Origin: a virus
IMG/VR virus record: IMGVR_UViG_3300032087_003621
Span: 82,378-146,377 of that record
Reading direction: 5' to 3' (one strand)
DNA: 64,000 bases
Numbering within the stretch: the first letter of the stretch is position 1; every line of letters starts with the position of its first letter. A program made the position numbers and the translations under genes. Positions 1-64,000 of the stretch are shown one piece after another. The notes beneath the pieces were generated by a model. That model was not told the DNA's origin and did not search any database. It worked only from the letters and a program-made list of their open reading frames with translations.

Positions 1-252
1 CACATCAGTCCGAACTATAATCTCGATAGTGATAATATCACTGTGTTTACTTGCACAGTAGATTCTGCTGCGTCGGGAATTATTAATCTTGCGTTATCCT
101 ACACTCAAACGGACAATCTCAAAGCAAATAAGAGGTACGTATATGACCTTGAGATTGCTAGAGATAGTTCTGGTTCAATTGCAGAAATCGAACGAGTTAT
201 GGAAGGTCAGATTTTCGTAACCCCATCAGTTACTAAATTACCGAATCTATAA
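1..252 (+). CDS. C-terminal part of a virion-associated protein, cut by the window edge
   Basis: The reading frame is open from the first base of the window, so only the last ~83 codons are seen. The visible part is beta-rich. It carries a pattern common at the end of phage tail or baseplate beta-domains: a conserved YDLEI strand, then an EG-I-V-TP-VT ending. It lies just upstream of the neck genes, so a structural role is likely. The exact identity cannot be fixed without the N-terminus. Confidence 0.6.
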   Translation, partial: HISPNYNLDSDNITVFTCTVDSAASGIINLALSYTQTDNLKANKRYVYDLEIARDSSGSIAEIERVMEGQIFVTPSVTKLPNL

Positions 253-253
253 T

Positions 254-352
254 ATGACAACTGTAGTTAAAAAAGTAATAGAAAATAAGGCCAGGGTTGA
301 CAAGATTGTCATTACTAAAAATACTTTGGTTAAAAAGGTCGTTATAAACTAA
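254..352 (+). CDS. Small basic protein of unknown function (32 aa)
   Basis: An ATG one base after the preceding stop opens a 32-codon frame that is very rich in Lys and Val. It fills the gap up to the gp13 leader. No Shine-Dalgarno site is obvious, so translation may be coupled to the gene before it. Nothing in the sequence suggests a function; it could be a chance frame. Confidence 0.35.
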   Translation: MTTVVKKVIENKARVDKIVITKNTLVKKVVIN

Positions 353-354
353 CC

Positions 355-362
355 AATAAATA
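355..362 (+). promoter_or_regulatory. Possible late promoter (AATAAATA)
   Basis: AATAAATA differs in one base from the T4 late consensus TATAAATA and lies 25 bases before the gp13 start, with an aggatt ribosome site between. It is weaker than the perfect boxes elsewhere in the window. Confidence 0.35.
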
Positions 363-387
363 TTATTGAAGAAAAGGATTAACAATA

Positions 388-1140
388 ATGGCAACACCAA
401 ATTCAAGGCAATCACTAATAGATTTCTGTCTTCGCAGATTAGGTGCGCCTGTAATTGAAATCAATGTTGATGATGACCAGATTGAAGATAAGGTTGATGA
501 TGCTTTGCAAATGTATCAAGAGTTTCATTCTGATGCGACCTATCGAACATATTTAAAACACGTTATCACACAGACAGATAAAGACAATGGTTATATTCCT
601 ATAGATTCTAACGTATTGTACATTTCTCAGTTGTTTCCTTTAAACCCAACGTTTTCTTCTGTTAATTTATTTGATATTCGTTATCAAATGATGTTGAATA
701 GTTTAGGTGATTTTATGAACTTTGCTGGTGGTATGGCATACTACTATCAAATGCAGCAATACCTAGAATTTTTAGATATGGTATTATCTGGATATCCACA
801 AACCACTTGGTCACGACATCAAGACCGACTTTATATTTGGGGCGAATGGTCGAACGATGATTTAGATGTTGGTGATTATGTTGTCGCAGAAGTATATACA
901 GCCGTTGACCCCGATACATTCTCTAGTGTTTATAATGACATGTTCGTAAAAAATTACACCACAGCTTTAATTAAACAACAGTGGGGTATGAATATGTCCA
1001 AGTTTGAGGGAATGCAGTTGCCAGGCGGTGTGACAATCAGTGGCAGACAGATTCTAGATGATGCTAACACAGAATTAAAAGAACTAGAAGAGAAACTTCG
1101 TTTAGAACAAGAATTACCACCCGACTTTTTCATTGGATAA
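388..1140 (+). CDS. 13: Neck protein gp13
   Basis: A 250-aa protein recognised as T4-type gp13, which with gp14 forms the neck that seals the filled head and connects it to the tail. The sequence starts with a helical segment and an acidic VDDDQIEDKVDDAL stretch typical of the family, and has a Tyr/Met-rich centre. It is close in length to T4 gp13 (about 300 aa). The ATG is preceded by aagaaaagg. The order gp13-14-15-16-17 downstream supports the call strongly. Confidence 0.85.
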   Translation: MATPNSRQSLIDFCLRRLGAPVIEINVDDDQIEDKVDDALQMYQEFHSDATYRTYLKHVITQTDKDNGYIPIDSNVLYISQLFPLNPTFSSVNLFDIRYQMMLNSLGDFMNFAGGMAYYYQMQQYLEFLDMVLSGYPQTTWSRHQDRLYIWGEWSNDDLDVGDYVVAEVYTAVDPDTFSSVYNDMFVKNYTTALIKQQWGMNMSKFEGMQLPGGVTISGRQILDDANTELKELEEKLRLEQELPPDFFIG

Positions 1141-1147
1141 CTATTAG

Positions 1148-2029
1148 ATGGCCACTAATCCATATTTCAGTCAGGGTAGAAAAAGCGAACAATTGTTGTA
1201 CGAGGATTTAGTAGTTGAATCCTTAAAGATGTACGGACAGGATGTTTACTATCTACCAAGAGAATTAGTTAATAAAGATGATATCTTTGTTGATGATTCT
1301 GTTTCTCGTTTTTCTGATGCTTACAAAATCGAAATGTACATTGAAAACACTGAAGGGTTTGACGGTGAGGGAGACCTCTTTACCAAGTTTGGTGTAGAGA
1401 TTCGTGATGCGGCCACGTTTATTGTTTCACGAAGAAGATGGAATAGTGTGGTCGCAGAAAACGAAGCCACCGATGTTGTACCTTTCTTTCGCCCTCGTGA
1501 AGGCGATGTAATCTATTTACCTTTGTCTCAATCTATGTTTCAGATTATGAAGGTAGAAACAGAGACACCGTTCTTTCAATTAAAGAATCTCCCAACGTTT
1601 AGAATGCGTTGTGAACTCTTTGAGTACAACGATGAAGACTTTGATACAGACATTGAAGAAATTGACCAAGTAGAAAACTTCTCGGCGTATCAATATGTCA
1701 TGACATTTGCCTCTGTCACTGGAACCTTTGAGGTTGGTGAATCTGTTAGTCAAAACAACGGTGAATATACAATGAATGGTGAAGTGGTGAACTGGGACGC
1801 TGTGAATAATAAACTGTATCTGGCACATGTTGGAGCTAGTGATGGTGAATTCCACACATTCACCACAACCGCTCAGGTAGTAGGTGCAACCTCTGGCGCA
1901 GTTGGAACACCTACCCTAGTAGAAGAATTGCAAAATATTCAACGTGAAGCACAGAACGATATCTTTGATGTATTTGAGAGTGATTTCTTAGATTTCACTG
2001 AATCTAATCCGTTTGGAGACCCACAGTAA
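1148..2029 (+). CDS. 14: Neck protein gp14
   Basis: A 293-aa protein starting MATNPYFSQG, a start typical of marine T4-like gp14. Together with gp13 it completes the head after packaging and provides the docking site for the tail. It begins eight bases after gp13 ends, and its stop overlaps the gp15 ATG (taATG), so the neck genes are translationally coupled. The C-terminal ~40 residues are acidic and likely helical. Identity rests on the family look and on synteny. Confidence 0.85.
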   Translation: MATNPYFSQGRKSEQLLYEDLVVESLKMYGQDVYYLPRELVNKDDIFVDDSVSRFSDAYKIEMYIENTEGFDGEGDLFTKFGVEIRDAATFIVSRRRWNSVVAENEATDVVPFFRPREGDVIYLPLSQSMFQIMKVETETPFFQLKNLPTFRMRCELFEYNDEDFDTDIEEIDQVENFSAYQYVMTFASVTGTFEVGESVSQNNGEYTMNGEVVNWDAVNNKLYLAHVGASDGEFHTFTTTAQVVGATSGAVGTPTLVEELQNIQREAQNDIFDVFESDFLDFTESNPFGDPQ

Positions 2030-2829
2030 TGTTTGGTACATATTTTTATCATCAACGGGTTAGAAAAGCTGTTGCTGTTTTTGGTTCATTGTTTAATAAC
2101 ATTTATGTTTTAAGAAAGAATTCTAGTGGCGAAGTTATTAGTCAGGCCAAGGTGCCTCTTTCTTATGCCCCTAAAAGAAACTTCATTGAACGTATAGAAC
2201 AAATGAACAAAGGGGAAGATGCGGAAAGGCAAATTGCAATCAAGTTACCCCGTATGTCATTTGAAATTGTTTCGATGGAATACGACATTTCTAGGCAACT
2301 ACCTAAAATAAATTCTAGGCAAAAAGCATTGACTTCTGGTTCTGGAGTTTCAGATAGAACACGTCTGTACACTTCTGTACCTTACAATATCAATTTTCAA
2401 TTAAATGCTTATGCCAAATCTCAGGACGATGCGTTACAGATTGTTGAACAGATTATTCCTTTTTTCAATCCGCAGTATACAGTATCGGTCAAACCACTTG
2501 AAGACTTGACTGATATCACAGATGATGTTCCTATTATTCTGCAAGGGTTGAACTTTCAGGATGATTATGAAGGACCATTAGAGGCTAGAAGAACCATTAT
2601 CTACACAATGGACTTTTCCATGAAAGTTAGTTTCTATGGGCCTCTATCCACTGGACCTATCATTCGACAGGTTGATGGACAGATTTATCAACAAGGTACC
2701 GGAGTTACTGGTGATAGTGATACTTTACTTGAAACACTCCGAACAACTCCGAACCCCTTAGCAGTAAGTCCTGATAGTGATTATGGATTTAATTATGAAT
2801 ATTTTAGTGCATTGGATAGTGTAACATAA
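2029..2829 (+). CDS. 15: Tail sheath stabiliser / completion protein gp15
   Basis: A 266-aa protein that matches gp15, the terminator ring placed on top of the tail tube and sheath, which joins the tail to the neck. Its N-terminus (MFGTYFYHQRVRKAV) and the central YDISRQLPKIN region are characteristic of the family. The start overlaps the gp14 stop, and the stop overlaps the gp16 start, so it lies inside one operon. Length is as expected (T4 gp15 is 272 aa). Confidence 0.88.
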   Translation: MFGTYFYHQRVRKAVAVFGSLFNNIYVLRKNSSGEVISQAKVPLSYAPKRNFIERIEQMNKGEDAERQIAIKLPRMSFEIVSMEYDISRQLPKINSRQKALTSGSGVSDRTRLYTSVPYNINFQLNAYAKSQDDALQIVEQIIPFFNPQYTVSVKPLEDLTDITDDVPIILQGLNFQDDYEGPLEARRTIIYTMDFSMKVSFYGPLSTGPIIRQVDGQIYQQGTGVTGDSDTLLETLRTTPNPLAVSPDSDYGFNYEYFSALDSVT

Positions 2830-3191
2830 TGAAAGATAACAATACAAAGAATATACAAGACGATTACGATACTTCACGTGATACGTATCTGGAATTGATT
2901 GAGGGTGGTAAAGAATCCCTTGAGTTGATGATACAAGTAGCACGTGAATCAGAACACCCACGAGCTTTTGAAGTTTTGTCAGGTATGATTAAAAACATCG
3001 CTGATGTCACAGACAAGTTGATGGAACTGAACAAGAAACATAAAGACGTGATGAGAGAAGAAAAACCTGAACAAAAACAAATCACGAATAACAATGTGTT
3101 TTTAGGAAGCACTACTGATTTGCAACGCTTGCTACAGAATGAAGAAAAGGTGATTAGTGATGATGCAAAACTCGTTACTGAGAATGAATAA
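2829..3191 (+). CDS. 16: Small terminase subunit gp16
   Basis: A 120-aa protein, largely helical, in the fixed position of the small terminase between gp15 and gp17. Gp16 forms a ring that recognises DNA and regulates the ATPase of the large subunit at the start of packaging. The central part (residues ~25-75) has a heptad-like pattern expected for the oligomerising coiled coil. It is shorter than T4 gp16 (164 aa) but typical for marine T4-like phages. The last 8 bases overlap gp17. Confidence 0.85.
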   Translation: MKDNNTKNIQDDYDTSRDTYLELIEGGKESLELMIQVARESEHPRAFEVLSGMIKNIADVTDKLMELNKKHKDVMREEKPEQKQITNNNVFLGSTTDLQRLLQNEEKVISDDAKLVTENE

Positions 3192-4782
3192 CGAAACGTA
3201 TCTTGGCAATATCAATGTAAAACGTGATGGTATAGTTCAGGAATGGACTAAGGACCAAGTACGTGAATATAAAAAATGCATGGATGACCCTTCGTATTTT
3301 GCCGAACACTATGTTAAAATTATTTCTCTGGATAGTGGATTGGTTCCGTTTAATCTTTACGATTATCAAAGACGGATGTTCGAACATTTTAATAATAATC
3401 GGTTTAATGTCGTTCTTGCTTGTAGACAGTCTGGTAAGTCAATATCGTCGGTTGCCTACCTTCTTTGGTACGCCATTTTCCATCCCGAAAAAACAATCGC
3501 TGTACTGGCGAATAAAGGAGCAACTGCCCGAGAGATGCTCGCCCGTGTTACTCTCATGTTGGAGAATCTTCCATTCTTCTTACAACCTGGCTGTAAAACT
3601 CTTAATAAAGGTTCAATCGAGTTTTCTAATAATTCTAGGATTATTGCTGCTGCCACTAGCGGGTCTTCTATTCGGGGTATGTCTGTTAATTTGCTCTATC
3701 TCGATGAGTTTGCTTTTGTTGAGCGAGCAACTGAGTTTTACACTTCAACGTATCCTGTTGTCTCCGCTGGACGAGACACCAAAGTCATCATCACCTCAAC
3801 CGCAAACGGTATCGGAAACATCTTCCATAAAATATGGGAAGGCGCTGAACAAGGTATAAATGAATTTAAATCGTTTCGTGTAGACTGGTGGGATGTTCCG
3901 GGCAGAGATGAAGAATGGAAAGCACAAACAATTGCCAATACATCAGCACTCCAATTTGACCAAGAATTTGGTAATACCTTTTTTGGAACAGGTGATACCC
4001 TAATAAACGCTGAGACGCTCTTGTCTTTACGAGCAAAAACGCCCCAGCGGGTTTTAGAGGGCGGTCTTCTAAAAGTTTATAACGAACCTGCTAGCAAGCA
4101 CGAGTACATCATGACCGTTGATGTCTCGAAAGGAAGAGGTCAGGACTACTCTACGTTCACTGTCATCGACATTTCGACACGCCCATTTGAACAAGTGGCT
4201 GTGTATCGGAACAACTCTATCTCTCCAATACTCTTCCCTAATATTATATATAAGTACGCAACCGTTTATAACAACGCTTATGTGGTTGTTGAATCAAATG
4301 ACCAAGGTTCTGTGGTATGTAACGGTTTATACTACGACCTTGAATACGAAAACGTTCATCTCTCTTCAGCTGTAAAATCTAATTCAATTGGTATTGAAAT
4401 CAACCGTAAAACAAAACGATTGGGTTGTTCTGCCATTAAAGATATTCTAGAAGAAAAGAAACTTGCGATTCACGATGATAACACTATTCTAGAAATCTCC
4501 ACGTTTGTTGCTAATGGAGTTTCTTATCAGGCCAGTGACGGTAACCACGATGATTTAATGATGAACCTCGTGATGTTTGGTTACTTTGTTACAACGCAAA
4601 TGTTCGCCGATATGACTGATATTAATCTCAAACAAATGATGTTTGAAAACAGAATGCAAGAGATAGAAGATGATGTTGTTCCATTTGGTTTTATAGATGA
4701 TGGTTCATCTCAAATTGATTATATTGAACAACGAGAAGAAATGGAACGACAAGGATGGCAACTTTTTCACGATCCTTTCTAA
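3184..4782 (+). CDS. 17: Large terminase subunit gp17 (packaging ATPase and nuclease)
   Basis: A 532-aa packaging motor. The N-terminal ATPase shows a Walker A-like CRQSGKS (T4 has a similar SRQ-GKT form) and a Walker B ending in LLYLDEF. A C-terminal RNase H-like nuclease domain begins near IMTVDVSKGRGQDYS, with the first catalytic Asp in the VDVS segment and further acidic residues at NHDDLM. The ATG at 3184 overlapping gp16 is preferred over upstream starts at 3157. Length is close to T4 gp17 (610 aa) without the C-terminal extension. Confidence 0.95.
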   Translation: MNNETYLGNINVKRDGIVQEWTKDQVREYKKCMDDPSYFAEHYVKIISLDSGLVPFNLYDYQRRMFEHFNNNRFNVVLACRQSGKSISSVAYLLWYAIFHPEKTIAVLANKGATAREMLARVTLMLENLPFFLQPGCKTLNKGSIEFSNNSRIIAAATSGSSIRGMSVNLLYLDEFAFVERATEFYTSTYPVVSAGRDTKVIITSTANGIGNIFHKIWEGAEQGINEFKSFRVDWWDVPGRDEEWKAQTIANTSALQFDQEFGNTFFGTGDTLINAETLLSLRAKTPQRVLEGGLLKVYNEPASKHEYIMTVDVSKGRGQDYSTFTVIDISTRPFEQVAVYRNNSISPILFPNIIYKYATVYNNAYVVVESNDQGSVVCNGLYYDLEYENVHLSSAVKSNSIGIEINRKTKRLGCSAIKDILEEKKLAIHDDNTILEISTFVANGVSYQASDGNHDDLMMNLVMFGYFVTTQMFADMTDINLKQMMFENRMQEIEDDVVPFGFIDDGSSQIDYIEQREEMERQGWQLFHDPF

Positions 4783-4794
4783 AAACCCCGCAAA

Positions 4795-4802
4795 TATAAA
4801 TA
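4795..4802 (+). promoter_or_regulatory. Late promoter TATAAATA before the tail genes
   Basis: A perfect T4-type late -10 box sits in the intergenic gap after gp17, about 60 bases upstream of the sheath gene. A second overlapping TAAATA copy follows directly. It would be read by RNA polymerase carrying the gp55 sigma factor (27.1 kb) with the gp45 clamp. Confidence 0.75.
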
Positions 4803-4864
4803 AATACATTGAACATCCGTATTATGTAAATCTTATTATTAGCTAATAAAAAAAGGAAACGATT

Positions 4865-6646
4865 ATGGCTCTTTTTACCCCATCAGCGTCTCCCAGCATT
4901 ACAGTTAAAGAAATTGACTTAACGGGTGTTGTCCCTTCAGTCACTACTTCAACGGGTGCTTATGTAGGAGAATTTTCTTGGGGTCCCGTACACCAACCAA
5001 CTCTCGTAGATAACGAGGGAACGTTGGTTTCGACATTCGGGTCTCCAAGTACCACAAATGCAGTAGACTTTTTGTCTGCCGCAAACTTTTTGCAATACTC
5101 AACAAGTCTTTATGTGTCACGTACAGTAGATGATACTGCTGACACCGGCGCGTTAAATGCGTGGGATTCAGATGAAATAATTGATTTGTCATCTGGCAAA
5201 CCATTGGTTAAGAATGCCGACGATTTTGATATTCAGAACACAATAGCTGGTCTCAAAGCTCCAGCAAAAAACCATACTTTCATCGCAAAATATCCCGGCG
5301 AAGCTGGTAACAGTCTCAGAGTAGAACTGTGTCCTGCTAAGTCAAACGATACAACTTTGTTTGATGGTTGGGCATACGCCAGTTATTTCGATGCAGCGCC
5401 AGGTACTTCACAGTACGCCTCTGACGTTAATGGTGCAGACGATGAAGTTCACGTTGTCGTAGTAGACGAAGACGGTACTTTAACTGGTACAGTAGGTGCT
5501 GTTTTAGAAACATTCCCGTTCTTATCTTTTGCAACGGACGGTAAGACTGTAGATGGTTCTAATAACCACGTTATTGATGTTATTAACAATCGTTCAAGTT
5601 ATGTTTGGGCAATATCCCTAAACAAACATGACGGTGCAGCAGATGAAGATTATAACTTCACATCAACCGCATCAGGAACAGACTTTGAACCAGCTACACC
5701 AACTATTCATACGTTTAAGTTGGGCGGTGGTTCTAATGGTCCAACAATTGATACTGGTGATGTTGCGAAAGGATTTGACGAGTTCGAAAGTAAAGAAAAC
5801 ATTCAGGTGGATTTCTTAATCGCTCGTGGTATGTCCGCTACTGCTGACCAAACTACCGTTGTTAATGACATTGTAGGTACGGCCGCATCTTTGCGTAAAG
5901 ACTGTGTTGTTGTTACTTCACCTGCTAGAGAAGATGTTGTTGGTTTAACTGCTGCTGACGCGGTAACAAACACAACTGGTGGTGTTGCAAATTTCACAGC
6001 TTCATCTTACCTGATTGTAGACAACAACTACCTTAAGGTATATGACAAGTATAACGACCAATATGTGTTTATCCCAGCTGCTCCTGGCACTGCTGGTTTG
6101 ATGGCATCGACTGATGCTGTCGCTGCACCTTGGTTCTCACCTGCTGGTCAAAGAAGGGGTCAATATTTCGGAGTTACTTCCTTAGCTTATTCAGCTAGTA
6201 AGGCACAAAGAGATACATTGTACAAAGCTGGAATTAATCCGATTGTAAACTTGCCTGGACAAGGTATTATTCTTTTTGGTGATAAGACTAAAGAATCTCG
6301 TCCATCAGCTTTCGATCGTATTAATGTCCGACGATTGTTCCTCGCAATTGAAAGGTCAATCGAACGAGCTGCAAGAAACGTAATGTTTGAATTCAATGAC
6401 GAATTCACTCGTGCAGAATTTGTTAATATCGTTGAACCGTTCCTGAGAGAAATTCAGGGTCGAAGAGGTATTACAGATTTCCGAGTGGTTTGTGACGAAA
6501 CAAACAATACGGCTGCAGTAATCGACCGTAACGAGTTTGTTTGTTCAGTTTTTGTCAAACCTGCTCGTTCTATTAACTACATCACTCTTAACTTTGTTGC
6601 TGTACGCACCGGAGTTGATTTCAGTGAAGTGGTTGGTACGGTTTAA
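4865..6646 (+). CDS. 18: Contractile tail sheath protein gp18
   Basis: A 593-aa tail sheath subunit that polymerises around the tail tube and contracts on infection. The N-terminus (PSASPSITVKEIDLT, then GAYVGEFSWGP) and the conserved C-terminal part, with GINPIVNLPGQGI and an ERAARNVMFEFND helix before the final beta strands, are diagnostic of T4-like sheath proteins. Slightly shorter than T4 gp18 (659 aa). The ribosome site aaaggaaa lies directly upstream. It is the first gene after a late promoter and is followed by the tube gene. Confidence 0.95.
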   Translation: MALFTPSASPSITVKEIDLTGVVPSVTTSTGAYVGEFSWGPVHQPTLVDNEGTLVSTFGSPSTTNAVDFLSAANFLQYSTSLYVSRTVDDTADTGALNAWDSDEIIDLSSGKPLVKNADDFDIQNTIAGLKAPAKNHTFIAKYPGEAGNSLRVELCPAKSNDTTLFDGWAYASYFDAAPGTSQYASDVNGADDEVHVVVVDEDGTLTGTVGAVLETFPFLSFATDGKTVDGSNNHVIDVINNRSSYVWAISLNKHDGAADEDYNFTSTASGTDFEPATPTIHTFKLGGGSNGPTIDTGDVAKGFDEFESKENIQVDFLIARGMSATADQTTVVNDIVGTAASLRKDCVVVTSPAREDVVGLTAADAVTNTTGGVANFTASSYLIVDNNYLKVYDKYNDQYVFIPAAPGTAGLMASTDAVAAPWFSPAGQRRGQYFGVTSLAYSASKAQRDTLYKAGINPIVNLPGQGIILFGDKTKESRPSAFDRINVRRLFLAIERSIERAARNVMFEFNDEFTRAEFVNIVEPFLREIQGRRGITDFRVVCDETNNTAAVIDRNEFVCSVFVKPARSINYITLNFVAVRTGVDFSEVVGTV

Positions 6647-6669
6647 GCACAACCATAAGGAGAATTTAA

Positions 6670-7197
6670 ATGGCAATTTTAGGAGTCGATGACTTTAAGT
6701 CAAAGCTGAGAGGTGGTGGTGCTAGGCCGAATCTGTTCCAAGCAACTGTCAACTTCCCAGCTTATGCTGGAGGTGATGTTGAATTAACATCATTTCTTTG
6801 CGAAGCTGCTCAGTTACCTGCCTCAACTATGGGATTGGTAACAGTTCCGTTCCGTGGTCGCCAGTTGAAAATAGCTGGTGATAGAACTTTCGAACCTTGG
6901 ACAGTAACCATTATCAATGATACTGATTTCACAATTCGAGATTCAATGGAACGTTGGATGAATGGAATGAACGCTCATTCGGCAAACACGGGTTTGGTTA
7001 ATCCAGTAGATTATCAAGCTGACCTCTTCGTAGATCAGTTGGATAAAGATGGAGAAACACTCAAGCGTTACAACTTCCGTGGTTGTTTCCCGACAAACGT
7101 TCAGGCAATTGACCTTTCATACACAACGGAAAACGAGATTGAAAGATTTACGGTAGAATTCCAAGTCCAGTACTGGGAATCAAATACAACATCTTAA
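6670..7197 (+). CDS. 19: Tail tube protein gp19
   Basis: A 175-aa tube subunit that stacks into the inner tail tube. Family features include FQATVNFPAY near the start, LCEAAQLPAS, a PFRGRQLKIAGDR strand and the final ERFTVEFQVQYWE. Length matches T4 gp19 (163 aa). An aaggaga ribosome site lies upstream, and the gene is followed by a strong terminator, so gp18 and gp19 form a short late unit. A related gene (24007-24504) shares the fold but belongs to the gp3-like group. Confidence 0.93.
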   Translation: MAILGVDDFKSKLRGGGARPNLFQATVNFPAYAGGDVELTSFLCEAAQLPASTMGLVTVPFRGRQLKIAGDRTFEPWTVTIINDTDFTIRDSMERWMNGMNAHSANTGLVNPVDYQADLFVDQLDKDGETLKRYNFRGCFPTNVQAIDLSYTTENEIERFTVEFQVQYWESNTTS

Positions 7198-7214
7198 ATC
7201 TCTACTAAATAATT

Positions 7215-7247
7215 GGGACCTCTCCGGAGGTCCCTTTATTTTATTTT
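7215..7247 (+). terminator. Rho-independent terminator after gp19
   Basis: An 8-bp perfect GC-rich stem (GGGACCTC / GAGGTCCC) with a tccg tetraloop is followed by tttattttatttttt. It ends the sheath-tube transcript. The portal gene ATG is only 13 bases beyond the T-run, so some read-through is probably needed to express the portal. Confidence 0.88.
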
Positions 7248-7259
7248 TTGGACACAGAT

Positions 7260-8930
7260 ATGGCAGACGATAGCATCTTTAAATTATTTGGTTTTGAGTT
7301 ACGCAGAACACAAGCACAGAAGAAAGAAAAACTTCCTTCCATTGTTCCGCCTACGGATGACGATGGTGCTGGGTATGTCACTACAGCTGCTGGTCACTAT
7401 GGTCAGTATATCAATATGGATGGTGATAATTCTAAAGACAATCACCAACTTATCTTACGTTATCGTGGAGTTGCAACACATCCAGAAGTAGATATGGCGA
7501 TTGAAGAAATTGTCAACGAATCGATTACTGCTTCTGAACTAACATCTAACCTTGAACTATCACTAGAAGATGTAGAAGCCCCCGATAAGATTAAAGAACA
7601 AATTCAAGAAGAATTCAAAAATATTGTGTCTATGTTGAAGTTCAATGACAATGGACACGATATTTTCCGTTCGTGGTATGTTGATGGTAGAATCTATCAT
7701 CACCTACTTGTGAACGAATCGAATCTCAAAGCAGGTATTCAAGAAATTAGACACATCGATGCTGCAAAGATTCGTAAAGTTAAAAATGTAAAATACAAAA
7801 AAGACCCTGCAACGGGCGCAAAGATTGTTGAGTCAGTAGACGAGTTTTATATTTACGAAGAGAAGCCTGGACAACAATCATCAGCGGTTAAACTTTCTAC
7901 AGATTCTATTAGTTATGTCACATCTGGTTTACTTGATGAGACAAAAAAGAAAGTTGTGTCGCATCTACACAAGGCACTAAAACCAATCAATCAGTTAAGA
8001 ATGATGGAAGACTCTCTAGTCATCTATCGTCTCGCACGTGCACCAGAAAGACGTATCTTTTATATTGACGTGGGTAACTTGCCCCGTGGTAAGTCTGAAC
8101 AGTATATGAAAGATATTATGGCAAAGTATCGTAACAAACTGGTATACGATGCGAACACTGGTGAACTCAAAGATGACCGCAAGCATATGTCGATGCTTGA
8201 AGACTTCTGGTTACCCCGTCGAGAAGGTGGTCGTGGTACAGAGATTTCTACTCTGCCTGGCGGTGACAACCTTGGTCAGATTGATGATATCATTTATTTC
8301 CAAAAGAGATTATATCGTGCATTGAATGTTCCTGTCAATCGTTTGGAACAGGAAGCTCAGTTCTCTCTTGGTCGTTCTACTGAGATTTCACGAGACGAAG
8401 TGAAACTACAAAAGTTTGTTGACCGTCTTCGTAGAAAGTTTTCTCAGGTATTCTTAGGCATTCTTCGTAAACAACTTCTGTTAAAAGGTATTATCACAGA
8501 ACAGGATTGGGAAGAATGGCGAAACGAAATCATCGTTGATTACGTTAAAGACAATCACTTCACTGAGCTCAAAGAAACAGAAATTATGCGTGAACGGTTT
8601 GGTCTTCTGAATGAAGTAGACCAATTCGTGGGTAACTATGTAAGTAAAGAGTGGATATGGAAAAATGTTTTGAGAATGTCTGAAGAAGATATTGAGGACA
8701 TGCAGAAACAAATAGATAGTGAAGGTGAAGACGGTGATGTTGAGTTGCCTGGAATGGGTGGTGGTGACGATGAAGAAAAACCAAAGCCTGAACCCAAGGC
8801 AGAACCTAGTTCTGATGAAGAACCCCCTCAAGAATCTGAGGAGAAAAAAGAAAAATATATACCTTCACAAGAAGATGAATTACTTGAAGAAATGACAAGG
8901 TATATGGCACGAATCAATGAACAAGATTGA
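7260..8930 (+). CDS. 20: Portal vertex protein gp20
   Basis: A 556-aa portal protein, the dodecameric ring at one head vertex through which DNA passes. Recognisable T4 gp20 segments are [11 protein letters not shown] near residue 75, the [18 protein letters not shown] block and [18 protein letters not shown], followed by [11 protein letters not shown]. The C-terminal ~60 residues are acidic, Pro/Glu-rich and low-complexity. ATG 7260 is chosen because the extension to a TTG at 7248 is not typical. The 3' end overlaps the collagen-like gene by 14 bases. Confidence 0.95.
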
Positions 8931-10002
8931 TAAAATTTCTACTGCGTTCTCCATAGTACACACGCAGAAAGAAATTGAAAAGTTAGAAGACAAAATATTT
9001 AATGTTTTCGAAGACCTTCAAGGACTTCAAGGACCGCAAGGGTTTGAAGGTCCACAGGGCCCAAAAGGCGATAAAGGAGTTAAGGGAGATAAAGGTGACC
9101 AAGGTATCAAAGGTGACCGTGGCGAAAAAGGAGATCGAGGAGCTCAAGGTCTCAGGGGAGACAAGGGAGATACTGGACTTCGTGGAGAAAAGGGCGAGAG
9201 AGGCGAACAAGGATTACAAGGCGAGAGAGGTTTCCAAGGAGAAAAGGGTGACACTGGCCTACAGGGATTAACTGGCCCCCAAGGAGAACGTGGTGAGAAG
9301 GGTGATACAGGCGATACTGGAGCTCGTGGTGAGAAAGGAGAACCTGGCCCAATCGGTCCCGCCGGTCCTGTCGGAGCAATCGGACCTGCTGGCCCTCAAG
9401 GAGTTGCAGGAGCAAAGGGTGAACGAGGCGAACGAGGCGAGAGAGGATTAACTGGCCCTCAAGGTGAAAAAGGTGAACGTGGAGAGAAAGGTGAGCCCGG
9501 AACTCCTGCACCTGATTACAGAAATGAGTTCGAAGAAGCATTAAAGAATTTTAATCAACGACTGACAGAAAATGCATCAAGAGTTGATAACAATATTCAG
9601 AAACAGATTGATAGAATCAATCAATCTCTAAGCACTATCGGAGGTGGTGGTTCTTACAAATTGGTTGATAATGCAGATGTTGATAAAGCTGCATTGAAGG
9701 GCGTAGTAGATGATGCGATATTAATCTACGACCCCACCAAGAAAAAATTTATTGCGGATTCTTTCGTAAATGTATTGGACAGATTAAAAGCGGAATTAGA
9801 AGTGCAGTATAACAAATTAATAGATCAGGAAGGGACGTTTTATTACATAGGTGAGGCATTGCCTGGTACTAATACGGATCAACCTAAATGGCGAATCAAA
9901 CGTATCGAAGAAATTGGTAATGACTACAATATTTTATGGGCAGATGGAACTGCTGAATTTGATAAAATATGGGATGATAGAATCACGTTTACATATTCAT
10001 AA
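8917..10002 (+). CDS. Collagen-like (Gly-X-Y) virion fibre protein
   Basis: A 361-aa protein with an N-terminal helix (residues ~10-33), a long almost unbroken Gly-X-Y tract (about residues 36-196, rich in GEKG, GERG, GPQG, GDKG), a helical linker with a [11 protein letters not shown]-type coiled coil, and a C-terminal globular domain. Collagen-like tracts in phages form trimeric triple-helical stalks on tail fibres or head decorations. The gene overlaps the portal gene by 14 bases and precedes other surface proteins. The C-terminal domain probably nucleates trimerisation. Its precise place on the virion is unknown. Confidence 0.85.
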
Positions 10003-10003
10003 T

Positions 10004-10011
10004 TATAAATA
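10004..10011 (+). promoter_or_regulatory. Late promoter TATAAATA
   Basis: A perfect late box directly after the collagen-like gene stop, 62 bases before the next ATG, with ribosome site aggagat near 10060. It would give a separate late transcript for the 647-aa structural protein. Confidence 0.75.
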
Positions 10012-10072
10012 ACAGGGTGCACAAACCTTAAATTACATGTAATAAAAATTATTCTACGTAGGAGATATAGAA

Positions 10073-12016
10073 ATGCCAACAATTGTAGATCCAGATGGGT
10101 TGTTTGATACTGGTGGAGATTCCGCCGGTAAGAACATTCACATCGACACTGCATTACGAACAATTAAGATTCGTAACAACAGTGCAGCGCCAAAGGGACC
10201 CGTTCTTGATGAAACGGGGGTGACGCTTCAGGCACTTTACAGCTTTCTTAAACAAGAATGGAAGGATGACCCAAACAGTAAACAGTTGATTGCTTATCCT
10301 TTCCCACTCGTCGCTATTACACCAGAACAGTTCGAATGGCGTTTCGGATGGTCACCTGCTGACGATTCATCGCGTTCTTTGATTCGTACTGCTGGATGGA
10401 GAGAATTTAGTACTGATGATACCACATTGAAACGTCAGTATATTGGTACAATTTCTCTAGGTAATATCGATGGTGATCAGAACCAAGACGGTGCTGGTGA
10501 CCAAGATTTCGTTTATTACGCATTTTTTGATTCTGCAAATGGTACATCAAAGGCTGGTCCATTTGACTACAACTTCCCCGGCGAAGTTAACCAAGCAGTA
10601 CTGACTTATAAAGACAGTGATGCAAACCAAACGGCAGAACTTGATTTTCGTGGAGATATTCTTCGTTTGTTCATTCGTCAAGAAGGTAAGACATACGACC
10701 AAACTGACACCGTAGATATCGGTTTGTCAGCTGGTACAACTCTTCCTTATAACACTCAACGATTCCCGTTGGTTGAAGGTAACGACCTTAAAATTACTGG
10801 TGCTGGTGGTGTAAGTGACGCAACTATTTTAGCTGCAAAAGGAAATGGTCAAAAGTACTCGACTACAGGTGACGGTTCTACCATTGAATATCTTGCGGTA
10901 GATGAAGCATCTAACACTTTCGGTTATTCAGAAGACTTGTTGGGTGGTCCTTTCAATTTTGGTGTTAAGATTAAATCTGCATCAGGCGTTGATGGAACAA
11001 CACCTTTAACTAACCAAGAATTATATGCTTGGGTTCAATATAACTTGCGTCAAGATTCTGATATTGAATTTGCTGCAGGTACAGTTAAGAGTGGTAAACT
11101 GGCAGATGAATTGTTGGCCTTTGTTGGTGATACATTAACAACTAAACCAGTAACTAATATCGACCAAAACGGTACCAGAACTGGTGTTGCGATTACTAAT
11201 GTTAATGCTGATGATATCAACAACACCCAGTTGTTCAATACTGGTGGGTCGTTGCAATCATTCCCGTTCTCTACTGCAATTAGTATTGGTTTCTCTCAAG
11301 ATATTTTGGATGATGGTGCTAACGCTAAAGTGTTTGTATACTATGACCACACACGTGATTACGCTGTTGGTGGTGAAATCGGAACGTCGATTCAACTTGC
11401 TGACGTAGGTCCGTCAGCAACTAATGCGTATCTTGACAGTGCTAACATTACTTTAAATGGTGCGGTATCGTTCACACCTTTATTGACAACCACTACTGTT
11501 CAGAACCCAGAGGGTCTAGACCCCTTAACTGATGCTAATGCATATTTCCGCTTAAATAAAGCTAGTGGTACTGGTGCTAATCACAACGTTATTTGGAAAG
11601 TAACTTCTGTAGTCGATTCCAGTAACTTTGCGGCGATTACACTTGATGATACGGTTGCACCAATTAATGAGACTTTGAATACAGCGGGCGATGCAATTTA
11701 CACTCACCCAATCAACTCTCCGGGCGCATTGTTACTTGACTCTGCTGGTGCAACAGCAGAAAATAATGTTGCACAGGCGGCCGTTTCGGACCTTGCATCT
11801 GGTAGTTTAACAAACAACCGTTTTGTGGTATCTTATGCGTTTGATAACAATTCACAAAAAGACAGAGAAGGTGGACAACCTTTCGATGTTAACGTTCGTG
11901 CAATTGGATTGAACAATGGTACTTGGGTGGAACAGACTGCAACGATTACAGAACAGAATACAAATAGTATCTCTGTAGTATCTGCTGTAGAACGTAACTA
12001 CTCTGACCCAGCATAA
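10073..12016 (+). CDS. Large virion structural protein (647 aa)
   Basis: A beta-rich 647-aa protein with the low-Lys, high Asn/Thr/Gly/Asp composition of phage tail-fibre and decoration proteins. The N-terminus includes an IHIDTALRTIKI strand and a long conserved region before residue 150. The final ERNYSDPA is nearly the same as the end of the 685-aa protein at 12810-14867 (DRNYRDPA), suggesting a common C-terminal assembly or attachment element. Preceded by a late promoter and closed by a terminator. Similar proteins are annotated only as structural in marine T4-like phages. Confidence 0.75.
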   Translation: MPTIVDPDGLFDTGGDSAGKNIHIDTALRTIKIRNNSAAPKGPVLDETGVTLQALYSFLKQEWKDDPNSKQLIAYPFPLVAITPEQFEWRFGWSPADDSSRSLIRTAGWREFSTDDTTLKRQYIGTISLGNIDGDQNQDGAGDQDFVYYAFFDSANGTSKAGPFDYNFPGEVNQAVLTYKDSDANQTAELDFRGDILRLFIRQEGKTYDQTDTVDIGLSAGTTLPYNTQRFPLVEGNDLKITGAGGVSDATILAAKGNGQKYSTTGDGSTIEYLAVDEASNTFGYSEDLLGGPFNFGVKIKSASGVDGTTPLTNQELYAWVQYNLRQDSDIEFAAGTVKSGKLADELLAFVGDTLTTKPVTNIDQNGTRTGVAITNVNADDINNTQLFNTGGSLQSFPFSTAISIGFSQDILDDGANAKVFVYYDHTRDYAVGGEIGTSIQLADVGPSATNAYLDSANITLNGAVSFTPLLTTTTVQNPEGLDPLTDANAYFRLNKASGTGANHNVIWKVTSVVDSSNFAAITLDDTVAPINETLNTAGDAIYTHPINSPGALLLDSAGATAENNVAQAAVSDLASGSLTNNRFVVSYAFDNNSQKDREGGQPFDVNVRAIGLNNGTWVEQTATITEQNTNSISVVSAVERNYSDPA

Positions 12017-12030
12017 TAAAATGAACACGA

Positions 12031-12061
12031 GGGGTCCTTCGGGGCCCCTTAATTTTTTTTT
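12031..12061 (+). terminator. Rho-independent terminator
   Basis: GGGGTCC-TTCG-GGGCCCC forms a 7-bp stem (one G-T pair) with a stable TTCG loop, followed by ttaa and nine Ts. It lies 14 bases after the stop of the 647-aa gene. Confidence 0.88.
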
Positions 12062-12072
12062 TGAGGAATATT

Positions 12073-12339
12073 ATGAAAATATCTTTAGAACAAGCCAGTG
12101 AAATACTTAATCGAAGTGCCGATGAGGTTCTTTATATTGCGAACAATGAGAAACGGCTTCCGATTCAACTTGTTGGTGATGAAGAATTAAACTACAATGA
12201 AGATGGTACAATTTCATTTAATGAAAATGTTGAAACAACTGAACCAACATGGTGGTTCAATTTGGATGATGTGTTATCATTTAAAAAAGAAATGGACGAG
12301 GGTCTTGTAGGGGAAATTGAAAGTCATTTAAACGATTGA
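12073..12339 (+). CDS. Small acidic protein with possible HTH, unknown function (88 aa)
   Basis: The ATG at 12073 has a gagga ribosome site. The N-terminal 35 residues (SLEQASEILNRSADEVLYIA) resemble the helix-turn-helix of excisionase/MerR-type proteins, which would suggest DNA binding. The remainder is acidic with WWFNLDDV. It lies just after a terminator and ahead of the YkgJ-like gene, in a late-gene block. No known family is recognised with certainty. Confidence 0.6.
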   Translation: MKISLEQASEILNRSADEVLYIANNEKRLPIQLVGDEELNYNEDGTISFNENVETTEPTWWFNLDDVLSFKKEMDEGLVGEIESHLND

Positions 12340-12346
12340 GCATATT

Positions 12347-12817
12347 ATGGAATGCGGTGAATGCACCGAATGTTGCGAATTACTTGAAGTAAAATCATTA
12401 AAAGCAACACAAGGTAATATTATTGAAACAATTGTCATAGATTCTCCAGCAGGAGAAATGTGCGGTTATTGCGAGAAAAATGTGGGTTGTAAAGTGCACG
12501 AAGAACGTCCGAAAATATGTAGAGATTTTTTCTGTTCTTATGCACAACACGAAAAGGCGCCTTTGTTTATGCGACCAGATAAGTGTGGAATTATTTTTGA
12601 AAAAATTGATGAAGAAATGTTCATAGGAACAGTGAGAGCAGAAGTCACAATAAGTGAACACGGTATGAATCAAATAAAAGTTTTTAATCAACAAGGATAC
12701 AGTGTAGTTTTAAGAAAACACGACACATTACAACCTATGTTATATCCCCGTGATGGTGTGGAAAAATTTGATCTTCTCAAAAAATTTCTAAAATTGGTAA
12801 AGATGAACAATGGCTAA
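12347..12817 (+). CDS. YkgJ-type Cys-cluster (zinc/iron-chelating) protein
   Basis: A 156-aa protein whose first 65 residues carry a Cys pattern: CGECTECC, then CGYCEKNVGC and CRDFFC. This matches the YkgJ/UPF0153 family, thought to bind Zn or an Fe-S cluster. The family motif continues with HEERPKICRDF. No catalytic role is established. It overlaps the following adhesin gene by 8 bases, so it is co-expressed with a virion protein. A maturation or chaperone role for that protein is possible but is inference. Confidence 0.7.
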   Translation: MECGECTECCELLEVKSLKATQGNIIETIVIDSPAGEMCGYCEKNVGCKVHEERPKICRDFFCSYAQHEKAPLFMRPDKCGIIFEKIDEEMFIGTVRAEVTISEHGMNQIKVFNQQGYSVVLRKHDTLQPMLYPRDGVEKFDLLKKFLKLVKMNNG

Positions 12818-14867
12818 CACACCCACCACAGACTTAAACGATATCTACACCGATGGTGCTTGGGGCGAACCAGCCCGAGACACTGGTGGTTCGACGCCAA
12901 TTGTTGATGCAGAAGCATACCTGCAAGGAAACGATTGTAGTTCCCAAGCGCTTCGGGCGAACAAATCTGGTGCGTGTGGAGCAATGTATCAAGCGGTTAC
13001 TGACCCCGCTGGTTTCACAGATGGGACAGACGTTTTTCTCCTTTGGTGGTACTTTCTTTTTCCCAATGCACTTAACCCATTTAATGAAACCCAAGGTCTT
13101 GGTCAAGCGTTTCCAAGCCTGAACGCGCCTGGCACTGAGGCTGGATATTTTTTAGGTATAGGTTCTGGTGATGGTAATTCTTATCATTGGGCAGTAGGTG
13201 GAAGAGATTACGGTACGTATCCATATGGTGGTTGGACTAATATCGCAATTGACCCCTCAACGGCTTCGACTAAAGCGGCAATTCAAGAAGGTACGCCTAC
13301 CGCTGGAACATATACCGCACTGACCGCAACACCTAATCCTAGAATTGGTTTGAACCGTGGTCAGGGTCACGCAGTAGATGCGGTTCGTTGGGGAAGAGCG
13401 TCTATAACATTTACTGGTGGAGCACCCGCTGGTACCTTCGATGATATGGCTACACAAAACGACTTGGAAGCTAACCGTTGGGGAATATTTCAAGAAACTG
13501 CGGCAGGATACCTTTATAAAGGAAGACTAGAACTAGGCACATCCGCGACATCGCTTCTATTTGAAGATTCGAATCAGAGTATCTTGATTGATGATACTCG
13601 ATATTGTTATCCTGAATTTAATCTGATTGAAATTAGTAACGCAAATTCGAATATTATATGGGGAAACATCGTATTCTCCAAAGGAAGTGCGTATGGTACT
13701 ACAATTGATTCTGCGAGAGGAAATCTAATTGTTAACGATAACGCAGCTACGAACTTTAAAGGTTGTTCATTTACCGATATGGGTTTCTTTAACTTTGGTT
13801 CTAATTCTACGAATCAGGATGTAACCTTTCGAAGAGCTGATGTTGTTAGACAAAATGGTGCGACCTTTACCAATTGTGATTTTGAAACAACACACGATTC
13901 AGCTCACGCATTGCACGTAAGTGATTCAGGAAATGATATAAGTCTAATAACTGGTTGTAGTTTTACCTCAACTCCCAATAGATCTAATCACGCAATACGT
14001 CTTGGGTCGGTTGCACAAACCAAATCAATTAACTTTTCAAATAACACACTTTCGGGTTATACTGCGGGGACTACTGGAGATTTTGTTGGTACGACTGGAA
14101 CAGATAGTGCAGCAATAGAAGTTAATGTAGCAACAAGTCAAACATTAACAATCAACATAGTTAACAATTCTACCGTACCATCAATTCAAAATCTTGGAGC
14201 AGGGACAGTTTCGATTGTTGAAGCCGCTACGGTTTCTTTAACTCGTTTGTTAGGTAACACAGAGATTAGTGTACTAGACAATCCATCCCCATACTCTGCA
14301 ACTTCATTACCCGCCCCGAGTGTGACAACTGTTTCGTCAACTGAGAGAATAAGTGCAGACACATTTGTTGGAGACAATACAAACTATTATCAAATCAATA
14401 CTGGTGGTACATTCGTTACGATTGATGCAGTAGGTTCTGCTGTGTTTAGTAATTTCCCTGGCGTGTTACAGGACACAAACGCAACTAATCCTAGAGCATT
14501 AGCCGATGGTGACAAGATACGAATCGTAGTTCGAGATGATGATACCAACCCATCATTACAATTGTTTGATGAGTTTGAGGTTGATGCAGACCCAACAGCA
14601 CCGACTACAACTTCGATAATAACAAAAACGCTTTCTTCTGGGTTTACTTCTGCGTTTGGAACCGCAATTACTGGTGCAAATTCTAAAACAGTCACAGTAG
14701 AGAAAGTAGACGCAAGGTTTCAGTTTTCAACTCCGGTAGGAAACGTGATAGATATCTTGGCATTTAGAACTGGGTCAAACCCTATTCTATCATTAAACAA
14801 TTCAGCTGAAACAGGTAACATACCACTGACGCAGGTCGGTGACAGAAACTATCGAGACCCAGCATAA
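12810..14867 (+). CDS. Large adhesin-like virion protein with beta-helix region (685 aa)
   Basis: A 685-aa protein with a Trp/Gly-rich N-terminal jelly-roll-like half (residues 1-260). A stretch with short repeating Asn/Ser/Phe turns follows (residues ~280-450, for example FTNCDFETTH, ITGCSFTSTP, NFSNNTLSG), typical of a right-handed parallel beta-helix. Such folds are common in receptor-binding tail spikes and fibres. The C-terminus ends DRNYRDPA, like the 647-aa protein upstream. Translation is coupled to the YkgJ-like gene. A host-recognition role is inferred. Confidence 0.72.
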   Translation: MANTPTTDLNDIYTDGAWGEPARDTGGSTPIVDAEAYLQGNDCSSQALRANKSGACGAMYQAVTDPAGFTDGTDVFLLWWYFLFPNALNPFNETQGLGQAFPSLNAPGTEAGYFLGIGSGDGNSYHWAVGGRDYGTYPYGGWTNIAIDPSTASTKAAIQEGTPTAGTYTALTATPNPRIGLNRGQGHAVDAVRWGRASITFTGGAPAGTFDDMATQNDLEANRWGIFQETAAGYLYKGRLELGTSATSLLFEDSNQSILIDDTRYCYPEFNLIEISNANSNIIWGNIVFSKGSAYGTTIDSARGNLIVNDNAATNFKGCSFTDMGFFNFGSNSTNQDVTFRRADVVRQNGATFTNCDFETTHDSAHALHVSDSGNDISLITGCSFTSTPNRSNHAIRLGSVAQTKSINFSNNTLSGYTAGTTGDFVGTTGTDSAAIEVNVATSQTLTINIVNNSTVPSIQNLGAGTVSIVEAATVSLTRLLGNTEISVLDNPSPYSATSLPAPSVTTVSSTERISADTFVGDNTNYYQINTGGTFVTIDAVGSAVFSNFPGVLQDTNATNPRALADGDKIRIVVRDDDTNPSLQLFDEFEVDADPTAPTTTSIITKTLSSGFTSAFGTAITGANSKTVTVEKVDARFQFSTPVGNVIDILAFRTGSNPILSLNNSAETGNIPLTQVGDRNYRDPA

Positions 14868-14874
14868 AAAAACT

Positions 14875-14882
14875 TATAAATA
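14875..14882 (+). promoter_or_regulatory. Late promoter TATAAATA
   Basis: A perfect late box seven bases after the previous stop and 36 bases before the 827-aa gene, which has a tttggagc ribosome site. Confidence 0.75.
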
Positions 14883-14918
14883 AAGAGTATTAACGCAAGA
14901 ATTTTTTTGGAGCAATAA

Positions 14919-17402
14919 ATGGCAGGTGAAAAACGATATACAAGAATACCACCAGAGAGCACTGGCGATCGTCTGTACATGATACACACTGCTGAGATCG
15001 AATTCGAGCAGAAATTAGATGCACAAGGTGGAGATACTGATCACGTTTGGAAAATCGGCGAAAGATACGACATTACCAATTTTCAAGGTGGTGACGTGCA
15101 CGTACACGGCGTTTATGATAAAGGTGATGGTACTGGTATTCTTGCGGTTCACTATAATAAAACTGCAAAGTTTGAAAATGCAGTTCCTGCCGCTGGTGAA
15201 ACCATTTCTTATGATGGTACAAACATTTGTAAAGTAAAAGAAGCATATGACGTATACGTACCAACTACCCACATTATGGGGTACGACAACCCAGAGTACG
15301 GATTAGAGATTGACCGTTTCGGTGCGGCAAACATTAGATTCTCAGAAGGACAACCAGAACTTGCGGCATATGGTCAGCTGCGTATTGCTGACTCAAGGGT
15401 TCTTGCTAATTATGTTTTCGACGTTGATGCAATGCCCTCACAATTTGCAAACTCTCTCTTGGGTTCTGGCACTGCTGTATGGGACTCAGGTAAGAAATGG
15501 ATACGTCTTGGTTTAGAAGGTAATCTTGGCAATGGCGCTTCTGGTGACCTTGCAACAAACACCTCACACCTTTATCACCCGTTAACGTTTGGTTCTGGTA
15601 TCTTCGTTATTATGGGAACCATGATTCCTGATACTGGTAAAGCAACCTGTGTGAGAAACTGGGGTCCATTTGATGCAACTGACGGGTTTATGTTCCGTCT
15701 CACTGGGTCAGGTCTCTCTGTCGTACATCGTAGAACTTTTGACGGTACTCAAACCGAAACAGTCATACCACAGTCAAACTGGAATGGTGATCGTTTGGAC
15801 GGTAGTGGTGGCGGCGGGAACAGATCAGGCGTAACCCTTGATGTCACAACGGCAAACCAGTATTTCTACGATTATCAAAGTTTAGGCGGGGGTTCTATTC
15901 GTTGGGGTATTATCATCAACGGTGAACGAATCATCTGTCATGAAATGGATATGAGTAATCGAACCGACATCGGATGGCAAACAAATGCTATCGGGTTGAA
16001 TGCAAGACCTATTTGTTGGGCAACTAAGAGAACGTCTGCGCCGACAGAAGATAGTGCTGATTATTTTTATGCGTTAGGTGCTGGTGTTTGGACAGATGCG
16101 GGAACTGACCCCGTTCAAGAATTGGGAAAGCCGGGGTCTATTGATGAAGTATTCATGATTGATAACAAAGTAACTACTGCGGGTGTTCCATATACGCAGG
16201 GTGTTTATTACCTCACCTCAATGCGTCCCGTTGCTGAATACCCTGCTGGTTTTCCTGCCGCCGGACAAGATAACCACTCTCTGTATGCACCAGAACAAAT
16301 TCGTCTCAATTGTTTTAACGAAGACGGGACTTTCCCAGATGGAGAGTTGCGTGTGTTCTTGAAGTGTATTCTTCGAGGAGAGAAATGGGAAACACCCAGT
16401 TACGCTACGATACAAAGAGATGGTGATGCAGTTACCAGCGTAGATGGTATTCGTTCTGTATACAATGCCAAAGGGCATCACATTGGTCACGGCCCAGAAA
16501 TTATACGAGCACCAATTCGGAATGGTGTACTTGATGTCAACTTAGAAAAATTGTTTGACGGTATTCAATGGGGCGCAGTAAGACCTAACACAGAAGTAGG
16601 ACTTTCAAGACGCAAACAACCTCTGCAAGATATTTTTGGTCAAACAGATCGGTATAGTCGTGGCGTACAACGTGTTGAAATACAGGTTGGTCAAGATCCA
16701 GAACGAGGCGGGAATGTTCACTACTTCGAAGACAAACAATTAATTACGTTCAAGGACATTACAGATACCAATGGCCCCGAAACATTACTGAACAAAAACT
16801 TCTATTTGTCTTTCTTGTCAAGTAACGATGCTTGGTTGTACGACAGTGATGCGGGTGGCGTGTCATTGCTCGAAGATGACCGTAATACTCGAATTATTAA
16901 TTTCACGCCTTCTACTATTCCAGTGGGGATTAACAATCTTTCGCCAAGTGGTCAAGACAGTGCACAAGTTGCTGGTGCGGGAAGTGCACTGGTTCTCGAC
17001 TATGATTCAGATGCGGGTCAAATATTCCTTGAAGGTAGAAACAATGCCTTGTTGGACTCAGATCTTGCGGGTGGTACTGCATTCACAGTTAAGAATAGTT
17101 CCGGAGCAACATTGTTGAGTACCACGTTGAGCTCTGTTAGAAGGAACGGTGTTAATGCATATCCGTTAGATTACAAGACATCTTTGAATGCATACAGTTC
17201 TTCGGGTTGGAGTAATCCAGCATACAATTTGGCAGACGAAGGTGCGCTCGAAGCAGAACCACCATCTGCTCCTGTTTGGACGTTTATGTACAATCCAATC
17301 GGTGGAGACGATCTTGGGTTCCAGCCAGGCGGATCACAACCATCTGCACCTGATCGAACTTATATCACATTCAATGTTGTGTGGAAAGAACTTAGTCAGT
17401 AA
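14919..17402 (+). CDS. Large virion structural protein (827 aa)
   Basis: An 827-aa protein of beta-rich, Gly/Asp/Asn-rich composition. The first ~150 residues (YTRIPPESTGDRLYMIHTAE start) look like a conserved attachment domain. The middle part (residues ~170-430) has the look of a LamG/concanavalin-type jelly roll (GSGIFVIMGTMIPD, DGFMFRLTGSGLSVVHRR). The C-terminus has further beta domains. Its stop overlaps the ATG of the following 207-aa gene. Probably a tail-fibre or head-fibre component; no enzymatic motif is visible. Confidence 0.75.
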   Translation: MAGEKRYTRIPPESTGDRLYMIHTAEIEFEQKLDAQGGDTDHVWKIGERYDITNFQGGDVHVHGVYDKGDGTGILAVHYNKTAKFENAVPAAGETISYDGTNICKVKEAYDVYVPTTHIMGYDNPEYGLEIDRFGAANIRFSEGQPELAAYGQLRIADSRVLANYVFDVDAMPSQFANSLLGSGTAVWDSGKKWIRLGLEGNLGNGASGDLATNTSHLYHPLTFGSGIFVIMGTMIPDTGKATCVRNWGPFDATDGFMFRLTGSGLSVVHRRTFDGTQTETVIPQSNWNGDRLDGSGGGGNRSGVTLDVTTANQYFYDYQSLGGGSIRWGIIINGERIICHEMDMSNRTDIGWQTNAIGLNARPICWATKRTSAPTEDSADYFYALGAGVWTDAGTDPVQELGKPGSIDEVFMIDNKVTTAGVPYTQGVYYLTSMRPVAEYPAGFPAAGQDNHSLYAPEQIRLNCFNEDGTFPDGELRVFLKCILRGEKWETPSYATIQRDGDAVTSVDGIRSVYNAKGHHIGHGPEIIRAPIRNGVLDVNLEKLFDGIQWGAVRPNTEVGLSRRKQPLQDIFGQTDRYSRGVQRVEIQVGQDPERGGNVHYFEDKQLITFKDITDTNGPETLLNKNFYLSFLSSNDAWLYDSDAGGVSLLEDDRNTRIINFTPSTIPVGINNLSPSGQDSAQVAGAGSALVLDYDSDAGQIFLEGRNNALLDSDLAGGTAFTVKNSSGATLLSTTLSSVRRNGVNAYPLDYKTSLNAYSSSGWSNPAYNLADEGALEAEPPSAPVWTFMYNPIGGDDLGFQPGGSQPSAPDRTYITFNVVWKELSQ

Positions 17403-18025
17403 TGGCATTTATTCATCACCAATATGGTAATAATTGGAATTGGGATCCTAATCTGTTTCCTAATCAAAAGGTTGCGTTTGATGCTTTTGCAAAAATCATA
17501 TATGTAAACGAAGGTGTTACAGTACTTGATGTAAAGATTGACATATATTCTGCATGGAAAGAATGGGTACTAAATTCACCAGAATATCCATTACCATCTT
17601 GGCAACTAGAAGCAATTAGTGCTATCGGTGGTGAACCGTTGAACGATACGTTGAACGTTGGTTCGACATTCTTCCTAGAGAATGGATGGAGAATACAACC
17701 ATTTGCGAGTAAGAATCCGTATATTCTTACGGTAAACGGAAACATTTATACAAGAGAAGCGGGTGGTAACCCATTCTTGTTTGCAGAAGGTGTATCAGTT
17801 AACTTGACACGTTCTAACTTGGTAGACCAGTTAGTTGCAAGTGCAGCTATTACTCAAGCGGATTATGAAAATATTGCTGCGTATGTTTGGGCTAGATCGA
17901 CTACACCGAACACTGGTGCAAGTACATATGGACAGTTAGTGAAAGACATAGATAGTGATTTAACAGTAGTAGATACTAAAGTTGATAACACCTTGAAGAA
18001 AGGTGAATTTTTGGCACTCAAATAG
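17402..18025 (+). CDS. Virion structural protein (207 aa)
   Basis: The ATG overlaps the stop of the 827-aa gene (taATG), pointing to a stoichiometric partner. The first 130 residues are beta-rich (NWDPNLFPNQKVAFDAFAKI, then WRIQPFASKNPYILTVNGN). The C-terminal third is helical and may be a coiled coil used for trimerisation. Proteins of this type occur in marine phage virion gene clusters, but no specific function is recognised. Confidence 0.68.
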   Translation: MAFIHHQYGNNWNWDPNLFPNQKVAFDAFAKIIYVNEGVTVLDVKIDIYSAWKEWVLNSPEYPLPSWQLEAISAIGGEPLNDTLNVGSTFFLENGWRIQPFASKNPYILTVNGNIYTREAGGNPFLFAEGVSVNLTRSNLVDQLVASAAITQADYENIAAYVWARSTTPNTGASTYGQLVKDIDSDLTVVDTKVDNTLKKGEFLALK

Positions 18026-18036
18026 GAGTTTGAATT

Positions 18037-18378
18037 ATGGCAGATGATGATGTAATGGTAGCACAAGTAGAAGCAGACCCGATTGAACCGAACAATCGTA
18101 TTGCTGATTTGTTGGCAGCTATCGAAAAAGAAAATCACTTAGATGCAGAAAAATCTTTTAATGATCTGATTGGTGACCGTTTAAGTACTGCATTAGACCA
18201 GCGTAAAGTTTCTCTGGCACAATCGGTATTTAATAACGAACCGGAAACTGCCGAGGCGGAAGAAGAAGATGGTGAACTCGATATCGATATTAGTGATGAC
18301 GAGTTCGAGACAGAACTAGATGCTCTTGAGACAGATGAAGAAGAGTATTTAGAAACAGAAGAAGAACCAGAAAATTAA
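18037..18378 (+). CDS. 67: Prohead core protein, gp67-like
   Basis: A 113-aa protein. Residues ~20-65 form helices with the pattern IEKENHLDAEKSFNDLIGDRL, then ALDQRKVSLAQSVF. The last 45 residues are almost all acidic. T4 gp67, a small internal core protein needed for correct head shape and later cleaved by gp21, has the same layout and the same position between portal and protease genes. A good aggag ribosome site precedes the ATG. Identity is inferred from layout plus position. Confidence 0.7.
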   Translation: MADDDVMVAQVEADPIEPNNRIADLLAAIEKENHLDAEKSFNDLIGDRLSTALDQRKVSLAQSVFNNEPETAEAEEEDGELDIDISDDEFETELDALETDEEEYLETEEEPEN

Positions 18379-18383
18379 TTTTT

Positions 18384-18391
18384 TATAAATA
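18384..18391 (+). promoter_or_regulatory. Late promoter TATAAATA inside the prohead operon
   Basis: A perfect late box lies five bases after the gp67-like stop. Only six bases separate it from the next ATG (18398), so a transcript started here would be leaderless or nearly so. Genes 21-22-23 downstream would profit from it. Confidence 0.7.
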
Positions 18392-18397
18392 ATAATT

Positions 18398-18607
18398 ATG
18401 AAAAATTTTAAAGAAATTAGAGAAGCCTCTAAGAAAAAAATGCCACCTGGCGAACATGTGTTCGATAAAAAGGTAGGTAAGGTGCACGTTATGGTGCACA
18501 AAAATACAAAGGGTTTCACCGTTTATATTGACGGCGAAAAATTAGACACTTATCGTTCTCAGAAAGAAGCTGAGAAGATGGGTGTCACATTTGCAAAGGA
18601 AATGTAA
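18398..18607 (+). CDS. Small protein at the gp68 position (69 aa)
   Basis: A 69-aa Lys-rich protein starting MKNFKEIREA, a start seen on several core proteins of marine T4-like phages. It lies where T4 encodes prohead core protein gp68, but is half its length and not recognisably related. The body (VHVMVHKNTKGFTVYIDGEKL) looks like a small beta-sheet domain. It starts immediately after a late promoter box and three bases before gp21. Confidence 0.62.
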   Translation: MKNFKEIREASKKKMPPGEHVFDKKVGKVHVMVHKNTKGFTVYIDGEKLDTYRSQKEAEKMGVTFAKEM

Positions 18608-18610
18608 CCA

Positions 18611-19276
18611 ATGAAACTTATTGCCGAATATGTAGAACAAGATTTAACCGTTATCACTGAAGCGAAAGAAGGTGGCGGTAAGTCATATGTCATTGAAGGC
18701 GTGTTCGCACAAGCAGAACAAAAGAATCGAAACGGACGTATCTATCCTAAAACCATTATGGAAAAGGCGGTAGATAAGTACGTAAATGAACAGGTTAAAC
18801 AAAAAAGGTCAGTTGGTGAATTGAATCATCCTGAAGGCCCAACAGTTAACCTAGATAAAGTTTCTCACCTCATTACAGACCTTCAATGGGAAGGTAATAA
18901 TGTGGTAGGAAAAGCATCTATTCTTGATACTCCTAATGGTCAGATTGTTAAAGGTCTACTCGATGGGGGAGTCAAACTAGGTGTTTCAACTCGTGGTATG
19001 GGTAGTCTTGAGAACAGGAATGGCACAATGTATGTGAAAGAAGATTTTCTTCTTAACACAGTAGATATTGTTCAAGACCCTTCAGCGCCTGGTGCGTTTG
19101 TTAACGGCATCATGGAAGGTGTTGATTGGGTGTGGAACAATGGTATCATTCAACCTCAAGAAATTGAAAAAATGGAGACAGAAATTAAAAAGGCTCCACG
19201 TACTGATCTCTACGAGACTCAGGTTCGTGAGTTTAAAAATTTCCTCTCGTTACTCAAAACAAACTTTAAGGAGTAA
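18611..19276 (+). CDS. 21: Prohead protease gp21
   Basis: A 221-aa maturation protease that cleaves the scaffold and capsid proteins inside the prohead. The family's catalytic signature is present: a His in VGELNHPEG near residue 74 and a Ser in LGVSTRGMGS near residue 128, as in herpes/T4-type prohead serine proteases. The start region (EGVFAQAEQKNRNGRIYP) is typical. Length equals T4 gp21 (212 aa). It sits directly before the scaffold gene. Confidence 0.92.
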   Translation: MKLIAEYVEQDLTVITEAKEGGGKSYVIEGVFAQAEQKNRNGRIYPKTIMEKAVDKYVNEQVKQKRSVGELNHPEGPTVNLDKVSHLITDLQWEGNNVVGKASILDTPNGQIVKGLLDGGVKLGVSTRGMGSLENRNGTMYVKEDFLLNTVDIVQDPSAPGAFVNGIMEGVDWVWNNGIIQPQEIEKMETEIKKAPRTDLYETQVREFKNFLSLLKTNFKE

Positions 19277-19279
19277 AAC

Positions 19280-20299
19280 ATGTCTGATCAAGAAAACATG
19301 ATTGATGATGTTGAACTTCCTGAGGCGTCTGAGGACCAAATCGAGGAAGCGAAAGGTCACGATCCTGAAGGTGCTGAGAAAGACTCAGTAGATTCAGTAG
19401 ATAAGGCTGGCGATGCTACTAAGCAAGCCGCTGCTCCGAAGACTAAAGCAGGTATGATCAACGCAATGTACGGCAAGATGCATGCTATGAAAAAGCATGA
19501 ACTTCAAGCTATGTACGCAAAAATGCAGGAAGAAGTTGAAATGTCAGAAGAAGAAGGCGAAGCGGTTGAGTTGCCAGAATTTTCTGTTACTGATGAACTC
19601 AAGGCATTGGTTGAATCAGAGGCAACATTGTCAGATGAATTCAAAGCGAAAACTGCTGTAATCTTCGAAACTGCTATTCGTTCCAAACTTACTGAAGAAG
19701 TAGAACGTTTGGAAGATGAATATCAATCTCGTCTTGACGAAGAACTGAACGCAACGCGTGAAGACCTCGTTGAGAAGGTTGATAACTACCTCAACTATGT
19801 GGTTGAAACTTGGATGGAAGAGAACAAACTCGCTGTCGAGTCTGGTCTCCGTACTGAGATTGCTGAAGGTTTCATGAATAACTTGAAAGAGTTGTTCGTT
19901 GAGTCTTACATCGAAGTACCTGAGTCTAAGGTAGACCTTGTTGATGAACTCGCTGCATCAGTGGAAGAGTTGGAAGAAAAACTCAACGACCAAACTGGTT
20001 CAGTATTAGAAATGCGTGAGAAGTTGGAAGAGTACCAGCGTGAAACGGTTATCCGTGAAAGCGCTCGTGACCTTGCAGACACGCAAGTAGAAAAATTACG
20101 TTCTTTGGTTTCTTCTCTCGACTTTGAAGACGAAGAGTCATTCACAGAAAAAGTTAAAACTGTGAAAGAGTCTTACTTCAAGAAAGAAGTAACTTCAACC
20201 GAAGAAGTAATCGAAGAAGATTGGGATACGGATGCCACAGTTGAATCTAATTCTACTATGGATATGTATCTCAATGCAATCAAAAGAACTAAAAAGTAA
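19280..20299 (+). CDS. 22: Prohead scaffold protein gp22
   Basis: A 339-aa, highly charged, Glu-rich and almost entirely helical protein located between the protease and the major capsid gene, as gp22 is in T4. It forms the assembly core and is degraded by gp21. Long coiled coils cover about residues 125-285. An insertion rich in Ala/Lys/Met (MYGKMHAMKKHELQAMYAKM) near residue 55 is characteristic of marine relatives. Length is somewhat above T4 gp22 (269 aa). Confidence 0.88.
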   Translation: MSDQENMIDDVELPEASEDQIEEAKGHDPEGAEKDSVDSVDKAGDATKQAAAPKTKAGMINAMYGKMHAMKKHELQAMYAKMQEEVEMSEEEGEAVELPEFSVTDELKALVESEATLSDEFKAKTAVIFETAIRSKLTEEVERLEDEYQSRLDEELNATREDLVEKVDNYLNYVVETWMEENKLAVESGLRTEIAEGFMNNLKELFVESYIEVPESKVDLVDELAASVEELEEKLNDQTGSVLEMREKLEEYQRETVIRESARDLADTQVEKLRSLVSSLDFEDEESFTEKVKTVKESYFKKEVTSTEEVIEEDWDTDATVESNSTMDMYLNAIKRTKK

Positions 20300-20317
20300 C
20301 ATTTAAGGAGTATTTAA

Positions 20318-21682
20318 ATGGAAATTTCTTACGATAGACTCGTTGAGAAGTGGGCTCCAGTTCTGAATGAAGAGTCAGCGGGTGAGATCAAAGATTCTCA
20401 TCGTCGTGCTGTAACTGCTGCTATCTTGGAAAACCAAGAGAAGGCGTTCATGGAACAAGCTCAACTTAACGAAGTAAACACAAACACTTCTGTAACCCAA
20501 GCTGCTGGTTCAAGTGGTGCAAACTGGGACCCCATCCTTATCGCCCTCGTTCGTCGTGCTATGCCTAACTTGATGGCATATGACGTTTGTGGCGTTCAGC
20601 CTATGACTGGTCCTACTGGTCTTATCTTCGCTATGAAGTCACGTTTTAAGACTGGACCTAATGCTGGTGCTGGTGCTGTTGATACAGAAGCTCTGTTCAA
20701 CGAAGCACCAACTCCATATTCTGGTGACTCTTCAACTGACTTGGCTGACACTCGTGGTCCTTCAGGTCTTAAAGGTGTAACTAATACTAACCCAGGCGCT
20801 GGTGACTCTTCTATTGCTGACGAAACAACTACTGTTGATATCGGCCGTGGTATGTCAACTGCTACTGCTGAAGCTCTTGGTACTACTGGTGGTAACTCTT
20901 TCCATGAAATGGGTTTCACCATCGAGAAGGCAACGGTTACTGCGGTATCACGTGCTTTGAAAGCAGAATATACGCTTGAACTCGCTCAAGACCTCAAGGC
21001 TATTCATGGTCTTGACGCTGAGACAGAACTTGCTAACATTCTGTCTACGGAAATTCTTGCGGAAATCAACCGTGAAGTTATCCGTACTATCAACTCTCAA
21101 GCTAAGATTGGTGCTCTTCAATCTAACATGACTACTAAGGGTATCTTCGACTTGTCTACGGACGCTGATGGTCGTTGGTCAGTTGAGAAGTTCAAGGGTA
21201 TGTTGGTACAGATCGAGCGTGAGTGTAACGTAATTGCTAAGGACACTCGTCGTGGTAAGGGTAACGTAGTAATCTGTTCTTCAGATGTTGCTACTGCTCT
21301 CGCTGCTGCTGGTATGCTTGATTACTCACCTGCTCTTTCTACTAACCTTCAAGTAGATGACACAGGCAACACGTTTGCTGGTGTATTGAATGGTCGTACA
21401 CGTGTTTACATCGACCCATATGCTGACACAGACTACGTGACTGTAGGTTATAAGGGTACGAATCCTTACGACTCAGGCGTTTTCTACTGCCCATACGTTC
21501 CTCTCCAGATGGTACGTGCGGTTGGTGAGAATGACTTCCAACCACGTATCGGGTTCAAGACTCGTTACGGCATGATCGCTAACCCATATGCTGGTACAGG
21601 TTCACCTCAGAGTGACTTGGCTAACACAGTACGTGCTAACCAGTACTATCGTATTTTCCGCGTGGATAACATCCTCGACTAA
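20318..21682 (+). CDS. 23: Major capsid protein gp23
   Basis: A 454-aa HK97-fold capsid protein. Signature segments are LIALVRRAMPNLMAYDVCGVQPMTG near residue 70, the Glu/Lys helix with LELAQDLKAIHGLD, and the C-terminal IGFKTRYGMIANPY. gp21 cleavage would remove about the first 60 residues. Compared with T4 gp23 (521 aa) it is shorter, as in marine T4-like phages. Codon use here is richer in GCT/GGT/CGT than in most neighbours, fitting very high expression. A strong terminator follows. Confidence 0.97.
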   Translation: MEISYDRLVEKWAPVLNEESAGEIKDSHRRAVTAAILENQEKAFMEQAQLNEVNTNTSVTQAAGSSGANWDPILIALVRRAMPNLMAYDVCGVQPMTGPTGLIFAMKSRFKTGPNAGAGAVDTEALFNEAPTPYSGDSSTDLADTRGPSGLKGVTNTNPGAGDSSIADETTTVDIGRGMSTATAEALGTTGGNSFHEMGFTIEKATVTAVSRALKAEYTLELAQDLKAIHGLDAETELANILSTEILAEINREVIRTINSQAKIGALQSNMTTKGIFDLSTDADGRWSVEKFKGMLVQIERECNVIAKDTRRGKGNVVICSSDVATALAAAGMLDYSPALSTNLQVDDTGNTFAGVLNGRTRVYIDPYADTDYVTVGYKGTNPYDSGVFYCPYVPLQMVRAVGENDFQPRIGFKTRYGMIANPYAGTGSPQSDLANTVRANQYYRIFRVDNILD

Positions 21683-21709
21683 TAAAAATAACGATAGTTA
21701 TAAAAATTT

Positions 21710-21734
21710 GGGGCACTTCGGTGCCCCTTTTTTT
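21710..21734 (+). terminator. Strong terminator after gp23
   Basis: A perfect 7-bp stem GGGGCAC / GTGCCCC with a TTCG tetraloop followed by seven Ts. It ends the head operon and also shields it from the convergent minus-strand gene whose stop lies at its edge. Confidence 0.93.
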
Positions 21735-22722
21735 ATGCAGCTTGATCGATTATTTCCATAGTCTCATCATCAAGACCTATAGAGTTTAACAACCCATTAT
21801 TATCATTTAATGCTCGTCTAGTAATTAAGTATGCAATACTTGCACGTGCATTGCCAGCCAAACGTCCCTTAATAAGATTAGTTTGTTTTGGATTGGTACG
21901 TTTGAAATTTACCAAACTTTCTACAATCTCATCAATACTGTAAGAATGATCGACATCTTCGTTCTTCATTAAAAGATATGCAAGACCTGTAAGTAAATAA
22001 CCGGAAACGGTTGGTTCTCTATCATAAACTTTTTGAATGATACGAGAAGACTCAATGAAGTACTCTTCGGGTATACCGTCCTTTCGGAAATAATTGGTCT
22101 TGACTTCAACAAAACCACCCAAAGACTTTCCAATTGGGTTTAGTCCCTCTACGTCAAGTTCACAGTTTTTGAAAACGTTCAAAAGTTTTAGAGCATCCGG
22201 ATCACCAAAGACAACCTCAGACTTAAAAATTTCTTCTGCTTTCATAGACTCCTGATCAGCGTTACGTGACTTGAAGTAACGCGCTTCTTCTTTTTGGCAA
22301 TCTAGGTCAGTCATAAACTGTTTGTGTACCAACTGTGAAGTCTTGATGTGAGTCAAACCACACAGACCCGCCATGATAATACGGCGGAGACCGTCCCAAC
22401 AAAACTTCTTTCCGGACGGCCGGATTGCGATGTCCACTACTCCAGCTGAGTATGGATCAAACCCGTTCATCTTTTGAAGTTTGTTGATGAGTTTCTTCAA
22501 ACGGACAATACGTTGATACGTCATGTCAACCCAAATCTCATCGATTGCAACCACACCCACTTCTTTAGGGTCATAAACTGCATTTGAGATCATACCAGCT
22601 AGGGTCTTGGTCTTGAAGTTTTCGATACGGAGAATCGCATCGATAATGTCTTGGATACGGACTGTACCCTTTAGGTTAGCGAGCTCACCTGAGACTTCAC
22701 TATGTTTAGTGCTCTTACGCAT
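21733..22722 (-). CDS. ParB-like nuclease-domain protein
   Basis: A 329-aa protein on the minus strand. Residues ~55-120 show the ParB/Srx-like pattern: an IDEIWVDMTYQR strand-helix with the conserved YQR, a following helix with NGFDP, then IRPSGKKFCWDGLRR, where the DG-RR box matches the DGxHR element. The rest is helical and not recognised. ParB-like folds in phages include DNA-binding, nuclease and NTP-binding proteins. It has an aaggag ribosome site and a palindrome 30 bases upstream. It forms an island with the DUF4338-like gene. Role unknown. Confidence 0.62.
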   Translation of the reverse strand: MRKSTKHSEVSGELANLKGTVRIQDIIDAILRIENFKTKTLAGMISNAVYDPKEVGVVAIDEIWVDMTYQRIVRLKKLINKLQKMNGFDPYSAGVVDIAIRPSGKKFCWDGLRRIIMAGLCGLTHIKTSQLVHKQFMTDLDCQKEEARYFKSRNADQESMKAEEIFKSEVVFGDPDALKLLNVFKNCELDVEGLNPIGKSLGGFVEVKTNYFRKDGIPEEYFIESSRIIQKVYDREPTVSGYLLTGLAYLLMKNEDVDHSYSIDEIVESLVNFKRTNPKQTNLIKGRLAGNARASIAYLITRRALNDNNGLLNSIGLDDETMEIIDQAA

Positions 22723-22749
22723 ATAATACTCCTTGTATTATTTTTAGTA

Positions 22750-22768
22750 GAGATACAACATGTATCTC
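22750..22768. promoter_or_regulatory. Palindrome in the leader of the ParB-like gene
   Basis: GAGATACA-aca-TGTATCTC is a perfect 8-bp inverted repeat located between the two minus-strand genes. It sits just downstream of a TATACT-like -10 on the minus strand. It could be an operator bound by the ParB-like protein (autoregulation) or an mRNA hairpin. Confidence 0.5.
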
Positions 22769-22782
22769 ATATTAGTATATAG

Positions 22783-23913
22783 TCATCTTATGATGTCTAT
22801 GCCTTCTGCGTTAGTATTCCAAGTCTCCACAACGGAACGCAGTCTACCGTCTGACTTCAGAGACTCATAACGTTTGCCCGCCTTGTTACGCCACCAGTCA
22901 ATGACTGACTCAAGTTCAAAGCGATCAAAGTTATCCTTCTTAACCAATGTGTCTGTCTCCATGTTGAGATACTGTGGCACATTGTCATACCCGTAGGTTG
23001 AATAAAAAGAACGCTTCTTTTCAGTCAATCCTTTGGCATCAGAGAAGGTCTGACAGAACTTCGCATAGGCAGTTTCATCATATTGTTTGAGAGAGGCTTT
23101 GATGATACCTACCATCTTGGTCTGGGTCTTTAACTTGCGAGAGGATGCATCAGCAGGTACCAAGGATTCACCATCATTTCGTTTTCTAAACCATTCGTTT
23201 AACTTACGAAAATTATCATCATTTATCAATGGCGCGAAGTTTGAGTCTGTCAGACCGTTAAACCTTAGTAGTGGTTTCATACCATCATACTGCGAGGCAG
23301 CTTTGGTAGAACCATACAAAGAAGTTGTTTCGAACATACAAATGTTCGCATCGTATTTTTTATTCAGTGCTTCACGTACAGTGTGAGAACAACAAATCGC
23401 TGCCAGTAATTTACCACCAAGATAGTTGAACCCAAACGGTTGTGTAGGTACAATGTTGAAACCCATAATAACAGATTTGTTAAATCGTTTCATCACATCA
23501 GGATTCATTGTATCAAGAGGACCGCCCAACCATTCGTTGCGTGGACGAGAGTTTATTGTTGGTGAACCGAAACGAATCATACCGATAATAGTGTCAGTAT
23601 TTTTTTCAGTTACTATCCATAACATTTGTTTGCCTGGGATACTTGCCTCTACAGGAGCCGAGGTAGTAATCTCCATGTAACGCATAAATTTTTCTTGTGA
23701 ACATTCATAAAATCCAATGTTCATATCGTTCGGGTGAATATTGAAGTTACTGAAAAGGTCACTCTCAGGGCCCATGCCTGGAAGTGAATGTGGAAAAGAT
23801 TCCATGCGTTCCATTTTAACAGTACGCATATAATCATCAATACGTTCGAAGTTACTAAAGAACTCTTCGAACACATTTGCTGCGTAGTAAGCATCGGATT
23901 TGGATAAAATCAT
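22783..23913 (-). CDS. DUF4338 / DruA-like protein
   Basis: A 376-aa minus-strand protein. A GNAT-like strand region near residue 105 (WIVTEKNTDTIIGMIRFGSP) is followed by FNIVPTQPFGFNYLGGKLLA and CMFETTSLYGSTK, then SQYDGMKPLLRFNGLTDS. This series resembles the DUF4338 core known from the Druantia protein DruA and from phage homologues (NIVPxQPFG, LGGKLLA, ETTSLYG). The activity of that family is unclear; a nucleic-acid-modifying role has been considered. It is transcribed first in the island from a consensus promoter at 23941-23969. Confidence 0.6.
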   Translation of the reverse strand: MILSKSDAYYAANVFEEFFSNFERIDDYMRTVKMERMESFPHSLPGMGPESDLFSNFNIHPNDMNIGFYECSQEKFMRYMEITTSAPVEASIPGKQMLWIVTEKNTDTIIGMIRFGSPTINSRPRNEWLGGPLDTMNPDVMKRFNKSVIMGFNIVPTQPFGFNYLGGKLLAAICCSHTVREALNKKYDANICMFETTSLYGSTKAASQYDGMKPLLRFNGLTDSNFAPLINDDNFRKLNEWFRKRNDGESLVPADASSRKLKTQTKMVGIIKASLKQYDETAYAKFCQTFSDAKGLTEKKRSFYSTYGYDNVPQYLNMETDTLVKKDNFDRFELESVIDWWRNKAGKRYESLKSDGRLRSVVETWNTNAEGIDIIR

Positions 23914-23940
23914 AAAAATAAATTCTCAAACAATAGGAAT

Positions 23941-23969
23941 AGTATATAGCATTTTTACCAGTGTGTCAA
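23941..23969 (-). promoter_or_regulatory. Sigma70-type promoter for the minus-strand island
   Basis: On the minus strand a perfect TTGACA (-35, bases 23964-23969) is separated by 17 bases from TATACT (-10, bases 23941-23946). It lies 28 bases before the DUF4338-like ATG. It is back to back with a plus-strand late box starting at 23972. Confidence 0.8.
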
Positions 23970-23971
23970 GG

Positions 23972-23979
23972 TATAAATA
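23972..23979 (+). promoter_or_regulatory. Late promoter TATAAATA before the gp3-like gene
   Basis: A perfect late box 27 bases before the GTG start at 24007, two bases away from the -35 of the divergent island promoter. Confidence 0.72.
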
Positions 23980-24006
23980 GAAGAAACGATTAAAGGTTTA
24001 CATACC

Positions 24007-24504
24007 GTGGCAGAACTGACAAGCAACATTAACTATCTTCAACCTACTGGATTTGCGGTCTCTATCTCTAAGGAGAACTATCCTAATATCCAGTACTTTG
24101 CACAGTCCGTATCACACCCTAGCGTCTCTGTCTCGGAAGTAGAGGCACCATACCAGAGAAGGAATGTGCCCATCATTGGGGATAAAATATTGTTTGATGA
24201 AGTGCAGTTCACTTTCCTAGTTGATGAAGATATGAAATCATACGAAGAAATGTTTGCTTGGTTGAATCGTATTGTCAATGATGAATATAAAACCTCAGCT
24301 GGAACTCTTTTATCTGGTATTGGTTCTGAAGCTGATATTACAGTAACCATTCTTTCTAGTCACAACAATGCAAAGAAACAAATTCGTTATGTCAATGCGT
24401 TTCCTGTCAACGTAACAGGTATCGAATTTGCTGCAACAAACACAGAAATTTCACCCCTAACATTTAGTGCTGGTTTTAGGTACTCCTATTTCGAATTACT
24501 ATAA
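24007..24504 (+). CDS. 3: Tail completion / sheath stabiliser protein, gp3-like
   Basis: A 165-aa protein with a tail-tube-like beta fold. It has LQPTGFAVSI at the start, FLVDEDMKSYEEMFAWL in the middle, then VTILSSHNN and a final GIEFAATNTEISPLTFSAGF strand pair. Cyanophage proteins annotated gp3 share these segments and the same place between gp23 and UvsY. T4 gp3 terminates the tail tube. GTG start, with aaagg upstream and a late promoter, agrees with a virion role. It is also a distant paralogue of gp19. Confidence 0.72.
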   Translation: MAELTSNINYLQPTGFAVSISKENYPNIQYFAQSVSHPSVSVSEVEAPYQRRNVPIIGDKILFDEVQFTFLVDEDMKSYEEMFAWLNRIVNDEYKTSAGTLLSGIGSEADITVTILSSHNNAKKQIRYVNAFPVNVTGIEFAATNTEISPLTFSAGFRYSYFELL

Positions 24505-24505
24505 C

Positions 24506-24534
24506 TTGAATCTCCTAGTTAAGTGTGGTATAAT
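24506..24534 (+). promoter_or_regulatory. Sigma70-type promoter for uvsY-uvsW
   Basis: TTGAAT (24506-24511), 17-base spacer, TATAAT (24529-24534). It begins directly after the gp3-like stop and separates the early recombination genes from the late gp3 transcript. Confidence 0.8.
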
Positions 24535-24562
24535 ACCAGAAAATTACTAGGAAGTCAACACA

Positions 24563-25006
24563 ATGGATTTAAAAGATATCTTGTCTATGTGGGAAGAGGA
24601 TAGTAAAATTCCTTCAGCACACCTAGATGAAACATCTCGTAACACTCCCGCACTACATTCTAAGTATTTGTCTATTCTAGCTGATGCTAAGTTAAAGATG
24701 AAAGATGCGGAGTTCAAACAGAAAATCCTTCTGAAAGATAAGTGGTTATATTATAATGGAAAGTTAGACCAAAAGTCAATAGAAGAAAAAGGTTGGGACC
24801 CAGACCCCTTCAATGGTCTAAAGATTCTGAAAGGTGAAATGGAACACTACTATGAGAGTGACCCTGAACTTCAACAATCCGAAGCAAAAATTCAATACAT
24901 TAAAACTGTGATAGATACACTATCTGAAATTATTAACAATCTTAACTGGCGACATCAGACCATTAAGAATATGATTGACTATAAGAAGTTTGAAGCTGGT
25001 TTCTAA
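24563..25006 (+). CDS. uvsY: Recombination mediator UvsY
   Basis: A 147-aa helical, charged protein in the UvsY position before UvsW. UvsY helps load UvsX recombinase onto ssDNA coated with gp32. The N-terminal LKDILSMWEEDSKI and the central KDKWLYYNGKL segments are typical. Length is the same as T4 UvsY (137 aa). A ctaggaag ribosome site lies upstream. The stop is followed after one base by the uvsW start codon. Confidence 0.88.
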   Translation: MDLKDILSMWEEDSKIPSAHLDETSRNTPALHSKYLSILADAKLKMKDAEFKQKILLKDKWLYYNGKLDQKSIEEKGWDPDPFNGLKILKGEMEHYYESDPELQQSEAKIQYIKTVIDTLSEIINNLNWRHQTIKNMIDYKKFEAGF

Positions 25007-25007
25007 T

Positions 25008-26480
25008 GTGATTAAGTTGAAGTTAAAAAATCATGCGATGTTACAGTTAGTGGAGTGTGAAACTTCACTGGCTCAGGAGTTGTATGATTATTTTTCTTTT
25101 GACGTGCCAGGCGCAAAATACATGCCCGCATTTAAATCACGAAGGTGGGATGGTAAGATTCATCTGTTGAATCGTATGAACGGCGAAATCAATGCCGGTC
25201 TTCTATCAGAAATAGAAAAGTTTGTCTATCGAAAAGGCGTACCGTTGAAATATGAAGAAACGCCTTATGGATGGCCTGGCACTAAAAACAAACTAAACCA
25301 TATGGACCTTATGCGATGGATTGAAAAAATCAATCTGCCGTTTATGCCTCGTGACTATCAGTATGATGCCTTCATACATGCATTAGAAAATAAAAGAAGT
25401 GTTCTGGTGTCTCCTACAGGTTCCGGTAAATCTTTTATCATCTATCTTCTTCTTAGATGGTATCTTGACCGATATAAAGATAAAAAAGTTTTGTTGATTG
25501 TTCCAACTACTAGTCTGGTGGAACAGATGTATTCCGACTTTAATAGTTATAACTTTGATGCCGAAAATAATTGTCATCTCATTTATTCCGGTAAAGATAA
25601 AGACACCGAAAAATCTGTAATGATTAGTACGTGGCAGTCAATTCATAAACTAGGTCCACGTTGGTTCGAAAAGTTCGGTATGGTGATTGGAGATGAGTGT
25701 CACGGGTTTAAAGCCAAATCTCTTTCCTCTATTATGAACAAAGCAGTTAACGCTGAGTATCGATTTGGCACAACTGGAACTTTAGACGGTACTCAAACAA
25801 ACAAGATGGTACTTGAAGGTTTATTTGGGCCTGTACACAAAGTGACCACTACAGCAAAACTTCAAGAACAAAAAACTCTAGCAAAGTTAGATATAGATAT
25901 ACTGTTACTTAAATACGATAAAGAAATTAGAGAAAAACTTTCTAACATTACCTATCAAGAGGAAATTGATTTCTTAGTTACATGTGAAGCTAGAAACCGT
26001 TTTCTTCGCAATCTTGCTTGTAGTCTTGACGGTAACACACTAGTTTTATTTAATTTAGTAGAGAAACATGGTAAAGTTCTAAGAGAGTTGATTGAGAATA
26101 AATTAGATGATGGACGAAGATTATTTTACGTGTCAGGCGAAACGAAAACAAACGACAGAGAGGCCGTTAGGAAAATTGTTGAAAAACAAACTAACTCAAT
26201 TGTTCTTGCATCCTTGGGAACCTTCAGTACTGGTATCAACATTCGTAATATCCATAACATTATATTCGCTAGTCCTAGTAAATCACAAATACGAGTCTTA
26301 CAATCGATTGGAAGAGGTTTGCGAGTCTCCGATGACGGAAGAACAACTAAACTATACGATGTTGCGGATGACTTGCGTAGCAGAGGAAAACCAAACTTCA
26401 CCTTGAGACACAGCGCTGAAAGAGTTAAGATATATAATTCTGAAGAGTTTCCTTATAAGATGCATGAAATAAAAATCTGA
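25008..26480 (+). CDS. uvsW: Superfamily 2 helicase UvsW
   Basis: A 490-aa SF2 DNA/RNA helicase that unwinds branched DNA and R-loops and helps the switch to recombination-dependent replication. Motifs visible: PTGSGKS (Walker A), GDECHGF (DExH form), FGTTGTLDG (motif III region) and QSIGRGLR (motif VI). The GTG at 25008, one base after the uvsY stop, is preferred to the TTG at 24975 inside uvsY because the family starts with a short beta strand here. Length agrees with T4 UvsW (503 aa). Confidence 0.92.
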   Translation: MIKLKLKNHAMLQLVECETSLAQELYDYFSFDVPGAKYMPAFKSRRWDGKIHLLNRMNGEINAGLLSEIEKFVYRKGVPLKYEETPYGWPGTKNKLNHMDLMRWIEKINLPFMPRDYQYDAFIHALENKRSVLVSPTGSGKSFIIYLLLRWYLDRYKDKKVLLIVPTTSLVEQMYSDFNSYNFDAENNCHLIYSGKDKDTEKSVMISTWQSIHKLGPRWFEKFGMVIGDECHGFKAKSLSSIMNKAVNAEYRFGTTGTLDGTQTNKMVLEGLFGPVHKVTTTAKLQEQKTLAKLDIDILLLKYDKEIREKLSNITYQEEIDFLVTCEARNRFLRNLACSLDGNTLVLFNLVEKHGKVLRELIENKLDDGRRLFYVSGETKTNDREAVRKIVEKQTNSIVLASLGTFSTGINIRNIHNIIFASPSKSQIRVLQSIGRGLRVSDDGRTTKLYDVADDLRSRGKPNFTLRHSAERVKIYNSEEFPYKMHEIKI

Positions 26481-26929
26481 TGAAAAAAAGAAATGTAAAA
26501 CAATTTATTTTAACAAACGGACAAGAAATTGTTTGTGATGTAATTGAATGGGCTGAAGAAAATTTTTCTGAAATTGTTGTTCGTAATTGTATGGAAATTG
26601 TTTGGATGCACAGTAATGAACAAAGAATATATATGTTCAAGCCTTGGATGCATTATCAAGAACTTACTGAAGATTTAATTATAATTAATTCAGACCACAT
26701 TATCTCAACTGCTGAACCTACAGAATATTTGGTATACCAATACGATGTTGCTGTTAAAGATATGAATGAGTCTGGTGATGACCGACGTGAAGAATACTCT
26801 TATGAGAGAAAAAGAAAATATCAAAAACTTGCTGATTACCTTTTAGAACTAACAAAAAAAGATATGGAAGGAAGTTCAGATTCCGATAAACCCAGTAATA
26901 TCATTCCATTTCCACCCTTAATTCATTAG
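26480..26929 (+). CDS. Conserved hypothetical protein with Sm-like look (149 aa)
   Basis: It starts on the last base of uvsW (tgATGA-type overlap). The first ~75 residues form a beta pattern (QFILTNGQEIVCDVIEW, then IVVRNCMEIVWM) reminiscent of the small Sm/LSm barrel. The tail is charged and ends in a Pro-rich IIPFPPLIH. It lies between UvsW and gp55, where marine T4-like phages often carry an unnamed gene. Function unknown; RNA binding is only a guess from the fold impression. Confidence 0.7.
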   Translation: MKKRNVKQFILTNGQEIVCDVIEWAEENFSEIVVRNCMEIVWMHSNEQRIYMFKPWMHYQELTEDLIIINSDHIISTAEPTEYLVYQYDVAVKDMNESGDDRREEYSYERKRKYQKLADYLLELTKKDMEGSSDSDKPSNIIPFPPLIH

Positions 26930-26956
26930 GTATATACACCTAATCATTAGGTATAT
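26924..26956. repeat. Two direct repeats CATTAGGTATAT, 21 bases apart, upstream of gp55
   Basis: Identical 12-mers start at 26924 and 26945, exactly two helical turns apart. Between them TTAGGT-atatac-ACCTAA also forms an inverted repeat. Tandem sites on one DNA face are typical of cooperative protein binding. They lie about 120 bases before the late sigma gene. Confidence 0.6.
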
Positions 26957-27009
26957 TATCCCTGGCGTGTTAAGCTTTAGGGTAACATATTTTTTTTAAA
27001 AAGTCAAGC

Positions 27010-27038
27010 TTGATAAGAAAAAAATTTTATGTAATAAT
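27010..27038 (+). promoter_or_regulatory. Probable promoter of gp55
   Basis: TTGATA (27010-27015), 17-base A/T-rich spacer, AATAAT (27033-27038), about 30 bases before the gp55 ATG. It follows a T8 run near 26990 that could end upstream transcription. Confidence 0.5.
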
Positions 27039-27070
27039 TAATTTATGTTTTGATTTATGAGATTTGTTAT

Positions 27071-27655
27071 ATGAAGAAAGAAGAAAAACCACATTACGTA
27101 AACAACGCACAGTTTTCCCAAGCGGTTGTGGACCATGTAAAGAGTGCAAATGAATTTGTAGCACGTGGAAAACCTAAGCCTATGATTCCAGATTACATCG
27201 CCCGATGTTTTCTAAAAATTGCTGAGGGTTTATCACACAAGGCAAACTTTGTTCGTTACACCTATCGTGAAGAGATGGTGATGGACGCTGTAGAGAACTG
27301 TCTCAAGGCGATTGATAACTACAACATAGAGACCGCTACACGTACTGGTAAACCAAATGCGTTCGCATACTTTACACAGATTTCGTGGTACGCATTCCTG
27401 CGTAGGATTCAGAAAGAAAAGAAACAACAAGATATCAAACTTCGATACTTATCTGAAACAGGTTTGGAACAACTGGTCGCAGAAGAATTTGAGAACAACC
27501 CAGCTGCAAAACAAACACAGGCATTCATTGATGACCTGCGTGAACGTATTGACGCAGTGAAAGAAAGTGATGAGGCTATAAAAGAGTATTCAAAGAAAGA
27601 ACGAAAGAAGAGAACCCGACACGCTGATTCCGATCTTTCAGATTTTTTGGTATAA
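27071..27655 (+). CDS. 55: Late-transcription sigma factor gp55
   Basis: A 194-aa, highly basic, helical sigma-like protein. Gp55 replaces sigma70 on host RNA polymerase and directs it to TATAAATA late promoters, which are abundant in this window. Recognisable sequences are YREEMVMDAVENCLKAIDNY (sigma region 2) and NAFAYFTQISWYAFLRRIQKEKKQ, which is the region 2.3-2.4-like block for -10 recognition. ATG 27071 is chosen; the upstream TTG at 27050 adds a non-conserved tail. Length is the same as T4 gp55 (185 aa). Confidence 0.93.
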   Translation: MKKEEKPHYVNNAQFSQAVVDHVKSANEFVARGKPKPMIPDYIARCFLKIAEGLSHKANFVRYTYREEMVMDAVENCLKAIDNYNIETATRTGKPNAFAYFTQISWYAFLRRIQKEKKQQDIKLRYLSETGLEQLVAEEFENNPAAKQTQAFIDDLRERIDAVKESDEAIKEYSKKERKKRTRHADSDLSDFLV

Positions 27656-27658
27656 TAT

Positions 27659-27817
27659 ATGAAACTCTGGACTATTTGGAAGTACGCCCTTGGTGGATTC
27701 TCTGATGATAAGACGGAACCTTACGATAATTATGTTGCACTCCTACGCACTATTATTGTGGGGGTTAATTTTCTTACGTGTTTTTTTATAATGGCAAACG
27801 TGGTGCATAACTGGTGA
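27659..27817 (+). CDS. Small membrane protein between gp55 and gp47 (52 aa)
   Basis: A 52-codon frame starts three bases after gp55 and overlaps the gp47 GTG by four bases. The first half is WTIWKYALGGFSDD; the second half is a single hydrophobic segment (LRTIIVGVNFLTCFFIMANV), long enough to cross a membrane. Exact packing between two core genes supports a true gene. Function unknown. Confidence 0.68.
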   Translation: MKLWTIWKYALGGFSDDKTEPYDNYVALLRTIIVGVNFLTCFFIMANVVHNW

Positions 27818-28875
27818 AAATCGCAATACTGAATGATACCCATTGTGGTATTCGAAACTCTTCTGAAATTTTTATGGAATATCAATCACGGTTCTATACC
27901 GATGTTTTCTTTCCGTATCTAAAGGAACATAATATCAAAAAGATTCTCCATCTTGGAGATTATTATGAAAACCGTACTTCGATTAATTTTAAAGCGTTAC
28001 ATCACAATCGAAGAATATTCCTTGACAAACTCAGGGACTATGGTATTCATATGGATATTATTCCGGGCAATCACGATTGTTACTTCAAGAATACCAATCG
28101 ATTAAATGCTTTGAAAGAACTTCTTGGTCATTATATGTCGGAAGTTCGTATCATCGAAGAACCCGAAGTGGTTGACTATGACGGATGTAAAGTTGCGTTG
28201 CTCCCTTGGATTAATAACGAGAACGAGAAACGTGTAAGAGATTTCATTGCGACTTGTAAAGCTGATATCTGCGGTGCACATCTAGAGTTAAATGGATTTG
28301 ATATGCAGATGGGTATTCCCTGCACAGATGGCATGGACGCTGGTTTATTCTCAAAGTTTGACATGGTATTGTCCGGTCACTTTCACACAAAGTCTCAGAA
28401 TAACAACATTCACTACCTTGGTTCACAGATGGAATTCTTTTGGTCTGACTGTAACGACAAAAAATATTTCCATGTGTTCGATACCGACACACGAGAACTA
28501 ACTGCTGTAGAAAATCCGATTACAATATTCGAAAAGATTTTGTATGATGATACAACATCCAAACAAGCCCTTACTAAGGTATCGCATCTCGATAACAAAT
28601 TCGTAAAGGTAATTGTGATTAATAAATCCAAACCCGCTGAGTTTGAAAAGTTTATTGACCGTATTAATTCTAAGAAGATATACGGATTACAGATTGCTGA
28701 GAACTTTCAGGACTTTGCCGGAGCACAAGTTGAAGACGAAAATATTTCTATTGAATCGACAGATAAATTGTTGTATACTTACATAGATGCGGTTGACACT
28801 GACTTAGACAAGGACCGTATCAAAAATAAAGTACACGAGTTAATGGTTGAGGCGCAAAGCTTAGAAATCGTATGA
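27814..28875 (+). CDS. 47: Recombination nuclease subunit gp47 (SbcD/Mre11-like)
   Basis: A 353-aa calcineurin-type phosphoesterase that forms, with gp46, the Mre11-Rad50-like complex making 3' ssDNA ends for recombination and degrading host DNA. The metal motifs are all present: NDTHCG, LGDYYENR, PGNHD and SGHFHTKS. GTG start overlaps the preceding small gene; the end overlaps gp46 by 4 bases (ATGA). Length equals T4 gp47 (339 aa). Confidence 0.95.
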   Translation: MKIAILNDTHCGIRNSSEIFMEYQSRFYTDVFFPYLKEHNIKKILHLGDYYENRTSINFKALHHNRRIFLDKLRDYGIHMDIIPGNHDCYFKNTNRLNALKELLGHYMSEVRIIEEPEVVDYDGCKVALLPWINNENEKRVRDFIATCKADICGAHLELNGFDMQMGIPCTDGMDAGLFSKFDMVLSGHFHTKSQNNNIHYLGSQMEFFWSDCNDKKYFHVFDTDTRELTAVENPITIFEKILYDDTTSKQALTKVSHLDNKFVKVIVINKSKPAEFEKFIDRINSKKIYGLQIAENFQDFAGAQVEDENISIESTDKLLYTYIDAVDTDLDKDRIKNKVHELMVEAQSLEIV

Positions 28876-30578
28876 TTAAATTTCGACAACTGAAATATAA
28901 AAACTTTCTTTCCACTGGAGACCAATGGACAACAATCAACCTAGAGTTGGTCAAGTCTACTCTTATTGTTGGTCAGAATGGTTCGGGTAAGTCAACGATG
29001 TTGGATGCCTTATCGTTCGTTCTGTTCGGTAAGGCACATCGTAATGTGAATAAACCTCAATTGGTTAATTCTGTAAACAACAAAGACTGCCTAGTTGAAG
29101 TCGAGTTTGAAGCATTAGGTCAACAATTTAAAATCATTCGTGGAATAAAACCCGCAAAGTTTGAGATATGGCAAGATGGAACGATGATAAATCAAGATTC
29201 CCATGCCAAAGAATATCAAAAAGTTTTGGAACAGAACATTCTGAAACTTAATCATAAATCCTTTCATCAAATCGTAGTGTTGGGTAGTTCGTCGTTTATT
29301 CCTTTCATGCAACTGCCAGCCCAACATCGAAGGGATGTTATTGAAGACTTACTGGATATTAATGTCTTTTCTAAAATGAATACTATTCTAAAAGAAAAGA
29401 TTGCTGTACTTAAGGAAAAGGTTGTTGAGAACTCACACAATCTGGACTTAGTTAATTCTAAGATAGATACACAAGAAGATCATATCTTTGAACTAGAAAA
29501 AATCTCTGAATCTGCCAAAAGTAAATATGAAGATGAACTAATTGAGCAGCAAGCAGAGTTGGCCCGCCTGGAGAAACTCGTTGATGGGTATACTGATACC
29601 AAGTTACGAGAAGTTGAGAAGTTGCTGTTTGCAACCAAGAAACAAATTGATAAACTTGAGAAATTTGATTTTCAGTTTGATCAGAAGATTAAGAAGTTCG
29701 ATAAGGATGTAGCGTTCTATGAGGATAACGACACATGTCCCACCTGCGATCAAGAAATCGCCGCTGATACCAAAAGTAAAAAAATCAATGAAACCATCGA
29801 CGCAAAGGGAGAAATCGAAGACGCCAAACTCAAACTCGAACTTCAAATATCAACGCAATACGATGAGATGACAAAATATGAAAACCTTTTGCGTGAAGAA
29901 ACATCTGAGTTTCAAGATGTCGAAATGCACAGGCGTGACATTAGAACCACCAAAGCCAGAATTGCAAGTTTACAAGATACTCTATCCGCAGGGGGGATGC
30001 ACGTGGATAGTTTGCAAACCGCAAAATCTACGCTTGAAGATTTACGAAGATCTCGTGAGACGTTCGTGCAGGGGAAAATGGAGCTCGCAGAGGAACGGGA
30101 ATACAATAATGTTATCACAGAAATGCTCAAAGACTCCGGCATCAAAACCAAAATCATCAAACAATACTTGCCCGTTATTAATAAACTCACAAACCAATAC
30201 CTACAAGTCCTAGACTTCTATGTTCACTTTGACTTGGATGAGGGGTTCAACGAGACCATACGTTCAAGACACAGAGATGTCTTTTCCTATTCGTCTTTCA
30301 GTGAGGGAGAGAAACAACGAATAGACTTAGCATTACTTTTCACTTGGAGACAGGTGGCTAGAATGAAAAACTCTGTTGCAACCAACCTATTGATTCTAGA
30401 CGAAACGTTCGATTCAAGTTTGGATGCTGATGGTGTAGAAAATTTGTTGAAGATATTAGACACGCTTGATGATGAAACGAACGTGTTTATTATTTCTCAC
30501 AAAGGCGAACTGTTAGATAATAAGTTTGAGAGAAAGATTGAGTTTACAAAATCTAAAAATTTCAGCAAAATTATTTGA
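28872..30578 (+). CDS. 46: Recombination nuclease ATPase gp46 (SbcC/Rad50-like)
   Basis: A 568-aa ABC-type ATPase partner of gp47. Walker A VGQNGSGKST lies near residue 34. Two long coiled coils flank a zinc hook with CPTC near residue 290, and the ABC signature FSEGEKQRIDLA and Walker B LLILDETFDSSLD lie in the C-terminal half. The length fits T4 gp46 (560 aa). The coupled ATGA overlap with gp47 ensures equal expression. Confidence 0.95.
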   Translation: MIKFRQLKYKNFLSTGDQWTTINLELVKSTLIVGQNGSGKSTMLDALSFVLFGKAHRNVNKPQLVNSVNNKDCLVEVEFEALGQQFKIIRGIKPAKFEIWQDGTMINQDSHAKEYQKVLEQNILKLNHKSFHQIVVLGSSSFIPFMQLPAQHRRDVIEDLLDINVFSKMNTILKEKIAVLKEKVVENSHNLDLVNSKIDTQEDHIFELEKISESAKSKYEDELIEQQAELARLEKLVDGYTDTKLREVEKLLFATKKQIDKLEKFDFQFDQKIKKFDKDVAFYEDNDTCPTCDQEIAADTKSKKINETIDAKGEIEDAKLKLELQISTQYDEMTKYENLLREETSEFQDVEMHRRDIRTTKARIASLQDTLSAGGMHVDSLQTAKSTLEDLRRSRETFVQGKMELAEEREYNNVITEMLKDSGIKTKIIKQYLPVINKLTNQYLQVLDFYVHFDLDEGFNETIRSRHRDVFSYSSFSEGEKQRIDLALLFTWRQVARMKNSVATNLLILDETFDSSLDADGVENLLKILDTLDDETNVFIISHKGELLDNKFERKIEFTKSKNFSKII

Positions 30579-30603
30579 CATTTATTATTTAATTTGGTAC
30601 TAT
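30575..30603 (+). promoter_or_regulatory. Sigma70-type promoter before the clamp gene cluster
   Basis: TTGACA (30575-30580, overlapping the gp46 stop), 17-base spacer, TACTAT (30598-30603), then a 33-base leader with an aggag ribosome site before 30643. Confidence 0.78.
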
Positions 30604-30642
30604 ATATTAACTGCAACTCAAAATTCAATACAGGAGTAAAAA

Positions 30643-30930
30643 ATGAGTGAAGTAGAAAATGTAGATGTAGTAGATCAGGCACCAGAAGGTGAAACTGTTA
30701 AAGTTTCAATTTCTCTGCAAGACTTTACTGCTATGATCAATATCATTGATATTGTGTCACAACGTGGTGCTTTCAAGGGCGAAGAATTAGAATCAGTTGG
30801 TCGTGTACGCAACCGTTTAGTGAACTTTGTTCAAGCAGCATCACCACAACAACAACCTGCAGCTGAGGAAGAAGGTGCATCAGATGCAACCGAAGAAGTT
30901 GTTGTCGAAGAGGTAACTACTGAAGAGTAA
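30643..30930 (+). CDS. Small acidic protein, paralogue of the gene after gp45 (95 aa)
   Basis: A 95-aa protein with an N-terminal acidic arm, a helical core (residues ~30-65, MINIIDIVSQRGAFKGEEL then VGRVRNRLVNFVQ) and an acidic tail. The core matches residues ~18-57 of the 71-aa protein at 31630-31845 (VIDTVAARGGFRGEEL then IGQLRDQSIALIQ), so the two genes flanking the clamp gene are paralogues. Function unknown. A link to clamp or polymerase control is only suggested by position. Confidence 0.75.
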   Translation: MSEVENVDVVDQAPEGETVKVSISLQDFTAMINIIDIVSQRGAFKGEELESVGRVRNRLVNFVQAASPQQQPAAEEEGASDATEEVVVEEVTTEE

Positions 30931-30950
30931 AACTTTAGAGAAATTATATT

Positions 30951-31625
30951 ATGGAACTTTCTGAAAAAACAATGTCGGTTCTTAAGAACTATGCGACAAT
31001 CAATCCTAACATTGTGATTGAAAAGGGTAACGTGGTAAAAACTATTTCCGAAGCGAAGAATGTTTTGAGTTCTTCTAAACTGGATATCGATTTTCCCGAG
31101 ACCTTTGGCATTTATGACCTAAACGAATTTATCAGTGTGCTGTCTCTAGTGGACAGTCCACGGCTGAAGTTCGAACAGAACTATGTTTTGGTGATTGACA
31201 ACTCAGGACGGTCTAGGACAAAGTATCACTACTCTGACCTAGACATCTTGACAAAACCATCAAAAGATATTATAATGCCTGATGCAGATGTTAAATTCAC
31301 ACTAGATAGACAGACACTATCAAAAATCAAACGTGCATCTTCTGTGCTTGGACACACAGAACTTTCTGTGAGTAATTCAAGCGGTGTTGTATGTTTGTCT
31401 GTAATTGATAGTAAAGATACTACATCTAATGTTTTTTCTATTGATGTGGACGGAACATTTGGAGACGAGAGTTTCAATTTCGTTTTTAATATCAGCAATC
31501 TGAAAATGGTTGATGGTGATTATGAGGTTGGAATTTCTTCTAAATTAATTTCACATTTTGTGAATATTGAAACTGCTACTGAATATTGGGTAGCGCTTGA
31601 AAAATCTAGTACTTACGGAGTATAA
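30951..31625 (+). CDS. 45: Sliding clamp gp45
   Basis: A 224-aa trimeric clamp that tethers the polymerase and, in T4-like phages, also activates late transcription together with gp55. It begins MELSEKTMSVLKNYATINPN and has DLNEFISVLSLVD and the C-terminal YWVALEKSSTYG, as in other gp45 proteins. Same length as T4 gp45 (228 aa). It is placed directly upstream of the tRNA and the clamp loader gene. Confidence 0.92.
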   Translation: MELSEKTMSVLKNYATINPNIVIEKGNVVKTISEAKNVLSSSKLDIDFPETFGIYDLNEFISVLSLVDSPRLKFEQNYVLVIDNSGRSRTKYHYSDLDILTKPSKDIIMPDADVKFTLDRQTLSKIKRASSVLGHTELSVSNSSGVVCLSVIDSKDTTSNVFSIDVDGTFGDESFNFVFNISNLKMVDGDYEVGISSKLISHFVNIETATEYWVALEKSSTYGV

Positions 31626-31629
31626 AATA

Positions 31630-31845
31630 ATGTCAGATAACATTGAACAAATCACTGATCTTGCGAACAGAGTTACTCGCAGCACAGTTGCTGTAATTGA
31701 CACAGTTGCTGCACGTGGAGGTTTTCGTGGTGAAGAATTGGCTACGATTGGTCAATTGCGTGACCAAAGCATTGCACTGATTCAGTTGCTTGAGAACGAA
31801 GGAGAACAGGGACCAGGCCCAGAACCTATCCCCGATGAAGTATAA
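31630..31845 (+). CDS. Small protein, paralogue of the gene before gp45 (71 aa)
   Basis: The ATG at 31630 lies four bases after gp45. The core (VIDTVAARGGFRGEELATIG) is about half identical to the core of the 95-aa protein at 30643-30930. The tail is Pro/Glu-rich, without the long acidic arm of its relative. A local duplication around gp45 is the simplest explanation. No function is recognised. Confidence 0.72.
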   Translation: MSDNIEQITDLANRVTRSTVAVIDTVAARGGFRGEELATIGQLRDQSIALIQLLENEGEQGPGPEPIPDEV

Positions 31846-31872
31846 ATTTTTCTTTTACTCCTGATGATTTTA

Positions 31873-31948
31873 GCGGGATTAGCTCAGTTGGTAGAGCGCA
31901 ACCTTGCCAAGGTTGAGGTCGTGAGTTCGAACCTCGCATCCCGCTCCA
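31873..31948 (+). tRNA. tRNA-Gly (anticodon GCC)
   Basis: A complete cloverleaf. Acceptor GCGGGAT/ATCCCGC, D arm with AGCTCAGTTGGTAGAGC, anticodon stem-loop around TTGCCAA (GCC, Gly), T arm with GTTCGAA, discriminator T and an encoded CCA end. It lies between the small gene and gp44 and probably belongs to the same transcript. It would read GGC and GGT codons, common in virion genes here. Confidence 0.97.
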
Positions 31949-31984
31949 ATCTTTTTTATATTATGTTTTATGGAGAAAAGTTAA

Positions 31985-32923
31985 ATGTCATCCGACTTTC
32001 TATGGGTGGAAAAATATCGCCCTCAATCAATTGATGATTGTGTTCTTCCACAATCCTTAAAAAACGTTTTTGAAAAAATAGTTGCCAATGGTGACTTGCC
32101 TAATATGTTGTTCACCGGAACAGCGGGACTGGGTAAGACTACCGTTGCAAAAGCATTGTGTAATGAACTCGACTTAGACCACATTGTTATTAACGGGTCT
32201 GAAGAAGGCAACATTGACACATTGCGAGGAAAGATAAAACAGTTTGCATCTTCAATCTCTTTGCAAGGTGGATACAAGGTGGTCATCTTAGACGAGGCTG
32301 ATTACCTAAATCCCCAATCTACCCAACCAGCGTTGCGTGGGTTTATTGAAGAGTTTGCTGATAACTGTCGTTTCATTCTTACTTGTAACTTCAAGAATCG
32401 TATCATCGAACCACTACATTCTCGATGTGGTGTGTACGAATTCAACACCACCAAGAAAGAACTTGCGGAACTCTGTGGAACCTTTCTTGCACGTTTGAAA
32501 AATATTCTAGACAAAGAACTTGTTGAATATAAAACTGAAACATTAGTACAGTTAATTATGAGACACGCTCCTGATTGGCGTCGTGTTATCAATGAGTGTC
32601 AGAGACATTCTATTGGTGGTCAACTCGAAACGGTTGTGTTGAATGCTGCTGATAACAACGATTATGACTTGTTGTTCAAGGCTCTTAAAGATAAAGACTT
32701 TAAGAAAATGAGAACATGGGTTGTGAATAATGTGGACGTTGACCCAAACACAATCTTTCGTGGTATCTATGACAGAATGTATGATAACGTAGAAACCAGT
32801 ACAATTCCTAATCTGGTATTGATTCTGGCTGACTATCAGTACAAGAATGCGTTTGTTGCCGACCACGAGTTAAATATGGTCGCCTGTCTTACAGAACTTA
32901 TGGCTAATATAAATATAAAATAG
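31985..32923 (+). CDS. 44: Clamp loader large subunit gp44
   Basis: A 312-aa AAA+ ATPase; four copies with one gp62 load the gp45 clamp. Motifs: Walker A FTGTAGLGKTT near residue 42, Walker B VVILDEADYL near 102, sensor 1 FILTCNFKNRI, and SRC arginine finger in LHSRCGVYEF. Start MSSDFLWVEKYRPQSIDDCV is typical. The length is that of T4 gp44 (319 aa). Confidence 0.95.
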   Translation: MSSDFLWVEKYRPQSIDDCVLPQSLKNVFEKIVANGDLPNMLFTGTAGLGKTTVAKALCNELDLDHIVINGSEEGNIDTLRGKIKQFASSISLQGGYKVVILDEADYLNPQSTQPALRGFIEEFADNCRFILTCNFKNRIIEPLHSRCGVYEFNTTKKELAELCGTFLARLKNILDKELVEYKTETLVQLIMRHAPDWRRVINECQRHSIGGQLETVVLNAADNNDYDLLFKALKDKDFKKMRTWVVNNVDVDPNTIFRGIYDRMYDNVETSTIPNLVLILADYQYKNAFVADHELNMVACLTELMANINIK

Positions 32924-32945
32924 TCCTTCAAAGTAAGTTTCTATT

Positions 32946-33971
32946 TTGACAAATTACCTTGCGTTTATAACATCAATCACGCTTGCGGTGATTGCGGCAT
33001 TCTTTTCGATTATAGGTTTGTCCACGATATTTTCTGGTGCGTTCTGGTCAGTAGTGATTATGGCCAGTGCACTCGAAGTGGGTAAACTTGTAACGGCCGC
33101 ATGGTTACATCTTGAGTGGAAACGAATCAGTATTCCAATCAAATCGTATCTAACTCTCGCTGTGGTGGTGTTAATGTTTATCACCAGTATGGGTATTTTT
33201 GGTTATCTTTCTAGGGCACATTTAGAACAGGAAACCAAGACATCTAATAATGATGTTAAACTAGAAAATGTACAAAGAAAATTGTCAGCAGAAACTCGTC
33301 GTTTAGATGCGATAGACAAACAACTAGGTTCTTTAGATGCTGCGCTTGACGAGTATATCGAAAGGGGGTATATAACCAGAGGTTTAAAGGCAAGGGAAGA
33401 ACAGAAAACAGAACGCACACAATTAGAAGCTTCACGAGAAGAAATCTCCCAAACAATTGACAAACTACAAGAAGAAGAGTTAGAATTAAAGAGAGAAAAT
33501 ATTGCGTTTGAGTTAGAGATTGGTGCGATTAAATATATCGCAGAATTAATCTACGGCGACGAAGCACAGAACTACTATGACAAGGCTGTGAGAGGTGTTA
33601 TTCTTTCGTTGGTGTTTGTCTTTGACCCACTCGCTGTGGTATTACTAATAGCAAGTACCAAAGCGATTGCGACCAGAAGAGAGGAAACACCTACGACTGT
33701 TAAAACAAAAGAGGTTTTGGTTTTAGACGATATTAAAGAAACGCCAGTAGAAACTATACAAGAAGAAACTGTGCAGGAAGTGTCGGTATCGGAACCACCA
33801 CCCAAACCTAAATTTAATGCGAAACAACTAAAAAGGCCCAAGTGGGTGAAAGATGCAATCGCTACTACTAGGGGTTATGTCACTAAGACTGGCGAACTAC
33901 TTGATAGTCGTAAGATGACACAAGAACAAGCTGACTTAATTAATGAGATGTATGAAAAGAACAAAAAATGA
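32946..33971 (+). CDS. Membrane protein with central coiled coil (341 aa)
   Basis: The N-terminal 85 residues contain three hydrophobic segments (about residues 5-25, 30-48, 64-86). Then follows a long charged coiled coil (~90-180), a further membrane segment near 200-218 (GVILSLVFVFDPLAVVLLIAS) and a Pro/Thr-rich tail ending in a small helical domain. It apparently starts at a TTG, 22 bases after gp44, and overlaps gp62 by four bases. It could anchor replication proteins to the inner membrane, but that is inference; the family is unrecognised. Confidence 0.75.
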   Translation: MTNYLAFITSITLAVIAAFFSIIGLSTIFSGAFWSVVIMASALEVGKLVTAAWLHLEWKRISIPIKSYLTLAVVVLMFITSMGIFGYLSRAHLEQETKTSNNDVKLENVQRKLSAETRRLDAIDKQLGSLDAALDEYIERGYITRGLKAREEQKTERTQLEASREEISQTIDKLQEEELELKRENIAFELEIGAIKYIAELIYGDEAQNYYDKAVRGVILSLVFVFDPLAVVLLIASTKAIATRREETPTTVKTKEVLVLDDIKETPVETIQEETVQEVSVSEPPPKPKFNAKQLKRPKWVKDAIATTRGYVTKTGELLDSRKMTQEQADLINEMYEKNKK

Positions 33972-34345
33972 ATCCATTTGAATTTGTGAATAGTATTAAC
34001 TATACTAAAGAAGATATTATGATTGATGATGAAGCGGAGAAAGAATATCTACCGTTTATTGTAAATCGTCAACTTTCCTATTTCCAAGATACTGTAATGC
34101 TCTCGAATGAGATGAACAAGTATCATCATATCGACAAAAAGTTACAATTTCATTTTTTACTAAATATAGTTAGAAAAAGGAAGCGCTTTACTAAATGGGG
34201 TAAACCTTCCGGTGTCGATGATTTGGAAGTTGTTAAAGAGTTTTATGGATACAGCAATGAAAAGGCTCGTTCTGCTATATCTCTTTTAACACCTGAACAA
34301 ATTGAAATAATTAGAAATAAGGTGTATAAAGGTGGAAGAAAATAG
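33968..34345 (+). CDS. 62: Clamp loader small subunit gp62
   Basis: A 125-aa helical protein in the exact position between gp44 and RegA. The start MNPFEFVNSINYTKEDIM and the segment VNRQLSYFQDTVMLSNEMN are typical of marine T4-like gp62, the single non-ATPase subunit in the loader. It is shorter than T4 gp62 (187 aa). Its ATG overlaps the membrane protein stop, and its end overlaps the RegA GTG. Confidence 0.88.
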   Translation: MNPFEFVNSINYTKEDIMIDDEAEKEYLPFIVNRQLSYFQDTVMLSNEMNKYHHIDKKLQFHFLLNIVRKRKRFTKWGKPSGVDDLEVVKEFYGYSNEKARSAISLLTPEQIEIIRNKVYKGGRK

Positions 34346-34736
34346 TTTATGGAATCCTAACGACCTGTTAGAAATTATATTGAATGAACCCGATGACTTT
34401 TTAAAGATTCGTGAAACATTAACCCGCATTGGCGTTGCCTCAAGAAAAGAACAAAAACTTTATCAGTCCTGTCACATTCTTCATAAACAGGGCCGGTATT
34501 TTATCGTTCACTTTAAAGAACTGTTCTTACTTGATGGTAAGAAGTCTAATCTAGAAGAAAACGATATCGCACGAAGAAACACGATTGCCACTTTACTTTC
34601 AGATTGGGGTTTGTTAAAATTAGATAATCCTAAGAAAGCTGAAGTGTGTGCGCCGTTGCGACAAATTAAAATCATTTCCCATAGAGATAAAGAACAGTGG
34701 GAACTGTGTCCTAAGTACAATATCGGTAATAAGTGA
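34332..34736 (+). CDS. regA: Translational repressor RegA
   Basis: A 134-aa RNA-binding protein which, in T4, represses translation of many early mRNAs, including gp44, gp45 and its own, by binding the start region. The sequence has the RegA look: EIILNEPDDFLKIRETLTRIG, then SCHILHKQGRYFIVHFKELF, and ARRNTIATLLSDWGL. The GTG start overlaps gp62 by 14 bases. Length is close to T4 RegA (122 aa). Confidence 0.92.
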   Translation: MEENSLWNPNDLLEIILNEPDDFLKIRETLTRIGVASRKEQKLYQSCHILHKQGRYFIVHFKELFLLDGKKSNLEENDIARRNTIATLLSDWGLLKLDNPKKAEVCAPLRQIKIISHRDKEQWELCPKYNIGNK

Positions 34737-34751
34737 ATTACATCATAGTAT

Positions 34752-35480
34752 ATGAAAATACTTTTAACTGGTTCTAGTGGTTTTATAGGTAGAAACTTTT
34801 TTAAACAATATATTGGAAAGTATGAGTTTCTTTGTTTAGACATTAAAGAAGATATTAACGACGATATTCGTAATCATGTTTATGACCCAACAGTTGATGC
34901 CGTTGTACATCTTGGAGCATATGCTGGCGTAAGGCGTTCTCATCAGATTCCTGAAGAGTTCTGGTCCATGAACGTCGAAGGTACACGCCGAATCTTTAAT
35001 GAGTATTATGGTAAACCAATTATCTGGGCATCATCCTCAAGTATCTACGAGTGGTGGTTATCTCCGTATGCTACAACCAAAAAGGTCTGCGAAGAGATTG
35101 CCCCTAATGGAACACTTGGTCTAAGATTTCATACGGTATATGGTGAAGATTCTCGTCCTGATATGTTATACGATAAATTGAAGAGAAGAGATGTAGAGTA
35201 TATCACTAATCACACACGTGATTGGACTCACGTTTACGATGTGTGTTCTGCGATTGACCTTTGTATCGAAAACTTCGATAAATTGAGTTGGCATAAAGCA
35301 ATTGATGTTGGTAATGGCAATCCCCATACCGTAAAAGAACTTGCTGACCATTTGTGGCCAGACAATAACCTTCCTGTTCGTGAAGTAACGGGAGAACGAG
35401 AAAACACTTGCGCTGACCCCACAATTTTGTCCCAATATGGTTGGGAACCTGAACATGATGTATTAGAGGATATTAAATAA
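34752..35480 (+). CDS. NAD-dependent sugar epimerase/dehydratase (extended SDR)
   Basis: A 242-aa Rossmann protein. The nucleotide-binding TGSSGFIG is at the N-terminus; LGAYAGVRRS is followed by SSSSIYEWW and the catalytic YATTK motif near residue 108. The overall pattern equals nucleotide-sugar epimerases/dehydratases such as GalE-like enzymes, slightly shortened. In phages these may alter sugar nucleotides for DNA, virion or host surface glycans. It lies after RegA and before a methyltransferase. Substrate cannot be read from the sequence. Confidence 0.85.
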   Translation: MKILLTGSSGFIGRNFFKQYIGKYEFLCLDIKEDINDDIRNHVYDPTVDAVVHLGAYAGVRRSHQIPEEFWSMNVEGTRRIFNEYYGKPIIWASSSSIYEWWLSPYATTKKVCEEIAPNGTLGLRFHTVYGEDSRPDMLYDKLKRRDVEYITNHTRDWTHVYDVCSAIDLCIENFDKLSWHKAIDVGNGNPHTVKELADHLWPDNNLPVREVTGERENTCADPTILSQYGWEPEHDVLEDIK

Positions 35481-35686
35481 TGATTATTTCTAGTTATGAA
35501 CAAGTGGAAAAAGATGTGAGAACGTGGATTAATAACATGAACGATCCAAATATGACTGGGTTTGTTAATTGGCCACAGAAACAAAAGTTGTATCGTCTTC
35601 GTAAATTTATTGACGAAGCATTAACCGACGCACCAACATTCGCTGGTGAAAAAGAGTGGTTAATTGAAGAAAATATGGAGATTTAA
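35480..35686 (+). CDS. Hypothetical protein (68 aa)
   Basis: The ATG overlaps the stop of the SDR gene by one base (taATG). It is a charged helical protein with several Trp residues (VRTWINNMND, FVNWPQKQK). It is the middle gene of a compact SDR-unknown-methyltransferase run. No family is recognised. Confidence 0.65.
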   Translation: MIISSYEQVEKDVRTWINNMNDPNMTGFVNWPQKQKLYRLRKFIDEALTDAPTFAGEKEWLIEENMEI

Positions 35687-35689
35687 GTT

Positions 35690-36376
35690 ATGTCGAACGA
35701 ACCCAGTGATTTTAAAAAAACCGCACAATTCGAAGGTTTATATATTCCGTGGAGAGAATCTAGAATTAAAAAAATAGTTTCTGTCATGGGTGAAAATTTT
35801 TTTCATGAGGCTACCGGACTTGAACTTGGTTGTGGATACGGTCATACAGGAAAAGAACTTATTGAAAGGTTTAGTTGTGATATTACTTTCACTGACGGAA
35901 ATGAAATTCATAGAGAGGGGTTTTCGAAAATAAATCCAGACAGAGAACTAATGTTGTTAGACCAAGACAATCCTTGGAACCTTGAAAAAAAGTTTGATTT
36001 TATCATTCATTGGGGCGTATTGTACCATTTAGATAATTGGCAACAAGACCTTGAATGTGCTTTAACACATACTAATGTTATGTTTTTAGAAACGGAGGTT
36101 TGTGATAGTTTAGACCCAGATTTTGAAATTAAAGTTCAAGAACCTAAAGCTGTCAACGACCAAGCGGTTAATGGTAAAGGAACAAAACCATCTCCAGCTT
36201 TTGTTGAAAAAATATTAAATAAAAACGGGTGTAAGTGGACTCGTTATGATGACAAGGACCTTAATGCTACCATGTCAAATAACCCCAATAAAGGACATAG
36301 ATACGATTGGGTTGTTAAAAATGATAAAAGATGGGAACACGGCCTCAGAAGGTTTTGGATAATTGATAATCGATAA
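35690..36376 (+). CDS. Class I SAM-dependent methyltransferase
   Basis: A 228-aa protein with the SAM-binding glycine motif GLELGCGYGHTG (residues ~43-54), an acidic residue at the end of strand two (TFTDGN), and a later WGVLYHL motif. The layout is that of class I small-molecule or sugar methyltransferases in phage and capsular gene sets. No DNA-methylase DPPY/NPPY motif is present, so a DNA methylase is unlikely. It follows the SDR epimerase, and the two may act on the same sugar. Confidence 0.8.
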   Translation: MSNEPSDFKKTAQFEGLYIPWRESRIKKIVSVMGENFFHEATGLELGCGYGHTGKELIERFSCDITFTDGNEIHREGFSKINPDRELMLLDQDNPWNLEKKFDFIIHWGVLYHLDNWQQDLECALTHTNVMFLETEVCDSLDPDFEIKVQEPKAVNDQAVNGKGTKPSPAFVEKILNKNGCKWTRYDDKDLNATMSNNPNKGHRYDWVVKNDKRWEHGLRRFWIIDNR

Positions 36377-36388
36377 AAAAGAAAATAG

Positions 36389-36417
36389 TTGACATTTAAA
36401 AACAAAAGTGTTATATA
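36389..36417 (+). promoter_or_regulatory. Sigma70-type promoter of the hsp20 gene
   Basis: TTGACA (36389-36394), 17-base spacer, TATATA (36412-36417), giving a ~60-base leader before hsp20. Confidence 0.78.
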
Positions 36418-36425
36418 TATTAACG

Positions 36426-36448
36426 ACTACGCGGAATGGTCCGGTAGT
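36426..36448 (+). other. Hairpin in the hsp20 mRNA leader
   Basis: ACTAC-g-CGGA-atgg-TCCG-GTAGT forms a 9-bp stem with one bulged G and a 4-base loop, placed right at the predicted transcript start. The ribosome site (aaggag, near 36473) is outside the stem. Perhaps an mRNA stabiliser or protein target. Confidence 0.5.
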
Positions 36449-36484
36449 TAGACAACAATCTCGCTTAAAGATAAGGAGACCGTT

Positions 36485-36913
36485 ATGGTTAATACACGAA
36501 GCAAAGTGTTTTCGTTCCCACATTCTCGTTTCATTGGTTTCGACCATGTATGGGACGAGGTAGAAAGACTAACCGCCATTGGCGCAAATGAGAAGGGTTT
36601 TCCCCGTCACAATATTGTAAAATATAGTGAGACGGAATACGCCATCGAACTTGCACTGGGTGGTTACGAAAGAGCTGATTTAGAAATTGAGGCAAAGCCT
36701 GGAGTTCTAATCATCAAGGGTAACCCAAAAGAAGAAGAAGGTAAGACGTATCTTCATAAAGGGATTACCACCAAGAAATTCGTGGAAACATTTAGACTCG
36801 CTGACCATGTTGTCGTTGATGGAGCTGGATTCGTCAACGGTTTACTAGTCATTAAATTGAGAGTTGAACTGCCCGAAGAACAGCGTCCGAGAAAGATCGA
36901 AATCAAAATCTAA
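36485..36913 (+). CDS. Small heat-shock protein Hsp20
   Basis: A 142-aa alpha-crystallin-type chaperone of the IbpA class. The start has the F-S-IGFDHVWDEVERL helix; the beta-sandwich core follows (NIVKYSETEYAIELALGGY, then GVLIIKG and FRLADHVVVDGA). An L-V-I-K-L strand and the C-terminal RPRKIEIKI with its I-x-I tail complete it. Hsp20 genes are widespread in marine T4-like phages and may protect phage assembly or host proteins. It has its own promoter and a structured leader. Confidence 0.93.
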   Translation: MVNTRSKVFSFPHSRFIGFDHVWDEVERLTAIGANEKGFPRHNIVKYSETEYAIELALGGYERADLEIEAKPGVLIIKGNPKEEEGKTYLHKGITTKKFVETFRLADHVVVDGAGFVNGLLVIKLRVELPEEQRPRKIEIKI

Positions 36914-36931
36914 TCTCATAAGGACGTTAAA

Positions 36932-37165
36932 ATGAAAAAAGAAATCATGACCGCATGTAGCGGTGTTATTTTCGCAGCATCACTTGTTGCTCAACCTGTA
37001 CAAGCAGACGAACAAGACTATGTTGCCAAGGCAACCGAAGATGGTAAGTTTTGTGCACGAGTAGAAGTTCGTGGACCTGCTGGTCTTACTGTTAAAAAAA
37101 TGAAGTGTCGAACCATTGAACAATGGGAAGCCGCTGGTTATAAGGTATCTGCAAAGGAGGAGTAA
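36932..37165 (+). CDS. Small exported protein (77 aa)
   Basis: An N-terminal Sec signal peptide is evident (KKEIMTACSGVIFAASLVAQPVQA, cleavage likely after AQA/ADEQ near residue 25). The mature ~50 residues contain two Cys (KFCARVEV, KKMKCRTI) that could form a disulphide in the periplasm. It follows hsp20 after 19 bases and ends in an overlap with a small membrane gene. Function unknown; perhaps envelope modification during infection. Confidence 0.72.
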   Translation: MKKEIMTACSGVIFAASLVAQPVQADEQDYVAKATEDGKFCARVEVRGPAGLTVKKMKCRTIEQWEAAGYKVSAKEE

Positions 37166-37263
37166 TGAAAGTTTTATGTAGCGAAGAAGCGCAAGCGGTT
37201 TACATGCTTGCTACTGCATTATTAGTTGCGCCAGCAATGATTGTGTTGACGGTGATATCATGA
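37165..37263 (+). CDS. Tiny membrane protein (32 aa)
   Basis: An ATG overlapping the preceding stop (agtaATG), with an excellent aaggaggag ribosome site. The 32 aa include one hydrophobic segment (MLATALLVAPAMIVLTVI). It overlaps the next tiny gene by four bases. Confidence 0.6.
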   Translation: MKVLCSEEAQAVYMLATALLVAPAMIVLTVIS

Positions 37264-37385
37264 TTATCAAAATCAGGAATTACACGTTAGCAGCAATTGT
37301 TGTAGGTGGCTGTATACTAGGATTTATGGGTCCAATTATGTACCCTGAGTTGATGGTAAACGCTACTTATATGCCAATGATTTAA
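37260..37385 (+). CDS. Tiny membrane protein (41 aa)
   Basis: An ATGA overlap with the previous tiny gene. One hydrophobic segment (LAAIVVGGCILGFMGPIM) spans the membrane. The two tiny genes plus the exported 77-aa protein form an envelope-directed mini-cluster after hsp20. No function is recognised. Confidence 0.58.
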   Translation: MIIKIRNYTLAAIVVGGCILGFMGPIMYPELMVNATYMPMI

Positions 37386-37386
37386 T

Positions 37387-37430
37387 GTGGTAGGGTTTCC
37401 GTGGCGTTCCTCCCAAAAACGCCACACCAC
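37387..37430 (+). terminator. Long hairpin before the gp43 promoter
   Basis: GTGGCGTT / AACGCCAC (37401-37408 with 37418-37425) forms an 8-bp GC-rich stem, extended by GTGGT (37387-37391) pairing with ACCAC (37426-37430). No T-run follows, so it may end transcription with help or act as a transcript 3' end. It ends two bases before the -35 of gp43. Confidence 0.5.
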
Positions 37431-37432
37431 CC

Positions 37433-37461
37433 TTGACTTCCTATAAATTTTATCATATAAT
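37433..37461 (+). promoter_or_regulatory. Sigma70-type promoter of DNA polymerase gp43
   Basis: TTGACT (37433-37438), 17-base spacer, perfect TATAAT (37456-37461). The predicted start lies about seven bases on, at the ATG itself (37468), implying a leaderless or nearly leaderless mRNA. Confidence 0.8.
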
Positions 37462-37467
37462 GGGTCT

Positions 37468-39897
37468 ATGAATTTTTATACATCAGTCTCAAAATACGGC
37501 AACAACCTTCTCTATCGTGGTTTCAAAAACGGTCAGCGGGTTCAAGAAAAAATAAAATTTAAACCTGTACTCTTCGTACAATCCCCCAAAGCAACCGACA
37601 AATACAAAACCCTAGACGGACATAAAGTTTCTCCGATTGAATTCGATTCGATGCAGGATGCACGTGAATTCGAACAACGGTATAAGAATGTACCGAACTT
37701 CGCCGTCTATGGTCAGACAAACTTCGTCACTCAGTTTATCGCAAACAAATTCCCGAACGAAGTTAAGTTCGATAGGGATATGGTAAACGTTTGTACAATT
37801 GATATCGAGGTGGCATCAGACGAGGGATTCCCAGCTCCCGATGAGGCAAAACATCCTGTCATTTCTATCACAGTCAAAAACAATCAGGACAGTACCTATT
37901 ATGTTTTTGGATTGTATGACTATGATGAAACTTTATCTGAAAAAAATGTTAAATATTTTAAGTGTACTGATGAACCGGCACTTCTACAATCCTTCTTAGG
38001 TTGGTGGAAAGGTAACTGCCCTGATATCGTAACGGGTTGGAACACCAAGTTGTTTGATATACCATATCTGGTCAATCGAATGATGAATCTGTTCACCACA
38101 AACGAATATCTAGAAATGTCGCCGTGGAAGTTGGTACGCAAAAGAATGATTCCGACACTGGGTGGTCGAGAACAAATCTCGTATGACCTTGATGGTATCG
38201 TTCAGCTAGACTACTTCGACCTGTTTAAAAAATTCACGTGGAATACATATGGACAACAAGAATCTTATAAACTTGACCACATCGCAAATGTCGTACTGGG
38301 TGAACGAAAACTTTCTTATGATGAGTATGGTTCTCTGCACTCATTATATAAACACGATTTTCAGAAGTTTATCGACTATAACATAAAAGACGTTGAACTG
38401 GTTGACCGACTCGAAGAGAAGTTGGGTATCATCACTCTGGTGATGACGATGGCATATGGCGCGAAAACAAATCTTGGTGATGCGTTGGGTACCACAGCTA
38501 TCTGGGATGCAATCATCTATAACGAGTTGATTGCTGAGGGTAAGGTCATTCCACCCAAACCACCCGTTGCAGAAGTCAATAATAAAATTGCTGGTGGTTT
38601 TGTGAAAGACCCCGAAGTGGGTGCTCACGATTGGGTCTGTTCGTTTGACCTGAACTCTCTGTATCCTAACATTATTGTTCAATACAATATGTCCCCCGAA
38701 ACTCTTAGTGACGATGGTGTGTGTGAGGCTGCGAACGGAACACGATACTCTAATAAGTTTGAAGGTATTGTACCCAAAGTTATTCGTAAGTTTTATGACC
38801 GTCGAGTTGGTATTAAGAAAGAGATGTTGGAGGCGAAACAAGAATACGAAAAGAATCCTTCCAAGAAACTTGCGATAAAGATTGATACTCTTGACACTGA
38901 ACAGACGGGTATCAAGATTCTAATGAACTCTCTCTATGGTGCTCTCGCAAACAAATGGTTTCGTTACTTTGACCATCGACTTGCTGAGGGTGTCACATTG
39001 TCCGGCCAGCGTGCGATACGTTGCGCTGAGAAGGCGGTAAACGATGAGATGCAGGAATTACTAGGGACAAAAGATGATTATGTGATTGCGATTGATACTG
39101 ACTCTGTTTATATCAATATGTCTCAGTTGGTGAAACAACACAACCCAGCGAACCCCGTTAACTTCCTCGACAAGGTGTGCGAACATTTTGAAAACGTAAT
39201 TGAGAAGGCGTATGACAACCTCGCAAAAGAAACCAATGCGTATGTCAATCGTATGGTGATGAAGCGTGAGGTGATTGCTGACCGTGGTATCTGGATGGCA
39301 AAGAAACGATACATTCTCAACGTACACGATAGTGAGGGTGTTCGGTTTGCGGAACCCAAACTCAAGATGATGGGTATCGAGGCCGTCAAGTCATCGACGC
39401 CCCAGATTGTTCGTGAACGTTTCAAGGATTTGTTCTCCATCATCGTAACTGGGACCGAAGAAGAAACTCAAGAATTTATTCGAAAGTTTCGCCAAGAGTT
39501 TTCATCACTCCCACCCGAAGATGTGGCCTTTCCACGTGGTGTAAGTGAGTTGCGTAAGTGGGAAGACAAGACTACCATCTATGGTAAGGGTACACCCATT
39601 CACGTTCGGGGTGCGCTTCTATATAATCATTACATTCGGTTCGAGGGTCTTCAGAACAAATACGAAAAGATTCAGGACGGGGAGAAAATCAAATTCATTT
39701 ATCTGCGAGTCCCCAACAAAATCAAAGAAAACATTATTTCCTTCTCTGGTCAATTTCCTAAAGAACTGGGGTTGACATCATCCGTTGATTATGATAAGAT
39801 GTTTGCTAAAACATTCCTTGACCCACTGGAACCGATTCTTTCGGCTGTGGGTTGGGAAGCAGAACCAAAGGCAACACTTGAGGATTTCTTTGGATAA
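37468..39897 (+). CDS. 43: Family B DNA polymerase gp43
   Basis: An 809-aa replicative polymerase with 3'-5' exonuclease. Exo motifs: [12 protein letters not shown] near residue 112 and [14 protein letters not shown] near 190. Polymerase motif [13 protein letters not shown] near 393. Motif [15 protein letters not shown] near 487. Motif [11 protein letters not shown] near 535. The KKRY motif follows. It is shorter than T4 gp43 (898 aa) but of cyanophage size. The C-terminal ending EDFFG is the usual clamp-binding tail. Its stop overlaps the next ATG (taATG). Confidence 0.97.
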
Positions 39898-40838
39898 TGT
39901 ACTCACTCACAATGTTTCAAAATCAGTTCGATAACAAAACCCATAGGACTATGGAGTTTACCACGTGGGCAAAATTCGAATCATTACTAAAAGGTTTATC
40001 AGTTAAAGAAGGTCAGAAAGGTGGAAACAATTCTTCTCCTCTTATTACTCCTGCTCATTATCTTCCCAACACTACGAGGTCTAATAAAAATGTTGATTAT
40101 TGGGGTGGTTGGGCTGCTGTTGATGTGGACGATTTCTTTTCTTCTGATAGCGTACTTCCTGTCGATTTAGTTCCGTCTCTACAGGATATTTGCGGTCAGT
40201 ATCATTTCGTATGTTACTCTACCGCAAGCAGCACACCAAACTACCCTAAGTTTCGATTGGTGTTTCCGTTAGTTGATATTGTATACGCTGATGACATACC
40301 ACATTTCTGGCACGCTCTGAATAAAGAACTGCAAGACATTGGTGACAAACAAACAAAAGATTTGTCACGAATGTATTATGTTCCGGCACAATATCCGGAC
40401 GCATTTAATTTCTTCTTTATCAATGCGGGTCAACACGTTCATCCTAAGACCCTGATGGACAAGTGGACCTTTGAGGCCCCGAAGGGTAAAAACTTTCTAG
40501 ATAAGTTGCCTGAGAAACTTCGAGATGAAGTGATTAAGTATCGAAAAGAACAGGCACAGAACACAGAAATCACGTGGGTGTCATATAAAGACTGTCCATT
40601 CTTTCCGAAGAAACTAGGACAAGAATATATGTTACTCAGTGGCACAGGATGGTATCACAAAATGTATCAGATTATGGTGGCGATTGCTGGTAACGCCGTT
40701 AAGTCTGAATATCCCATCACACCAAAACAGATTGCAGACCTATGTCGAGAATTTGACAAAGACACTGGAAACTGGTATGATAATAGACCATTGGAAGTTG
40801 AAGCTAACAGCGCAATAGAATACGTTTATAGGAATTAA
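39897..40838 (+). CDS. Archaeo-eukaryotic primase-polymerase-like protein
   Basis: A 313-aa protein whose ATG overlaps the gp43 stop. Residues ~70-165 show a pattern typical of AEP-fold primase/polymerases of phages and plasmids: WAAVDVDDF (metal-binding DxD, near residue 77), a YSTASSTPNYPKFRLVFPL strand pair, and a DLSRMYYVP strand. A C-terminal helical part (residues ~230-313) may be a PriCT-like domain. T4-type phages normally use a DnaG-type gp61, which is not seen in this window. Family assignment is by pattern only; activity is unproven. Confidence 0.55.
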   Translation: MYSLTMFQNQFDNKTHRTMEFTTWAKFESLLKGLSVKEGQKGGNNSSPLITPAHYLPNTTRSNKNVDYWGGWAAVDVDDFFSSDSVLPVDLVPSLQDICGQYHFVCYSTASSTPNYPKFRLVFPLVDIVYADDIPHFWHALNKELQDIGDKQTKDLSRMYYVPAQYPDAFNFFFINAGQHVHPKTLMDKWTFEAPKGKNFLDKLPEKLRDEVIKYRKEQAQNTEITWVSYKDCPFFPKKLGQEYMLLSGTGWYHKMYQIMVAIAGNAVKSEYPITPKQIADLCREFDKDTGNWYDNRPLEVEANSAIEYVYRN

Positions 40839-40844
40839 AAATAT

Positions 40845-41870
40845 ATGTCACTATTAAATAAACTGAAGAAGAACAGCAAACTCAAACACACTGAAGTGTT
40901 AGACAAGTCTGAGTTCTTCACGAAAAAAGAAATGGTACGAACAGATGTTCCCATGCTGAACGCAGCTTTGTCGGGTTCTCTTGATGGTGGTCTTGCGCCC
41001 GGTCTGACCGTTCTTGCTGGTCCGTCCAAACACTTCAAGACATCTTTCGCCTTGAAGATTGCCTCTGCATATTTAAAAGCGGACCCTGAAGCTGTGATGT
41101 TGTTCTATGATTCAGAGTTTGGTTCACCCCAATCGTACTTTGATGTGTTTGAGATTGACACTTCTAGGGTTTTGCATATTCCAATTACAAACGTCGAAGA
41201 ATTAAAGTTTGACCTTATCAATCAACTTGACAACATTGAGAACGGTGATAAGGTCATTGTGGTCATCGATTCAATCGGTAACCTTGCATCTAAGAAAGAA
41301 CTCGAAGATGCACTAGACGAAAAGTCAGTTGCCGATATGTCACGAGCTAAGGCACTGAAAGGCTTGTTTCGTATGACCACACCCTATTTGACAATGAAGA
41401 ATGTCCCTTTGCTGGCAGTCAATCATACGTACAAAGAAATTGGTCTCTTCCCGAAAGATATCGTAGGTGGTGGTACAGGTATTTACTACTCCGCTGATAA
41501 CATCTGGATTCTTGGACGCCGACAGAACAAGACTGGAACTGAAATCACCGGATATGATTTTATCATTAACGTAGAGAAGTCTCGATACGTAAAAGAGAAG
41601 TCTAAGATTCCTGTCTCGGTTTCGTGGGAAGGTGGTATTGACAAGTACAGTGGTTTGCTCGATGTTGCTTTGGCTTCCGGTCATGTTACTAAACCATCTA
41701 ACGGATGGTATCAAAAAGAAGGACAAGATAAAAAATATCGAGCATCAGAACTTGATGGTAGTTTCTGGCTTGACATTCTTCAGAACCAATCATTTACGGA
41801 ATATGTTGAAAAGATGTATAAAATAGGTCATAATGGAACTTCACTAGAACTTGAATTGGAAGAAGAATGA
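40845..41870 (+). CDS. uvsX: RecA-like recombinase UvsX
   Basis: A 341-aa strand-exchange ATPase. Walker A LAGPSKHFKTSF has the UvsX-type GPSK-FK form. Walker B VIVVIDSIGNLASK lies near residue 144 and the DNA-binding loops near PLLAVNHTYKEIG. Length agrees with T4 UvsX (391 aa) without its C-terminal extension. It works with UvsY and gp41 in recombination-primed replication. Confidence 0.95.
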   Translation: MSLLNKLKKNSKLKHTEVLDKSEFFTKKEMVRTDVPMLNAALSGSLDGGLAPGLTVLAGPSKHFKTSFALKIASAYLKADPEAVMLFYDSEFGSPQSYFDVFEIDTSRVLHIPITNVEELKFDLINQLDNIENGDKVIVVIDSIGNLASKKELEDALDEKSVADMSRAKALKGLFRMTTPYLTMKNVPLLAVNHTYKEIGLFPKDIVGGGTGIYYSADNIWILGRRQNKTGTEITGYDFIINVEKSRYVKEKSKIPVSVSWEGGIDKYSGLLDVALASGHVTKPSNGWYQKEGQDKKYRASELDGSFWLDILQNQSFTEYVEKMYKIGHNGTSLELELEEE

Positions 41871-42163
41871 AAGAAAACATTGACTACCAACTCATACCAA
41901 CACCAGTTGAAATGGGAGATGGTTGGGATGTTAGATTTCTAACTGGTGAATATCCTGAAACAGTTATTCGTTACGGTGTTGTTAAATTTGATGGCAACCA
42001 AAAACGATTAACGTTTGATTATAAAATAATTTACTCTCCAGACCCAGACGTAGAAGAAAACGACCAGATGCTTGAAAATCAAGCTACAGAAGTTTTACAA
42101 GATATTCTTCGTGTTGGTGTTGAAAATGGATATGTAAAATTTAAAGACCTTGAGGCAAAATGA
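41867..42163 (+). CDS. Conserved hypothetical protein (98 aa)
   Basis: An ATGA overlap with both uvsX (upstream) and gp41 (downstream) places it inside the replication operon. The sequence is acidic with alternating strands (WDVRFLTGEYPETVIRYGVV) and a final helix (ATEVLQDILRVGVENGY). It may form a small complex with UvsX or the helicase; no family is recognised. Confidence 0.72.
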   Translation: MKENIDYQLIPTPVEMGDGWDVRFLTGEYPETVIRYGVVKFDGNQKRLTFDYKIIYSPDPDVEENDQMLENQATEVLQDILRVGVENGYVKFKDLEAK

Positions 42164-43542
42164 ATATAGAATTAGAAAAAACTATTCTACGTAACATTCT
42201 TACCCAAGAAAATTTTATGCGGAAGGTTTTACCCTTCGTTCAGAAAAAATATTTCGAGGGTGTATATCGTGAGTTGTTCGACCAAGTTACCAAGTTTGTA
42301 ACCAAGTACAACAAGCTACCCACACTCGAAGCGTTCAAAATCGAACTTGATGAAGTTACGACGATGAACGAAGAAATGTATACGCACGCTCTTGATATCC
42401 TTCCTGATATCTTCACACCCAAAGATGAAGATGAAGAGTGGTTGTTAGAGACCACCGAGAAATGGTGTCAAGACCGAGCGGTATATAATGCTATCATGGA
42501 ATCGATTCAGATTATTGATGGCAAACATCAGAAGTTGACTAAAAATGCAATTCCTGATGTGTTACAAAAGGCACTGGCGGTTTGCTTTGACACTAATGTA
42601 GGACATGACTATCTAGAAAATGTAGAAGAGCGATACGACTTTTATCATGAGCAGGAGGAGAGAATTCCGTTCGACTTGGAATACTTTAATGAAATCACTA
42701 AAGGTGGACTCCCCAATAAGACTCTGAACATCGCACTGGCTGGTACAGGCGTGGGTAAAAGTCTTTTTATGTGTCATTGCGCCGCCAACTGCCTTTCTCT
42801 AGGACGCAATGTTTTGTATATTACGATGGAGATGGCGGAGGAACGAATCGCAGAAAGAATTGATGCGAATCTGTTGAATGTTCCTATTGACCAACTTGAC
42901 CATTTATCAAAACCAATGTTCTTGGATAGGGTTTCGGCGATACGAGAAAAAACCGAAGGTAAATTGATTATCAAGGAGTACCCAACTGGTCAGGCTCACA
43001 CGGGTCACTTTCGTGCCCTAATGAACGAACTTCGATTAAAGAAATCGTTTAAACCTGAGATTGTATTCATAGATTATCTAAATATATGTGCGTCATCTAG
43101 AATGAAGGGCATGGGGGGTGCAATTAATTCTTACTCATATATCAAATCAATTGCTGAAGAGATTCGTGGACTTGCAGTAGAATTTGATGTACCTATTTTA
43201 TCTGCAACACAAACAACTCGTTCTGGTTATGCAAACTCTGACCCAGGCCTTGAGGATACCTCTGAATCTTTTGGTCTACCTGCTACTGCTGATTTAATGT
43301 TCGCTCTTGTTACCAGTGAAGAGATGGAAAGTCTAAATCAGATTATGGTGAAACAACTTAAAAACCGATACAATGACCCTAATCAAAACAAAAGATTTGT
43401 GATAGGGGTTGACAGAAGTAAAATGAAGTTGTATGATGTAGAACAGTCTGAACAAAATTTGACAGATGACACGGTTGATGATGGTCCAGTGTTTGATAAT
43501 TCAAATGTTGGTCAACGGTTGAAAGGTTTACGTATTCAATAG
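42160..43542 (+). CDS. 41: Replicative helicase gp41 (DnaB-type)
   Basis: A 460-aa hexameric 5'-3' helicase. It has an N-terminal DnaB-like domain (residues 1-150), Walker A ALAGTGVGKSLF near 190, LYITMEMAEERI (motif 1a), Walker B EIVFIDYLNIC near 295 and SATQTTRSGY (motif 3). Length agrees with T4 gp41 (475 aa). It closes the UvsX-unknown-gp41 operon. Confidence 0.95.
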   Translation: MNIELEKTILRNILTQENFMRKVLPFVQKKYFEGVYRELFDQVTKFVTKYNKLPTLEAFKIELDEVTTMNEEMYTHALDILPDIFTPKDEDEEWLLETTEKWCQDRAVYNAIMESIQIIDGKHQKLTKNAIPDVLQKALAVCFDTNVGHDYLENVEERYDFYHEQEERIPFDLEYFNEITKGGLPNKTLNIALAGTGVGKSLFMCHCAANCLSLGRNVLYITMEMAEERIAERIDANLLNVPIDQLDHLSKPMFLDRVSAIREKTEGKLIIKEYPTGQAHTGHFRALMNELRLKKSFKPEIVFIDYLNICASSRMKGMGGAINSYSYIKSIAEEIRGLAVEFDVPILSATQTTRSGYANSDPGLEDTSESFGLPATADLMFALVTSEEMESLNQIMVKQLKNRYNDPNQNKRFVIGVDRSKMKLYDVEQSEQNLTDDTVDDGPVFDNSNVGQRLKGLRIQ

Positions 43543-43556
43543 TAAGGAGAGGGTAA

Positions 43557-43790
43557 ATGGTCAATTTATCACCGACAGAATTAACTTTGATGTTCTTAGT
43601 GTGGATGACGGCGGCTCATTGGTGGGGTCGCACGATTGGAGCTAAGAAAGCGTTTGAAAGTCATTGGCAATTCATGGCAAACTCTTTTTGTCGAGATGGA
43701 GAAACACTTACTGCGGAATTCGTTGATGAAACTTCTTCTTATACTATAACAGCAACAGACATAGAAGGAAAGAAAAGGAAAATAGTCTAA
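43557..43790 (+). CDS. Small membrane protein before the endolysin (77 aa)
   Basis: An ATG with a strong aaggagagg site. A hydrophobic N-terminal segment (LTLMFLVWMTAAHWWGRTIG) is followed by a ~50-residue soluble domain. The stop overlaps the cell-wall hydrolase ATG. Such a TM gene next to a hydrolase could belong to the lysis set (holin or regulator), but one weak TM is less than classical holins have. Confidence 0.66.
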   Translation: MVNLSPTELTLMFLVWMTAAHWWGRTIGAKKAFESHWQFMANSFCRDGETLTAEFVDETSSYTITATDIEGKKRKIV

Positions 43791-44431
43791 TGAAAAAATC
43801 GATAACATGGAAACTAGCCTTCGCTTGTTTCGGAGTTTTTTGGTTTTTTGTTTTGTACTTTTTCGTTGATTGGGTGGTTTCTGATGCGAAACAAAATTTT
43901 CAACAATCACAAGTCGCAACTGTCGAAGAGACAGAGATTATTACTGAAGAGGAAGTTGTTGTCACAGCAACTGGACCAACAGTTGAAGAGGAGTACCTTA
44001 GAGACGAACGTTACTGCCTTGCTCTCAATATTTATCATGAGTCTCGCGGCGACAGTTTTGCTGGACAGTCTGCTGTCGCGGATGTTGTAATGAATCGTGT
44101 TGAGGATTCATACTATCCTAACACGGTATGTGAAGTTGTAAAGCAAACTGTTTGGGTTGAGAACTGGAAAGGTAACATGGTTCCTAAACGTCACATGTGT
44201 CAGTTCTCGTGGTTCTGTGATGGTGTAAGTGACGAACCTGGCGACCCCGATGCTTGGGCAGAATCATATATGATGGCAGAAGAAGTTTTCGACAAAGGTA
44301 ACTGGCGAGGAATAACTGAGGGTGCTACCCATTATCATTCACTACAAGTTAGACCTAAGTGGGTTAAAGACCGTGGTATGGAATACACGGGTACAATTGG
44401 ACAACATGAGTTTTATCGATGGGAAAGGTAG
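43790..44431 (+). CDS. Cell wall hydrolase, SleB/Hydrolase_2 family, membrane-anchored
   Basis: A 213-aa protein. An uncleaved signal-anchor type TM (residues ~8-28, LAFACFGVFWFFVLYFFVDW) is followed by an acidic linker and a SleB-like catalytic domain: CLALNIYHESRGDSFAGQSAVADVVMNR with its catalytic Glu, then CQFSWFCDG and GATHYHS near the C-terminus. This family cleaves peptidoglycan. As it follows a TM gene, it is the likely endolysin, possibly of SAR type. Its last 13 bases overlap the next gene. Confidence 0.87.
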   Translation: MKKSITWKLAFACFGVFWFFVLYFFVDWVVSDAKQNFQQSQVATVEETEIITEEEVVVTATGPTVEEEYLRDERYCLALNIYHESRGDSFAGQSAVADVVMNRVEDSYYPNTVCEVVKQTVWVENWKGNMVPKRHMCQFSWFCDGVSDEPGDPDAWAESYMMAEEVFDKGNWRGITEGATHYHSLQVRPKWVKDRGMEYTGTIGQHEFYRWER

Positions 44432-44838
44432 TAGGGTTTACAGCCAGTACGTTTGACTTGCTTCACGCTGGTCATATTACGATGTTGCGTGAAGCGAAAG
44501 AACAATGTGATTATTTGATTTGTGGTTTACAGGTTGACCCTTCACTTGACCGTTCTGAAAAAAATTCACCAGTTCAAACTTTGGTGGAGAGATATACACA
44601 GCTGGTTGGTGTTAAGTATGTGGATGAAATTATACCATATCAAAGTGAAACTGATTTAGAAGACATCTTGCAAATGGTAAACATAGATGTTAGAATAATA
44701 GGTGAAGAGTATAAAGACTCTAATTTCACCGGCCGTGATATATGTGCTTCAAGAGGAATTGAAGTTTACTTTAATAAAAGAGACCATAGGTTTTCTACAA
44801 GTGATTTGAGGAGAAGAGTTAGTGAATTACAAATTTAA
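44419..44838 (+). CDS. Cytidylyltransferase-like enzyme (TagD/RfaE type)
   Basis: A 139-aa nucleotidyltransferase with the HxGH motif in FDLLHAGHITML near residue 14 and the R-x-S-T-S-like RFSTSDLRRR at the C-terminus (ISSTxxR equivalent). Enzymes of this family attach CMP or AMP to small phosphorylated alcohols, for example glycerol-3-phosphate. Length matches TagD (about 130 aa). It may supply an activated sugar or lipid head group. Substrate unknown. Confidence 0.85.
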   Translation: MGKVVGFTASTFDLLHAGHITMLREAKEQCDYLICGLQVDPSLDRSEKNSPVQTLVERYTQLVGVKYVDEIIPYQSETDLEDILQMVNIDVRIIGEEYKDSNFTGRDICASRGIEVYFNKRDHRFSTSDLRRRVSELQI

Positions 44839-45187
44839 TGAAGACAAACTCATTGAAGAGTTGAAAGCGTATGTCGATCAAACATACGACCAACATTATG
44901 CTGGCGGCAAGATTCAAGCGACTGAGGACATTATTGATGATGGTCACGGTACAGGATTTTGTATTGGTAATGCTAAAAAGTATCTGAAACGATATGGGAA
45001 GAAAGGTGAGACACCAACTGAATGGCGAAAAGACTTGGTGAAAGTCTTACATTATACACTGATTCAATTGTTCATTCATGACCAAGAATATACACAAGCT
45101 ATCAAACCTGCGCCTGGACATCATAGTATAGATAATGTTACTCCTGATGATTGGAACAAATTAACTAACAATAGAGGTGAACATTAA
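44822..45187 (+). CDS. DUF3310-like protein
   Basis: A 121-aa protein from a GTG start (overlap of 17 bases). Core GFCIGNAKKYLKRYGKKGET and DLVKVLHYTLIQL match the DUF3310 pattern (GNAxKYxxRxGKK, then L-K-hhY), common in phages and sometimes annotated as nucleotide-kinase-like. Function is not established. It directly abuts the SNase gene. Confidence 0.75.
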   Translation: MNYKFNEDKLIEELKAYVDQTYDQHYAGGKIQATEDIIDDGHGTGFCIGNAKKYLKRYGKKGETPTEWRKDLVKVLHYTLIQLFIHDQEYTQAIKPAPGHHSIDNVTPDDWNKLTNNRGEH

Positions 45188-45655
45188 ATGCACGAGTATA
45201 GATGTAAACTGGTTAAAGTTGTTGATGGCGACACTGTAGATGTTGACATTGACTTGGGTTTCGGAATCTGGTTAAAAGATGAACGTGTACGTATCATGGG
45301 AATCGATACACCAGAATCTCGTACAAGAGATAAAGTTGAAAAGGCGTTCGGTCTTGCCGCAAAGAAACGACTAAAAGAGTTACTTGGTAAAGAGTGTGTT
45401 CTCAAAACACAAGTTGCGAAAAACGGCGAAGATATGAAAGGTAAGTTCGGTCGAATCTTAGGTGACTTTACTGTTTACGATTTCAACAAAGATTCATGGC
45501 GTCCAGTTACCGAAGTCATGATTGATGAGGGCCATTGCGTACCTTACTTTGGTGGTAGTAAAGAAGAAGTTCAAGCACAACATATGATTAATCGTCGCCG
45601 ACTTATTGAAGAAGGCATCGTTGATATGACACTGGAGAAAGCTGGCCTTGTCTGA
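45188..45655 (+). CDS. Staphylococcal-nuclease-like (thermonuclease) protein
   Basis: A 155-aa OB-fold nuclease. VVDGDTVDVDIDLGFGI holds the first Asp and RVRIMGIDTPESRT holds Arg/Asp/Glu of the active site. The second arginine and GKFGRILGDF complete the set. No signal peptide, so it acts in the cytoplasm, perhaps on host DNA or RNA. Start directly follows the DUF3310 stop with a gaggtga ribosome site. Confidence 0.88.
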   Translation: MHEYRCKLVKVVDGDTVDVDIDLGFGIWLKDERVRIMGIDTPESRTRDKVEKAFGLAAKKRLKELLGKECVLKTQVAKNGEDMKGKFGRILGDFTVYDFNKDSWRPVTEVMIDEGHCVPYFGGSKEEVQAQHMINRRRLIEEGIVDMTLEKAGLV

Positions 45656-45665
45656 ATCTAATATA

Positions 45666-45827
45666 ATGTCGGCGAATACGACAATCGAATTGAAGTGTAA
45701 TTGGGATGGTGATTTTGAATTAATTGAACCAGATGGTACACTAATTACGTATAAACGTGAAGAATGGCATGAAGTTCAGAATCATCTTTTTTCTTTGGTA
45801 AGAGCCCCAGCTGGAGACCCTAAGTAA
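45666..45827 (+). CDS. Small hypothetical protein (53 aa)
   Basis: A 53-codon frame whose stop overlaps the ATG of the bL33-like gene (gtaATG). The sequence contains WDGDFELIEPDG and YKREEWHEVQ and looks like a folded small beta protein. A TTG at 45648, overlapping the SNase end, could add six residues. No family is recognised. Confidence 0.62.
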   Translation: MSANTTIELKCNWDGDFELIEPDGTLITYKREEWHEVQNHLFSLVRAPAGDPK

Positions 45828-46015
45828 TGGCTAGAAAAGACCTCGATGTGGTATATCTGATTCCCGAAGGACAAACAAGGGAATCGCACGATTACCACTA
45901 CACCGTTTACAAGAAACGTAAGCACCCCGAAAAATTTAGGATGAAGAAGTATAATCCTAAGTCTCGCAAACACGAGTGGTTTGTCGAAGTAAAAAAACCC
46001 CCTCATTCAAAATAA
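45827..46015 (+). CDS. rpmG: Ribosomal protein bL33 homologue
   Basis: A 62-aa very basic protein. Residues ~22-56 align with bacterial bL33: a YHYTVYKKRKHPEKF strand pair (compare F-Y-TTKNKR--PEKL), then MKKYNPKSRKHEWFVEVK (compare L-KYDPVVRKHV-YKEAK). The N-terminal KDLDVVYLIP takes the place of the usual IKLVSTA strand. bL33 binds the E-site side of the 50S subunit. The zinc cysteines of some paralogues are missing. Embedded in an early-type run of small genes with one-base overlap. It is probably built into host ribosomes; that is inference. Confidence 0.75.
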   Translation: MARKDLDVVYLIPEGQTRESHDYHYTVYKKRKHPEKFRMKKYNPKSRKHEWFVEVKKPPHSK

Positions 46016-46030
46016 AAGGTATTTTATATT

Positions 46031-46240
46031 ATGAGTAATGTGATTAGTCTCTGTGATTATCGTCAGAAGAAACTTGATGAACTCGCTTCTTATACAAGAG
46101 CGAAGAGAAGGTTCATTGATGAATTTGTTCGAGACCTTGAAATGACCAAAGAAATGTCATATAATGTAACAGAAGGTTATGACCTAGATACAACGACCTT
46201 TTCTTTGGATTTAGAATTTGATGATGATGAGTTTAGATAA
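46031..46240 (+). CDS. Small hypothetical protein (69 aa)
   Basis: A 69-aa helical protein starting MSNVISLCDYRQKKLDELAS, a start often seen in small phage proteins, and ending in an acidic tail. It overlaps the next membrane protein gene by 14 bases. No recognised family. Confidence 0.66.
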   Translation: MSNVISLCDYRQKKLDELASYTRAKRRFIDEFVRDLEMTKEMSYNVTEGYDLDTTTFSLDLEFDDDEFR

Positions 46241-46463
46241 AACAAATCTAAAATTCGCTGTAGTCGATACCATAGCTGCAACCCCTTTAAATCTTTTTAT
46301 CAACTTTGTTCTAATAAGTTTGGGTTTGCGTTTAGGTATGACTGCCGCAGAAATGACCTTTTTTATTACGGCAGTTTTATTTGTTCTCGCTGTAATTAGA
46401 AAATATATTTTAAGAAGTTTCATAGACAAGAGGGATTATAGATATGGTTCAGACCGAACTTGA
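46227..46463 (+). CDS. Two-span membrane protein (78 aa)
   Basis: From ATG 46227 the protein has two hydrophobic segments (about residues 15-36, ATPLNLFINFVLISLGL, and 41-62, TFFITAVLFVLAVIRKYI) and a basic C-terminal tail. Similar short two-TM proteins occur in marine T4-like phages. Several in-frame ATGs lie just before; the last is taken. Function unknown. Confidence 0.68.
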   Translation: MSLDKTNLKFAVVDTIAATPLNLFINFVLISLGLRLGMTAAEMTFFITAVLFVLAVIRKYILRSFIDKRDYRYGSDRT

Positions 46464-46575
46464 TATACCAGTAAAGTTAGACCCGCCTTATGACGGGTTA
46501 TTTTATTGTCGTATTCGTGAAGGAATGTTTCGATGGCCAGAATTTATTTCATTTTATAGAAGGAAAAACCTATGA
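46444..46575 (+). CDS. Small hypothetical protein (43 aa)
   Basis: The ATG overlaps the end of the two-span membrane gene by 20 bases, and the stop overlaps the peroxiredoxin ATG by four (ATGA). The protein contains DPPYDGLFYCRIREGMFRWP. The tight coupling to the next gene argues that it is real. Confidence 0.58.
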   Translation: MVQTELDIPVKLDPPYDGLFYCRIREGMFRWPEFISFYRRKNL

Positions 46576-47120
46576 TTAAAAAAGGACAATCTCTACCCGA
46601 TGTAACTTTTCGTACTCGTGTAAGAGACGAATCAATTGAAGGACCTAACCCATATCGATGGGAAGATAAAACAACTGCCGATTATTTCTCTGGTAAGAGG
46701 GTGTTGTTGTTTAGTTTGCCCGGAGCGTTTACACCAACGTGTTCTACGTATCAGTTGCCTGGATACGAAAACAACTTTGGCGAATTCCAAAAGACGGGTA
46801 TCGATGAAATCTATTGTATGTCGGTAAACGATTCATTCGTGATGAACGCTTGGGCTAAAGACCAAAAATTAGAGAACGTCAAAGTAATTCCAGATGGTTC
46901 CGGTTTATTTACTCAGGGTGTTGGAGCTCTAGTGAGTAAAGATAATCTCGGGTTTGGTCAACGTTCATGGCGATATGCGATGGTTGTAAATGATGGTGTG
47001 GTGGAAGCAATTTTCCCTGAAGCGAGTCAACGAGATAATGCTGATGATGACCCTTATGAGGTTTCTACGCCAGAAAATCTTTTGGCATATTGTCAAAGTG
47101 CAGTAAAAGAGGTAGCATGA
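46572..47120 (+). CDS. Peroxiredoxin, Prx5 type
   Basis: A 182-aa thiol peroxidase. LPGAFTPTCSTYQLPGY contains the peroxidatic Cys (near residue 57) within the PGAFTPTCS signature of the Prx5/AhpE-like group; a WRYAMVVNDG strand and the helix lie further on. Such enzymes reduce H2O2 and organic peroxides with glutathione or thioredoxin. It starts an evident metabolic run and is coupled to glyA (ATGA overlap). It probably limits oxidative damage during infection. Confidence 0.9.
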   Translation: MIKKGQSLPDVTFRTRVRDESIEGPNPYRWEDKTTADYFSGKRVLLFSLPGAFTPTCSTYQLPGYENNFGEFQKTGIDEIYCMSVNDSFVMNAWAKDQKLENVKVIPDGSGLFTQGVGALVSKDNLGFGQRSWRYAMVVNDGVVEAIFPEASQRDNADDDPYEVSTPENLLAYCQSAVKEVA

Positions 47121-48286
47121 AGAAACTTGGCATGAACCCGACTCTTGTTAATTACATGAAGAAAGAGGCGGCAAGACAAGAAGATTATGCACAACTGATT
47201 GCTAGTGAGAATTTTGCTAGTGAAAAGGTGCGTGAGTTGTCTGGTTCTATTCTGACTAACAAGTATGCCGAAGGGTATCCGGGCGAACGATACTACAACG
47301 GGTGTGAATGGTACGACGATATTGAGTATCTTGCAATGCGAGAACTTCAGAGATGTTTTGATGAAGATTTCTTATGCAATGTTCAACCACACTCGGGTGC
47401 CAATGCCAATCTTGCAGTGATGATGGGTCTTCTGAAGCCAGGAGATACCATCCTCTCACTCAGTCTTGGCGATGGTGGACATCTGTCTCACGGACACAAG
47501 GTCAACATCTCAGGCAAACTATTCAACATCATTCAGTATGGTGTAGACTCACAAGGTTGGATTGATGAAGACCAAGTGGATATGCTTGCTGCGAAACACG
47601 AACCTAAGATGATTATCGCTGGTGCCTCGGCATATCCAAGAAGAATCAACTGGGAATTCTTTAACTTTATCGCAAAACGTGAAGGTGCTATCCTGCTTGC
47701 AGACATCGCACATTACTCAGGATTGATTGCTGGAGGCGTTTACCCTTCACCCTTTGGTTATGCCGATGTTATCACTTCAACGACCCACAAGACGTTACGT
47801 GGACCCCGTGGCGGAGTTATCATGTGGCAGGACGATAAGTATACCAAGAAAATCAATGGAGCTTTATTTCCTGGCACACAAGGTGGTCCGTTGATGAATC
47901 AGGTTGCTGCAAAGGTGCAGGCATTCTACGAAGCACGGCAACCAGAGTTTCGAGAGTATGCAAAGAACGTGGTAGACAACGCATGGGAAATGGCAGACGA
48001 GTTTAGGCGACAAGGAATGTATGTGGTGACGGACGGTACAGATAGTCATATTATTCTGCTTGACTTGAAAGAATATCAGGTGATGGGTTCTAAACTTGCT
48101 GACAGGTTAGAGCAGGACCACCAGATTGTGGTGAACAAAAACAGTGTGCCTGGTGACCCACTACCACCAAAATTCACTAGTGGTATTCGTATCGGTACTG
48201 CTGCTGAAACAACTAGAGGGAAAGACGCAGAGTGGTTTAGAGAAATCGCTCGTACAATTTCTAACGCAGTAATGGAGTTAGCGTGA
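47117..48286 (+). CDS. glyA: Serine hydroxymethyltransferase GlyA
   Basis: A 389-aa PLP enzyme converting serine and tetrahydrofolate to glycine and methylene-THF. Family blocks: QLIASENFAS, YAEGYPGERYYNGCE, VQPHSGANANLAV, DIAHYSGLIAGG, the PLP lysine in TTHKTLRGPRGG (near residue 225), FPGTQGGPLMNQ and TSGIRIGTAA. All catalytic parts are intact; it is about 25 residues shorter than E. coli GlyA because loops and the C-terminal helix are trimmed. It would provide C1 units for dTMP synthesis, and glycine. ATG 47117 is taken. Confidence 0.95.
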   Translation: MKKLGMNPTLVNYMKKEAARQEDYAQLIASENFASEKVRELSGSILTNKYAEGYPGERYYNGCEWYDDIEYLAMRELQRCFDEDFLCNVQPHSGANANLAVMMGLLKPGDTILSLSLGDGGHLSHGHKVNISGKLFNIIQYGVDSQGWIDEDQVDMLAAKHEPKMIIAGASAYPRRINWEFFNFIAKREGAILLADIAHYSGLIAGGVYPSPFGYADVITSTTHKTLRGPRGGVIMWQDDKYTKKINGALFPGTQGGPLMNQVAAKVQAFYEARQPEFREYAKNVVDNAWEMADEFRRQGMYVVTDGTDSHIILLDLKEYQVMGSKLADRLEQDHQIVVNKNSVPGDPLPPKFTSGIRIGTAAETTRGKDAEWFREIARTISNAVMELA

Positions 48287-48411
48287 TTGAGTGGGCAATT
48301 TATCTGAGCGTGGTTTATTTAATCACAATGTTCCCGTTTCATTTTATAATTTGGAGGCATAGAAAAAATGTTAAAAGTGATTCCGTTAATTCTGGTGCTA
48401 AGTTTGGTTAG
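48283..48411 (+). CDS. Possible tiny membrane protein (42 aa)
   Basis: A GTG overlapping the glyA stop opens a frame with one hydrophobic segment (WAIYLSVVYLITMFPFHFIIW) and a short basic tail. It runs 44 bases into the cytochrome gene. The frame fills the gap between glyA and the cytochrome gene but could be chance. Confidence 0.3.
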   Translation: MIEWAIYLSVVYLITMFPFHFIIWRHRKNVKSDSVNSGAKFG

Positions 48412-48790
48412 TGGATGTGACCCTAACAAAATTTTTGGTACTCGTGTTACACCCATGATGGGCCCAGACGATAATGATAAAGCCACGGTTGACTACACTT
48501 TGTTTAAACCCAGAGTTGTAATCGCTGGTGAAGCAGTTGAGGTAGCAGAGGTTGTTGCATTGCCAGGCGAGGCAAAGTATGCAGGTTGTATCGCTTGTCA
48601 TGGTATGAAGGGTGAGGGTGGTGTTGGTCCTGCACTACAGGGTCAAACTGCTGACTACATCAAACAACGTCTGGTCGCATACAAGAATGGAGAGCGTGTT
48701 GGTCGCCAGTCATCTATGATGTGGAGTCAGGCAGGTTTATTGAGTGACCTAGATATAGAACAGTTATCAGAATACATTGAGAGTTTATAA
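48368..48790 (+). CDS. Lipoprotein c-type cytochrome
   Basis: A 140-aa protein. A type II signal peptide with lipobox LVSGC (Cys17) is followed by an Asp, which in Gram-negative enterics keeps lipoproteins in the inner membrane. The C-terminal ~70 residues form a class I cytochrome c domain: YAGCIACHGMKGEGG (CxxCH heme site, residues ~75-79) and an axial Met in SSMMW (near 118). DIEQLSEYI ends the fold. Phage cytochromes are rare. It would feed or drain respiratory electron flow at the periplasmic face, needing host Ccm for heme attachment. Good ribosome site (tggaggc). Confidence 0.88.
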   Translation: MLKVIPLILVLSLVSGCDPNKIFGTRVTPMMGPDDNDKATVDYTLFKPRVVIAGEAVEVAEVVALPGEAKYAGCIACHGMKGEGGVGPALQGQTADYIKQRLVAYKNGERVGRQSSMMWSQAGLLSDLDIEQLSEYIESL

Positions 48791-49206
48791 TGAAAGCAGG
48801 TAAAATTTGGGGTACTACAGAACTCGTTGAACATACACCTTCGTTTGAGTTCCATCGAATCGAGTTCAAAGCAAATGTTTGTTGTTCAGAACATTATCAT
48901 CAAACTAAGTGGAATGGTTTTTTCGTGGAGTCCGGAACGTTAATGGTCAAAGTATGGCCAGACCAACCGACAGACGAACAACCCCATTTGTGTGACCAAA
49001 CTATTCTACGTGCTGGAGATTACTATAAAGTTCCTCCAGGCAAGTGGCATCAGTTTGTAGGTGTTAACGATGGCGTTGCATTCGAATTGTATTGGTCAGA
49101 ATTTAATTCAGACGATATTGTTCGACGTACTCAAGGAGTTCGTTTAGAGGCACCAATGATTGAAGGTCATCCGGGCAATCCTTTGACCGACCTGAACGCA
49201 GACTAA
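48790..49206 (+). CDS. Cupin-domain protein
   Basis: A 138-aa single-domain cupin. Motif 1 is CSEHYHQTKWNGFFVESG (two His, metal site). Motif 2 is PPGKWHQFVGVNDGVAF (His). The remainder is beta-rich. Cupins bind metal and range from sugar isomerases to dioxygenases, so a reaction cannot be named. Start overlaps the cytochrome stop (taATG), so it ends the metabolic operon. Confidence 0.82.
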   Translation: MKAGKIWGTTELVEHTPSFEFHRIEFKANVCCSEHYHQTKWNGFFVESGTLMVKVWPDQPTDEQPHLCDQTILRAGDYYKVPPGKWHQFVGVNDGVAFELYWSEFNSDDIVRRTQGVRLEAPMIEGHPGNPLTDLNAD

Positions 49207-49352
49207 GCGGCCCACTTAATCGTCTGTAACAGTTCTGCTGCAGTTGTCTTATAATTTAAGGCAACCACCTTACCACTGAAGGTCCGGTAAATGTAAAATA
49301 TCTGACCTTCAGCTGGTTTGTATCTTTCTGAGATTTCTTTCTTGTAGTCCAT
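49203..49352 (-). CDS. Small minus-strand protein (49 aa)
   Basis: The gap between the cupin gene and tRNA-Pro holds a convergent 49-codon frame starting MDYKKEISERYKPAEGQI, with a beta-like centre (FYIYRTFSGKVVALNY) and a final helix. It has a protein-like composition, and its stop meets the cupin stop. No Shine-Dalgarno site or promoter is obvious. Confidence 0.42.
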   Translation of the reverse strand: MDYKKEISERYKPAEGQIFYIYRTFSGKVVALNYKTTAAELLQTIKWAA

Positions 49353-49398
49353 TTTCAAACGAGAGTAAGTTGTGTTTATATATACAATTCTCGTTTTT

Positions 49399-49477
49399 CG
49401 GGGTGTAGCTCAGTCTGGTAGAGCACTCGCTTTGGGAGCGAGGGGTTTCGGGGGTTCGAATCCCTCCACCCCGACCA
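49399..49477 (+). tRNA. tRNA-Pro (anticodon TGG)
   Basis: A full cloverleaf: acceptor CGGGGTG/CACCCCG, D arm with AGCTCAGTCTGGTAGAGC, anticodon stem CTCGC/GCGAG around TTTGGGA (TGG, Pro), T arm with GTTCGAAT and encoded CCA. It reads CCA and other CCN codons, frequent in virion genes here. Confidence 0.97.
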
Positions 49478-49521
49478 AACTTTTAGTTATATCCTTATTC
49501 CAAAATAATCTAAAAAAAGTG

Positions 49522-49562
49522 TTGACAAAACATAACATTTCATGAGATCATTACTTTGTAAT
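49522..49562 (+). promoter_or_regulatory. Early promoter with inverted repeat at the start site (module 1)
   Basis: TTGACA (49522-49527), 17-18 spacer, AGATCAT, then ATTAC-ttt-GTAAT (49550-49562) over the expected start site. About 45 bases upstream and the start-site repeat are strongly similar to the module at 58.97 kb. Confidence 0.78.
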
Positions 49563-49580
49563 TGAGATGAGGTGATTGAT

Positions 49581-49799
49581 ATGGAGTGTTTGGAAGGTCG
49601 CAGAGTTCAGTACGTTTATGGTGCTCACCACGGTGAAGAAGAAGGTGTGGTCGTTGAAGATCGTGGTGAACAGGTCGTTGTTTGTGTCGCAGACCGTACT
49701 ATCAAGTACCACGCCAAGTGGCGATTGTTGACGGCTGAGTATCCTTGGGGTGAAGTTCCCACAGCGGTTGGTGTTTATCTTCTTGCGGAGGGTGTGTAA
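49581..49799 (+). CDS. Small hypothetical protein (72 aa)
   Basis: A 72-aa beta-rich protein with an SH3-like look (VQYVYGAHHGEEEGVVVEDRG, then VVVCVADRTIKYHAKWRLL). The ATG at 49581 follows gatgaggtg. It is the first gene of the short operon behind module 1 and overlaps the next gene by one base. Confidence 0.7.
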   Translation: MECLEGRRVQYVYGAHHGEEEGVVVEDRGEQVVVCVADRTIKYHAKWRLLTAEYPWGEVPTAVGVYLLAEGV

Positions 49800-50005
49800 T
49801 GATTAATCGAGTTGTGTGTGCTTATACCGACTGGGGTACTCCAGTTTTCCATCTTTACAAAAACGACGAGATGGTAGGTCGTGCTAGGTCTCCGCAAGGT
49901 ATTGCTCGTGTAATCGAAATACACGGTGGACCCGCTCCCCAAATCAAGGGGCATATCACCCATTTTCATGCTGAAACGTGGAGGGAGGCTTGCAAGTTAC
50001 TATGA
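49799..50005 (+). CDS. Small hypothetical protein (68 aa)
   Basis: A taATG overlap with the previous gene and a four-base overlap with the nuclease-like gene. The sequence has a strand-strand-helix pattern with several His near the end (GHITHFHAETW). No family recognised. Confidence 0.68.
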   Translation: MINRVVCAYTDWGTPVFHLYKNDEMVGRARSPQGIARVIEIHGGPAPQIKGHITHFHAETWREACKLL

Positions 50006-50505
50006 GTATTCAAATCAAAGAAAACGTTCTGAATGGCGTAAAAAAAGACCTAAAAAGATTGTTGTCTATCTATGAAGAGGTGGGTCTTCGAAAGAGTAAC
50101 AAACAACTGTCTGAGGACATTTCCGGATTGTTTGAAAACAACATCGAAAAGATGATTGAAGGTGCTATTGCCCCTAAGTTGGACAGTGAACCCGATATTC
50201 GATTTCATGGCGAACCAATCGAGATAAAAACGACTAATGGTCATAACTGGCGTGGTGGTAAGTTCTCAAAAAGACCGGGCTACTATATCTTCGTCAGTTG
50301 GGATATTGTTGATGGTGAACCCAAATTTTTCGTGGCCGGTACACCTTTATTAGAGTCTGATTGGAAAGGCGGCGGTGAAAACTACTATGCTACTCATTAC
50401 GGTAAAAAAGAACTTGTTGATAATCAAAGAGTTACGTACTTTAGTGGTGACCTAATTGTCAATCAGGGCAAGAAAAGACGAACTATTAAAGTTAACTATT
50501 CATGA
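50002..50505 (+). CDS. PD-(D/E)XK nuclease-like protein (type II restriction enzyme-like)
   Basis: A 167-aa protein with EPDIRFHGEPIEIKTTNGHNW near residue 62: an Asp on one strand and E-I-K on the next, the PD-(D/E)XK catalytic signature found in many type II restriction endonucleases. The N-terminal half is helical (LSEDISGLFENNIEKMIEG), the C-terminal half beta-rich. ATG 50002 has a ggagggagg ribosome site. It could degrade host or competitor DNA; own-DNA protection might come from the Mom-like enzyme at 54.4 kb (inference). Confidence 0.65.
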   Translation: MSIQIKENVLNGVKKDLKRLLSIYEEVGLRKSNKQLSEDISGLFENNIEKMIEGAIAPKLDSEPDIRFHGEPIEIKTTNGHNWRGGKFSKRPGYYIFVSWDIVDGEPKFFVAGTPLLESDWKGGGENYYATHYGKKELVDNQRVTYFSGDLIVNQGKKRRTIKVNYS

Positions 50506-50510
50506 AAATC

Positions 50511-50529
50511 AGGAATATAACGTATTCCT
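50511..50529 (+). terminator. Hairpin between nuclease gene and next promoter
   Basis: AGGAATA-taacg-TATTCCT forms a 7-bp stem, flanked by ATGAA/TTCAT which can extend it. It lies 20 bases upstream of the -35 of module 2. No T-run follows; a weak terminator or mRNA end. Confidence 0.45.
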
Positions 50530-50548
50530 AAAATTCATGAAAAAAGTG

Positions 50549-50587
50549 TTGACTATGTTCTCAAACCATGAGATCATTACCAAGTAA
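50549..50587 (+). promoter_or_regulatory. Early promoter with inverted repeat at the start site (module 2)
   Basis: TTGACT (50549-50554), 17 spacer, GATCAT (50572-50577), overlapping TTAC-caa-GTAA (50577-50587). Confidence 0.75.
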
Positions 50588-50608
50588 ATTAATGAGAGAG
50601 AGTGAGTT

Positions 50609-51160
50609 ATGGAAGCACAATTGATTGAGAAGTTTGCAGAGCGTGGTTACGAGTTAACGTTCGACGCAGAGCGTCCTGTCGCCACCTGTATTCGACGCAC
50701 CAAACGTGCTCGTCTGGGTTACAAGGTCGAGTTCTGTTATCGCTTCAAGACTGAAGCACGAAGGATTGAGTTCTGCGAAGAGTTTCTCGCTAAACTTGAA
50801 CGTGCTGAACAGTACAAGGCAGAGCGCAAAGCCGCGAAGGCTGCCGCTCGTAAGGAAGCGCAAGAGAACGTCAAGAAGGGTGACATCTTCGTCGCTACTT
50901 GGGGTTGGGAACAGACCAACGTTGATGCCTACCAAGTTGTCGAGAAGAAGGGTGCTACTGTGACTCTTCGTGAGATTGCCCTGCGAACGATTGAAGGTAG
51001 CGAACAATATATGAGTGACCGAGTTGTTCCTGTCTTGAACCATTTTATTGGTGAAGCGTTCACCAAGCGAATCACTGGTCGTGGTATTAACATCAGCGAT
51101 TGTCAATACGCAAGTCCTGCCCCCGAGGGTAAAGACTTCTACCGAAGCTGGTATGCATAA
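50609..51160 (+). CDS. Phage-conserved hypothetical protein (183 aa)
   Basis: A basic 183-aa protein. It has a helical Ala/Lys/Glu-rich centre (residues ~65-92) between an N-terminal domain and a C-terminal beta domain starting KKGDIFVATWGWEQTNVDAY. That C-terminal block is seen in hypothetical proteins of many phages and plasmids. Function unknown. It is the first gene after module 2. Confidence 0.78.
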   Translation: MEAQLIEKFAERGYELTFDAERPVATCIRRTKRARLGYKVEFCYRFKTEARRIEFCEEFLAKLERAEQYKAERKAAKAAARKEAQENVKKGDIFVATWGWEQTNVDAYQVVEKKGATVTLREIALRTIEGSEQYMSDRVVPVLNHFIGEAFTKRITGRGINISDCQYASPAPEGKDFYRSWYA

Positions 51161-51170
51161 GGAGAACGTA

Positions 51171-51611
51171 ATGCTGTTAACTGAAATCACTCCCGAGACT
51201 CACACGATGGAAATCGTGAATCATCTCAAGGAACTGTGTGCGACTCATGACTGGTACTTCCAGATGGCAGAAGGCGATGCCTACTATCGTGGTTCACAAC
51301 GCGCTTCTGAAATCAACTACGTGAAAAACGTTTTGGTTGCTCGCGGGTATGAGACTCAAGCAGAATCTTTGATTGACCGATATCGTCCTGAGATGCCGAA
51401 CGTGTTTCGGAAAGTTCCAAGAACGATGCCTAAGCAATATGATCGTGCTGAGCTGAACATCTTGGTTGATTGGAGACTGCATGGTTATCCTACGTTGAGA
51501 GAAGACAGTTCTTTCGTTGATAGATTGATGGACCTTGGATATGAGGTTGAACGTGCTGTCGAATTGATGGCAGAGTATGAAGTTGATTATGAAGAGTGGA
51601 GGAATTCTTAA
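51171..51611 (+). CDS. Hypothetical protein (146 aa)
   Basis: The start at ATG 51171 is supported by aaggagaac; a longer frame upstream overlaps the previous gene and is rejected. The protein is helical and acidic, ending VDYEEWRNS. It overlaps the following 50-aa gene by one base. No family recognised. Confidence 0.72.
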   Translation: MLLTEITPETHTMEIVNHLKELCATHDWYFQMAEGDAYYRGSQRASEINYVKNVLVARGYETQAESLIDRYRPEMPNVFRKVPRTMPKQYDRAELNILVDWRLHGYPTLREDSSFVDRLMDLGYEVERAVELMAEYEVDYEEWRNS

Positions 51612-51763
51612 TGGAAGATTCGTACTACGAAGAGATTCGATTGTCTCGTGCTTTAATGCGGGCCTTGGAAGAAGATAGAATCTATCTTCATAAGGAAGCT
51701 ATTGCAGCGTATAACGCATTGCTGAATCATTATCAAAAACAAATGGATGAGGGCGTTCAATAA
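51611..51763 (+). CDS. Small helical protein (50 aa)
   Basis: A taATG overlap; 50 aa, one long helix pair (LSRALMRALEEDRIYLHKEA). It shares its size and ELSLSR/IRLSRAL-like start with the next gene and may be related to it. Confidence 0.62.
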   Translation: MEDSYYEEIRLSRALMRALEEDRIYLHKEAIAAYNALLNHYQKQMDEGVQ

Positions 51764-51933
51764 TGGAACAAAACCATATGCAAGAACTCTCGTTATCTCG
51801 TGATTTTTTTGATATCTTTGAGAGACACCGATGGTCATTTATAGGTGACCAATATCGTGATTTGATTGCGGCGTATCTAGAGGTGAAACGTCATCGAGCA
51901 ATCTGTATTGGTGAAGATGAAGAGGAAGGATAA
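51763..51933 (+). CDS. Small helical protein (56 aa)
   Basis: A taATG overlap with the preceding gene; 56 aa ending in an acidic tail. LSLSRDFFDIFERHRWSF then YRDLIAAYLEVK suggest two helices, alike in layout to the 50-aa neighbour. Function unknown. Confidence 0.62.
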   Translation: MEQNHMQELSLSRDFFDIFERHRWSFIGDQYRDLIAAYLEVKRHRAICIGEDEEEG

Positions 51934-51969
51934 TATGAGCTTTAGAAAAAACTTCAGGAACGACCTGCC

Positions 51970-52350
51970 ATGAAAACAACTGCAATCCAGGGAAGATTCT
52001 GTCCTGCCAATCCACACAAGTATACTGGTAATGTGAAAAAGATCACCTACCGCTCGTTGTGGGAAAGAAGGTTCATGCTGTATTGTGACAGGTCAGACCA
52101 GATAGTGAGCTGGAGTTCAGAAGAGTTGCACATACCCTATGTGTCACCCAAGGACGATCGCTGGCATAATTACTATCCAGACTTTCTGGTGGAAGCACGT
52201 GATGGCAGAACCATCATGGTGGAAATCAAACCACAATTTCAGTGGAAGTGGGACATAAACAAAGCTAAATGGGAATCCGCCAGGCAACTGTGTAAAACAA
52301 ACGGCTGGCAGTTCATGGTGTTGGGTAAAAAGGAACTGTACGGAAAATGA
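51970..52350 (+). CDS. 4: Head completion protein gp4 (TnsA-like fold)
   Basis: A 126-aa protein matching T4-type gp4 (head completion). It has QGRFCPANPHKYTGN near the start, ITYRSLWERRFMLYCDR, IVSWSSEEL, YYPDFLVEARDG and IMVEIKPQ, then KWESARQLCKTNGW. YPDF and EIKP are the PD-(D/E)XK-type residues of the TnsA-like fold. Gp4 acts after packaging to stabilise heads. It lies apart from the other head genes and no late box is seen directly before it. Confidence 0.88.
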   Translation: MKTTAIQGRFCPANPHKYTGNVKKITYRSLWERRFMLYCDRSDQIVSWSSEELHIPYVSPKDDRWHNYYPDFLVEARDGRTIMVEIKPQFQWKWDINKAKWESARQLCKTNGWQFMVLGKKELYGK

Positions 52351-52526
52351 TCAAACGGCGAGAGATTTTTAGATGGTTAGTTGATACTTTTGACGGTATC
52401 AATTTCTGGTTTCAGGATAAGTTTAACATAAACCCCAAGCGTCGAGCTCTGGAAACCATGCAGGATGCCGTTTCTGTAGAAGAGCTGGAGTGCACTATTG
52501 GAAAAAGTTTAGGTATAGTGGAATGA
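52347..52526 (+). CDS. Small hypothetical protein (59 aa)
   Basis: An ATGA overlap with gp4; 59 aa, Trp/Phe-rich first half (IFRWLVDTFDGINFWF) and helical acidic second half. It overlaps the next gene by four bases as well. Confidence 0.62.
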   Translation: MIKRREIFRWLVDTFDGINFWFQDKFNINPKRRALETMQDAVSVEELECTIGKSLGIVE

Positions 52527-53005
52527 ACGGTTTTAGACAATTGCAGGAACGACTGACCGAAGAGGGATGGTTCGTTGGTTGGAATCTTCCTTGCTGTCAG
52601 ACGTGTGCTTGGAATGATGTTCCATACGAAGCGGATATGTCCAAAGTTTTATTCAATCACTCACAAGATTGCGAAGTTGATTTTGATACTGAGTGTGTAT
52701 CGTGTTACGGCGAAGGCGGCAGTTATGGCGAAGACGATGAACAGGAGTGGGTGGATTGTGAAGATTGTGGTGGCTCTGGATATCTTCCGTCTGATGAAAC
52801 ACCAGACTTCGAACCCGATACTACCGTAGAAGGTTTTGTTTGTTATCCACCTGAAGAAACAGTTGGTTCGCTATTTTGTTTCGATGGTTCCGAAGAGGGT
52901 TGCAAAAACCTGAAAGATGTGATACCATTAATAGAAGAATGTGGATGTACCGTTCACTGGAATGGTTCAGGCGATTCACGTGTAGAGATTTGTTGGAATT
53001 CGTAA
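52523..53005 (+). CDS. DUF6891-like protein with Cys-rich (DnaJ-type) insertion
   Basis: A 160-aa acidic protein. CCQTCAW near residue 25 and LFNHSQDCE resemble the DUF6891 pattern (CCxTC, H-QD). In the middle two CxxC pairs with glycine (CVSCYGEGG and CEDCGGSGY) look like a DnaJ-type zinc ribbon, probably an insertion. Function unknown; zinc binding is likely. Confidence 0.65.
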   Translation: MNGFRQLQERLTEEGWFVGWNLPCCQTCAWNDVPYEADMSKVLFNHSQDCEVDFDTECVSCYGEGGSYGEDDEQEWVDCEDCGGSGYLPSDETPDFEPDTTVEGFVCYPPEETVGSLFCFDGSEEGCKNLKDVIPLIEECGCTVHWNGSGDSRVEICWNS

Positions 53006-53328
53006 TGCATATACATAATAGTTTTCGGTATGACCAATTTGGTCGCAAACGTAAACCCCGCAAGCCAAAAGGAGAAGTCTGTGTCAAATATGTCCCGCCG
53101 AAGTTTCAGGAATGGAAACCGCAACCGTCAATCGCTCAAGAACGAGCGGCTGAGACAAAACGCTACGCATCGTGCGTGGCTTCTCCAACAGAGGCGAGAG
53201 GAGATAGTAAAGAATCTCCAAGATACACCGGAGACTACGTTATCGGAATCGCAACCCTCCACAAATCCAACGCTGTTCCTGTAACCAACAAAAAATACGC
53301 CACTGAAATTTCGGAGATGATTAGTTAA
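53005..53328 (+). CDS. Conserved hypothetical protein (107 aa)
   Basis: The ATG overlaps the previous stop (taATG). MHIHNSFRYDQFGRKRKPRK is a start typical of a small marine T4-like phage family. The rest is basic and probably largely disordered. It ends exactly where guaC begins. Confidence 0.7.
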   Translation: MHIHNSFRYDQFGRKRKPRKPKGEVCVKYVPPKFQEWKPQPSIAQERAAETKRYASCVASPTEARGDSKESPRYTGDYVIGIATLHKSNAVPVTNKKYATEISEMIS

Positions 53329-54378
53329 ATGCGAATTGATAATGAGGTCAAACTTGACTATAGTGATGTTTTATTAAGACCCAAACGGTCAACAATGGGG
53401 AGTCGGTCCCAAGTTGGATTAGAAAGAAAATATACATTTAGAAATAGTGGTCGAACCTATAGTGGTATTCCAATCATGGCTGCGAACATGGATGGTGTAG
53501 GCACAATTGGTATGGCACTTGAATTAAGTAAACACAAGTTGTTTACGTGCCTTGTAAAAAGTTGTGACTTTTATGATGTGATTCGTTCAGTAAAATCTTC
53601 TAACCAAGAAATCCAAGACAATTGGTATGCGATATCTACAGGTGTTAGTGATAAAGACATGGACAAACTGTTCACCTATAAATATGAAATAGAACAGAAC
53701 AGTTTTGATTTACCTTTTATCTGTGTAGATGTTGCTAACGGATATAGTGAAAGATTTATTCAAAGAGTCTCGGAGATTCGTGAACTCTTTCCAGACACAA
53801 CAATCATTGCCGGAAACGTGGTTACGCCGGATATAACAGAGGAGTTAATTCTACGTGGAGTTGACATCGTTAAAGTTGGGATTGGTCCTGGCAGCGTTTG
53901 CACTACTCGTATTAAGACTGGCATTGGTTACCCTCAACTCTCGGCTGTTATTGAGTGTGCCGATGCAGCTCATGGCCTTGGTGGTCATATTATTGCTGAC
54001 GGTGGCTGCTCATCTCCAGGCGATATCGTAAAAGCGTTCGCTGCAGGTGCAGACTTTGTAATGTTGGGTGGAATGCTTGCTGGTCATGATGAAGGTGGTG
54101 GAACTGTAGAAGGTGACAAAATTAAATTCTACGGAATGTCTTCAAAGGAAGCGCAAGGAGATGAATTCAAAGATTATCGAGCGAGTGAAGGACGGGTTGT
54201 GGAAATTCCTTACCGTGGGCCCGTTGACGCCACCATTCATGATATTCTTGGTGGTCTTCGTTCTGCTTGCACTTATGTTGGTGCCCGGACATTAAAACAA
54301 TTAAGTAAGTGTGCTACTTTCATTAGAGTTAACAATCAATTCAATGGAGTATATGCCGGTAATACAGTAGGTGAATGA
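53329..54378 (+). CDS. guaC: GMP reductase GuaC
   Basis: A 349-aa TIM-barrel enzyme of the IMPDH/GMPR family, converting GMP to IMP with NADPH. Evidence: [14 protein letters not shown] start, [14 protein letters not shown], the catalytic loop [21 protein letters not shown] (Cys near 187, GMPR-type SVCTTR-KTG), [25 protein letters not shown] and RASEGR. No CBS domains, as in GuaC. Length equals E. coli GuaC (347 aa). It would recycle guanine nucleotides from degraded host nucleic acids into the adenine pool. Confidence 0.93.
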
Positions 54379-54407
54379 TTGAATGTTCTATCAGTTTGTG
54401 ATATTAT
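54379..54407 (+). promoter_or_regulatory. Sigma70-type promoter of the Mom-like gene
   Basis: TTGAAT (54379-54384), 17 spacer, TATTAT (54402-54407). Predicted start is at the ATG (54414), so the mRNA would be nearly leaderless. No Shine-Dalgarno site is seen. Confidence 0.65.
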
Positions 54408-54413
54408 AATAGA

Positions 54414-55223
54414 ATGTCTAAATTCAATTACACTGTCAAAGAACTAAGAAAGTTTGATGCGACTGAGTTTGTTCAGAAGTATCATTACTCACCAGTTATG
54501 CCTAAACTTACCAAACACTTTCTCGGATTTTATCTTGAGAATGATTTGGTAGGTGTTCTTACTCTAGGTTGGGGAACTCAACCCAAAGCAACAATCAATA
54601 AAATGTTTACTGGTCTAGAGTCAAAAGACTACTGGGAAATTGGAAAGATGTGTATGCATCCTGATATGCCCAAGAACAGTGAATCTCAAATGTTATCAGC
54701 AACAGTTAAATGGATTAAAGAGAATCATCCTAATAAACTTTATCTCTACACTATGGCTGACGGTATCATGGGTAAGTGTGGTTATGTTTATCAAGCATCT
54801 AACTTCTACTTTGGTGAGAAGTATTGGACTAACGTTTACATGATGGAGAACGGTGAGAAGCTGCATCCACGTTCAACTAAAGAGCTGTGTAAGGAAAACG
54901 CCGTCTTCAGCAACCGAAAGAAAATTTTCTGGTTGACTTCCGACTTTATGGTTTCTAAGGGCATTCGTAAAATTGACGGATACATGTTTCGATACATTTA
55001 CCCTCTGAACAAGAAAGCTAAAAAGATGTTGAAGACTTCTAATTTAAATTGGACTAGGGACTATCCCAAAGATAAAGATTTAGAATGGTGGGATGTCACA
55101 GTACGAAAAGAAAAAAAGAAAATTGAACAACCTTCTTTTACCTTTGAAGATATTAAATACAATAAGAAAAATGTTTGTGCACATCAAACTGACGTGAATA
55201 CGCTCGAAGAATTCTTTCAGTAA
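54414..55223 (+). CDS. Mom-like DNA-modification enzyme (GNAT fold)
   Basis: A 269-aa protein resembling phage Mu Mom and its phage relatives, which convert adenine to N6-carbamoylmethyl-adenine. Features: KYHYSPVMPKL near residue 21, LVGVLTLGWG, EIGKMCMHPDMPKNSESQMLS and LYLYTMADGIMGKCGYVYQASNFYFG. This matches the family's N-eS-hlS, then aD---GHxGxxYqAsnF. The C-terminal ~90 residues are Lys-rich and may bind DNA. Such modification would shield phage DNA from restriction enzymes. It has its own promoter. Confidence 0.8.
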   Translation: MSKFNYTVKELRKFDATEFVQKYHYSPVMPKLTKHFLGFYLENDLVGVLTLGWGTQPKATINKMFTGLESKDYWEIGKMCMHPDMPKNSESQMLSATVKWIKENHPNKLYLYTMADGIMGKCGYVYQASNFYFGEKYWTNVYMMENGEKLHPRSTKELCKENAVFSNRKKIFWLTSDFMVSKGIRKIDGYMFRYIYPLNKKAKKMLKTSNLNWTRDYPKDKDLEWWDVTVRKEKKKIEQPSFTFEDIKYNKKNVCAHQTDVNTLEEFFQ

Positions 55224-55280
55224 ATTTCCATTTTATTTTCATATTTCGCTGTTGTGTTTTCAAAATATTTTTGGTATACT
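55222..55280 (+). promoter_or_regulatory. Promoter with shared upstream element
   Basis: TTGTGT (55252-55257), 17 spacer, TATACT (55275-55280). The 30 bases before the -35 (aaatttccattttatt... ending ttcgctg) are nearly the same as those before the promoter at 60.23 kb. No start-site inverted repeat here. Confidence 0.68.
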
Positions 55281-55311
55281 ATGTTTTTAAATAATCAAAA
55301 AGGAATGACAA

Positions 55312-56265
55312 ATGTCACACGAAGTTGAAACAATGGCATACGCTGGCGAAGTACCCTGGCATGGTTTGGGTGAGAAAGTATCTTCTGACCTGACACCTAT
55401 GCAGATGATGAGAAAGGCCGGTGTTGACTGGCGGGTAACTAAAGTGCCTACCGTTGCGATGTATGACGGTGAGATTATTCAAACGGGTACCAATGCCCTG
55501 ATTCGTGAATCTGATAACACGGTTCTCGCACCTATGGTTGGTGATAACTGGGAACCTATTCAGAACGAAGAAGCGTTTAACTTCTTCAATGAGTTCTGCG
55601 CTGCGGGCGATATGGAAATGCATACCGCTGGTTCTCTTAAGGATGGTAAGATTGTTTGGGTTCTTGCGAAGATTAAAGAGTCTTTTGATGTTCTTGGTAA
55701 AGACCAAGTTGATAACTACATGTTATTCTCTAATCCTCACATTTATGGTAAGTCTGTGAACATTCGCATGACGCCTGTTCGTGTGGTGTGTCAGAACACA
55801 ATGAACTACTCTTTAGGTATGGAATCTGTAAACGAAGCAATCGTTAACCATCGCAAGACTTTCAATCCTTCTGCTGTTAAAGAACAGATGGGTCTTGCTC
55901 ACGAGAAGTTTGAGTTATACAAAGATATGGCAAACTTCCTCGCAACTAAGCGATACACTCAAGACAATTTGTTGACATTCATGAACACTGTCTTTCCTGC
56001 GGCTAACACCAAGCGTAAAGAAGTAAAAGAGTTTAAAGAGTTGTCAACGACTGCCAAGAACACTATCGAATTAATCGATACTCAGCCTGGTGCTGACCTG
56101 TTTCCTGGCACTTGGTGGAATGCGGTAAACGCAGTCACTTATATGACTGACCACCAGTTAGGTCGAAGCGCAGATACTCGAATGGCATCTGCTTGGTTCG
56201 GTCAAAACCAAACTCGAAAGTTGAAAGCGATTAACACAGCAATTGAATATGCGGAGGCAGCATAA
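55312..56265 (+). CDS. DUF932 / phage-plasmid-like protein
   Basis: A 317-aa protein of the DUF932 (TIGR03299) family: start MSHEVETMAYAGEVPWHGLGEKV, then AGVDWRVTKVPT, VGDNWEPIQNEEAF, MTPVRVVCQNTMNYSLG and the end with ADTRMASAWFGQN. It is widespread on plasmids and phages; function is not firmly known. A good aaagga site lies before the ATG. The next gene starts one base after its stop. Confidence 0.9.
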   Translation: MSHEVETMAYAGEVPWHGLGEKVSSDLTPMQMMRKAGVDWRVTKVPTVAMYDGEIIQTGTNALIRESDNTVLAPMVGDNWEPIQNEEAFNFFNEFCAAGDMEMHTAGSLKDGKIVWVLAKIKESFDVLGKDQVDNYMLFSNPHIYGKSVNIRMTPVRVVCQNTMNYSLGMESVNEAIVNHRKTFNPSAVKEQMGLAHEKFELYKDMANFLATKRYTQDNLLTFMNTVFPAANTKRKEVKEFKELSTTAKNTIELIDTQPGADLFPGTWWNAVNAVTYMTDHQLGRSADTRMASAWFGQNQTRKLKAINTAIEYAEAA

Positions 56266-56266
56266 C

Positions 56267-56656
56267 ATGGAAATGGTTCATTATCGTTCACACAAAGAAA
56301 TCCCCACGAAGTATCGAAGAGTTATTCTCGATGAAGTGTTTGAGAAACGAGTGGCAAAAGTGCCACTCGCCTTGTGTAATGAAATCATTAACGCTCACCT
56401 AGAAGAACAACAAGAGTTGGAAACTCTGAAAGACTTCGAAGTGCGAGTCGTTAAAAACGACAAAGAGTTTGTAGGTAAATTTAAAACCCTACAAGATGCT
56501 GAGGTCTATATGGACCGAATGATTGACTTTGGTGAAGACCTATCTCCAGTAATGTTACTGACTCAGGCGAAAAGACCCATTCGTGCGTTTGTTAACGGCG
56601 GTTGGAGATTTGTTTTGCCTAAAGATACTTTAATAATCAAAGAGAGGGCTGCATGA
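56267..56656 (+). CDS. Hypothetical protein (129 aa)
   Basis: ATG 56267 (cgga-gg site inside the DUF932 end). Charged alpha/beta protein with YRRVILDEVFEKRVAKVP and a C-terminal GGWRFVLPKDTL. Coupled to the DUF932 gene and to the following gene (ATGA overlap). No family recognised. Confidence 0.7.
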   Translation: MEMVHYRSHKEIPTKYRRVILDEVFEKRVAKVPLALCNEIINAHLEEQQELETLKDFEVRVVKNDKEFVGKFKTLQDAEVYMDRMIDFGEDLSPVMLLTQAKRPIRAFVNGGWRFVLPKDTLIIKERAA

Positions 56657-56928
56657 AAACTAGAAAAGAACATACCGACATCAAAGGGTTTGTTGATGCC
56701 GCAAAGAAAGGTGTAGTGACGGTAGAGTTCACTAAAATTGACACTGATGAACTAAGAGTCATGCCTAGCACACTCAATCCTGAGTTGTCTAATCACAACG
56801 TGCCGGAGATTCTGGAACAGCAAGAGAGTTCTGACCATTTGGTGGTTTGGTCGCTCGACAAAGACTCCTGGCGGTCATTTCGGGTCAATACATTGGTAAA
56901 ATGGTACGAAGGATACCCTTCTGAGTGA
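56653..56928 (+). CDS. Hypothetical protein (91 aa)
   Basis: An ATGA overlap with the preceding gene. A small beta-rich protein (VVTVEFTKIDTDELRVMPST, then VVWSLDKDSWRSFRVNTLVKW) whose pattern of conserved MPSTLNPE and WSLDKDSWRSFR is the kind seen in marine phage early proteins. It is the last gene before the large inverted repeat. Confidence 0.68.
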   Translation: MKTRKEHTDIKGFVDAAKKGVVTVEFTKIDTDELRVMPSTLNPELSNHNVPEILEQQESSDHLVVWSLDKDSWRSFRVNTLVKWYEGYPSE

Positions 56929-56958
56929 AACTTCCATTATATCTCCACTTTTCACCCT

Positions 56959-57027
56959 CCCGTAAGTCCTTGATTCTATTAGGGTTTTTCCTTCTCCTTT
57001 TCCCCTTTAGAATCAAGGGCTTACGGG
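56959..57027 (+). terminator. 20-bp inverted repeat abutting a promoter
   Basis: Arms 56959-56978 and 57008-57027: CCCGTAAG-T-CCTTGATTCTA pairs with TAGAATCAAGG-G-CTTACGGG (19 Watson-Crick pairs and one G-T). The 29-base loop is pyrimidine-rich. The right arm ends exactly at the TTGACA of the next promoter. No T-run follows, so it could end upstream transcripts by pausing or define their 3' end, or serve as a binding site. Confidence 0.75.
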
Positions 57028-57067
57028 TTGACACTAGCCCCCAAATATGAGACAATACACTTGTATT
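57028..57067 (+). promoter_or_regulatory. Early promoter with inverted repeat at the start site (module 3)
   Basis: TTGACA (57028-57033), 17 spacer, GACAAT (57051-57056), and AATAC-actt-GTATT (57054-57067) around the start. Confidence 0.78.
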
Positions 57068-57080
57068 TGAGGAGAACACC

Positions 57081-57536
57081 ATGATTAATTTACACTTCCA
57101 CGGACGCATTAAGAATCGTAAAGTTTACGAAGAGTTTGCTCAAGAAGTGATTGACGAGTTGTTTCCTCGTGAGTTCACTAAGCGTGAGATTGATATTCAT
57201 ATCAAGTTTGCAATCGCTTGTGCTGAGGGTGCCTTTGGTTATGCTCAGGTTGGTGACCACGAAGACGAGTTCATCGTTGAGGTTGCTAAGGTTGTTATCG
57301 ACGGTGGGTTTCGACAAGCGACTGCTCGAGAGATTGCTGCGACGATTGCTCATGAGTTGACCCACGTTCGACAGTATGTTCGCAAAGAACTGAACGGCGA
57401 GATGACCAAGTGGAAAGGTCAAACGGTTCCTTATGGACCTCGTGGTGGTATCAAGATTAAATATAACAAACAACCTTGGGAGATTGAGGCGTTTGAGATG
57501 GAAGAATTTTTAACGGAGTTATTGTGGGCGCATTAG
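57081..57536 (+). CDS. HEXXH metallopeptidase-like protein (SprT-like)
   Basis: A 151-aa protein with AATIAHELTHVRQYVRKEL near residue 90: HEXXH zinc-binding motif with a further His (HELTH). After this come WKGQTVPYGPRGG and WEIEAFEMEEFL with a Glu that may be the third ligand. Similar single-domain proteases occur in marine phages. Target unknown. It has a tgaggagaa ribosome site and overlaps the HD gene by 13 bases. Confidence 0.78.
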   Translation: MINLHFHGRIKNRKVYEEFAQEVIDELFPREFTKREIDIHIKFAIACAEGAFGYAQVGDHEDEFIVEVAKVVIDGGFRQATAREIAATIAHELTHVRQYVRKELNGEMTKWKGQTVPYGPRGGIKIKYNKQPWEIEAFEMEEFLTELLWAH

Positions 57537-58039
57537 TAGAACAGGCTAAACTTTGGGGCGGAATGAAGCACAAAGGTCAAACACGGAAGTACACGGGCGA
57601 AGCATACTTCACACATTGTGAAGCAGTTGCAGAAGCTGTGAGTGCTTATTACGAACTGATTTTAAAAGAAGAAGCACCAGATGAAGTTATCGCGGCCGCT
57701 CTTCTTCACGATACTGTAGAAGATACGGATGCGACTCAGGAAGACATCGAAGAAATCTTTGGTGAGACCGTTGCTCGTTACGTTTGGTTTCTGACCAAAC
57801 CGCCTGAGTTTGTGGGCAATCGTGCGACTAGGAAAACGGTATACAACGCCTATCTTGCACAGGCTCCCACCGAAGTTAAAATCATTAAGTTCTTTGATAT
57901 GAAACATAACGCAAAGAGTATCGAAGAATATGACCCTAAGTTCTGGGAAACTTTTCGTGGTGAAACCATTCGAATGATGATTGCACTAGATATACCAGAT
58001 GTGACCAAACACTATCAGGGGTTTATTGATTCATTATGA
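57524..58039 (+). CDS. HD-domain hydrolase, MESH1/SpoT type (ppGpp hydrolase-like)
   Basis: A 171-aa single HD domain from a GTG start. KHKGQTRKYTGEAYFTHCEAV has the first His after the RK pattern. AAALLHDTVEDTDAT has the HD and ED pairs. VKIIKFFDMKHNAKSI has the final D-x-x-x-N. These four elements are those of RelA/SpoT hydrolase domains and small alarmone hydrolases (MESH1). It lacks synthetase, TGS and ACT domains. It would remove (p)ppGpp or related pyrophosphorylated nucleotides and so relieve stringent response during infection (inference). Confidence 0.85.
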   Translation: MGALVEQAKLWGGMKHKGQTRKYTGEAYFTHCEAVAEAVSAYYELILKEEAPDEVIAAALLHDTVEDTDATQEDIEEIFGETVARYVWFLTKPPEFVGNRATRKTVYNAYLAQAPTEVKIIKFFDMKHNAKSIEEYDPKFWETFRGETIRMMIALDIPDVTKHYQGFIDSL

Positions 58040-58749
58040 AAGCAAAAGTAATCACAATACTAGACGATAGTAACTCAGTTGCTGAATCCAATCGTCTAAT
58101 CGACTCTTCCAAGAAGGTGTGGAACAAATTTGATATCGAACCCTTCGAAGCGTCTACTCCAAAGACTATTAAAGGTGAAATGACATTTCATCAAATCACT
58201 TGGAACTATCCTTGGAATGGCCAAGAGGTTGTGGACTTTGCCACAGGCTTGACTAAGGTAGGATATCAAACGGCGGTCCCTGAAAAACGAATCGCCTGTT
58301 TCATGTCACATTATCGTTTGTGGTTAGAATGTATCACCCACGAAGAAGATTTTCTCATCTTTGAACATGACGCTGTGTTCCTTCGTAAACTGAATCTAGA
58401 TGTTTTGGAATCATCTACTAGGTCTGTGGTTGCTCTCAATCGTCCTCAACGTGGTGCAACGCCACGTGCTGATGCGTATCAACAAAAGATTGAAGAGTCT
58501 GCTACGAGTGCTGAGTGTGTGGTCGATGTACCCTATATTCGGTCTCAGGCGCATCCTGCGGGTCTGCCAGGGAACTCTGCTTACTACCTTAGACCATCGG
58601 GTGCGAAAAAACTAGTATCGCTTGTACACGATTATGGCGCATGGCCCAATGACGCTATTATGTGCAAACAACTGATGCCTCGAGCTCTGGGTTGTTTGTA
58701 TCCTGCGGCAACCATCGTTCAGGTTAGTCAATCGAGCACTACGCAATGA
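58036..58749 (+). CDS. Glycosyltransferase family 25-like protein
   Basis: A 237-aa protein with a DDSNSVAESNRLIDSSKKV start. The GT25 core follows: KRIACFMSHYRLWLECI, then FLIFEHDAVFLR (ExDxx acidic site) and GNSAYYLRPSGAKKLV. GT25 enzymes transfer galactose or similar sugars to LPS or proteins (also collagen in eukaryotes). The genome has a collagen-like fibre and sugar-nucleotide genes, but the acceptor cannot be told from sequence. It overlaps both neighbours by four bases. Confidence 0.8.
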   Translation: MKAKVITILDDSNSVAESNRLIDSSKKVWNKFDIEPFEASTPKTIKGEMTFHQITWNYPWNGQEVVDFATGLTKVGYQTAVPEKRIACFMSHYRLWLECITHEEDFLIFEHDAVFLRKLNLDVLESSTRSVVALNRPQRGATPRADAYQQKIEESATSAECVVDVPYIRSQAHPAGLPGNSAYYLRPSGAKKLVSLVHDYGAWPNDAIMCKQLMPRALGCLYPAATIVQVSQSSTTQ

Positions 58750-58928
58750 CAGAAAAAACCTATTTGATGATTTACGAAGGCAGAAAATTTCTGGTTGAAA
58801 CTGATACCTTGGTTGAAGCGATGGAAGCTGCAAATCGCCATTTCAAACCCCATAGTGGAATGTGGATAGCTAAGGAAACTCCTGATTATACCTACGAATG
58901 GAAGAAAATATACAGTCCCTTCATATAA
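58746..58928 (+). CDS. Small hypothetical protein (60 aa)
   Basis: An ATGA overlap with the glycosyltransferase gene; 60 aa with LMIYEGRKFLVETDTLVEAM and a Trp/Tyr-rich end. No family recognised. Confidence 0.64.
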   Translation: MTEKTYLMIYEGRKFLVETDTLVEAMEAANRHFKPHSGMWIAKETPDYTYEWKKIYSPFI

Positions 58929-58970
58929 CAAAAAGTTATATTCTTATTCTAAAATAGTCTAAAAAAAGTG

Positions 58971-59010
58971 TTGACAAATCATATCTCCCATGCGATAATT
59001 ACTTTGTAAT
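58971..59010 (+). promoter_or_regulatory. Early promoter with inverted repeat at the start site (module 4)
   Basis: TTGACA (58971-58976), 17 spacer, GATAAT (58994-58999), ATTAC-ttt-GTAAT (58998-59010). The preceding 45 bases are strongly similar to those of module 1. A short TATAAC-aaaaa-GTTATA hairpin lies at about 58924-58940. Confidence 0.82.
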
Positions 59011-59023
59011 TAAGGAGATAGAG

Positions 59024-59164
59024 ATGGATATAAACGATTTGAGAAATGAGTTGGATTGTCTGTTAGAGATTCGTGGTGAGTTGTGTGACGCTGACAATGC
59101 TCGTATTGAGAAGCGTATCACTGAGGTTCTCGCACTTGTACTTGAAGCGGAGGGTATGGCATAA
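59024..59164 (+). CDS. Small hypothetical protein (46 aa)
   Basis: First gene after module 4 with an aaggagatag site. It encodes a 46-aa two-helix protein (LRNELDCLLEIRGEL, then IEKRITEVLALVLE). Its stop overlaps the next ATG region. Confidence 0.62.
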   Translation: MDINDLRNELDCLLEIRGELCDADNARIEKRITEVLALVLEAEGMA

Positions 59165-59343
59165 TGGAAATTCTAAACTACGGAATCGGTAAGATTGTTC
59201 AAGAGTTTGGTGATGCTGGATACCCCGGCTTCCCCGCCAACTTTGAATTTGTTCAACGTCTGACTGAAGAAGGTTTCACCGTCGAGCAGGCCGTTGAGAT
59301 TTTGGAAGAAGCACGAGAAATTGATAATGAGGAGTTTGTATAA
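59164..59343 (+). CDS. Small hypothetical protein (59 aa)
   Basis: A taATG overlap at both ends; 59 aa, with LTEEGFTVEQAVEILEEA looking like a UBA-type or helical hairpin. No family recognised. Confidence 0.62.
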   Translation: MEILNYGIGKIVQEFGDAGYPGFPANFEFVQRLTEEGFTVEQAVEILEEAREIDNEEFV

Positions 59344-59618
59344 TGGATGGAAATGATTTTTTTGATTACTTTGTTCAACCGCTGTTGGACATGGACAACC
59401 TTGACCTTGGTACTCTTGCTGACCACACCTTACCGGATGGTTGGTACTTGACTCAAGATGGTCGTGATGATGTCGCAGACAAAGTTGGTTTAGCAATTCA
59501 CGATGCGTATTTCGATACGGGTGCTGCTGATGCTTGGGGTCCTGCCACTTTCTTCGACTGGTATGTCGATGGTGTACTGAACAAAGCAAAAGTACCTAAC
59601 ATGGATGTGGTCCACTAA
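59343..59618 (+). CDS. Small acidic hypothetical protein (91 aa)
   Basis: A taATG overlap; 91 aa with very high Asp content (17 or so) and several Trp. Strong negative charge is reminiscent of phage DNA-mimic inhibitors, but no specific family is recognised. Last gene before a terminator-promoter hybrid. Confidence 0.64.
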   Translation: MDGNDFFDYFVQPLLDMDNLDLGTLADHTLPDGWYLTQDGRDDVADKVGLAIHDAYFDTGAADAWGPATFFDWYVDGVLNKAKVPNMDVVH

Positions 59619-59624
59619 GTTTAT

Positions 59625-59694
59625 GGTCTTGACATTTCAAACGAAAATTCCTAAAATTGGTATGAGTGAAATGTCAAGACCGTATTTTTTTTTT
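59625..59694 (+). terminator. Terminator whose left arm contains the next promoter's -35
   Basis: A perfect 15-bp stem (59625-59639 with 59667-59681), 27-base loop, then gta and ten Ts (59685-59694). Inside, TTGACA (59629-59634), 17 spacer and TAAAAT (59652-59657) form a promoter with predicted start near 59664. Upstream transcripts include both arms and should stop; transcripts from the inner promoter lack the left arm and pass. Confidence 0.85.
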
Positions 59695-59707
59695 AATGAG
59701 GAGTAAT

Positions 59708-60019
59708 ATGATGGAAAAACTTGAATTGACTTTGGTCGAAATGGAAACGTGTCCTGATGACGTTGTGATTAACGTATTAGGACCTTATGAAGGTTCTCTT
59801 TTGGAAATCTATCAAAACGTTCGTGACCAAGCTTGTACGCTTGCTCGAAATAGTCAAGAACGTCAACTGGTTGAAATGGAACGCAACTCTGAAGGTTACC
59901 CCAGTGCGAATATATATAATGACAAGGGGGTTATTTACCGTCAAATCTTTGCGACAGCAAAGACGGTAAGTGAAGCAGTAGAAACTCAGTCGTATAAGTC
60001 AGCTGTTGGAGAATTTTGA
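59708..60019 (+). CDS. Hypothetical protein (103 aa)
   Basis: ATG 59708 with a gaggagtaat site just after the T-run. 103-aa alpha/beta protein (LTLVEMETCPDDVVINVLG, then helix ERQLVEMERN). Overlaps the next ATG by one base. No family recognised. Confidence 0.66.
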   Translation: MMEKLELTLVEMETCPDDVVINVLGPYEGSLLEIYQNVRDQACTLARNSQERQLVEMERNSEGYPSANIYNDKGVIYRQIFATAKTVSEAVETQSYKSAVGEF

Positions 60020-60201
60020 TGATGTCTAAAAATAGTGTGTTCGATAGGGGCCTTCGATTTGAAATGGATAACACTTGGAAACAATACAAAGAATTGGCTC
60101 TCCTACCTTCCATTTTTATATATCTAGAAACCCACTCGCCTAGTTTTTACTGTATAAAAGTGAATTTTTTGGCATGGGAAATGGCGGTAAGTTGGAAGTA
60201 A
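60019..60201 (+). CDS. Small hypothetical protein (60 aa)
   Basis: ATGATG after the previous stop; 60 aa. The composition (FIYLETHSPSFYCIKVNFLAW) is unlike the other small genes and the codon use is weak, so this might not be a functional gene. Confidence 0.42.
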   Translation: MMSKNSVFDRGLRFEMDNTWKQYKELALLPSIFIYLETHSPSFYCIKVNFLAWEMAVSWK

Positions 60202-60202
60202 A

Positions 60203-60269
60203 TCTTCCACTTTATCTCCATTTTTCGCTGTTGACATTTCCCCAAATACCTGAGATAATTACCTCGTAA
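60203..60269 (+). promoter_or_regulatory. Early promoter with start-site repeat and shared upstream element (module 5)
   Basis: TTGACA (60231-60236), 17 spacer, GATAAT (60254-60259), TTAC-ctc-GTAA (60259-60269). The ~28 bases before -35 match those at 55.22 kb. Confidence 0.82.
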
Positions 60270-60283
60270 ATAAGGAAATCATC

Positions 60284-60565
60284 ATGAAAAAAGTTCTGAT
60301 TGCTTTGTTGTTAATTTTGTTTGCTGTTCCTGCGAAGGCCACCAATATCGGTGATATTCTTGCTGCAGCGTTCATCATTAAAGAAGTGAAAGAAGAGTTT
60401 ACTAAAAAGGGTGAAATCGAGATTAAAGAAATCTATGTCGAAAGGGCAGATGACTACGTTCGTGCTCAGAAAATTAGAGCTCAGATGGACGTTGCAATTA
60501 AGAAGAGACAAATTCGAAATTGCATCGAACGTTTCGAATGTGATAAAATTGATTTCAAAAGATGA
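60284..60565 (+). CDS. Small secreted protein (93 aa)
   Basis: A clear Sec signal peptide (KKVLIALLLILFAVPAKA, cleavage after AKA near residue 19) and a mature helical, charged domain with two Cys near the end (RNCIERFEC). The aaggaaat site and module 5 precede it. It would act in the periplasm. Overlaps the DUF1289 gene by four bases. Function unknown. Confidence 0.76.
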   Translation: MKKVLIALLLILFAVPAKATNIGDILAAAFIIKEVKEEFTKKGEIEIKEIYVERADDYVRAQKIRAQMDVAIKKRQIRNCIERFECDKIDFKR

Positions 60566-60759
60566 ACCCCAAAAAAGATTACGTATACTCCCCCTGCTTG
60601 GGGGTTTGTGTTTTAGATACCGATGAAATGTGCATCGGTTGTTTTCGTTTGTTAACTGAGATTCAATGGTGGGATACCTTCGACCAAAACGAAAGAAAAC
60701 ACATTGTTGACGCTTGTTCCGAGAGAAAAAAAGAATACTGGAAAAATATTTATAAATAA
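60562..60759 (+). CDS. DUF1289 protein
   Basis: A 65-aa Cys-rich protein. SPCLGVCVLDTDEMCIGCFRLLTEIQWW holds four conserved Cys of DUF1289 (SPCxxxC, CxGCxR, EIxxW), a family of small probable metal-binding proteins common in proteobacteria. Its presence in a phage suggests capture from a host. Its end overlaps a late promoter box. Confidence 0.88.
   Translation: MNPKKDYVYSPCLGVCVLDTDEMCIGCFRLLTEIQWWDTFDQNERKHIVDACSERKKEYWKNIYK
60751..60758 (+). promoter_or_regulatory. Late promoter TATAAATA, close to the ATG
   Basis: A perfect late box within the last codons of the DUF1289 gene; the next ATG is only five bases beyond, so a late transcript from here would be leaderless. Confidence 0.68.
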
Positions 60760-60763
60760 GGGT

Positions 60764-62167
60764 ATGGCTGCCCTACAATCAAAAGATTTTTCAAAGACTG
60801 CGAGTTCCGGTGATTACGCCGGAGAAACTCGTGATAAAATTTTTTCTTTGAAAATAAAAGATAAAAAACCTTTTATTATTGGGACAACCAAAGCTGGTAA
60901 AACTGTTGTCGGAATTGGGTACGATTCTAAAAAGAGAATTCTTCAATATAAAGAATCTTCTTCCTCTAAAGTTATCAAAGAAACGTCATTTACCAAAGTC
61001 TTCAAAGACAAAGACTTTGGTGGTGGTTCTGGTTCTGGTGGTGGTGCTGAAGATACCAAGTATACTGAATCCTTACAGTGTTATTATTGTTCCTATGTTT
61101 TCAATGTTAAGAAGGGTAAGTGCACTTCCGTATCACCCAAAGACCTTAAGTCAGCCGAGAAATATGTCAATGCCGACGTTTCACTAAACGATTGTTTGAA
61201 AAATGGTCCTGCAAACTGGGTTGAGACAGACGTTTACATAAAGACTGCCAATACACTGTATGACAAACATGGAAGTAAGATGAGAGGTGTGGTATACTTT
61301 CATCGTGGTTCTAAGTTCATGAATGAAGTGTACAAAGCGAAGGCAGACTGTCACAAGATTGATAAACAAAATGGAATGCCTCAGGCGCCAGGTAGTTTCT
61401 CAAATGATAAATGGAATCCTGGCGATATTTGGGCTTCCACATTTAGACCCACTGAATCTCCATTAAAAGAATATACTAGTAGTTGGGGAGAACTCAATTC
61501 TGCGGTATATGACCTAGCAAAAAAAGGTAAGTTGTTAGGAATATCGCTTAAGAAAGTATCCGCAAATCAGGCAAAAGCTAAGTGGACAGAATTCAACACG
61601 CCCAGTCAATTAGCAAGCAGACCATCGTATAAGTTTCTAAGTTTCACATACGGCAAAACGGGAGACTTCTTCAATTCACAAGACATCTATGTGAAGACCA
61701 GTGAAGGTGATGTTCAATTTAGAACCTTTGGTGGTGACACCTCTTGGCAAGGTGAGATTAAAGGTGGTGCTGCAGCTGGTGGTAAGATTGGTGGCGGTAA
61801 TGTAAACTTCTATTGTCAACAAGTATTCGGAAAAACAATATACGGCGGGTTTGGTTCTGAAAGAGACTACCTCAACTGGATTAAACAGAATGAAACTAAC
61901 GGTAAGTTTCAAGAACAACTATACGAGTTGTATAAAAAATATAATAGTAAGTCTCAACCCAGTAAACCTCTGATGGAAAAACCAGAGTTTATGGGCTTTA
62001 TGGAAGAGTCTGATTATAATTTTAAAAATAGTAAAGCAATATGTATGCAGTTTGTTGATATTCTTATGAGTAGTACAGCTGCAAAGAGAAACGAATTCAC
62101 AACTAAAATGTTTCGTTATGCACAATCGGATACGGACCAATCAAGTTACTTTGTCAAACTATATTAA
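60764..62167 (+). CDS. Large late protein, putative virion protein (467 aa)
   Basis: A 467-aa Lys-rich protein starting MAALQSKDFSKTASSGDYAG. It has a Gly/Ser linker near residue 90 (GGGSGSGGG), a Cys pair CYYCSYVF, and a central domain with DKWNPGDIWAS near residue 225. The WNPGDIW element is found in phage proteins with restriction-nuclease-like folds, but the remaining catalytic residues are not evident. The late promoter and neighbouring structural genes suggest a virion or packaging role. Family not recognised with certainty. Confidence 0.68.
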   Translation: MAALQSKDFSKTASSGDYAGETRDKIFSLKIKDKKPFIIGTTKAGKTVVGIGYDSKKRILQYKESSSSKVIKETSFTKVFKDKDFGGGSGSGGGAEDTKYTESLQCYYCSYVFNVKKGKCTSVSPKDLKSAEKYVNADVSLNDCLKNGPANWVETDVYIKTANTLYDKHGSKMRGVVYFHRGSKFMNEVYKAKADCHKIDKQNGMPQAPGSFSNDKWNPGDIWASTFRPTESPLKEYTSSWGELNSAVYDLAKKGKLLGISLKKVSANQAKAKWTEFNTPSQLASRPSYKFLSFTYGKTGDFFNSQDIYVKTSEGDVQFRTFGGDTSWQGEIKGGAAAGGKIGGGNVNFYCQQVFGKTIYGGFGSERDYLNWIKQNETNGKFQEQLYELYKKYNSKSQPSKPLMEKPEFMGFMEESDYNFKNSKAICMQFVDILMSSTAAKRNEFTTKMFRYAQSDTDQSSYFVKLY

Positions 62168-62170
62168 TTG

Positions 62171-62178
62171 TATAAATA
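62171..62178 (+). promoter_or_regulatory. Late promoter TATAAATA
   Basis: A perfect late box three bases after the 467-aa gene stop, 27 bases before ATG 62206. Confidence 0.75.
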
Positions 62179-62205
62179 GTATGAAACCTTTGCGAGATAT
62201 TTTCA

Positions 62206-62421
62206 ATGGCGTGGCAAAACATTCCAGGCAATCCAAATTGGCAGTATGATGATAATCCGCCAGACCCAGGCGGGAAACAGACTGCACTTTGGCAAAAACA
62301 AACCGCTGGTGTTCGCACCGATGGTTCTCATCAAGTCTATACTCGTGTTCGTAAAGTAACTGACACCGCTGATGCAACTCGTGGTGAGTTGAGTAAGACT
62401 TTTTGGGACCAACGAGTATAA
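62206..62421 (+). CDS. Small late virion-type protein (71 aa)
   Basis: A 71-aa protein starting MAWQNIPGNPNWQYDDNPPD, a start common among small marine T4-like phage proteins. Trp/Pro-rich N-terminus, charged C-terminus. It is preceded by a late box and followed by the DUF6267 gene. Probably a minor virion protein; function unknown. Confidence 0.7.
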   Translation: MAWQNIPGNPNWQYDDNPPDPGGKQTALWQKQTAGVRTDGSHQVYTRVRKVTDTADATRGELSKTFWDQRV

Positions 62422-62427
62422 TATATT

Positions 62428-63651
62428 ATGAAAACACTCTCAGATTTTTTAACAGAACAAAAAAATACGCACATGACCCATATCGAGGACAAGGTTCTCT
62501 ATGGTGGTGTCAACGGGACACGTCAAGCTATTTTTGCGCTGCGTGATTTGAGAGACATGCTTTCAGGCAAGAAGGAGGGTAGAGTGTCGGTTAAGTGGGA
62601 TGGAGCTCCCGCTATCTTTGCTGGTACTGACCCAAGGGACGGGCAGTTCTTTGTTGCCAAAAAGGGTATCTTTAATAAGAACCCAAAGGTCTATAAGACC
62701 GAAACTGAGATCGATGCTGACACGTCAGGCGACCTCTCAACCAAACTGAAAGACGCTCTGAGATATTTACCTGCTTTGGGAATCAAAGGGGTGATTCAGG
62801 GCGACTTTCTGTTTGGACGTGGAGATTTGTCCACCGAAAATATTGATGGTAAAAGGTATGTGACCTTTCACCCCAACACAATTGTATACGCTGTACCATA
62901 CGAACAGTCTGCACCTATTCGAGCAGCCAAAATAGGAATTGTTTGGCACACAACATACACTGGAAAAACATTTGAAACCATGAGAGCTTCATATGGCGTT
63001 GATGTTAAATCTTTAAAATCATCTTCCAATGTATGGTCACAAGATGCAATGTTGCGAGACGTAACTAATGCAACGATGACTAAGAGAGAAACCGAAGATG
63101 TTAACGAACTTCTATCACAAATTGGAGTTTTATTTAATTCTATTAGCGGGAAGACATTACGAGAATTGGAAGGAAACCCCACCCTCGCACAACACATCGA
63201 AACCTACAACAACACCTTCGTCCGAAAAGGCGCCGTCATCGGAAACGAAGTAGCACATACTGAGAAGTTGATTCGATGGATTCACGGTAAATACGGTAAA
63301 GAAATAGCTAAAAGAAAAACTTCCGCTGGAAAGGCGACACAAAGACAGAAGAGAGATGAGTTACTCTCTTTCTTCTCACTCAAAAATAAAGTCAACCTCA
63401 TCGATATGTTCCGACTTCAGAAATTAATTGTTCTTGCGAAAATGAAACTTATAAATAAACTTAATCGATTGCAAAACATCGACACCTTTGTTAAAACGAC
63501 TAAAGGTTTTAAAGTAACGGGTGCTGAGGGTTACGTAGCAATCGATAAGTTAGGTGGTGATGCGGTAAAGATTGTTGATAGATTGGAATTTTCATACAAC
63601 AACTTTTCGCCAAATATTTTGAAGGGATGGGATAAACCGACGAGGAATTAA
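62428..63651 (+). CDS. DUF6267-type protein with nucleotidyltransferase/ligase motifs
   Basis: A 407-aa protein. HIEDKVLYGGVNGTRQA begins the conserved part. SVKWDGAPAIFAG (K56-W-D-G) equals motif I of ATP-dependent DNA/RNA ligases. FFVAKKGIF and GVIQGDFLFGR (near 121-131) suit motifs III/IIIa. Near the C-terminus AEGYVAIDKL (EG at 367) and DAVKIVDR (K381) suit motifs IV and V. The spacing between the middle and last motifs is unusually long, with a basic helical insert (~290-345). It may be a divergent ligase or nucleotidyltransferase carried in the virion; activity is unproven. Confidence 0.7.
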   Translation: MKTLSDFLTEQKNTHMTHIEDKVLYGGVNGTRQAIFALRDLRDMLSGKKEGRVSVKWDGAPAIFAGTDPRDGQFFVAKKGIFNKNPKVYKTETEIDADTSGDLSTKLKDALRYLPALGIKGVIQGDFLFGRGDLSTENIDGKRYVTFHPNTIVYAVPYEQSAPIRAAKIGIVWHTTYTGKTFETMRASYGVDVKSLKSSSNVWSQDAMLRDVTNATMTKRETEDVNELLSQIGVLFNSISGKTLRELEGNPTLAQHIETYNNTFVRKGAVIGNEVAHTEKLIRWIHGKYGKEIAKRKTSAGKATQRQKRDELLSFFSLKNKVNLIDMFRLQKLIVLAKMKLINKLNRLQNIDTFVKTTKGFKVTGAEGYVAIDKLGGDAVKIVDRLEFSYNNFSPNILKGWDKPTRN

Positions 63652-63653
63652 AA

Positions 63654-64000
63654 GTGGCCAAACCACTTCGTTTCAGGGACTTTCAGACCGTGGACTACAC
63701 GCCCGGAATGGATGACCAAATCAGTAAAAATGCGAAAGACCGCAAACAAGACGAGGCTCTGAATTTTTCTCAGAGACGTGCTCGTTCTCGTCTGATGAAA
63801 AGAATGAAAGCGAAGTTGAAACTCGGCCGCGCCAAAGCAGCACGTAAGACTGCTTCAATCGACGTTCTTAAAAAGAGAACTATGAAACAGGTAAGAAACA
63901 CACTGTTTCTAAAATTTTCAAAGGGTAAATCTCGTAACGAAGTTCCCGCTGCACGTAGAAAAGAAATAGAAGCCCGCATCGACAAACTACCTCAATCACG
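63654..64000 (+). CDS. Basic virion-type protein, cut by the window edge
   Basis: From GTG 63654 (gaggaat upstream) the frame runs open to the right edge: 115 codons seen. It starts VAKPLRFRDFQTVDYTPGMD and continues as a very Lys/Arg-rich helix (RLMKRMKAKLKLGRAKAARK), suggesting nucleic-acid binding. It follows the DUF6267 gene closely, as a partner would. C-terminus and full function are not visible. Confidence 0.72.
   Translation, partial: MAKPLRFRDFQTVDYTPGMDDQISKNAKDRKQDEALNFSQRRARSRLMKRMKAKLKLGRAKAARKTASIDVLKKRTMKQVRNTLFLKFSKGKSRNEVPAARRKEIEARIDKLPQS

Follow-up and report, generated by a model that had tools for sequence, protein, structure and literature searches.

The 64-kb window analysed here (the whole stretch of DNA examined, part of the 146-kb record of a marine bacteriophage) contains a two-gene island on its minus strand, between the major capsid gene gp23 and a tail-tube gene, and among related marine T4-like phages the first of these genes, encoding a DruA-like acyltransferase, stays constant while its ParB-like partner is exchanged. 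The explanation that we favour, tentatively and with a little less than even confidence, is that the pair is a phage DNA acyl-modification cassette with an exchangeable ParB or nuclease partner, resembling a restriction-modification unit, whose chemistry and activity are predicted. The features on which the argument is built are these:

20318..21682, plus strand: gp23 major capsid gene, flank of the insertion site (PF07068, E 5e-147)
21710..21727, both strands: terminator hairpin common to gp23 (plus) and the cassette (minus), fold z -3.7 on both strands
21733..22722, minus strand: ParB/sulfiredoxin-superfamily gene, 329 aa, second and exchangeable gene of the cassette, assigned from model and homologues
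22381..22395, minus strand: ParB box D110-G-L-R-R114, the motif with which the ParB fold binds nucleotides; its G111 and R114 are invariant (alignments A5, A6, A7)
22750..22768, minus strand: intercistronic hairpin GAGATACA-TGT-TGTATCTC, 8-bp stem, spacer fold z -2.7
22783..23913, minus strand: DruA/DUF4338-family gene of predicted GNAT acyltransferase type, 376 aa, first gene of the cassette (PF14236, phrog_19197, structure model)
23407..23427, minus strand: codons of the conserved N-Y/A-L-G-G-K-L (residues 163-169), N163 and L165-L169 invariant in the alignment
23941..23969, minus strand: sigma-70-like cassette promoter TTGACA-N17-TATACT, from an exact-match scan, its place conserved in relatives
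23972..23979, plus strand: TATAAATA, putative T4-type late-promoter motif, adjoining the cassette promoter and belonging to the divergent tail-tube gene
24007..24504, plus strand: gp19-like tail-tube gene, opposite flank (PF06841, 7e-07; phrog_45, 6e-35)

The island consists of two open reading frames in the list made for the window, 23913..22783 (376 aa) and 22722..21733 (329 aa). A preliminary description had called it the only multi-gene minus-strand unit, which is true of the window when reading frames of 100 aa or more are counted, but further minus-strand runs occur elsewhere in the 146-kb record. Likewise, gp23 does lie on one side as described, but the gene at 24007, taken there for gp3-like, is the gp19-like tail-tube gene according to PF06841 and phrog_45. 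Wherever dS was computable, purifying selection is seen on both cassette genes, with dN/dS of 0.05-0.11 for the DruA-like gene (3/4 comparisons) and 0.07-0.08 for the ParB gene (2/4), the remaining three comparisons (one DruA, two ParB) being saturated.

The promoter occurs as a single exact match in the window, at 23969..23941, and three sites appear when one mismatch is allowed, against 0.59 expected. Between 19 and 27 kb there is no general excess of promoter-like sites (19 found, 21.7 expected), and it is because its place is conserved in relatives that the cassette promoter is credible, as an early-type consensus promoter of the island's own, just as had been proposed. The motif TATAAATA next to it, which by the T4 consensus we take to be a late promoter, is found 11 times in the window against 3.26 expected, 10 of them on the plus strand. 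As for the palindrome reported earlier, it corresponds to the intercistronic hairpin (22768..22750, 8-bp stem). A related hairpin, in which an inner pair is broken or replaced by a wobble, is present in the spacers of L004 and L005, and none was found in the other ParB-type spacers L027, L084, L102 and L104. We therefore rejected a parS-like operator; with this distribution, the palindrome looks like an RNA hairpin.

The 376-aa protein matches the Pfam family DruA/DUF4338, PF14236, well above the curated cut-off (E 3e-11, 43.4 bits versus 27), confirming the family proposed at the outset. It also matches phrog_19197 (E 1e-162) and is recognised as DruA by PADLOC, and its relative in HTVC008M reaches 40.9 bits with PF14236. 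DUF4338 is described as a GNAT domain (PMC10853773), and the structure model points to a GNAT fold of acyltransferase type: its Foldseek list is made almost wholly of GNATs and other acyl-CoA transferases, none with E ≤0.001, and 57 of 998 aligned PDB chains score Z ≥8. The first of these 998 chains is Mom of phage Mu (Z 9.1, rmsd 4.1, 170 residues aligned), which is tied with many other GNATs lying within 1 Z of it, and among viral models the best-placed match annotated as Mom or as a DNA-modifying enzyme is a phage Mom at rank 8. The conserved N-Y/A-L-G-G-K-L falls at a strand-helix turn, presumably the site where GNATs bind the CoA pyrophosphate.

Direct sequence homology between the DruA-like protein and Mom was not found. 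The Mom family PF25680 gave no match to the window's protein, for which DruA was the sole Pfam match at E up to 1, nor to two of its relatives at E up to 10; hhalign of the DruA-like profile against one or nine Mom proteins found no homology (0.5% probability), and a PDB sequence search with this profile returned nothing useful. What the two share is the GNAT fold and aspects of their setting, for Mom genes adjoin or lie near DNA polymerase in some phages, like the DruA-like genes found among replication genes, and in phage Appa a ParB-like gene overlaps Mom, comparable to the ParB partner of the cassette. Appa is the only one of eight Mom loci inspected with such a neighbour, so we rejected Mom-ParB adjacency as a general rule; in Psychrobacter phage Y8A the two genes lie far apart, according to PMC10434257. 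DruA-like proteins differ from Mom in their greater length, with flanking helical regions at either side, and in keeping an LGGKL turn; the cassette gene is also of early type, Mu mom being described as late (PMC4461284).

The 329-aa protein has no Pfam match, ParB, HTH, GmrSD_N and HNH included, but residues 53-158 of its model resemble ParB, Noc, KorB, sulfiredoxin and serine kinase (best Z 6.8, 86 residues), so that the ParB-like gene claimed from sequence is upheld by a modelled ParB/sulfiredoxin fold, and the arginine of the ParB box, R114, is invariant in 11/11 aligned proteins. We found no nuclease domain in it with Pfam, NCBIfam or PADLOC; the resemblance of its C-terminal half to BrxU (Z 5.0 and 4.6) is within noise for helical regions, and a PDB sequence search with its profile gave nothing useful.

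When relatives were sought through the ParB protein, all ten contigs with upstream DNA, three of them near-identical to the window, had a DruA-like gene directly upstream. The outcome set beforehand as speaking against the pair, a protein outside DUF4338 and no conserved linkage, is thus not what we observed. From the side of the DruA-like gene, 7 of 86 loci were dropped (L004 shares its contig with L039, L009 and L010 nearly duplicate L008, and L089-L092 come from annotated phages), and 13 of the 79 examined were cut, leaving 66 informative. A candidate ParB-superfamily partner adjoins the DruA-like gene at 47 of these, a few of the assignments depending on genes cut short by a contig end (L014 is one), and a PD-(D/E)xK-like partner does so at four more; the other 15 have neither kind, and most of them are promoterless copies in the replication operon. 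The reverse search with one partner family placed a DruA-like gene upstream at 25/27 informative loci. The ParB-superfamily partners fall into several dissimilar families, and some of them carry an HNH nuclease: L035 and L036 encode both a GmrSD_N domain, of ParB fold, and HNH, and other relatives have HNH-like, ParB-like or NsnA-like partners, or a small PD-(D/E)xK-like nuclease. In PDB sequence searches, two partner profiles matched HNH and ParB weakly, and one GmrSD_N-HNH partner and the PD-(D/E)xK-like one returned nothing useful. In comparison with one close relative of the window, the ParB gene alone is replaced; in comparison with another, precisely the two-gene unit is found at a different site, in the replication region. 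Cultured marine phages, cyanophages and a pelagiphage among them (HTVC008M, S-SSM7 and S-SM2 are carriers), have the DruA-like gene (X) among replication genes, as in gp44-X-gp62-RegA and gp43-X-UvsX.

A promoter of its own is almost always found on copies with a partner and is absent from solo copies inside the replication operon. Of 120 loci whose DruA-like protein is complete, 54 remained after reduction at 97% identity (5 with the downstream side cut); among these, copies with a partner had 30 strong promoters and 1 weak, and copies without one 4 strong and 14 weak; recognising the PD-(D/E)xK-like family as a partner then moved two rows from 'none' to 'partner'. In a test of independent pairs, the association draws on about two informative pairs.

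In the modification cassette that we favour, the first gene, a GNAT-type acyltransferase with a Mu Mom-like fold, would acylate a base in phage DNA, being made early from the host-sigma-70-type promoter or, in solo copies, through the replication operon. The second slot would hold a nucleotide-binding, DNA-acting partner of ParB/sulfiredoxin fold, in relatives often fused to HNH and at some loci replaced by the small PD-(D/E)xK-like nuclease. The mark would protect phage DNA and the partner would attack or process DNA lacking (or bearing) it, the pair acting like a restriction-modification unit that a virulent phage directs at the DNA of its host or of rivals; it may instead work as guided modification. 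With an acyltransferase of a DNA-decorating type and a ParB partner whose counterparts in related viruses often have a DNA-cutting domain, the phage may therefore mark its own DNA and act on what is unmarked. The two genes are linked, as those of a restriction-modification system would be, with nuclease domains in some partners only, and we infer that the window's HNH-less ParB shares the role of its nuclease-bearing counterparts. That the pair could be a DNA-modification module was one option of the preliminary description, and it agrees with the GNAT fold, the ranking headed by Mom and the linked ParB and nuclease partners. A hydroxymethyl-pyrimidine chemistry was rejected: the record has no gene of the thymidylate-synthase family PF00303, and a base hydroxymethylated beforehand by that route is therefore unlikely. 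We are more doubtful of a bolder version, in which mobile 'mark-and-cut' cassettes are widespread in virulent marine T4-like phages, with one new DUF4338 acyl base mark and freely swapped ParB-fold NTPase-nuclease readers of that single mark, making a fast-evolving weapon akin to restriction-modification against the DNA of both hosts and rivals, with a changing reader and a constant mark.

The same DNA acyltransferase could be served by a ParB that is not a nuclease but an NTP-driven helper or regulator, loading the enzyme, activating the target or limiting modification, as proposed for DpdB with DpdA and for DndB with the Dnd genes. Most partners have in common the ParB fold and not HNH, the window's own version lacks HNH, a bacterial ParB-acetyltransferase fusion is reported to bind GTP (PMC12704722) and DpdB is described as a ParB-like ATPase (PMC12839542). 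However, at some loci a PD-(D/E)xK-like protein is present and ParB is absent, acyltransferases on their own do without ParB as well, and partners from dissimilar families replace one another beside closely related enzymes, an exchange not expected of an intimate cofactor; we consider a helper somewhat unlikely. It is less likely still that the target of the GNAT is a host protein or tRNA, the enzyme serving as an early takeover factor or toxin and ParB as passenger or partner. Most GNATs do target proteins, tRNA or small molecules, and such enzymes are in the Foldseek list; the promoter is early-type, and a phage GNAT acetylating RNA polymerase is cited in PMC7824862. The replication-cluster position in several phages, the nuclease and ParB partners and the place of Mom at the head of the structural ranking speak against such a target.

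The DruA matches in Pfam and PADLOC, the early-type promoter and the GmrSD- and NsnA-like partners of relatives could also suggest Druantia-type or other anti-phage defence, or superinfection exclusion, built on DruA. DruE is described as the sole component common to Druantia types (PMC13192584), and PF09369 (MZB zinc module), which we chose as marker of DruE-type helicases and whose search was positive in 8/14 controls, had no match in the 146-kb record, possibly a fragment. The likeness to Druantia (DruA-DruE) is the Pfam family of the first protein, a GNAT domain (PMC10853773); the cassette differs in having no DruE marker and no other adjoining Dru gene, in its phage setting between gp23 and the tail-tube gene and in its ParB partner. 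With solo copies lying inside replication operons as well, we rejected membership in Druantia, abandoning the defence analogy first suggested, and regard a defence role at large as quite improbable. Least credible of all is a partition or replicon-maintenance ParB beside an unrelated neighbour. In phage DSL-LC02 a distant relative bears the annotation ParB/RepB/Spo0J partition protein, but the window's protein matches neither Pfam ParB nor HTH, it lies in a T4-like setting with the DruA-like, gp23 and tail-tube genes as neighbours and no ParA partner, and other partner families occupy the same slot.

The cassette would be a variant of known predicted phage Mom-nuclease systems. Mom-nuclease (REase) fusions combining modification and restriction have been predicted in jumbo phages (PMC7824862), where, as proposed here, a GNAT modification enzyme is coupled to a nuclease in a phage; the cassette differs from those described there in having two genes instead of a fusion, DUF4338 instead of Mom, and a mainly ParB-superfamily partner that is exchanged between close relatives. 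Several relatives' partners resemble the type IV enzymes GmrSD and BrxU in joining GmrSD_N to HNH, whereas the window's ParB matches neither domain. DpdB-DpdA and DndB are described as placing a ParB-superfamily protein alongside a DNA-modifying enzyme, as predicted for the cassette (PMC12839542, PMC10853773), that enzyme being a TGT (DpdA) or the phosphorothioation machinery (Dnd) rather than a GNAT. In the literature searched, a single collection, we found no description of a DruA-like/ParB pair, nor of a design with a constant mark and swapped nucleases, and the main text of the MetaGPA paper (PMC8670742) mentions neither Mom, DUF4338 nor ParB.

Our results give a testable function to a family carried by 31 phage records and annotated there mostly as 'putative cytoplasmic protein' or hypothetical. 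Since cultured cyanophages and a pelagiphage carry the gene, the chemistry could be read directly from virion DNA. If partner swapping is as it looks, these phages would be trading nucleases that each respond to a single common mark, and DUF4338/DruA proteins, known from Druantia, may more widely be DNA-marking acyltransferases.

The cassette is a minus-strand pair lying between gp23 and a tail-tube gene, and its first gene codes for an acyltransferase of the DruA/DUF4338 family.

Cassette genes and flanking genes
20318-21682, plus strand: gp23, flank of the cassette
22722..21733, minus strand: ParB-like ORF, 329 aa, second cassette gene, after the acyltransferase ORF
23913..22783, minus strand: acyltransferase (DruA-like) ORF, 376 aa, first cassette gene
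24007 (start), plus strand: gp19-like tail-tube gene, next plus-strand gene and other flank

The preliminary description had called the gene at 24007 gp3-like, which is incorrect, and had considered the pair the only multi-gene minus-strand unit, which is true of the window (ORFs of at least 100 aa) but not of the 146,377-base record, in which the window occupies 82378-146377 and other minus-strand runs are present outside it. The consensus promoter that it proposed, TTGACA-N17-TATACT, is indeed found at 23969..23941, as the single exact match within the window. One hairpin lies in the spacer between the two cassette genes, and the strong hairpin 3' of the ParB gene is also the end of gp23. 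The promoter adjoins TATAAATA (23972-23979, plus strand, 5' of the tail-tube gene), an octamer that we take to resemble the T4 late-promoter consensus. Because it is over-represented (11 occurrences in the window versus 3.26 expected) and nearly always on the plus strand (10/11), it looks like the late-promoter motif of this phage, likely marking late promoters across the window. From the contact between this late-type motif and the cassette promoter, we infer that the spacer between cassette and tail-tube gene is a divergent early/late switch. The window also holds two phage tRNA genes, Gly(GCC) at 31873-31948 and Pro(TGG) at 49399-49477.

The DUF4338 assignment of the first protein stands: it scores 43.4 bits against Pfam DruA/DUF4338 (cut-off 27), matches PADLOC DruA models, and aligns over its full length with PHROG 19197 (E 1e-162), which is annotated without function. 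Its AlphaFold model (mean pLDDT 75) retrieves GNAT acyltransferases nearly throughout the Foldseek list, none with E ≤0.001, and a passage of PMC10853773 terms DUF4338 a GNAT domain. Upon re-alignment to 998 chains, phage Mu Mom (8bv8) comes in row 1 (Z 9.1, rmsd 4.1, 170 residues), tied with other GNATs, since rows no more than 1 Z apart count as tied. In the search of viral models, the Mom protein of Salmonella phage FSL SP-031 comes eighth; higher-ranked are four uncharacterised proteins, a putative GNAT and two further entries, one an amidoligase and one unnamed. The top viral matches, BFVD A0A3G4ZXG3, A0A5K0UAJ3 and A0A3G4ZRA1, come from Faunusvirus, Yasminevirus and Dasosvirus; all three are uncharacterised, and their alignments span almost the entire model. 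Sequence and profile methods found no link to Mom; a homologue in S-SCSM2R bears the depositor's name 'methylcarbamoylase mom'. The modelled fold thus identifies the protein, with good confidence, as a GNAT acyltransferase, while Mom-like DNA acylation, for which the likeness is structural and shared with those tied GNATs, is the activity that we would favour.

A Pfam search of the second protein gave no match, and its ParB-like identity is borne out by its model (mean pLDDT 79), in which residues 53-158 have the ParB/sulfiredoxin fold and match ParB, Noc, KorB, sulfiredoxin and a serine kinase. All 11 aligned proteins have the ParB-box arginine R114; residues 160-329 are helical and resemble BrxU weakly.

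To survey the partner position, neighbouring genes were compared in 79 loci (7 of 86 being left out as duplicates or annotated phages), 66 of which were informative, the contig end being too near in the other 13. A gene from one of seven candidate ParB-superfamily clusters adjoins the acyltransferase in 47 of these 66 (45 downstream, 2 upstream).

Partner clusters adjoining the acyltransferase
c28 (the window's own type): 6 loci
c12: 15 loci
c40: 6 loci, including the two upstream cases
c71: 2 loci
c60: 3 loci
c31: 9 loci
c41: 6 loci

Cluster c31 combines GmrSD_N with HNH and matches NsnA and REase_II in PADLOC; c41 is related to it (hhalign 97.7%) and has an HNH-like C-terminus that scores under curated cut-offs. 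A weak PHROG match is common to c60 and c28. Clusters c12, c40 and c71 are mutually related, c40 and c71 chiefly via c12, and their ParB assignment is of moderate strength because few members match Pfam ParB_N (2/14, best E 0.008) and because, when their profile is compared with structures, a non-ParB entry (E 0.004) comes right ahead of the ParB-domain entry (E 0.008). No ParB-superfamily candidate adjoins the acyltransferase in 19 loci, four of which have instead the small protein c42, probably a PD-(D/E)xK nuclease given its conserved D..ECK motif and weak REase_II match. Another small gene, c44, with a weak YunG match (L011:1550-2050, L012:4222-4722), overlaps the acyltransferase stop by 4 bases in these two relatives' loci and is followed by the c40 partner; in L033 and L034, by contrast, c44 and c40 together precede the acyltransferase.

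The association is also recovered from the partner's side, confirming the suspected ParB-DUF4338 linkage in other phages. In 10/10 ParB-found contigs with upstream DNA (three of them near-identical to the window), the acyltransferase directly precedes ParB, at 63-127 bases; one further contig begins within the ParB gene, and the alignment for the second ParB search included relatives originally found via the acyltransferase. Starting from c12, 25 of 27 informative loci have the acyltransferase (30 found, 3 cut), the exceptions, L124 and L125, being c12-type genes that lack a DruA-like neighbour and sit in another phage setting; starting from c31, all three do (4 found, 1 cut). In Microbacterium phage Appa (L108:1969-3121), a ParB-like gene overlaps a genuine member of the Mom family, an independent case of GNAT and ParB being paired.

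Relatives of the acyltransferase occur in 31 phage records (with Synechococcus in the name of 25, Pelagibacter in 3, marine virus in 2 and cyanophage in 1), and 80 of 104 found in IMG/VR were kept; the compared loci are from metagenomes and related to one another. The close relatives that we opened carry the gene (X) within the replication cluster, as gp43-X-UvsX in HTVC008M, as clamp loader-X-gp62-RegA in DSL-LC02, and adjoining clamp-loader and RegA genes in S-SCSM2R. In our phage gp43 (37468-39894), uvsX and gp41 all fall within the window, and the DNA between them carries no DruA-like gene. Pelagibacter phage HTVC008M (L106; W01, KC465899.1) has, besides its gp43-linked copy, a second and separate DUF4338 gene (86386-86916) that scores 65.6 bits against PF14236. 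In the distant pelagiphage Mosig (L091:884-3849), the DUF4338 gene has neighbours other than replication genes: upstream of it come an SMC-like gene and then a pair of genes with 2OG-Fe(II)/phytanoyl-CoA dioxygenase annotations and a peptide deformylase, possibly another modification cluster.

Homology between the window and L012 covers 20487-21735 and resumes at 22805-26994, on either side of the ParB gene, so that essentially this gene alone is replaced, by c44 and c40. With L004, whose pair sits behind gp43, homology is limited to 21724-23914, exactly the two-gene unit. A quick tree of 54 acyltransferases, with several long branches, calls for a minimum of 21 changes in partner label and 4 in site label.

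At loci classed as islands between gp23 and the tail-tube gene, the best promoter-like match reaches at least 10/12 in 34/34 distinct upstreams, about 50-57 bases before the start; within -60..-46, 36/58 acyltransferase upstreams score at least 10 versus 41/479 of other ORFs, and partnerless copies behind gp43 score at most 9. A strong promoter is present in 32/33 representatives with a partner, counting c42 as one, versus 2/16 without (Fisher p 2.5e-9), an association weakened by shared descent: about two of five phylogenetically independent pairs are informative; both agree with the expected direction, and a sign test does not reach significance.

The cassette fits a DNA-marking enzyme, the acyltransferase, coupled to a DNA-acting partner, both the acylation chemistry and the partners' nuclease activity being predicted. 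This reading draws on the acyltransferase travelling with replication genes or an early-type promoter, and on partners that form a changing set of ParB-fold and nuclease proteins. Parts of the literature offer precedents: Mom-REase fusions of jumbo phages, predicted to modify and restrict (PMC7824862); ParB-fold NTPases and DNases of conflict systems (PMC5512222); the ParB-like ATPase DpdB adjoining a base-modifying enzyme (PMC12839542); and a ParB-acetyltransferase fusion that binds GTP (PMC12704722). Restriction is attractive in relatives whose partners have nuclease domains; none was found in the window's ParB-like protein. In the main rival reading the DNA is still marked, and ParB would be a helper. 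For marking enzyme and DNA-acting partner, the swapping of unlike partners behind an almost identical enzyme argues that the two would not have to share a sequence specificity, as would be expected if all that the partner reads is whether a bulky mark is there.

Follow-up and report, generated by a model that had tools for sequence, protein, structure and literature searches.

A bL33 ribosomal protein gene in a T4-like phage and its counterparts in SAR86 bacteria

The window analyzed here, which makes up the final 64 kb of a marine phage's IMG/VR record of 146,377 bases, contains a gene for a 62-aa protein (MARKDLDVVYLIPEGQTRESHDYHYTVYKKRKHPEKFRMKKYNPKSRKHEWFVEVKKPPHSK; 45827..46015, + strand, ATG start) that, by sequence profile and predicted fold, is a genuine ribosomal protein bL33. 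Its closest cellular relatives are an unusual type of bL33 that is found in part of the SAR86 order, in genomes where the ordinary bL33 type was not detected. On the strength of the sequence comparisons and the structural model, we consider it likely that the gene encodes a working bL33, and that the phage copy substitutes for the host protein on the large ribosomal subunit during infection.

The assignment to the bL33 family, which the preliminary description had proposed for residues ~22-56, is borne out by profile searches. Pfam family PF00471.26 matches residues 20-56 (E 2.9e-8, 34.4 bits, with a gathering score of 25) and TIGR01023 matches residues 1-56 (28.4 bits vs a cut-off of 23.95), so that both curated cut-offs are exceeded, the latter also by six relatives of the protein. 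The narrower NCBIfam subfamily models NF001860 (28.4 vs 50) and NF001764 (15.2 vs 40) were missed, and a PHROGs search identified no family for the protein. In a PDB sequence search, the best 41 of 53 matches were bL33 chains (top E 7e-5), and hhalign matched the alignment of the phage proteins to ordinary gammaproteobacterial bL33 with a probability of 96% and an E-value of 3e-9. The predicted structure points in the same direction. In the AlphaFold model (pLDDT 76.9), built on 37 relatives, there are four strands (residues 6-13, 25-30, 38-43 and 48-55) that agree with the small antiparallel sheet of bL33 structures, and the 50 PDB matches listed by Foldseek were all ribosome entries (probability 0.95-1.00), with TM-scores normalised by target mostly at 0.70-0.84; the single E-values were weak, at 0.03 or above, which would be anticipated for a chain of 62 aa. 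Of the two outcomes by which the preliminary description would have been refuted, a profile search without a bL33 hit and a predicted fold without the L33 sheet, neither occurred.

The part of the protein covered by the Pfam bL33 profile (codons 20-56; 45884..45994, + strand) carries the pattern KxxxKKYNPxxRKHxxFxExK in the Pfam and hhalign alignments. The hairpin between strands 1 and 2 was placed, by alignment and from the strands predicted at residues 6-13 and 25-30, at codons 13-24 (45863..45898, + strand; PEGQTRESHDYH); it is almost invariant across the phage group, and the SAR86 proteins have the same form, PEGETRDSHTYH. The C-terminal tail KPPHSK (codons 57-62; 45995..46012, + strand) extends past the canonical bL33 end in the alignments and is modeled with low confidence (pLDDT 41 at the C-terminal end). 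The N-terminus, previously thought to be longer than usual, is not: compared with a 55-aa bL33 such as L129, the additional residues are ~3 in the first hairpin and ~4 at the C-terminus. The absence of the zinc cysteines was correctly noted, the protein having no cysteine at all, but this is the ordinary proteobacterial (C-) form, represented by all 25 canonical gammaproteobacterial and SAR86 sequences checked, none of which contains cysteine; the zinc-binding CxxC pairs of the C+ form are not required of the family.

The gene belongs to a run of + strand genes. A probable Shine-Dalgarno site, GGAG, can be read 10 nt upstream of the ATG (45813..45816, + strand), and the stop codon of a preceding 59-aa ORF (45648-45827) overlaps this ATG (TAATG). 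As described before, it is flanked by genes for an SNase (45188-45655) and a peroxiredoxin (46572-47120), although more loosely, with small ORFs in between: the 59-aa ORF upstream and ORFs of 69, 81 and 43 aa downstream. Peroxiredoxin, serine hydroxymethyltransferase and a small cytochrome c-type protein are encoded consecutively at 46572-48790 of this T4-like phage; the serine hydroxymethyltransferase is ~52% identical to, and about equally far from, those of all Pseudomonadota sampled, and is uninformative on the host.

The T4-like character of the phage was confirmed by its capsid protein and DNA polymerase, which are, respectively, 61-67% and 49-56% identical to those of T4-like myoviruses, the nearest being Phage C48C1, the Methylophilales phages Melnitz, Pelagibacter phage HTVC008M and cyanophages. 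bS21, the one other ribosomal protein sought in the record, was not found, leaving bL33 as the only ribosomal protein found there so far. Five tRNA genes (Thr, Asn, Tyr, Gly and Pro) are present in the whole record, at 31873-31948 and 49399-49477 of the window and at 16816-17364 of L273. The core of the T4 late promoter, TATAAATA, occurs at 11 sites in the window vs 3.3 expected, 10 of these on the + strand, and is missing between 32915 and 53677, the interval that holds the bL33 gene, which is therefore probably not a late gene.

Genes of the same type as that in the window were identified in 24 IMG/VR contigs from many samples, with 77-100% identity and several gene orders. Selection on these genes is evident from the pattern of substitutions: all 8 nucleotide differences between the window gene and that of L003 are synonymous, the comparison with L005 gives pS 0.37 and pN 0.007, and the mean pN/pS over all pairs of phage genes is 0.11, with the true value being lower because pS is near saturation. 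Thus, the phage bL33 is under strong purifying selection. It also outlasts its neighbors. In L034, bL33 is 90% identical and the neighbors found by BLAST are 39-85% identical; in L044, with bL33 at 82%, the DNA polymerase of the same record reaches only 31-34%, and no other window gene was matched in place within 12 kb of bL33, the one further match being an antisense shadow of bL33 itself. This persistence suggests either exchange of the gene between phages or very strong constraint. Among cultivated phages, tblastn detected no convincing bL33 relative (best matches at E about 0.8). These best matches come from entries labeled 'Acinetobacter phage MD-2021a' (CAKLQH020000005.1 and related), annotated with rpmG and ilvI, which look like a bacterial chromosome filed as a phage.

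When the SAR86 protein was used as the query, 30 further viral contigs with this type of bL33 were found (L183-L212), most of which share the hairpin form and carry the tail PPHSK or PRHTK. The window capsid was not found in 14 records of this second group, and these phages are, for that reason, probably not close relatives of the window phage, although the 14 records are fragments. Near bL33 in the second group there are, among others, helicase and primase genes of phage type (L206). In one 119-kb viral contig (L209:2491-5684), bL33 is flanked by Hsp20 and by ClpS, SufB and a SufC-like ABC ATPase, so that genes for protein quality and for Fe-S clusters are combined in one phage. No SAR11-type bL33 was found in viral contigs with the SAR11 protein as the query. 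Overall, this type of bL33 is carried by at least two phage lineages, and probably by more.

The best cellular matches to the window protein are from SAR86 (63-66% identity) and SAR11 (about 50%) and extend over the full length, whereas other Gammaproteobacteria match over the core alone. The SAR86 proteins (for example, L058, CP097968.1) have both the PPHSK tail and the long PEGxTRxSH hairpin of the phage protein, and the SAR11 protein (L122, HIMB114) has the tail in common with it, so the idea that hairpin and tail are a phage-specific redesign was rejected. The cellular proteins differ from the phage bL33 by about 3-4 extra residues in the loop before EK, and their genes are chromosomal and single. 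A further bL33 group, with the PPHSK tail and an otherwise divergent sequence, is present in the Alphaproteobacteria L158, L161 and L162, which suggests that the tail predates SAR11.

The two bL33 types are mutually exclusive in SAR86. Among 81 genomes of the order, 30 have the phage type (L213-L241 and L128), 38 have the native type (among them L242-L271), and none has both; neither type was found in the remaining 13, which may reflect incomplete genomes. A complete SAR86 chromosome contains a single PF00471 gene, of the phage type. The native SAR86 protein is an ordinary gammaproteobacterial bL33 (59-65 bits), and its gene, rpmG, directly follows rpmB in the native-type genomes sampled. The phage-type gene, in contrast, stands alone, next to either a RidA-family gene or a cytidylyltransferase-like gene, and in all 8 phage-type genomes checked, rpmB is kept but rpmG is gone behind it. 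In G001 and G931, maf comes immediately after rpmB, whereas in L242 the order is rpmB-rpmG-maf. The most likely history is therefore that part of SAR86 has lost its native rpmG and that a bL33 of foreign type has taken its place. No publication on this split was found in the open-access literature.

Two directions of transfer would account for this exclusivity: these phages may have acquired bL33 from their hosts, perhaps repeatedly, or a core ribosomal gene may have been displaced by one of phage origin. In a tree based on 65 columns, ordinary bL33 sequences, including the ordinary SAR86 copies, are separated from the phage/SAR86/SAR11 type (100/97), the phage group of the window forms a single clade (99/92), and the phage-type SAR86 copies are placed among the second phage group. 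AU tests on the same columns did not reject monophyly of the phages (p 0.29) or of SAR86 (p 0.35). The two chromosomal places in SAR86 fit two arrivals, or one arrival followed by a later move. We tentatively entertain, as a serious possibility short of an even chance, the scenario in which a phage bL33 that had spread over several unrelated marine phage lineages replaced the native gene in part of SAR86, with rpmG lost from the rpmB-rpmG operon and the phage-type gene residing at two other places. Such a virus-to-cell transfer would have altered a core component of the ribosome in one of the most abundant groups of marine bacteria. The type of bL33 that a phage carries could also aid host prediction for these uncultivated phages; for the window phage, bL33 is the sole link to SAR86.

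The cellular relatives also bear on function. In 30 SAR86 genomes, no bL33 was detected other than a protein 63-66% identical to that of the phage, so the phage-type protein probably functions as a true ribosomal protein. During infection, the phage bL33 would compete with the host bL33, or make it good, on the large subunit, at the site where bL33 contacts the E-site tRNA, and ribosomes made or refitted in infection would then carry the phage copy. Mizuno et al. 2019 count bL33 among the weakly attached ribosomal proteins that can pass from one ribosome to another (PMC6375957); this should make such a swap easy. Candidate benefits are that 50S subunits would be kept complete during the shut-off of host synthesis or that the release of the E-site tRNA would be tuned.

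Alternatively, the phage protein might inhibit or select once it is inside the ribosome, with the changed hairpin and the PPHSK tail affecting the E-site in a way that slows host translation or gives phage mRNAs an advantage. There are precedents for this in bS21: one phage version was incorporated into the ribosomes of E. coli and left about 5% of in vitro translation (PMC6375957), and phage bS21 has been proposed to favor phage transcripts (PMC9723584). However, the same hairpin form and tail occur in the sole bL33 of free-living SAR86, and the tail also in SAR11, so these elements do not poison translation on their own, and we regard an inhibitory role as unlikely. A role away from the ribosome, in RNA binding or regulation, is less probable still: the gene is remote from other translation genes, and small basic ribosomal proteins often have extra roles, but the conserved core of bL33 is retained in full, and there are cells in which a close relative is the sole bL33 detected. 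Finally, phages acquire host genes by chance, but a recently captured, functionless host gene or an assembly artefact is very hard to reconcile with the 24 contigs from many samples, the several gene orders and the almost purely synonymous change; a chance ORF or artefact was rejected by the profile scores and the independence of these contigs. Substitution for the host bL33 on a functioning ribosome thus remains the reading that we prefer.

A bL33 gene in a phage, which the preliminary description had presented as a further case of ribosome takeover, is already known. Mizuno et al. reported bL33 in more than 10 uncultivated aquatic viral contigs, with at least two virus-host transfers, and found viral ribosomal proteins to be under purifying selection, with an average pN/pS of 0.10, and phage bS21 and bL12 to be detectable in E. 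coli ribosomes; the available text of that study describes neither a SAR86 link nor a replaced host gene (PMC6375957). A bL33 gene is also carried by the cultivated Microcystis jumbo phage PhiMa05, described in a 2026 paper, but there it is one of six ribosomal proteins in a 274-kb cyanophage and was traced to Vampirovibrionia (PMC13157829), whereas the record studied here is that of a 146-kb T4-like phage with bL33 as its sole ribosomal protein found so far. The phage bS21 of Pelagibacter phage HTVC008M, a T4-like relative of the window phage by its capsid, and of lake phages is likewise a copy of an exchangeable ribosomal protein in phages with large genomes; it is, however, a different protein, of the small subunit and involved in initiation, and is expressed late with structural genes (PMC9723584), whereas the window bL33 has no late-promoter core match nearby. 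The window gene adds to the known viral bL33 as a clear and conserved case in T4-like phages.
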